Positions 1 through 20,272 of a stretch of DNA of 20,272 nt are shown here, one piece after another. The notes beneath the pieces are model-generated. The model made no database searches and was not told the DNA's origin. It was given only the letters and a program-made list of their open reading frames with translations. Source of the stretch: a virus. A program made the position numbers and the translations under genes. The stretch covers positions 1 to 20,272 of IMG/VR virus record IMGVR_UViG_3300027839_001146. One strand, given 5' to 3'. Every line of letters starts with the position of its first letter. Within the stretch, counting starts at the first letter, position 1.

Positions 1-36
1 GGTGTGGTGGTGCGTAAACGCAGGAAATGCCGCGGG

Positions 37-414
37 CTACGATTCCGGTCCTGCCTGAGTCAGCACTACGCGGCCAGTGCGGGGTGGCAAAGCGTCTGAA
101 GTCGTCAAGCCGCTAGGAATTGCTCCGATCCCCGCGTAACGCAGCCGGATCATTCCGTTCCGATGTTTGATCATCCTCAGCGCCTCACGCGGGTCGCTGA
201 TCTCATCAACCTCCGCAGCCAGCCGCGTACACAACCGATCCAGCTCTTCCAGGCTCGCGACTGCCAGCCGTTTCCATGCTTGCTCGATCGTTGTGCCGTC
301 ATGCCATCCGAAGACCTCACGGAAGACACTCAGCGTGGTGCGCGTCGTTTTATGTTCCGCTGGCGTGGTGCTCATGATTGAATCAACCTCAAGAATCGTT
401 CGAGAATTTGCCAT
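37..414 (-). CDS. conserved-looking hypothetical phage protein, 125 aa
   Basis: I do not recognise the family. The ATG at 414 is chosen because AGGAA lies nine bases upstream; a second possible start (MSTTPAEHK) lies 13 codons in, with GAGG farther away. The protein is soluble and mostly helical, with a central stretch containing FREVFGWHDG and EQAWKRL, followed by LEELDRLCTRLAAEVDEI, which looks like an amphipathic helix. There is no signal peptide or membrane segment. It is the last complete gene of a leftward set (1510, 988 and 414 are the starts), and all three starts are preceded by a CACCAC-type motif just before the SD. Codon use matches its neighbours. Function is unknown; the context suggests an early or accessory phage gene. 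Confidence 0.6.
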   Translation of the reverse strand: MANSRTILEVDSIMSTTPAEHKTTRTTLSVFREVFGWHDGTTIEQAWKRLAVASLEELDRLCTRLAAEVDEISDPREALRMIKHRNGMIRLRYAGIGAIPSGLTTSDALPPRTGRVVLTQAGPES

Positions 415-496
415 AGTTTCGCGTTCCTGTGTGGCTGTGGTGCCTGAGAAAAGCCAGAGCCAGCACATGCCAGCCCTGGCGCTGCGTCCTCCGGTC

Positions 497-988
497 TTAC
501 TCTCCGAAGGAGAAGCAGTCGGCGTAGGCCCGAAGCGTGTCTTCGTCCGCTTCGCCGTAAGCGGTCCACGGCGTGTACCAGTCCTGAGCCTGGAGCGTGG
601 CGCTGATCGGCTCCTTGTGCTCGCTCAGATCGCCAACGATCCGGGTGGCAGGTCCGCCGGTGCTCAATAGGATCTCATACTCGGTTGCGGTCAGTGATTC
701 GCCGGGCGATTCCCAACCGCTGCGGACCTGCAGAGACAGCGGGTCGTCAGTGATTCGTTGGCGGGCCTCGTCTTCGTCTTTGCAGTCCCCGGCCGCCTCT
801 TCCAGTTCCTGGAGCTCGTCCCGTTCGTCGTCGTCCAAGTCCTCGGCCGGCGTGTCTCGCAGTTCTTCAAGGCGGCAAAAATCTACCCCACTGGCAGCGA
901 CCATTGCAGCAATTGACTCATAGGACGATTTCCCGATCTCCTGCAGTTTGTCGTACTCGGTCGCGTTGTTCGTGGTCGTGGTCGTCAT
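497..988 (-). CDS. acidic conserved hypothetical protein, 163 aa, with a C-terminal GGPA...GDL motif
   Basis: The start at 988 is fixed by a GGAGGG Shine-Dalgarno seven bases upstream; the longer in-frame ATG at 1033 lacks one. The N-terminus is a threonine run, then a helical part (about residues 10-40), then a very acidic stretch (about 45-95) rich in D and E. The C-terminal region has ATEYEILLSTGGPATRIVGD followed by QDWYTPW. From memory, this last block resembles a small conserved protein found on phages and plasmids, where a GGPA..I.GDL core is followed by QDW.TPW; I cannot name it with confidence. No catalytic residues are recognised. It is the middle gene of the leftward group. Function is unknown. 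Confidence 0.75.
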   Translation of the reverse strand: MTTTTTNNATEYDKLQEIGKSSYESIAAMVAASGVDFCRLEELRDTPAEDLDDDERDELQELEEAAGDCKDEDEARQRITDDPLSLQVRSGWESPGESLTATEYEILLSTGGPATRIVGDLSEHKEPISATLQAQDWYTPWTAYGEADEDTLRAYADCFSFGE

Positions 989-1090
989 AGTCTCGCCCTC
1001 CAGTGTGGTGCATAATCGAGCAGTCTGGCTCATCAGGCCGGCGGAACAAATCGCCGACGACGCCCGGGCATTCCGGGCGTTTCGCCTCGC

Positions 1091-1510
1091 TCACAAGCCG
1101 CAACGTCGGGCCATGTCATCCTCGACCATCATGTCGAAAGCGTCGCCAGCGGGATCCCCGTATCTAATCGCTGACTGCCGGCGGGTGTCTTCCGCGTTGC
1201 AATCGTCACACAGCACCGCGCTACCGGCTCCCAGGCTCCGCATATAGCCGTTCAGTGTGCTGCAGCGAGTACAGGGGCCATCAACGCGCCGCGGCTTCCC
1301 GGTCTCCTTGTCGTGAATTTTGCAAATTGACCAGAACAAATCAGCAGCTCCGCCAGCGCTCCGCCTCCACCAGTAACCGCCAGACGGTGACCAGCGGAAG
1401 CGGTTCGCCTTCAGTGCCTCCCGAATTCTCGCCGACGGTTTCCCGGCAAATGTGAAAGTGGTTTGACCGGTGCCGATGTCAAACGTGATTCCGTCGTGTT
1501 TCAGTGTCAT
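1091..1510 (-). CDS. zinc-ribbon protein with an RFRWSP..G.WW motif, 139 aa
   Basis: The ATG at 1510 has GAGGAAG six bases upstream, so it is preferred over the ATG at 1567. Residues 15-50 include IREALKANRFRWSPSGGYWW. This resembles a short motif (IR..LK..GFRW.P....W.R) that recurs in phage, plasmid and conjugative-element proteins. Further on, C80-x2-C83 and C101-x2-C104 form a four-cysteine zinc-binding pair separated by 17 residues, and there is an extra C63. The C-terminus is acidic. The motifs suggest nucleic-acid or protein binding rather than an enzyme, but this is inference. It is the first of the larger leftward genes, about 90 bp downstream of a tiny acidic ORF on the same strand. 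Confidence 0.75.
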   Translation of the reverse strand: MTLKHDGITFDIGTGQTTFTFAGKPSARIREALKANRFRWSPSGGYWWRRSAGGAADLFWSICKIHDKETGKPRRVDGPCTRCSTLNGYMRSLGAGSAVLCDDCNAEDTRRQSAIRYGDPAGDAFDMMVEDDMARRCGL

Positions 1511-1600
1511 GGGTTCTTCCTCGGTTCGTGGCGTGGTGGCGAATCGGTCCGGGTATCCTGCCCACATCTCGCGGGCAGGGGCTCGGGAACGGTTCAGGCG

Positions 1601-1732
1601 TTATTCGTTCTTCCCGTCAGAACTCCCCGCTTCTGACGCCACATCCGCACCAGCATCATCCTGAGCCGCCTCAGCAGCCCCCACACTCGCCCGGTCTACG
1701 CCCGATTCATGCCCCGATTCTGTACCGTTCAT
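1601..1732 (-). CDS. possible small acidic peptide, 43 aa
   Basis: An ATG at 1732 opens 43 codons ending in TAA at 1601. The product starts MNGTESGHESGVDRASVGAA and is Ala/Asp/Glu/Ser/Gly-rich, with no aromatic residue. A weak GGGGA precedes the start. Third codon positions are GC-rich, as in the neighbouring genes, and the ORF is in line with the leftward genes below it. Its size and low complexity mean it could be chance. If real, it is probably a small disordered acidic protein. Function is unknown. Confidence 0.35.
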   Translation of the reverse strand: MNGTESGHESGVDRASVGAAEAAQDDAGADVASEAGSSDGKNE

Positions 1733-2040
1733 CGCTCTATCCCCGATCTCTGGCCAAGCCTCTCACCCGCCGACGCAGCCGGACCGCCTCGCGATCACGC
1801 ATCACCACGCCTGTCGAGCGTTCTGAACACCTCTCGCATCCATCGCAGCCCTCTATATATCTTAAGGTAAGAATTCCGCGCCAAACCAACGCATGCCCGT
1901 AGCAATCAAGCAAATAAACATAAATCGTACTATAACAGAACACTATATGGCGGGTGTAAATGATCACCTAACTTAATTTAACAGCGCGACGCGGGCACGA
2001 CGCACGCCGTACACGTGCCCATACAATAGAGGCAGGGGCG
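1733..2040. promoter_or_regulatory. non-coding region with AT-rich stretch; candidate leftward promoter
   Basis: No convincing gene is seen here. Bases about 1850-1985 are clearly AT-richer than the rest. On the minus strand, TGTTATAGT (1937-1929) matches an extended -10 (TGnTATAAT with one change), and TTTACA lies about 20 bases upstream, longer than the ideal spacing. This could drive the leftward genes. A 7-bp inverted repeat, GGGCACG/CGTGCCC (1993-1999 and 2014-2020), lies next to it. AT-richness next to tandem repeats also fits a replication origin, but no DnaA-type box was found. All of this is inference. Confidence 0.35.
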
Positions 2041-2093
2041 CACATGCAACAGGATCCCACCTGCAAATCAATTGCACCTGCAAGTCGATTGCA
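2041..2093. repeat. tandem 17-bp repeats with two TGCAA/TTGCA dyads (iteron- or operator-like)
   Basis: Two adjacent 17-bp units at 2058-2074 and 2075-2091 differ at only two positions. A degenerate third unit lies exactly one period upstream (2041-2057). Each junction creates an inverted repeat: TGCAAATCAATTGCA at 2062-2076 and TGCAAGTCGATTGCA at 2079-2093. Evenly phased dyads 17 bp apart look like cooperative binding sites for a phage regulator, or like iterons. No protein in the window is an obvious partner. Confidence 0.6.
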
Positions 2094-2116
2094 TCTAGGA
2101 GGGGGCGCGGCGAAAG

Positions 2117-2134
2117 TGTCACATTATTGTGACA
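2117..2134. promoter_or_regulatory. perfect 7-bp-arm palindrome, candidate operator
   Basis: TGTCACA-TTAT-TGTGACA is a perfect inverted repeat with a four-base spacer. It sits between the 17-bp repeats and the methyltransferase and abuts a TATAGT hexamer (2135-2140). A dimeric regulator site is likely; the regulator is unknown. Confidence 0.5.
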
Positions 2135-2136
2135 TA

Positions 2137-2152
2137 TAGTACATTTGTACTA
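2137..2152. promoter_or_regulatory. palindrome TAGTAC-ATTT-GTACTA, candidate operator of LexA-box form
   Basis: This inverted repeat has 6-bp arms and a four-base spacer, and it begins two bases after the preceding palindrome. It overlaps a TATAGT -10-like hexamer, so binding could block a promoter. The sequence satisfies the published cyanobacterial LexA consensus RGTACNNNDGTWCB. Whether the host's LexA reads such a site is unknown. Confidence 0.45.
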
Positions 2153-2159
2153 CTCTGCC

Positions 2160-2470
2160 CGGCCGTCGCCGCGGGCCGCCTTCGAAGGTCATAGCCTCAC
2201 CGGGCTCGGATCACGCCGAAAATCCGTCAGTAAGCGACCACTCATTGACACTGGGCCGCCAATCAGGCATTGAATGGCTCCTGCAGGCCGTGGCAGGCCG
2301 TGGTGGGCCTCATCCATCATGCATCGGAGCCGTGGACGCCGCTTGTTGCCACCCCTGCCCCGCGATCGAAATATGGGACCCCATGCAGGAACGCAGTTTT
2401 GACCATCCCAGTCCCCCCCGGTGGCCGATGGATATACATTAGCGATTATGTTGCGCAACCATTTTTCCGC
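2160..2470. other. non-coding stretch before the methyltransferase
   Basis: No supported gene is present. There is a head-to-tail duplicate of GCAGGCCGTG at 2283-2292 and 2293-2302. The methyltransferase frame is open upstream to 2270, but the residues there do not resemble the family and the natural N-terminus begins at 2507. A 95-codon minus-strand ORF (2189-2476) lacks any supporting evidence. Confidence 0.4.
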
Positions 2471-2501
2471 TTCCATTTATACCATTTATCGAATAACGTC
2501 C
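2471..2501 (+). repeat. left copy of a 31-bp direct repeat bracketing the methyltransferase
   Basis: The unit begins TTCCATTTATACCATTTATC, itself two tandem CCATTTAT blocks. The right copy is at 3545-3575, with 27 of 31 bases the same, and a preceding C is also shared. This copy ends five bases before the methyltransferase ATG. It could be a regulator or promoter element, or a footprint of cassette insertion. Confidence 0.7.
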
Positions 2502-2506
2502 ACGGC

Positions 2507-3535
2507 ATGTCTGCTTATTACAACGAGAACGATCCACACGCTTCCGGGTGGCTGAGGGAACTGATTAGCGCCGGTTTGATAGCACCGGGCGAGGTTGACG
2601 AGCGGTCCATCACGGAGGTTGATCCGAATGACGTCAAGGGATTCACACAGTGCCACTGGTTCGCGGGTATTGGCGGCTGGTCAGCGGCACTTCGACTGGC
2701 AGGATGGTGCGATGACCGAGCAGTGTGGACAGGTTCCTGCCCCTGCCAGCCATTCTCCGCCGCCGGCCGACAGCGAGGGACTTCAGATGCACGGCACCTC
2801 TGGCCAGTCTGGTTCGGCCTCGTCGAAGCCTGCCGCCCGGAGATCATCTTCGGCGAGCAAGTCGCATCCTCAAAAGTTGTCGGCACGCAGCTTGAGGCTT
2901 CTTTCGTTAACGCGGTTCAGCGGGGCGATTACGCCGCCGCCAACAGATACGCAAACCGACTCGTTAAATCGAAATCTCTTGGGGCAGATCGTCGGTGGCT
3001 CGATGGAGTATGTGGAGACCTGGAAGGGGCGGATTACTCCGTGTGGCCGTCGGTACTGGGCGCACACAGCGTCGGGTCGCCGCACATCCGACCGCGATTG
3101 TGGTGGGTCGGAAGCCGGTTGGCCGACTCCCCAGGCCAAAGAGCAAAACGAGACGTCGGAGAAAAAGGTCTCACGAGGAGCACACGCTGGTCTGAATCTG
3201 CGGAACGCTGCGGAGTTGGTGTTTCCAGCGGGCTGGGTGACGCCGTCGGCCAGAGACCACAAGGACACGCCGGGGATGGCGGCGGAGTCAACGAACAACG
3301 ACGGAACGACGCGGCAGCGGGTGGATCAGTTGCCGCGTCAGGTGTATCACCTGCTCCCTGGGATGGAGCCGAGTGGGTCCAATGCCGAGACGGAAAAGCG
3401 AGGCGTCTTGAGCCCGGACTTGAGCCGCTGGTTGATGGGCTACCCGGCCGTGTGGCTCAGTTGCGTGGATTGGGAAACGCTATCGTCCCGCAAGTAGCTG
3501 CGGAGTTCATCAGAGCGTTTATGGAATGTGAGTGA
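2507..3535 (+). CDS. dcm: DNA (cytosine-5) methyltransferase, phage Dcm type, 342 aa
   Basis: This enzyme transfers a methyl group from S-adenosylmethionine to carbon 5 of cytosine in a short DNA site. The start at 2507 gives MSAYYNENDP..AxWLRELI, the usual N-terminus of this phage subfamily, although no clear SD is seen. Motif I is FAGIGG (53-58) and motif IV is GSCPCQPFS with catalytic C80. The motif VI position reads GEQVAS (E117) rather than ENV, motif VIII is HIRPRLWWVG (193-202), and motif X is GLGNAIVPQVAAEF (from 321). Residues about 121-165 and 205-280 are the variable recognition part. All key motifs are intact, so it is probably active. No cognate restriction enzyme is visible, so it is a solitary enzyme that may protect phage DNA. 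A direct repeat flanks the gene on both sides, and a 300-codon ORF overlaps it in the +1 frame. Confidence 0.93.
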   Translation: MSAYYNENDPHASGWLRELISAGLIAPGEVDERSITEVDPNDVKGFTQCHWFAGIGGWSAALRLAGWCDDRAVWTGSCPCQPFSAAGRQRGTSDARHLWPVWFGLVEACRPEIIFGEQVASSKVVGTQLEASFVNAVQRGDYAAANRYANRLVKSKSLGADRRWLDGVCGDLEGADYSVWPSVLGAHSVGSPHIRPRLWWVGSRLADSPGQRAKRDVGEKGLTRSTRWSESAERCGVGVSSGLGDAVGQRPQGHAGDGGGVNEQRRNDAAAGGSVAASGVSPAPWDGAEWVQCRDGKARRLEPGLEPLVDGLPGRVAQLRGLGNAIVPQVAAEFIRAFMECE

Positions 3536-3544
3536 GTATCTGTC

Positions 3545-3575
3545 TTCCATTTATGCCATTTATCAAATAGGGTCC
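3545..3575 (+). repeat. right copy of the 31-bp direct repeat bracketing the methyltransferase
   Basis: This copy begins TTCCATTTATGCCATTTATC and differs from the left copy at four positions. It lies nine bases after the methyltransferase stop and 34 bases before the start of the next gene. A shorter relative, CCATTTATG, occurs at 5590-5598, just before the first terminase gene. Confidence 0.7.
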
Positions 3576-3609
3576 TGACTCTTACTGAATTCGATCAGGG
3601 AGCGGCAGG

Positions 3610-3807
3610 ATGAATCGCCAACAAATGTTGAGAGCACTTAGAAGCCCGAATATTCGGTTTACCTGGGAGTTGTCGCACACTTCGTTGCCGGAATACGCGA
3701 CGGGTGATAACGGAACCCCTTTTTTTGATATCAACCTGTCGATGCCCGTTGAGGTTCTTTGCGTGACGGCTGCTGACGGGGACATCGAGTTGACAGCACT
3801 GCTTTAG
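3610..3807 (+). CDS. small hypothetical protein, 65 aa, ending at an in-frame amber codon
   Basis: The ATG at 3610 has GGGAG seven bases upstream. The product (MNRQQMLRALRSPNIRFTWE...) is not recognised. It is soluble, with an N-terminal helix and then beta-type residues. The stop is TAG at 3805. The same frame stays open for 39 more codons with GC-rich third positions and a protein-like sequence, ending in TGA at 3925-3927, which just overlaps the start of the next gene. The full-length form would therefore be about 105 aa. Either the gene is broken by a nonsense mutation, or the amber codon is read through, or the tail is chance. It is the first gene of the cassette between the methyltransferase and the recombinase. 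Confidence 0.6.
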   Translation: MNRQQMLRALRSPNIRFTWELSHTSLPEYATGDNGTPFFDINLSMPVEVLCVTAADGDIELTALL

Positions 3808-3927
3808 TACATCGCATCGGGTGAGTTCCCGGTCTCCGTTCTTGATATGGCGGAGATTGCCACGGGCGACGAGCAGCTCGCCCGGTGCATGTTTTTGATT
3901 GTGAGAGGATGTTCCAACAATGCCTGA
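3808..3927 (+). other. coding-looking continuation after the amber codon of the 3610 gene
   Basis: Read in the frame of the upstream gene, this gives YIASGEFPVSVLDMAEIATG and then a hydrophobic/basic end, stopping at TGA 3925-3927, eight bases into the next gene. There is a possible internal ATG at 3847 (26 codons), without a strong SD. Short overlaps of this kind are normal between adjacent phage genes, which favours the tail having been part of the upstream gene. Confidence 0.45.
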
Positions 3928-4240
3928 CAGGTCGATCCGCAGTGTGTTGGAGATTCAGGAGTTGATCCTTGAGCGGGCGCCGTTCCTGTCTGTGATCGGA
4001 CTTGCGACTGGAACGCTTCAGTGTCGTTACTGTCTGACTCAGTGGTGTATCTGTGTGAATTCTGACCACACGGAGTTTCGGCTTCAGGGTTACTCTCCAC
4101 ATAGTAGTAAGTGTCCGGTTAGGGAAAAGTACCCTGCGATGCCCGGTATCGACGTGACTGACATTTCGGATATGGGCATAGTGATCAATGCTGAACCGTG
4201 TCGTCGGCCTGGTTTGTATTGGATCGAGGGCGATCGATGA
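3920..4240 (+). CDS. cysteine-rich hypothetical protein, 106 aa
   Basis: The ATG at 3920 follows AGAGGATG at a slightly long spacing. The product has C-x2-C-x4-C-x-C (in CRYCLTQWCIC, about residues 35-45) and a later KCPV, so a zinc-binding finger is plausible; the C-terminal half is not recognised. It overlaps the next gene by ATGA at 4237-4240, which indicates translational coupling. It lies in a rightward set of small genes (3610, 3920, 4237, 4465) squeezed between the methyltransferase and the recombinase. Function is unknown; small zinc-finger proteins in such positions are often phage accessory or regulatory proteins, but that is inference. Confidence 0.65.
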   Translation: MPDRSIRSVLEIQELILERAPFLSVIGLATGTLQCRYCLTQWCICVNSDHTEFRLQGYSPHSSKCPVREKYPAMPGIDVTDISDMGIVINAEPCRRPGLYWIEGDR

Positions 4241-4464
4241 CGACTGAAACCAAGCCTTGCGTTTGCGGTAAGTTGATGATCCTGAAGGAAGTTCAGGCGG
4301 TCCGCATTCTGTCTTCTTCGCGTCGGTATCCCTGCATCTGGTGGTGTGGCGGTTGTGGCCATCGGCTATCTTCCGAACCGCTACGTGAGCGGCCGCGTCC
4401 GGATACTGACATGTATGCATGGGAAGAGGCGAATCGAGCCGTTAAGGAAATCGGGGACTCTTGA
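4237..4464 (+). CDS. small zinc-ribbon-like protein, 75 aa
   Basis: The start is chosen at 4237 because GAGGG lies eight bases upstream and the ATG overlaps the previous stop (ATGA). The product begins MTTETKPCVCGKLM and has a second pair in WWCGGCGH. C-x-C plus C-x2-C with about 30 residues between is the pattern of a short zinc ribbon. The C-terminal part, DMYAWEEANRAVKEIGD, looks like a helix. This arrangement resembles the small 'restriction alleviation / Lar-like' zinc-ribbon proteins of phages, but the similarity is only in shape. The stop is followed directly by the next ATG at 4465. Confidence 0.7.
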   Translation: MTTETKPCVCGKLMILKEVQAVRILSSSRRYPCIWWCGGCGHRLSSEPLRERPRPDTDMYAWEEANRAVKEIGDS

Positions 4465-4734
4465 ATGTCAGGCCAGAAACGAATCACATCGCCGAAAGCG
4501 GTTAATGAATCCCAACCTGACGTTTACGATGACTCGGTCTACGTGCAAGAACTAAACAATGAATGCGAGCGAGTCCTGATACGAGATTCCGTCGCTCTCG
4601 AGTCCTACAACCACGCAAAGCGTCGGAACCTGCTGGAAAATCTTTGCCTGAAGGCAGCCCTGGTTGCCGTGTCCAACTCGAAGCAAGTGGTCATGACTCG
4701 TCTGGAAGAGGCGATGACCCGACTTCACTCGTGA
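4465..4734 (+). CDS. small helical hypothetical protein, 89 aa
   Basis: The ATG follows the previous stop with no gap, and GGGG lies eight bases upstream. The product starts MSGQKRITSPKAVNES and is then mostly helical (ECERVLIRDSVALESYNHAK...). It is not recognised. It is the last gene of the cassette. Its final 44 bases overlap the 3' end of the recombinase gene on the other strand, so transcripts from the two sides converge and overlap. Confidence 0.6.
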   Translation: MSGQKRITSPKAVNESQPDVYDDSVYVQELNNECERVLIRDSVALESYNHAKRRNLLENLCLKAALVAVSNSKQVVMTRLEEAMTRLHS

Positions 4735-5443
4735 GCATGGACTTGACCTTTTCCGGGTGCCACTTCTTGCCACGGAGTGGGCCGTGCGTTTCAGTCATAA
4801 AATCAGCGATCGCCCTGAGACTGCATCCACTGGCGTGTGCCTCCTTCACGCTTCGGATAGCCATTATCTCGCTTTGGCATTCGATGATCCGCGACTGATC
4901 GTCCGGGTCGATCATCTTGCCGTACGGGATGCGGCTCTTGTGCGTCATTCGCTGTCCGCCTGACTGGCGGTGAAGCATGAGTTCGCTTGTTCGTTCTGAC
5001 GTCTGCCGAGCCTCGAATTCGGAGACTCCTAGCCGGAACGTGATGAACATCCGGCCGAGTGCGGTTGACAGGTCGAGCGAGTTGCCGCCCTCGTTTGCCA
5101 GATGGATCGCCACCTTCTCTCGTTCGAAGTGGTCGATCATTTGCAGGCCGTTGATCGTGTCGCGGAACAGCCGGTCCATTTTTGCGACTACGATATGCTT
5201 CACGGCAGGTCCGATGTTTCTCAGTTCTTTTCCGTGCGTCCGGCTGAAGAGCGGAACTTTCCTGCCTGACTCGTATTCGTCGGACAGTTCATGCGAAACC
5301 GTCAGCCCTTTCATGCGGCAGTAACGGCGGCACGCTTCCAGTTGGCACTGCGTTGTCTCGCGGTCCTCCTGTTTTCCGTTTCCCTTCTTCTTGGGTCGAG
5401 GCGAGAATCTCGTGTAGATGACAGCCAGCATGACGTCACTCAT
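4691..5443 (-). CDS. compact serine recombinase (resolvase/integrase family), 250 aa
   Basis: It catalyses site-specific DNA strand exchange through a serine-DNA bond. The start at 5443 has GGGGAA six bases upstream. The resolvase domain spans about residues 5-155: IYTRFS supplies R12 and nucleophile S14, VAKMDRLFRD supplies R91 and R94, and EFEARQTSERT is the long dimer helix. Residues about 165-240 (IPYGKMIDPDD, then SLRAIADFM, then KWHPEKVKSML) resemble a truncated 'Recombinase' domain with a helix-turn-helix. It is far shorter than phiC31-type integrases and a little longer than Tn3 resolvases. Its position next to the terminase suggests prophage integration or a resolution role; the att or res site is not identified. 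The 3' end overlaps a gene on the other strand. Confidence 0.9.
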   Translation of the reverse strand: MSDVMLAVIYTRFSPRPKKKGNGKQEDRETTQCQLEACRRYCRMKGLTVSHELSDEYESGRKVPLFSRTHGKELRNIGPAVKHIVVAKMDRLFRDTINGLQMIDHFEREKVAIHLANEGGNSLDLSTALGRMFITFRLGVSEFEARQTSERTSELMLHRQSGGQRMTHKSRIPYGKMIDPDDQSRIIECQSEIMAIRSVKEAHASGCSLRAIADFMTETHGPLRGKKWHPEKVKSMLTSEVGSSPLPDES

Positions 5444-5609
5444 AGCAGTTCCCCGAACCCCCGATCGGTAAGGAAAGAAAAGTCCAGGCCCATGCGGAGG
5501 CGATCGGGGTGAGCGCTCCGCGGCGGCTGGCCAGCCGTTGGGCTCTGGACTCAGCCAGTGTAATCAGTAAACCTACGGTATCAAAGCTACCATTTATGGG
5601 AACAGGAAA
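5444..5609. other. non-coding block with nested inverted repeats between recombinase and terminase
   Basis: An outer inverted repeat, GTCCAGGCCCA (5482-5492) with TGGGCTCTGGAC (5539-5550), pairs with one bulged base. Inside are CGGAG/CTCCG (5495-5499, 5516-5520) and a perfect 14-bp palindrome, CGGCTGGCCAGCCG (5524-5537). The block is GC-rich and could be a recombination site for the adjacent recombinase, a pac/cos packaging site beside the terminase genes, or a transcription terminator. A CCATTTATG copy lies at 5590-5598. Confidence 0.45.
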
Positions 5610-6071
5610 ATGCCGCGCCCGAGGAAGTCGATTCAGGAACTTTCCGAGGAACAACAGGAAGCCCTCTTCCTGGCCCAGCTGCAGAGATTCGCATTAGAGA
5701 AGACTTCGAAGCACGACGTCGATCGGGATTGGCAGTGGGCGTACGACAATCTAGGTAACCCGGAATGCCAGCCAAAGGACGCGCCGTCAATATCGGCCTG
5801 GGAACTCCTGCAGTTTGGCCGTGACTACAAGTCGAAGTTCATGGAGAAGGCGCTCAGCTGGCACGAGAAGAAGCGGAAGGAGATGGGGCCTCAAGGTGAT
5901 CAGTTTGAAGACGACGGCCGGACGAAGTTCCGCGCGATCGAGAAGATGATCAAGAACCTGACGGCCGATCTGATCTCAACCGTCAAGGATATTGTGAGGC
6001 GAGACCCCAACGCCGTGGCCCGCACGCTTCGCGATCTGGGCTGGACCGTGGTCGTCCCAAAGAAGGATTGA
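5610..6071 (+). CDS. terS: putative terminase small subunit, 153 aa
   Basis: The call rests mainly on position: it ends at 6071 and TerL starts at 6072 with no gap. Small subunits bind the packaging site on phage DNA and stimulate TerL. The protein begins MPRPRKSIQELSEEQQEALF; it is basic at the start, then helical, with EKALSWHEKKRKEMG and a helical C-terminal half (FRAIEKMIKNLTADLISTVK) that could be an oligomerisation region. No clear helix-turn-helix is visible. AGGAAA precedes the ATG at rather short spacing. It could instead be an unrelated helical protein of the packaging operon. Confidence 0.55.
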   Translation: MPRPRKSIQELSEEQQEALFLAQLQRFALEKTSKHDVDRDWQWAYDNLGNPECQPKDAPSISAWELLQFGRDYKSKFMEKALSWHEKKRKEMGPQGDQFEDDGRTKFRAIEKMIKNLTADLISTVKDIVRRDPNAVARTLRDLGWTVVVPKKD

Positions 6072-8090
6072 ATGACAGACAAGCTGCTGATCACGAATCC
6101 CGAAATACTTCGCTGGCACGAAGAGCGGGGACTCGTTCGCTCCGACGTCCGGTCAGCCAGTCGGATCGTGCCGAAGGAGTTGTCCCTCAACCTTCAGTAC
6201 AGGAAGCAGGTTTTGGAGATGGCGTACTCCGATCCCGAGTACGCTCAAGAGCTGATGATTCTGTGTTCTCGTGACATACTCTTCTTCATCAACACGTTTT
6301 GCTGGCTGCTCGAGGCCAGAAAGCCGGGCGACTGGCAGTTGGATTACCGGTACGGTGTCTCAAACGAATTGCCATTCATCACACGTCCGTATCAGGACAA
6401 GGCAATCCTTCGGACTCTGCAGTTCTTGGGCACGCGTGATATCGCCGTCCAGAAGTCTCGCGAAACGGGCGTGACGTGGATCTACATTGTCATCGCGATC
6501 TGGGACTGGCTGTTTCATCCGGACACGAATATCGGATTCGCATCGAAGGACGAGAACTCGGTTGACGACTCAACAGATCCCGACTCCCTGTTCTCGAAGG
6601 TCGACTATCTGGTCGAGCGTCTTCCCGCCTGGATGCGTGGCCAGAAGAACCGCGACTTCACACGCAACCTGACGAAGCACACGATCGTCAATCATAAAAA
6701 CGGCTCATCGATCGCCGGCTACGCATCAACTGCCGACATCGGCCGTGGCGGGCGGAAGTCATGGTTCTTCTTTGACGAGTTCCATTTCTTTCCGGCCGGT
6801 GCCGACTTCGCGTCTCTTGAATCATCGTTCGGAGTTACGAACTGTCGGATCTTCGTGTCGACCATTAACCGACGCCGCGGCGAAGCCGGTTCGTTTATTG
6901 ACCTCATTCGCGGTGATGACCGAAACATCGTCATCATCGATATCGACTGGAAGGACGACGAGGAGAAGCGGGTCGGCCTCTATAAGTCGAACAGGATTGG
7001 ATACACCCAGTCCTTCACGCTGGAGTTGCTGGACAAGAGATTCTGGGAGCCCTTCAAGCGTGATGACGGTAAATACGCGAGCCCGATCCATAAGGACCAA
7101 GCCTACGAATTCGTCCTGGACGGTCGGACTCGGTCGCTTTACTACGACTATCAGTGCGCTCGCGGCGGCGCGACAATGCAGTCGATTTCCGCCGAATTAG
7201 ACAAGGATCCCACAGGCGCCACGTCGCAGGTTTGTGATCCCGAAGTCATCAAGGCTGCGAAGGAGCGAGTCAAGCCAGTCATCCACAAGTTCGAGGTCTA
7301 TCGTGATCCCGACGACGAAAAGAAGTGGATGCTGGACCGACAGATCGAGGGGAACTTGAATCTGTACTTCGAGATGACTGGCGGGCGTCCACCCGAGTCG
7401 CAGTATTCACTGGGTTTCGATATCGCAGCCGGCACGGCTGGTGCCCGGTCGAGTTATTCGGCCATGTGTGCGATTGACAAAGTGACCGGGCAGCAGGTTG
7501 CTGATTGGCGATCTAATTCGATCGAGCCTGCGGAATTTGCCGAATTGGCCATCTGGTTTTGTGAATGGTTCTGGATGGGCTTGCTTATCCCGGAGAGTAA
7601 CGGTCCGCTTGGACAAATGTTCGTGAATCGCGTGCTGAGGGAAGGCTACAAGTACCTGTTTCGCCAGAGATCCATGGAATTCGAGGAAGACAATTCGGCC
7701 TGGTCGGGTACAACAAAGCCTGGATATCGCAACAATGATGGCGGATTGTCACTGCTTCGGGACTTGACGTCTGCCATCCGATTGCGTCAATGCCACATCC
7801 ATTCGCCTTTAATCCTGAAGGAGATGGGGAGATACTTCTTCAAGAATGAAAAGGTTGTTCACTCTTCCGAGCAGAGTGAAACGGATGGCTCTTCGGTCGG
7901 GAAGGCCCATGGTGACCTTGCGATTGCGGGCTGTACGGCCTATCACGGCATGAGTCGCTGGCCGGCATTCGAGGAAGAAAAAGACGAAGACGACGGAATT
8001 CCGCTCGACTCGTTTCTTGCCCGACGAGAAGAGCAGCAGGAAGAGGATCGGCAGTTGGCGCTCACTGATTACTGGTCTCCCTTTGGATAG
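6072..8090 (+). CDS. terL: terminase large subunit (packaging ATPase-nuclease), 672 aa
   Basis: This motor pumps DNA into the prohead and cuts it. The ATPase domain has a Walker-A-like QKSRETGVTW (127-136) and Walker B SWFFFDEF (230-237), followed by a coupling-motif position FVSTINRRRG (261-270). The RNase-H-like nuclease has three acidic positions: D450 in LGFDIAAGT, E508 in IPESNG and D615 in KAHGDLAIAG. All motors and nuclease residues appear intact, and the length is at the upper end for the family because of an acidic C-terminal tail (EEEKDEDDG...). It starts directly after the preceding stop and is followed five bases later by the portal gene. Confidence 0.96.
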   Translation: MTDKLLITNPEILRWHEERGLVRSDVRSASRIVPKELSLNLQYRKQVLEMAYSDPEYAQELMILCSRDILFFINTFCWLLEARKPGDWQLDYRYGVSNELPFITRPYQDKAILRTLQFLGTRDIAVQKSRETGVTWIYIVIAIWDWLFHPDTNIGFASKDENSVDDSTDPDSLFSKVDYLVERLPAWMRGQKNRDFTRNLTKHTIVNHKNGSSIAGYASTADIGRGGRKSWFFFDEFHFFPAGADFASLESSFGVTNCRIFVSTINRRRGEAGSFIDLIRGDDRNIVIIDIDWKDDEEKRVGLYKSNRIGYTQSFTLELLDKRFWEPFKRDDGKYASPIHKDQAYEFVLDGRTRSLYYDYQCARGGATMQSISAELDKDPTGATSQVCDPEVIKAAKERVKPVIHKFEVYRDPDDEKKWMLDRQIEGNLNLYFEMTGGRPPESQYSLGFDIAAGTAGARSSYSAMCAIDKVTGQQVADWRSNSIEPAEFAELAIWFCEWFWMGLLIPESNGPLGQMFVNRVLREGYKYLFRQRSMEFEEDNSAWSGTTKPGYRNNDGGLSLLRDLTSAIRLRQCHIHSPLILKEMGRYFFKNEKVVHSSEQSETDGSSVGKAHGDLAIAGCTAYHGMSRWPAFEEEKDEDDGIPLDSFLARREEQQEEDRQLALTDYWSPFG

Positions 8091-8095
8091 GGATC

Positions 8096-9856
8096 ATGAT
8101 GGATCGACTCAAGTTCAAGCGACTCAAGGATGCCATCACTTTTTCCGGACGGAAGCTCAAGCCGTTCCGGGAAAAGATGCGTGAGGCGCATCGACAGTAT
8201 GTTGGTACGCATTACGGCGACAATGGATCAGAAGGCACACGCCCGCTGAATATGCTGGAAATGGGCGTAACGGCCTACCTCCAACAGCTCGCGTCCCGGA
8301 ATCCCCAGGTCCTTGTCAACACCAGGAAGTCCAGCCTCCGTATCGCGGCTGTGGAATGCGAACACGCCATCAATCAGACCCTGCTCGACATCGACTTCGA
8401 GAACGAATTGAGGAACTGGGTCATGCAGGCCCTGTTCTCCGTCGGGATCATGAAGGTTGGCATACAGGTCGATTACATGGCGGAAATCGACGGTGAGGAG
8501 ATTCCGCATACGAGCGTCTTCGCCGAATCTATTTCACTGGATGATTGGGTTCACGATGTCACTGCTGACAAGTGGGATCCCCAGCGCGTCGGATTCTGTG
8601 GGCATAAGTACCTGATGACGAAGCGGGAACTTTCGTCAAACCCAAACTTCAGCAAGAATCTGACCGCAAAGCTCCAGCCGCGGGACCTGAATGAGCACGA
8701 CGAGATGCTCGGCGAGAGTGATCGACTCGACGAAATCGGATACGGCAAGAAATCGACTGACGGCGAATACCTCGATCGCATCGAACTGTGGGACATCTGG
8801 CTTCCGGAAGACCGGAAGGTCGTGACCATGTCAACCGAACTGAGCGAGCCAGTCCACGAAGTCGAGTGGGAAGGCCCGGATCGTGGTCCTTACCATCTGC
8901 TGGGCTTCAATCCAGTTCTGGCAAATATCATGCCGTTGCCGCCGATCGCGAACTGGATGGATCTTGACGATCTTGAGAATAAGCTGATCAATCACCTTGG
9001 CCGCCAGGCATCCCGCCAGAAGACTGTCACGTTTGTGACACAGCAGGGGCGGAAGGATGGGGAGCGGGTCATCCGAACAAACGACGGGGACACGGTCGTC
9101 GTCGACAATCCGCAGAACATCAAAGAAGCAAGGTACGGAGGCATCGACCAGCAGACCCTCGCGTTCGCGCTGAACGTCAAGGGCCTGACGTCCTACATCA
9201 TGGGGAATCTGGATGCGATGGCCGGCCTGGGATCGTCGGCCGACACACTGGGCCAGGAGAAGATGATCTCGGCGACCGTTTCTGATCGGGTGCGTGCAAT
9301 GCAGGCATCAGTCGTCTCAGCCACCAAAGACGTAATCGAGGACATCGGTTTCTGGCTCTGGAGATCACCGACGACTCAGATCCACATGGCTCGGGATATT
9401 CCCGGAACCGATTTCGCTGTTGACGCGTCGTGGCCGCATGCTGCTGACGAATACGGTGTGGATATGGATCTCCGACAGGGCGATTTCGAAGACTACGATT
9501 TCAACATTGAACAGTTCTCAATGCAGGATCTGAGTCCGCAAATCAGACTCCAAACCCTGCGAGATATCTGGCAGCGTGACATCGTTCCGCTGATCCAGAC
9601 GGGGCTCAAGCCGGACATCAACAAGTACCTGGCACTTGTTGCCAAGTATTCAAACATGCACGAATTGACAGACATTATTCCGGAACTGCAGGCGTATTCC
9701 GACGATCCCCAAAACTCCGGCGGTGGCGGCGGTGGCGGCGGGCCACACGAATACATCCGGCACAACGTCTCCGAAGGTATGACAGCGCAGGCCCAGGAGC
9801 AGCAACAGATGCAGAATCTGATGACAGCGTCTGCTCCGCAACAACAGGCGGGTTAG
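8096..9856 (+). CDS. portal protein, 586 aa
   Basis: The portal forms the dodecameric ring at one head vertex through which TerL drives DNA. Its position directly after TerL, its size, and features such as an N-terminal helical region (FREKMREAHRQYVGTHYG) support this. The central part, ELWDIWLPEDRKVV then PLPPIANWMDLDDL then INHLGRQASRQK, and GLGSSADTLGQEKMISATVS (about 375-400) are typical of P22-like portals. The C-terminal part has a run of eight glycines near residue 545, then a Gln/Met-rich tail. Two adjacent ATGs (8096, 8099) are possible; AGGGA spacing slightly favours 8099. No tail-tube gene lies near enough to decide phage morphology. Confidence 0.9.
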   Translation: MMDRLKFKRLKDAITFSGRKLKPFREKMREAHRQYVGTHYGDNGSEGTRPLNMLEMGVTAYLQQLASRNPQVLVNTRKSSLRIAAVECEHAINQTLLDIDFENELRNWVMQALFSVGIMKVGIQVDYMAEIDGEEIPHTSVFAESISLDDWVHDVTADKWDPQRVGFCGHKYLMTKRELSSNPNFSKNLTAKLQPRDLNEHDEMLGESDRLDEIGYGKKSTDGEYLDRIELWDIWLPEDRKVVTMSTELSEPVHEVEWEGPDRGPYHLLGFNPVLANIMPLPPIANWMDLDDLENKLINHLGRQASRQKTVTFVTQQGRKDGERVIRTNDGDTVVVDNPQNIKEARYGGIDQQTLAFALNVKGLTSYIMGNLDAMAGLGSSADTLGQEKMISATVSDRVRAMQASVVSATKDVIEDIGFWLWRSPTTQIHMARDIPGTDFAVDASWPHAADEYGVDMDLRQGDFEDYDFNIEQFSMQDLSPQIRLQTLRDIWQRDIVPLIQTGLKPDINKYLALVAKYSNMHELTDIIPELQAYSDDPQNSGGGGGGGGPHEYIRHNVSEGMTAQAQEQQQMQNLMTASAPQQQAG

Positions 9857-9858
9857 TA

Positions 9859-10248
9859 ATGGCACGATATACGTTCGTCACCGATGACGATCCGCAAGAA
9901 CAGGTCGACATGCATATGTCGATCGTCGAGTACAGTCGACGAGTGAAGGGTGGTCGGATCAGGCTGTCGGATGGTCGGATGGCCCGGGTCGATTGGCAGG
10001 CGTTCGGGAACATCAGCTCGGTTCCTGGCAACTACCCCATGGAATCCGATTCGATGGGCGTCGGTATCCATCAGGTCGAAGCTGCCTCAAAAGCCGACGC
10101 AGCCGCCGGACTCCCGACCGAATACAACAAGAAGACTGGTGCTGCGATCTTTCGCGATAAGCGGCATCGGCGGGAGTATTGCGAGAGACACAAGGTTTAC
10201 GATCGCAACGGGGGACACAGCGATCCGCAACTTGGCGGACGCAACTGA
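9859..10248 (+). CDS. conserved small protein of the head region, 129 aa
   Basis: It starts two bases after the portal stop. The product begins MARYTFVTDDDPQEQVDMHM. The C-terminal half has SMGVGIHQVEAASKADAA, then LPTEYNKKTGAAIF, RHRREYC and YDRNGG. In my recollection, small proteins carrying the order 'S..GV...Q..EA...G.PTE...G.A.F..R.HRR.Y....G..DR.GG' occur next to portal or scaffold genes in many phages; some also carry an N-terminal FmdB-type zinc ribbon, which is missing here. The role is not known. It is expected to be co-expressed with the portal and scaffold. Confidence 0.75.
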   Translation: MARYTFVTDDDPQEQVDMHMSIVEYSRRVKGGRIRLSDGRMARVDWQAFGNISSVPGNYPMESDSMGVGIHQVEAASKADAAAGLPTEYNKKTGAAIFRDKRHRREYCERHKVYDRNGGHSDPQLGGRN

Positions 10249-10265
10249 ACACAAGGGAGAACACG

Positions 10266-11423
10266 ATGTTGAATTACTTACGGCCTTGTATGAGTATTGG
10301 GTACGCCCGTTTTCGTTCTCCAGATCCGGACAGTGAAGGCGGCGGCGCAGCAACGGCAACCGGCAACGGCGAATACGATTACGACGACACATTGTTCGAT
10401 AACGATCTGCAGGATCAGCCCCCGGCAGAGAGCGAAACGCCAGCTGAATCAGACGACGACTCAGACGCGAGATCAGAAAACAACACAGAATCGGACGATG
10501 TTGAGGTTGACGGCGACGAAAAAAAACAGGAACAATCACCGAGTTCGCGTCAGGAACAGTCAACGCAGCCTGATGAGGACGACGAATCCGCCACTGACAA
10601 TGGCGAAGCAGCAGACCAGAAATTTGATAGTGGGCTGCTGGAACGTGCTGGCAACTTGAACTTCACGTACAGCGATGTCCAGTCACTGGGCACCAATGGA
10701 GCTCTGGAAGCGGCAGTTCGAAGAGAGGAAGCCCTGCATCAGCGTTGGCAGCAGCAGGAAGCGGCTCGACAAGAGCAGCAGAGAGCAGCAGTCGGCAACG
10801 AGCAAAAGCAGGAAGACTCAAAAGAGCCCGAAGAACCTCCTTTCGATGATTGGATCGAGAAGGGGTATGACAAGGCTCAAGTCGAAGTGATGCGACAGCA
10901 GTGGTCAGCTAACCAGGCGACCCAGCAACGACTGAATAGTCTGGAGAGCCAAGGCCACCAGGAGCGACAGCTCCAATCGCAACGCGACAGTGTTGAGCGA
11001 GAGAACCGTTTCGATGGAATGGTGAAAACGCTTGGCAACGAGTATTCGGATTTGTTTGGGACACAGGATCGCTCAACCCAAATGGACCGAACTTCCCATG
11101 AGTTCCAGAACCGCGCGATGATCTTTGGGCAGATGAATCGACTTGCTGCCGGCTACCAGGCCACAGGCGAACCGATGCCAATCGAACAAGACTTGTTCGA
11201 CAAAGCACTTCGATCGGAATTTGGGACTCGTCAAACCGAACTTGCACGCAGAGAAGTGAAGACGAAGCTCAAGAAGGCTGGCAAGCAGGCGATTTCTCGG
11301 CCGGGTAAGACCAGGCCGAAGCCGCAAACCGGCGAAGAAGATGCAGCACAATTCGCGAGAGATTGGTTTCGCGATAACGGCGGCGACTTCCAGGACTCGA
11401 TTGAGTCTGACGACGAAATTTGA
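10266..11423 (+). CDS. putative scaffolding protein, 385 aa
   Basis: The ATG at 10266 has GGGAG seven bases upstream; an upstream in-frame ATG at 10179 overlaps the previous gene and is rejected. Residues about 20-125 are low-complexity and very acidic (D/E/S/T/Q). Residues about 145-260 are Gln/Glu/Arg-rich and likely a long coiled coil. The C-terminus has a basic patch (REVKTKLKKAGKQAI then RPGKTRPKP) before an acidic end. An acidic, helical protein with a basic C-terminal part, placed directly before the major capsid gene, is the usual scaffold profile; the basic part would bind the capsid shell. The assignment is from position and composition, not sequence match. Confidence 0.75.
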   Translation: MLNYLRPCMSIGYARFRSPDPDSEGGGAATATGNGEYDYDDTLFDNDLQDQPPAESETPAESDDDSDARSENNTESDDVEVDGDEKKQEQSPSSRQEQSTQPDEDDESATDNGEAADQKFDSGLLERAGNLNFTYSDVQSLGTNGALEAAVRREEALHQRWQQQEAARQEQQRAAVGNEQKQEDSKEPEEPPFDDWIEKGYDKAQVEVMRQQWSANQATQQRLNSLESQGHQERQLQSQRDSVERENRFDGMVKTLGNEYSDLFGTQDRSTQMDRTSHEFQNRAMIFGQMNRLAAGYQATGEPMPIEQDLFDKALRSEFGTRQTELARREVKTKLKKAGKQAISRPGKTRPKPQTGEEDAAQFARDWFRDNGGDFQDSIESDDEI

Positions 11424-11444
11424 GCAGCAGTCGGAACTTCTCGC

Positions 11445-11464
11445 GTGACCATACGAAAGGTCAC
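11445..11464 (+). promoter_or_regulatory. hairpin overlapping the SD of the major capsid gene
   Basis: GTGACC-ATACGAAA-GGTCAC is a perfect 6-bp stem with an eight-base loop, ending five bases before the capsid ATG at 11470. The AAAGG Shine-Dalgarno falls partly in the loop and partly in the 3' arm. It may tune capsid translation or stabilise the mRNA. Confidence 0.4.
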
Positions 11465-11469
11465 TCTTG

Positions 11470-12564
11470 ATGGTTACTGCTCATGACGACATTACCGATC
11501 TGGTAAAAGGCACACTGCGGCATCTCGGCCGCATGAAGTTCCAGCAAATCGCTCAGAACCTCCAGCGATACGAGGTTCTGGGCCGCTGGCTCAAGAAAGA
11601 CAAGGTGGTGTTCGATTCCGGTCGTGGAATCCAACGCAATCTCATGTCGCGTCTGAGCAATACGGCGGCACACGTCGGATTGCTCGAGACCGACGGCTCC
11701 GTCCTGCCCGACTTGATGGAGCAGCTCAACATTCCGTGGCGGCACGCTCAGGTCAACTGGTCGTTTCTGTACCAGACTGACATCCTGATGAATCGCGGTC
11801 CGTCGCTGGTCTACAACGTCGTCAAGCCTCGCCGGGCCGCTGCCCTGATCAACATGGCGGAAGAGCTCGAGGCGAAGGCGTGGTCTGTCCCCGACGTCGA
11901 TAACAAAACCGATCCTTACGGGCTTCCGTACTGGGTGGTCGGCAACGACACGACGGGATTCAATGGCGGTCTTCCGGGTAGTCATACCAAGATCGCTGGT
12001 CTCGACCTGACGACCGATGCGCCGAACTTCAAGAACTACACGGCGCAGTACACGAACGTCGACAAGCCTGACCTGATCAAGAAGATGCGGACCGCTCATC
12101 GCAAGATCGGATTCTATTCTCCGATCGAAGACGACGACTACGCCAAGGCGGCGTTCAGGGACATGCGTGTCTACACCGACGATACTACGGTTTCGGAATT
12201 GGAGGATATCGGCGAGTCGCAGAACGAAAACCTCGGCCGTGACCTTGCTTCGATGGAAGCAGGCGTTCCTAAGGGCGGCGGAAAAGACATCCGCGTGTCC
12301 GATTCTGGCGTCATCATGTTCAAGCGGCATCCCATTATCTGGGTTCCGCAGCTGGACGACACCACGGTCTTTACGGCTGAGACGAATCCGGTTTACATGA
12401 TCAATCACGACACGTTCTATCCCATGTGCCTCAAGGGTGACTTCCTGCGTGAAGGCAGCCCGCGAGAGGTTCCGGATCAGCATAATGCGTGGCGAGTCTT
12501 CGTCGATCTTTCCTACAACTACCTGTGTGTGGATCGCCGACGTAACGCGGTCTTCCGTAAGTAG
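11470..12564 (+). CDS. major capsid protein (HK97-fold type expected), 364 aa
   Basis: This would be the shell subunit. The ATG at 11470 is preferred over an adjacent TTG at 11467; AAGG lies about ten bases upstream. It follows the scaffold gene, has a typical length, and is well balanced in composition. The N-terminal part has an amphipathic region (LGRMKFQQIAQNLQRYEVL). The mid part includes PWRHAQVNWSFLYQTDILMN and YWVVGNDTTGFNGGLPG, and the C-terminal part includes YMINHDTFYPMCLKGDFL and AWRVFVDLSYNYLCVDRR, a late-core pattern I associate with tailed-phage capsids. There is no sign of an N-terminal protease-cleaved delta domain, consistent with a separate scaffold. A strong terminator follows. 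Confidence 0.87.
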   Translation: MVTAHDDITDLVKGTLRHLGRMKFQQIAQNLQRYEVLGRWLKKDKVVFDSGRGIQRNLMSRLSNTAAHVGLLETDGSVLPDLMEQLNIPWRHAQVNWSFLYQTDILMNRGPSLVYNVVKPRRAAALINMAEELEAKAWSVPDVDNKTDPYGLPYWVVGNDTTGFNGGLPGSHTKIAGLDLTTDAPNFKNYTAQYTNVDKPDLIKKMRTAHRKIGFYSPIEDDDYAKAAFRDMRVYTDDTTVSELEDIGESQNENLGRDLASMEAGVPKGGGKDIRVSDSGVIMFKRHPIIWVPQLDDTTVFTAETNPVYMINHDTFYPMCLKGDFLREGSPREVPDQHNAWRVFVDLSYNYLCVDRRRNAVFRK

Positions 12565-12577
12565 TCTGAGTTATGCA

Positions 12578-12627
12578 ACGATGATCAGGGGTGCAGACAT
12601 CTGTGCTCCTGATCGTCGTGGGTTTTT
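12578..12627 (+). terminator. strong intrinsic terminator after the major capsid gene
   Basis: Positions 12578-12597 pair with 12600-12619 almost without interruption; a few pairs are G-U. The stem is about 18-20 bp, with the loop region around ACAT. The outer half, ACGATGATCAGG against CCTGATCGTCGT, is perfect apart from one G-U pair. GGG and TTTTT (12623-12627) follow. It would reduce expression of genes after the capsid, or a read-through share would be transcribed. Confidence 0.85.
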
Positions 12628-12753
12628 GCGGGGGCACTGGCCCAGCCGTTTGGCGAACAGTGTCGCGAAAGCCTGAATGCCCCGATCATCGGATTGTTTC
12701 CGGTGGCGAAGGACTCTGCCGGGGGCGGCGGATCGAAGAGAAGGAAAAGTTCA

Positions 12754-13563
12754 ATGACTAATCAGCTCGGCTACGCTTCACGTGCAGACACAAACAGAAA
12801 TCCGTCTCCGTCAATCTGGGGCAATTGTCCGATCGACGCGATCAACTCAGGACACACTGATGGATTCGGCAAGCGTTGGAACTTCATGGACGGACCGATC
12901 GTCGGCAGTGCGGTTTCCGAAGACTTCACATACGGCAATGGCGTGAAGGTTTACACGTCAACCGGTGGCGCGATCGCTGCGGGTGACGAGATTGGCGGGA
13001 CGGTCGCTCTGTCATCTGACGGAGACGACGAAGGTGCTGCGATGCAACAGCAGAACTTTCCGTTCCAGATCTCGAACAGTCACGGAGACCTCTGGTTCGA
13101 AGCACGCATCAAGACGTCAACGATCGCCGACACCAAGCACAGCATATTCCTCGGCTTGTGTGAGACAGTCACGCTGTCTGCAACAGTTCCTATCGCTGCG
13201 GCCGGAACGCTGACCGACAACAACTTCGTCGGTTTCCATCGCCTTGAAGCCGATGGCGATTACTTCAATACCGTCTACAAGGCGAATGGCATCACCGAAG
13301 TGCTCGTGAAGCAGGATGCGGCATTGCTGGTCGCAGACACGTACATCAAGCTGGGATTCTATCACGACGCCAGCGCAAAGAAGCTGACGTTCTACGATGA
13401 CGGAAATGCTCTGGCTGACACGAAGTCAATTCCGTCAGCGGCTGGCACGGACTTCCCGAACGACGTCCGACTTGGTTGGGTTCTTGCTGTACTGAACGCA
13501 ACCGCAACAACGCCAGGAAGCACTGAGATTGATTGGATTCAGGTCTACCAGAAGGGTGTCTGA
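12754..13563 (+). CDS. beta-rich virion protein (possible capsid decoration or fibre-type protein), 269 aa
   Basis: AAGGA lies eight bases upstream of the ATG at 12754; an earlier in-frame start at 12694 has none. After an N-terminal stretch (MTNQLGYASRADTNRNPSPS) the sequence alternates beta-type residues and glycine/aspartate turns. Examples are LWFEARIKTSTIADTKHSIF, then YIKLGFYHDASAKKLTFYDD, and a final STEIDWIQVYQK. The order W.E.R.K, K.GF, LTFYDDG, DWIQV resembles concanavalin A/LamG-like jelly-roll domains. Such domains in this position, right after the capsid gene, are often head decoration or adhesin proteins. It is separated from the capsid gene by a terminator and from the next gene by another. 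Confidence 0.7.
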   Translation: MTNQLGYASRADTNRNPSPSIWGNCPIDAINSGHTDGFGKRWNFMDGPIVGSAVSEDFTYGNGVKVYTSTGGAIAAGDEIGGTVALSSDGDDEGAAMQQQNFPFQISNSHGDLWFEARIKTSTIADTKHSIFLGLCETVTLSATVPIAAAGTLTDNNFVGFHRLEADGDYFNTVYKANGITEVLVKQDAALLVADTYIKLGFYHDASAKKLTFYDDGNALADTKSIPSAAGTDFPNDVRLGWVLAVLNATATTPGSTEIDWIQVYQKGV

Positions 13564-13581
13564 TTACACCCATTGCAATAG

Positions 13582-13638
13582 TGACGGCACGGTGATTGCG
13601 TACCCACACGCCCTCCACATGATCCGTGCCGTCATTTT
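13582..13638 (+). terminator. candidate terminator, 11-bp perfect stem with long loop
   Basis: TGACGGCACGG (13582-13592) pairs perfectly with CCGTGCCGTCA (13624-13634), with a 31-base loop, followed by TTTT (13635-13638). The loop is long for an intrinsic terminator, but the stem and tail are suitable. Confidence 0.6.
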
Positions 13639-13677
13639 CCATGTCCGAGTTGACCAACAGAGAGGTGGTGATCAACG

Positions 13678-13818
13678 ATGCACGACAAGTCCAGTGGAAA
13701 GGGCGGAGGCCATAAGGCTCCGCAAACCACGAACGACACTTCCGCAGCTGCAGCCGCAGCGACGCAGAAATCCGCTGCCAAAACTGGTGGCGGAAAGAGC
13801 GGTCAGGGCGGAGCCTAA
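13678..13818 (+). CDS. 46-aa Gly/Lys/Ala-rich basic protein
   Basis: The ATG at 13678 has AGGTGG about nine bases upstream, and the ORF ends with TAA at 13816. The product begins MHDKSSGKGGGHKAPQTTND, has six alanines in a row, and ends TGGGKSGQGGA. It has no tryptophan, tyrosine or phenylalanine and few hydrophobic residues, so it is probably disordered and positively charged. Its strong SD, good codon use and placement between two terminator-like hairpins argue for a real gene. Function is unknown. Possibilities include a packaged DNA-binding peptide, a virion linker, or an internal minor protein. Confidence 0.6.
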   Translation: MHDKSSGKGGGHKAPQTTNDTSAAAAAATQKSAAKTGGGKSGQGGA

Positions 13819-13824
13819 CCCCGC

Positions 13825-13848
13825 AAAAGGACGGTCCCCCGTTCTTTT
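13825..13848 (+). terminator. hairpin with A/U-rich arms, bidirectional-type terminator
   Basis: AAAAGGACGG (13825-13834) pairs with CCGTTCTTTT (13839-13848) around a four-base loop, with one G-U pair. The A-run before and T-run after the core are typical of an intrinsic terminator working in both directions. Confidence 0.6.
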
Positions 13849-13854
13849 CACCGG

Positions 13855-13887
13855 CCGGCGCGGCGAAGTCGGCATTTGTCGCGCCGG
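13855..13887 (+). other. GC-rich hairpin upstream of the 13915 gene
   Basis: CCGGCGCG (13855-13862) and CGCGCCGG (13880-13887) form a perfect 8-bp stem with a 17-base loop. A second small stem directly follows: CCTTTCG (13889-13895) with CGAAAGG (13903-13909). It covers the AAAGGA SD of the next gene, so it may restrain its translation. Confidence 0.5.
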
Positions 13888-13914
13888 TCCTTTCGATGCC
13901 GACGAAAGGAAATC

Positions 13915-14619
13915 ATGTCAGTTACTTTTCTGCCAAAGCCTACCCTACAGGAACTTAAGGACGCGAAGAGACAGGAAGAGGGTGCGTCTGATGCCACAAA
14001 GGGCTCGATCGACGGTAAGCCACCTCGCATAAAACATCCGCCGATCGATTCACGGTCGGTCCGGTTTTATCGCGAGATGCTCAAGATCGAGGACAACTGG
14101 CCGCTTCCGGAAGACCTTGCTCGCTTCCATTTGAGAGTCTCCAAACTTCTCGTCAATCACGGCCGGCTGTTGATCGGTGCTGTCGAACACGCATTCATCG
14201 TCACGCTGTTCGAAGAGCTTCAGGGCTTCAAAGCTGAGATCGAAACCGAACTCCGAGAGATAGTTGGTGATGCGATCAGGGATGTCGCAGCCGAGCTGGT
14301 GCCCGGCATCGTGGAATCGCAGGTATCTCCAGCGATCGACAGGATCATGTCACAACCACGGCAGCCGGATCCGGATTCAGAGGATCTCGGCGACGGAGAC
14401 CTGACTGAATTGACCAGCCAATGGGACGCGGTTCCCGAGGGCGCAGCCGTTACGGTCACGGCTGGCGACAAGAAAGCAGCAGGCAAATTCCTTGGACTGA
14501 CCGAGGACCGACGGCTCAAGGTTCGATTGGATGGCGTTACTCGCGGGCACCGAAAATTTGATGCCGATCAGGTATCACTGGTGACCGAAATGGGATCACC
14601 ATTTTCTGAAAGCGAATAA
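13915..14619 (+). CDS. hypothetical virion-operon protein, 234 aa, with a C-terminal SH3-like beta domain
   Basis: AAAGGA lies just upstream of the ATG at 13915. The N-terminus (MSVTFLPKPTLQELKDAKRQ) is charged and probably helical. Residues about 55-145 form a helical domain (FHLRVSKLLVNHGRLLIGAV, then a region with many E/I/V). Residues about 180-225 (AAVTVTAGDKKAAGKFLGLT, then RRLKVRLDGVTRGHRKF and DQVSLV) have the short-strand pattern of an SH3 or KOW-like barrel. I do not recognise the family. It overlaps the next start by one base (TAATG), so it is translationally coupled to the first of the three connector-like genes. Confidence 0.65.
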   Translation: MSVTFLPKPTLQELKDAKRQEEGASDATKGSIDGKPPRIKHPPIDSRSVRFYREMLKIEDNWPLPEDLARFHLRVSKLLVNHGRLLIGAVEHAFIVTLFEELQGFKAEIETELREIVGDAIRDVAAELVPGIVESQVSPAIDRIMSQPRQPDPDSEDLGDGDLTELTSQWDAVPEGAAVTVTAGDKKAAGKFLGLTEDRRLKVRLDGVTRGHRKFDADQVSLVTEMGSPFSESE

Positions 14620-15449
14620 TGCCGCACTCGAACCATCGATCGTTCCGGACGAAGCCGGTTACTCGAGGAACCTACGACTGGTTCCGACAGGAAGCCGGCC
14701 GCGTCATGGGGCTCAGTCCCAACCAGATCACTCTCTCAACCGACGAAGAGCGTGACGTTGACGAGTGTGTCGCGCGAGGCGAACGCGATTTCTATACGCC
14801 GTCGATGCCGGACATCCCTCCACATCGATGGTCTTTCCTGACAATCGCATTCAGCATGCCGATCAACGCGAACCAGACGGACTATCTGCTTCCCCAGTCC
14901 GATTTCGGCGGCATCAGCGGCGATTTGACCTATGCCGCCGCGGACAACAAATACACTGGCCTTCGACACGTCACTGCAGAGAAGATCGACGAGCTGCGAT
15001 CGCTCAATACGACCAACAGCAGTCACCCGACCCGCTACGCACTCCGCATGTCCCAGCACGGCGGAGTCACTCGCCAGCAGTGGACCATGTCGTTCTGGCC
15101 CGATCCTGACGCTTCATACACAGTCAAGGGCAGCTACGACGTCAGTCCTGTTTTGATGAGTGAGGATCGACAGTACCCGTACGGCGGGGCCCAGTTCGAG
15201 AATCTTCTGCTGTACTGCGTTCTGGCCCAGGCGGAACTCTACAACGAAAAGTCAAAGTCCAAGAGGTTCCAGCAGGAACGCGACCGGCAGATGGTCGCAG
15301 CGATCGGGATGAACAACGGACAGAACCAGCCAGACATCCTTGGCTACAACGGCAACGCGACATTCGGCGGTGGCGGACGACTCCGCGACATCGAGATTCG
15401 TGACGGACGGTACTTCGAGAACTTCAGTCCTCTGACATTGGACACGTAA
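14619..15449 (+). CDS. putative head-tail adaptor/connector protein, paralogue A, 276 aa
   Basis: This is the first of three tandem related genes. Shared landmarks are an opening RGTYDWFRQEAGRVMGL, an acidic helix (DVDECVARGERDFYTP), RWSFLTIAF, then TDYLLPQSDFGG followed by SGDLTY, and a QQWTMSFWPDPDASYTVKG strand pair. Near the C-terminus is YPYGG followed by a long helix containing LLLYCVLAQAELYNEK. Compared with its partners it has an extra C-terminal 50-60 residues rich in glycine and charged residues (GYNGNATFGGGG...). The placement after the capsid region and the helix-plus-beta pattern suggest a head completion or tail-adaptor protein that joins the portal to the tail. No direct family name is recognised. 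Confidence 0.65.
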   Translation: MPHSNHRSFRTKPVTRGTYDWFRQEAGRVMGLSPNQITLSTDEERDVDECVARGERDFYTPSMPDIPPHRWSFLTIAFSMPINANQTDYLLPQSDFGGISGDLTYAAADNKYTGLRHVTAEKIDELRSLNTTNSSHPTRYALRMSQHGGVTRQQWTMSFWPDPDASYTVKGSYDVSPVLMSEDRQYPYGGAQFENLLLYCVLAQAELYNEKSKSKRFQQERDRQMVAAIGMNNGQNQPDILGYNGNATFGGGGRLRDIEIRDGRYFENFSPLTLDT

Positions 15450-16142
15450 ATGTCTCTGGAAGTGACATACGCCACATTGAGAGGCGAAATCGGCCGATTC
15501 CTTGGCTACGGGAGAGCGACCACAACCTGGTCGACCGATCAGGCTTCCGATATTGATGACGTTCTTGGGTCAGGTCTTCGTCGATTCTATTACCCGCTGC
15601 TTCCAAAACCCGACGTTACCGGACAGCCGGACATCTATTGCTGGTCGTTCTTGAACCAAATCGCATTCATTGACCTGGTGCAGGCCAAAACGGACTACGA
15701 TCTCCCTGACGATTTTGGCGGAAATCTCTCAGACGGATTCACGTTCGCCGAGAACAGTGGCGAGAATTCGATCACTGAAGTGGACGAGGTTTGCATCCGA
15801 CGTCGGCTGGAGAACACGACGACGCAGGGTACGCCGTCATACTTCTGCGTTCGGCCTCGGCGTAAATCAGCAGCCGATCGGCAGCTCTGGGAAGCCGTCT
15901 TCCACCAGGTGCCTGACACTTCATACACGGTCACGTACCGGTATTCGATCGAGCCCCAGATCGTCGGAACAGGAAACACGAAGCCACATGGCGGCGTGAT
16001 TCACGCTGAGACAATTCGGGAAGCCTGTCTGGCCGTGGCGGAAGAAATACTGGATGATGAGCCTGGGGTTCATGCACAGCGGTTCGAGAAACAATTGATG
16101 TCGTCCATGCTCACCGATAAGAGGATGAGCATCAGTTACTAA
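15450..16142 (+). CDS. putative head-tail adaptor/connector protein, paralogue B, 230 aa
   Basis: It starts directly after the stop of paralogue A. The order of features matches: VTYATLRGEIGRFLGYG, then SDIDDVLGSGLRRFYYP, CWSFLNQIAF, then DYDLPDDFGGNLSDGFTF, PSYFCVRPRRK, then DTSYTVTYRYSIEP. It ends with KPHGGVIHAETIREACLAVA, and a short tail follows. It is the shortest of the three. The DFGG and W-[SA]-F-L positions are the clearest common motifs. A role like its neighbours is expected; with three different copies, each could take a separate position or act at a different assembly stage. This is inference. Confidence 0.65.
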   Translation: MSLEVTYATLRGEIGRFLGYGRATTTWSTDQASDIDDVLGSGLRRFYYPLLPKPDVTGQPDIYCWSFLNQIAFIDLVQAKTDYDLPDDFGGNLSDGFTFAENSGENSITEVDEVCIRRRLENTTTQGTPSYFCVRPRRKSAADRQLWEAVFHQVPDTSYTVTYRYSIEPQIVGTGNTKPHGGVIHAETIREACLAVAEEILDDEPGVHAQRFEKQLMSSMLTDKRMSISY

Positions 16143-16162
16143 GCACGAAACGGAGAGAAACC

Positions 16163-16948
16163 ATGGCAGGCGGAACATATCCAGTAACGGCGCCAACACG
16201 CGGGACATACGAGTGGTTTCAGTTGAGGATCGGATTATTCCTTCGCAATGAGCTGGGCGAGCCTTCGCTGGGAACGAATGCCGACCCAGCCATCTGGGAC
16301 GATTATCAGGTGGGTGTGGTTGACGAGATCATCCAGGAAGGCGCTCTCCAGTTCTATTTCCCGCCATTAGTGATGGGGCAGAAAATCCCCTACACCTGGG
16401 CGTTCCTCATGATCGAGGATACGGTCGCTACGGCGAGCTCTGATTTCGATTACGATCTGGACGCCGATTGCGGCGGCATCGCCGAAGATTTCGTCTTCAC
16501 CAGCGGTGAAGACAAGCGTAAGCCCAAGCTCGTGTCCGCCGAAGAGGTCATGTCGATGCGAGGCCAGGCGGCAGATACCGGCACGCCCGAATACATCGCC
16601 ATTCGCCCGAAGACCTCAACTGGCTCGGCGGTGCAGACTTACGAGGCCATTGTCTACCCGACGCCAACTGCTGTTGAAACTCTGAACTATCGCTTCCTGA
16701 AGATCCCGCCGTTGCTCACAACGACGAACAACTTCCCGTACGGAACGGTCACACACGCGAATACGATCGCAGCGTCGTGTTTGTCTGTCGCGGAAGCATT
16801 GATTCGTGGAACTCAAGGCCCTATGCACCAGCGTTTCATGCAATGCCTGCAGGCGAGCGTGATGAGCGACATGCGAAGTAATCGAATAACTGCCAATCAG
16901 GTTGGCGATTTGATGGACCTGCGAGACAGGGGAATGCAACCACAATAG
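16163..16948 (+). CDS. putative head-tail adaptor/connector protein, paralogue C, 261 aa
   Basis: GGAGAG lies six bases upstream. It carries the same ordered landmarks: RGTYEWFQLRIGLFLRN, an acidic helix ending in ALQFYFPP, TWAFLMIEDTV, then FDYDLDADCGGIAEDFVF (CGG in place of FGG), PEYIAIRPK, and NFPYGTVTHANTIAASCLS. A C-terminal helix (QRFMQCLQASVMSDMRSNRI) follows. It is closest to A at the N-terminus (RGTY[DE]WF), while its PEYIAIRPK matches PSYFCVRPR of B. This suggests old duplication rather than a recent copy. It is followed 11 bases later by a coiled-coil gene. Confidence 0.65.
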   Translation: MAGGTYPVTAPTRGTYEWFQLRIGLFLRNELGEPSLGTNADPAIWDDYQVGVVDEIIQEGALQFYFPPLVMGQKIPYTWAFLMIEDTVATASSDFDYDLDADCGGIAEDFVFTSGEDKRKPKLVSAEEVMSMRGQAADTGTPEYIAIRPKTSTGSAVQTYEAIVYPTPTAVETLNYRFLKIPPLLTTTNNFPYGTVTHANTIAASCLSVAEALIRGTQGPMHQRFMQCLQASVMSDMRSNRITANQVGDLMDLRDRGMQPQ

Positions 16949-16959
16949 GGAGATAGCGA

Positions 16960-17223
16960 ATGACACTGTCAGAAGCCGTTGCCGAATACGAGGACTTGGG
17001 AACAGAACTCGTAAGGCTTCAAGAAGAATTGGACGTCGCGAAACGAAGACAGGGCGTTCTGTCGAAGCAGGTTTTCTCTGCAGTATCTGCAGGGAAAGAG
17101 GCATCCAAAGGCGAATACGAATTTCAGGTTGCTGGCGGGAAGCAGTATCGAGTTCACAACCAGAAGATCGAGCCAATCAACGAAGTCGAAGTCTTGTCAC
17201 AAGACTTGAGAATCGGAGACTGA
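16960..17223 (+). CDS. small coiled-coil protein, 87 aa
   Basis: GGGAG lies eight bases upstream of the ATG. Residues about 5-45 (AVAEYEDLGTELVRLQEELD, then VAKRRQ) form a heptad-like helix, followed by a short beta-type C-terminal part (EYEFQVAGGKQYRVHNQ). It is not recognised. It ends one base before the next ATG (17225), so the two are probably coupled. It could be a small virion or assembly protein. Confidence 0.6.
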   Translation: MTLSEAVAEYEDLGTELVRLQEELDVAKRRQGVLSKQVFSAVSAGKEASKGEYEFQVAGGKQYRVHNQKIEPINEVEVLSQDLRIGD

Positions 17224-17224
17224 C

Positions 17225-17593
17225 ATGGCAAACGAAATGACACATGGCGTGTCCCTGATTTTCGCCAAAGGTGGTTCGACTGTCGATGAGGCATTCGGAT
17301 CAATCGTGAGCGACGTATCCGGGAACTCGGTGACGCACCTTGTGCAAACTGTCGGGTTTGCGGCTGACGAGGCTCTGGTCATGGGCGACGTCAGTACGCC
17401 CGGCATGATCATGATCCGGAATCTCGACTCAGCGAATGCAGTTCACATCAGACAGGCCGACGATGCGGCGAATTGCATTGTCGTCAAGGCCGGAGACGTC
17501 CAGTTGTTTCGTTTCTCAGAAACCACGACCGCGCCGTTTGTTATCGCAATTACGGCTGCCGTGCAGATCGAATACTGGCTGTTTGAAGACTGA
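17225..17593 (+). CDS. small beta-rich virion protein, 122 aa
   Basis: It starts one base after the previous stop. After MANEMTHGVSLIFAKGGSTV the sequence is mostly short beta strands (GMIMIRNLDSANAVHIRQAD, then IVVKAGDVQLFRF and FVIAITAAVQIEYWLFED). The order 'M..RNLD..N.V.I........KAGD...FR......A....A.VQ.EYWLFED' resembles small beta-sandwich proteins of phage virions that recur in tail or decoration modules. No catalytic residues are seen. The precise role is unknown. Confidence 0.65.
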   Translation: MANEMTHGVSLIFAKGGSTVDEAFGSIVSDVSGNSVTHLVQTVGFAADEALVMGDVSTPGMIMIRNLDSANAVHIRQADDAANCIVVKAGDVQLFRFSETTTAPFVIAITAAVQIEYWLFED

Positions 17594-17677
17594 TCGCCGT
17601 CCGGGGCAAAGGCGTAAGAGTCGCCTCTCTCGTGAGCCCGGAACCATCGCTTTTCACGATGTTAAAGGAACAAACCA
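17594..17677 (+). other. intergenic leader with two small hairpins
   Basis: AGGCG (17610-17614) pairs with CGCCT (17622-17626), and CATCG (17645-17649) pairs with CGATG (17657-17661), close to the AAAGGA SD of the next gene (17664-17669). No gene is seen. Confidence 0.4.
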
Positions 17678-18229
17678 ATGTCTGCTCAGAACATCTGGCG
17701 ACTCGTAAACTCCGCACTGGAATTCGGATATCGCCTCTCGACGGGGAACACGCTCAAGGTACTCCCCAAGTCTGACGACGACGGCGCGATCGAGATCGGC
17801 GATGGCACGACCGACGTCGACGTGAAAGCGTTCCTTGGCTCGACAACCGAGTACGTCGAACTGGACGTCGGGAATAGCCGGATCAACGCGACAGTGCCCT
17901 TCAAGTTCAATGGAGGCGTCGTTACTCAGATCACGTCGCCGACGACTGGCGTGACGCTCAGTGCGTTGTCCGGCCAGATCACGACGATCGCCGGCACACT
18001 GGCTGCGGCCGGCGAGGAGACGTTTACGGTCACGAATACGCTGGTTGACGCGACAGATACCGTCATCGTGAGCCTGGCCAGTAATGCAGGCGATGGGACT
18101 CCCATAGCCGTTTGCAGTGCAGTTGCGGCGGGATCGTTTGGCATCACGGTCGCCAATCTTCATGCGACCGAAGCCCTGACGACACTCGTAGTGGTCAACT
18201 TCGTCGTCATTAAGGGTTCGGCGTCCTGA
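17678..18229 (+). CDS. tail fibre/virion-type beta-rich protein, 183 aa
   Basis: AAAGGA lies eight bases upstream. The N-terminal part has GYRLSTGNTLKVLP then GAIEIGDGTTDVDVKAFLG and YVELDVGNSRI. This 'IEIG.GT.DVD.K.FLG....Y...D...S' pattern is typical of fibre or appendage proteins, with short repeated beta strands. The C-terminal half (TTIAGTLAAAGEETFTVTN, then TVIVSLASNAGDG and TLVVVNFVVIKG) is a small beta domain, very Ala/Thr/Val-rich. It probably forms a trimeric surface protein. The exact position in the virion is unknown. A good terminator follows. Confidence 0.7.
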   Translation: MSAQNIWRLVNSALEFGYRLSTGNTLKVLPKSDDDGAIEIGDGTTDVDVKAFLGSTTEYVELDVGNSRINATVPFKFNGGVVTQITSPTTGVTLSALSGQITTIAGTLAAAGEETFTVTNTLVDATDTVIVSLASNAGDGTPIAVCSAVAAGSFGITVANLHATEALTTLVVVNFVVIKGSAS

Positions 18230-18242
18230 TTTACGGTCTTCT

Positions 18243-18280
18243 CCCGGATGCTCGGCCTGTCCGGACATCCGGGTTTCTTT
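18243..18280 (+). terminator. intrinsic terminator
   Basis: CCCGGATG (18243-18250) pairs perfectly with CATCCGGG (18266-18273) around a 15-base loop. TTTCTTTT (18274-18281) follows, so this is a good Rho-independent signal between two virion genes. Confidence 0.75.
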
Positions 18281-18299
18281 TGCGTGACGGAACATCGAC

Positions 18300-18581
18300 A
18301 TGGCAGACAAAACAGCTGGCATCTTCGTTCTGGATGTCGTGAACGTGAACACGACGGGCAGCAAAGCCCTTCACGCTGCGTGCATCGAAGTCAGGCTCAA
18401 GGCTCGCGCGGTTGACGGCCGCCTGCAGCTCGAAGCTGATGACGACACCGAATACTGGACATTGACCGCCGACGTCGAACTGATCCTGTCGGGCCGTAAT
18501 CTTCACGGGAAGACGTTGTACTTCTCCTCGGGCGCTGATACCAACATCGAGATCATGCAGGTCAAGGACACGGTTGCGTGA
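18300..18581 (+). CDS. small beta-rich virion protein, 93 aa
   Basis: The ATG at 18300 has only a weak ribosome site (CGGAAC). The product starts MADKTAGIFVLDVVNVNTTG and goes on through strands such as IEVRLKARAVDGRLQLEADD, YWTLTADVELILSGRNLHGK and LYFSSGADTNIEIMQV. It is acidic and probably all-beta. It lies between the fibre-type protein and the receptor-binding-like protein. Not recognised. Confidence 0.6.
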   Translation: MADKTAGIFVLDVVNVNTTGSKALHAACIEVRLKARAVDGRLQLEADDDTEYWTLTADVELILSGRNLHGKTLYFSSGADTNIEIMQVKDTVA

Positions 18582-18629
18582 TTTTGGCCTTGATGTGAAT
18601 TAACGGACTGTCGACACCAAGAGGCCGCA

Positions 18630-19367
18630 ATGTTCCCTGATCGCTTCACACACGTGCCCGTGTCTTTCGTGTCACAGTCGGCCGCGTATACAGCGAAGCC
18701 GTTCGAGTATGTGCTCCTCACGGCAACGGCAGCCGACTACACGCTTACGCTCCCGACGTCTCCGACCGTGAACGACGTTGTGTCGATGTCAGCTACCAGC
18801 ATCACGGGTGGCTTCAAGGTCACGGTCACGGGCACCACGAAGAACATCCTACTGCGTGAGGGATCGGCGACATCCTTCAAATTATTCATCACCAATGACC
18901 ACATGGACCTGAAATACAACGGCACGGCGTGGGAAGTGACGAATGACGGCAGAAAGAAGCATGTAGGCGTCATGAGGAACAGCGTGGCCCAGACTATCAG
19001 TAATGGAGTATTTACGGTTCTTGGATATGACACTCTTGTAGTTGACCACGGAGGAATTGCTACCATTGCAGATGAGCGTATTACGGCGCTAAGAGACGGT
19101 AGCTATAACTATAGAGCACAGTCCATTCCGGAAAATACAACCCTTGCTGCCTCAGACAGAATAGTAACGAGGTTATACAAGAATGGATCTCACTTCCAGG
19201 CAGGGGAGCAAGATGAGGATTCTTCGGGAGATAGGCATACGACGGTTGCTGCGGGAATAATAGAGTTGTTAGCGGGGAATTACATTGATGCGAGAATCTA
19301 CTACTTGACAGGGGGAAATTGCGATACGGAAGCGAACTACTCACATTTCCAGGTCTTCGAGACTTAG
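18630..19367 (+). CDS. tail fibre / receptor-binding-like protein with C1q-like C-terminus, 245 aa
   Basis: GAGG lies five bases upstream. The N-terminal half (to about residue 110) has FEYVLLTATAADYTLTLPTS and MDLKYNGTAWEVTNDG, a common layout of appendage proteins with a short trunk. The C-terminal half has SNGVFTVLGYDTLVVDHGG, then DGSYNYRAQSIPEN, RIVTRLYKNGSHFQ, and ends in SHFQVFET, which resembles C1q/TNF-like jelly-roll receptor-binding domains. From about 18960 the DNA becomes AT-richer (about 42% GC by count in sampled stretches, versus about 60% in upstream genes) and uses AGA and ATA codons. This suggests the binding domain was exchanged by recombination. The stop is followed two bases later by the next ATG. 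Confidence 0.75.
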   Translation: MFPDRFTHVPVSFVSQSAAYTAKPFEYVLLTATAADYTLTLPTSPTVNDVVSMSATSITGGFKVTVTGTTKNILLREGSATSFKLFITNDHMDLKYNGTAWEVTNDGRKKHVGVMRNSVAQTISNGVFTVLGYDTLVVDHGGIATIADERITALRDGSYNYRAQSIPENTTLAASDRIVTRLYKNGSHFQAGEQDEDSSGDRHTTVAAGIIELLAGNYIDARIYYLTGGNCDTEANYSHFQVFET

Positions 19368-19369
19368 TA

Positions 19370-19795
19370 ATGGCTAGCATTAAAATACCAATCGCTGCAA
19401 ACGCATCTGCAATTATAGAAGCAGCAGGCGGGATTACTGGTGTTGAAAGTGATTCTTATGTACACCATAGCATTCTGCATTGTCCCGATGTATCCCAGGA
19501 AACCTTGGATGCAGTAGTCACCGCCTACGACCACGAAGCATATCTGCGTGATCAGGCATTAGCACAACTCATCAAAAGCAAGCAACAGCAGGCCAGTGAG
19601 GAAATACTCAAACTGGCACCAGAATGGAAACAGAGAAACATACTTGCTCAATCTCTTATTCTGATTGCCACACAACTCAATATATTGGATTCTCCCGAAT
19701 CTTCAGAGATGCGTGATCTATGGAATAAGATCGACAAGATTCGCAAAGACAGTAACGATACGCCCATAACGGAAGACGACAAGAAGAAGGAGTAA
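19370..19795 (+). CDS. helical accessory protein downstream of the fibre gene, 141 aa
   Basis: The ATG at 19370 is two bases after the fibre stop; no clear SD, so translation may be coupled. After MASIKIPIAANASAIIEAAG the protein is mostly helical and charged (YLRDQALAQLIKSKQQQASE, then EILKLAPEWKQRNILAQSLI) with an acidic/lysine C-terminus. It shares the AT-rich composition of the fibre's C-terminal half, so both probably moved as one module. Small helical proteins just after a fibre gene are often fibre chaperones or assembly factors; here that is inference from position. Confidence 0.65.
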   Translation: MASIKIPIAANASAIIEAAGGITGVESDSYVHHSILHCPDVSQETLDAVVTAYDHEAYLRDQALAQLIKSKQQQASEEILKLAPEWKQRNILAQSLILIATQLNILDSPESSEMRDLWNKIDKIRKDSNDTPITEDDKKKE

Positions 19796-19798
19796 GCC

Positions 19799-20272
19799 GT
19801 GGCGGCTATTGAGCAACTTGACACCGAGAATGCGGACCGCAACCTGACGTCGCAGGTGACCGTGCTTACGGACACTCCCGATGTTTCCGGCGCACGGCTG
19901 TGTCAGGTGTCTATCCAGCTCGGCGATGGAGTGAACAACCTTGACGGTACTGGCGGTACGTTCGAACTTGAGATTCTCGTTGACGGCAACACTATCAATG
20001 GTGGTGTGGAGTACCAGAACGTCGGCACCAAGGTGCGTACGAGTCTGCAAAGCCAGTCATTCATTTGCCCGCCTAACATGGAAGTGGTCGTCAAGCTAAA
20101 GTCACCAAATTCGGCTGACACGGGAGTGGACGTCACAGCCTATTTGTACGACGTCGGTCCTTCAGTGGTGAGTGCGGACCTGCCAGCGAACTTTGCAGCG
20201 ACTGTTATCACGGCTGGCGGCGCTGTTGACTCGCTGATTCAGGGATTCCTGAACGACACGATCGCCGAGACC
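19799..20272 (+). CDS. virion protein, partial (3' end beyond the window), at least 158 aa
   Basis: The start is GTG at 19799, with AAGGAG eight bases upstream, inside the end of the previous gene. No in-frame stop occurs before the edge. The product starts MAAIEQLDTENADRNLTSQV. It continues as a beta-type domain (QVSIQLGDGVNNLDGTGGTF, then FELEILVDGNTINGG and MEVVVKLKSPNSADTG) and a later segment, SADLPANFAATVITAGGAVD. Composition is back to the GC-rich type of the earlier late genes, so the AT-rich module ends between about 19795 and this gene. It is a probable virion surface protein; function is unknown. Confidence 0.75.
   Translation, partial: MAAIEQLDTENADRNLTSQVTVLTDTPDVSGARLCQVSIQLGDGVNNLDGTGGTFELEILVDGNTINGGVEYQNVGTKVRTSLQSQSFICPPNMEVVVKLKSPNSADTGVDVTAYLYDVGPSVVSADLPANFAATVITAGGAVDSLIQGFLNDTIAET

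What the first reader, a model, noticed from the sequence alone, without database searches (positions are those of the whole stretch)
14619..16948. Three tandem paralogous connector-like genes
The three products share the same order of motifs: (R)GTY.WF-type opening, W[SA]FL, DY.L...GG, and a C-terminal [YH]G...-plus-helix. They nevertheless diverge widely, and C has CGG for FGG. Tailed phages usually need one adaptor gene of each kind. A triplicated set could give a hetero-oligomeric or stacked connector ring, which would be a distinct neck design.
Basis: partly seen in the sequence, partly recalled or inferred. Interest (0 to 1): 0.65.

Follow-up and report, generated by a model that had tools for sequence, protein, structure and literature searches.

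The report
Stacked adaptor rings in uncultured phages
Three neighbouring genes of an uncultured phage are old, diverged copies of the single ring protein that normally joins a phage's head to its tail; related viruses carry two, three or (fused into one giant protein) seven copies, which suggests a neck or tail built by stacking rings.

Summary
The three genes are homologues (pairwise BLASTP 3e-19 to 2e-35) of the SU10/T7-type portal adaptor: B passes Pfam SU10_adaptor and gene A's AlphaFold model matches solved podovirus adaptors (Z 12-13). They are not a fresh triplication. A census of about 88 IMG/VR records that carry the domain found mostly one copy, but 11 viruses of this lineage have several: two genes (seven viruses), a fused pair (one), three genes (the window), a fused triple (one) and a 1686-aa ORF with seven tandem adaptor domains (the sister virus, TerL 55%, MCP 70%). 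One pattern holds in all 11: exactly one copy keeps the C-terminal tail that, by position, is SU10's portal-gripping embracing loop; a different copy keeps the ordinary N-terminus without a tail. Single-copy adaptors have both in one chain. Best reading: the adaptor's portal face and distal face were split between rings, giving a stack (A next to the portal, B and C further out), as in crAss001, whose barrel is five stacked dodecamers of four paralogues. Stacking, order and stoichiometry are inferred. A mixed 12-mer is disfavoured but not excluded. New variant of a known kind; the seven-domain fused chain has no match in the papers or annotated phages searched.

The parts
14619..15449 (+). Gene A (276 aa): tail-bearing adaptor, proposed portal-proximal ring
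   Evidence: AlphaFold pLDDT 83.2, pTM 0.74; matches podovirus adaptors 9k09_d, 8zkk_B, 9nwi_A, 7z47 with Z 12-13; groups with C-type and single adaptors
15324..15446 (+). C-terminal tail of A (residues 236-276, ...QPDILGYNGN...FENFSPLTLDT); by position the SU10 'embracing loop' that binds the portal
   Evidence: Present in single-copy adaptors of the lineage and in exactly one copy of each multi-copy genome; low pLDDT without a partner; SU10 paper
15450..16142 (+). Gene B (230 aa): ordinary N-terminus, no tail; proposed second ring
   Evidence: Pfam SU10_adaptor 2.6e-8, 35 bits against cut-off 27; groups with tail-less N-type copies of the other multi-copy viruses, support 94/96
15447..15452 (+). 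A/B junction TAA|ATG, same frame, zero spacing
   Evidence: Sequence; A and B are in one frame with no bases between stop and start, the arrangement that is continuous in the fused relatives
16163..16948 (+). Gene C (261 aa): derived GTYEWF N-terminus, no LGYN tail; proposed additional ring
   Evidence: SU10_adaptor 2.3e-4, below cut-off; place in tree unresolved
13915..14619 (+). Small gene directly upstream of A (its stop overlaps A's ATG); a homologue follows the capsid genes in the sister virus
6072..8090 (+). Terminase large subunit
   Evidence: PHROG 5989 2.8e-21
8096..9856 (+). Portal protein (PHROG named head-tail adaptor)
   Evidence: phrog_332 9e-5
11473..12564 (+). Major capsid protein
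   Evidence: phrog_9953 0.0016; 70% identical to the sister's

Best explanation
A, B and C are three ring-forming adaptors of the SU10/T7 type, and they most likely form three coaxial dodecameric rings stacked between portal and tail tip. A keeps the C-terminal tail and so sits against the portal, threading its tail between portal clip domains. B, which keeps the ordinary N-terminal end but has no tail, and C form the further rings that lengthen the barrel. The sister virus does the same with one polypeptide: twelve copies of its seven-domain chain would give seven rings, domain 7 at the portal and domain 1 at the far end. Shown: homology, the fold of A, copy numbers, and the split of tail and N-terminus between copies. 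Inferred: dodecamers, stacking, order, and lengths of about 14 nm for three rings and 32 nm for seven, taking phicrAss001's 23 nm for five rings.
For: Homology and fold. In 11 of 11 multi-copy viruses exactly one copy has the tail, and another has the ordinary N-terminus without it; single-copy relatives have both in one chain. Tail-less N-type copies form one group, and most tail copies group with ordinary adaptors. SU10: the C-terminal embracing loop grips the portal, and the helix bundle meets the nozzle (PMC9509320). Precedent: phicrAss001 barrel of five stacked dodecamers from four paralogues (PMC10172136), whose chains are also found by Foldseek from gene A. Seven domains do not divide into a 12-mer, but twelve chains give seven full rings and twelve tails. 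Relatives of both copy types have dN about 0.3-0.4 against saturated dS.
Against: No oligomer was modelled or seen. The tail is equated with the embracing loop by position only; AlphaFold leaves it disordered. The tandem two-domain model has pTM 0.48, so the domain arrangement is not predicted with confidence. The nozzle-like gene could not be confirmed by profile. C's place in the tree is unresolved, and ring order beyond A is a guess. One fused pair (L178) has a weaker tail and an ordinary-looking second N-terminus.
Confidence: 0.6

Rival explanations
1. One mixed dodecameric ring: A, B and C alternate (4+4+4) in a single adaptor ring, the paralogues replacing the two conformers that one SU10 chain adopts when docking fibres and a six-fold nozzle.
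For: In SU10 neighbouring adaptors of one ring differ in structure for fibre docking; three divides twelve.
Against: Only one copy per genome keeps the portal-binding tail; seven fused domains cannot tile a 12-mer; two-gene viruses split N-terminus and tail rather than two fibre-dock variants.
Confidence: 0.15
2. A alone is the adaptor ring; B and C (and domains 1-6 of the fused chain) are peripheral parts, such as collar or fibre-docking subunits hanging from the ring.
For: Some relatives fuse adaptors to other segments: an extra N-terminal domain in L031/L020/L021 and a C-terminal extension in L178. The R6-R7 model gives no confident packing.
Against: B and C align with the whole two-part adaptor fold, including the helices of the helix bundle; phicrAss001 shows that paralogues of this fold stack.
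Confidence: 0.15
3. The extra copies are redundant relics, or alternatives used one at a time (for example host-range variants), with no joint structure.
For: Copy number changes between close relatives: singles L107/L148 lie next to the fused triple L113.
Against: All frames are intact; dN about 0.3-0.4 against saturated dS in both copy types; the complementary loss of tail and N-terminus means that no copy of a multi-copy virus has both ends of an ordinary adaptor.
Confidence: 0.07

Closest known systems
SU10 adaptor gp11 (Pfam PF24175; PDB 7z47)
   Same: Fold (Z 12.3 over 208 residues), profile match (E 4.9e-6), C-terminal tail in A by position
   Different: SU10 has one adaptor and one ring; here three diverged paralogues, two without the tail
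phicrAss001 ring proteins R1-R4 (PDB 7qog, 7qoj)
   Same: Several paralogous adaptor-fold ring proteins per genome, low mutual identity (15-31% there, 26-33% here); Foldseek match from A (E 2.4e-4)
   Different: No sequence-profile match seen; phicrAss001 uses separate genes, whereas relatives here fuse two, three or seven domains in one chain
T7 gp11 / KP32 TTPA adaptors
   Same: Fold (Z 8-9)
   Different: One adaptor protein and one ring; no sequence match to the profiles used here

Membership tests
SU10-type adaptor (PF24175) | Sequence match above the curated cut-off | tested here: met
   B 35 bits against 27; C 22.1 and A none on their own, but 26 of 29 aligned relatives match at E <= 0.01 and A is their homologue
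SU10-type adaptor (PF24175) | Helix bundle plus beta-sandwich adaptor fold | tested here: met
   Gene A model: Foldseek 7z47_B 1.1e-6, Z 12.3 to 7z47_A; B and C by homology only
SU10-type adaptor (PF24175) | C-terminal embracing loop that grips the portal | tested here: inconclusive
   Tail present in A by position, absent in B and C; contact with the portal not testable
SU10-type adaptor (PF24175) | Dodecameric ring on the portal | not testable with these tools
   No oligomer prediction or virion data
Crassvirus ring-protein set | Several paralogous adaptor-fold genes in one genome | tested here: met
   Three in the window; two to seven copies in ten relatives
Crassvirus ring-protein set | Sequence relation to R1-R4 / membership of Crassvirales | tested here: inconclusive
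   Profile search of PDB sequences listed the SU10 adaptor, no crAss001 chain; fold similarity only
Crassvirus ring-protein set | Rings stacked into a barrel | not testable with these tools
   Needs structure determination

The most novel reading that the evidence does not exclude
A phage lineage that builds a tail barrel of adjustable length by multiplying one adaptor domain, in the extreme case as a single seven-domain polypeptide whose twelve copies would each span the whole seven-ring stack, so that gene length sets barrel length.
Probability: 0.4. Interest if true: 0.82.

Novelty: new variant of a known kind. Interest (0 to 1): 0.62.

Why it matters
It points to a second phage lineage, besides crassviruses, that multiplies adaptor rings, with copy numbers 1, 2, 3 and 7 among close relatives and both separate and fused forms. 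That makes a natural series for asking how short tails become longer, how one protein's two binding faces are divided between duplicates, and whether repeat number sets neck length.

Tried and rejected
Assembly artefact for the seven-domain ORF: rejected, since the longest exact repeat in the array is 29 nt, repeats are 42-71% identical in DNA, and two assemblies differ at one of 5061 bases. Recent triplication: rejected (26-33% identity; A+B+C as one clade disfavoured, p-AU 0.025 and 0.037). All tail and middle copies plus domain 1 as one clade: disfavoured (p-AU 0.038). Profiles of the three window proteins alone, of the B-type family and of the A-type family gave no trustworthy PDB sequence match; only the wider alignment did. 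Annotated phages: no tblastn match for B, the portal, the seven-domain chain or a single-copy relative. Bacterial genome contigs: none, so no host. The nozzle-like gene was not confirmed by PHROG, Pfam or PDB profiles.

Full report
What is there. The window is a 20,272-base IMG/VR virus record. It runs terminase, portal, scaffold-like gene, capsid protein, two further genes, then the three genes of the finding. A near-identical contig of 31,213 bases extends it through a 1890-aa repeat protein to an 883-aa nozzle-like gene. The three products are homologous over about 220 residues.

What they are. Gene B passes Pfam's SU10_adaptor cut-off and C matches below it. A profile of 29 relatives finds the solved SU10 adaptor among PDB sequences (7z47, E 4.9e-6). 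The AlphaFold model of A (pLDDT 83.2, pTM 0.74) matches portal-tail adaptors of cyanophage A4, VP1, Pa223 and SU10 (Z 13.4 to 12.3) and, lower down, T7 and phicrAss001 ring proteins. So all three are portal adaptors of the T7/SU10 type. Middling Z values are common, but the best-ranked entries here are nearly all phage adaptors and they agree with the sequence match.

Relatives. The sister virus (TerL 55%, portal 53%, capsid protein 70% identical) has one 1686-aa open frame with seven tandem adaptor domains. Domains 1-4 have a period of exactly 714 bases; domains 2-6 are 60-74% identical to each other and domain 7 about 40% to them. The longest exact repeat is 29 bases, so short-read misassembly is unlikely. 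Whole-record searches with the adaptor profile hit 31, 10 and 47 records; ORFs were then inspected. Eleven viruses have several copies: the window (three genes), its sister (seven fused), L113 (three fused), L178 (two fused), and L110, L155/156, L157, L158, L165, L180 and L209 (two genes). The remainder show one copy, though many records are fragments and can hide copies.

The pattern. Nearly all single-copy adaptors of this lineage carry an ordinary N-terminus (xES[TS]LS[VI]...) and a C-terminal tail (LGYNxD...TYNG). In all eleven multi-copy viruses these are split: exactly one copy has the tail and a different one has the ordinary N-terminus without a tail; further copies have neither. Eight of the eleven tail copies open with G[TS][FY]x[WF][FY], seen in no N-type or single copy tested. 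In the window A has the tail, B the ordinary start, C neither. L178's second domain is the least clear case.

History. In the best tree the tail-less N-type copies, with the sister's domains 1, 2, 4 and 6, form one group (94/96, not starred), while many tail copies group with single adaptors of related viruses (winA with four C copies 96/87; with R7, L106 and L167 100/97; L113 D3 with L107 99/90). An early gain of a second ring gene with later losses and expansions fits; transfers are not excluded. On the capsid-protein tree multi-copy viruses cluster but are interleaved with single-copy ones.

How it may work. In SU10 a dodecamer of one adaptor joins portal and nozzle, and the C-terminal embracing loop is wedged between portal clip domains (PMC9509320). 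In phicrAss001 four paralogous ring proteins form five stacked dodecamers, a barrel of about 23 nm (PMC10172136). With only one tail copy per genome, the simplest arrangement is that this copy forms the ring on the portal and the others stack below it. For the fused chain twelve copies give twelve tails and seven rings. All of this paragraph beyond the cited structures is inference; the tandem model (pTM 0.48) does not test it.

Novelty. Multi-ring necks are known from crassviruses. Their apparent occurrence in this lineage, the tail/N-terminus split, and tandem fusion up to seven domains were not found in the literature searched, which holds only open-licence papers. BFVD holds a few longer chains that align over both tandem domains; these were not examined and may be further fused adaptors.

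Noticed in passing
   Followed up: yes
L031:17996-19096, L014, L020, L021: Single-copy adaptors with an extra N-terminal domain of about 80 residues (FTFGLVNKSTGAAL...), perhaps an appendage-type domain fused to the adaptor.
   Followed up: no
L178:5936-7870: Fused pair of adaptor domains followed by a C-terminal extension of about 150 residues.
   Followed up: no
L165:4038-5480; L113:7965-8939; L157:12846-13760: Tail-less N-type adaptors with inserts of about 70-200 residues in the N-terminal helices or the beta-sandwich.
   Followed up: no
window 19319-20272 and L054:6243-11915: A 1890-aa protein of degenerate repeats (VWDE...GSFG...VDT) starts at the window's right end; in the sister the similar repeat protein lies before the adaptor ORF.
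   Followed up: no
window 2270-3535 (+) and 4691-5443 (-): C-5 cytosine DNA methyltransferase and a serine recombinase/resolvase, the latter on the minus strand.
   Followed up: partly
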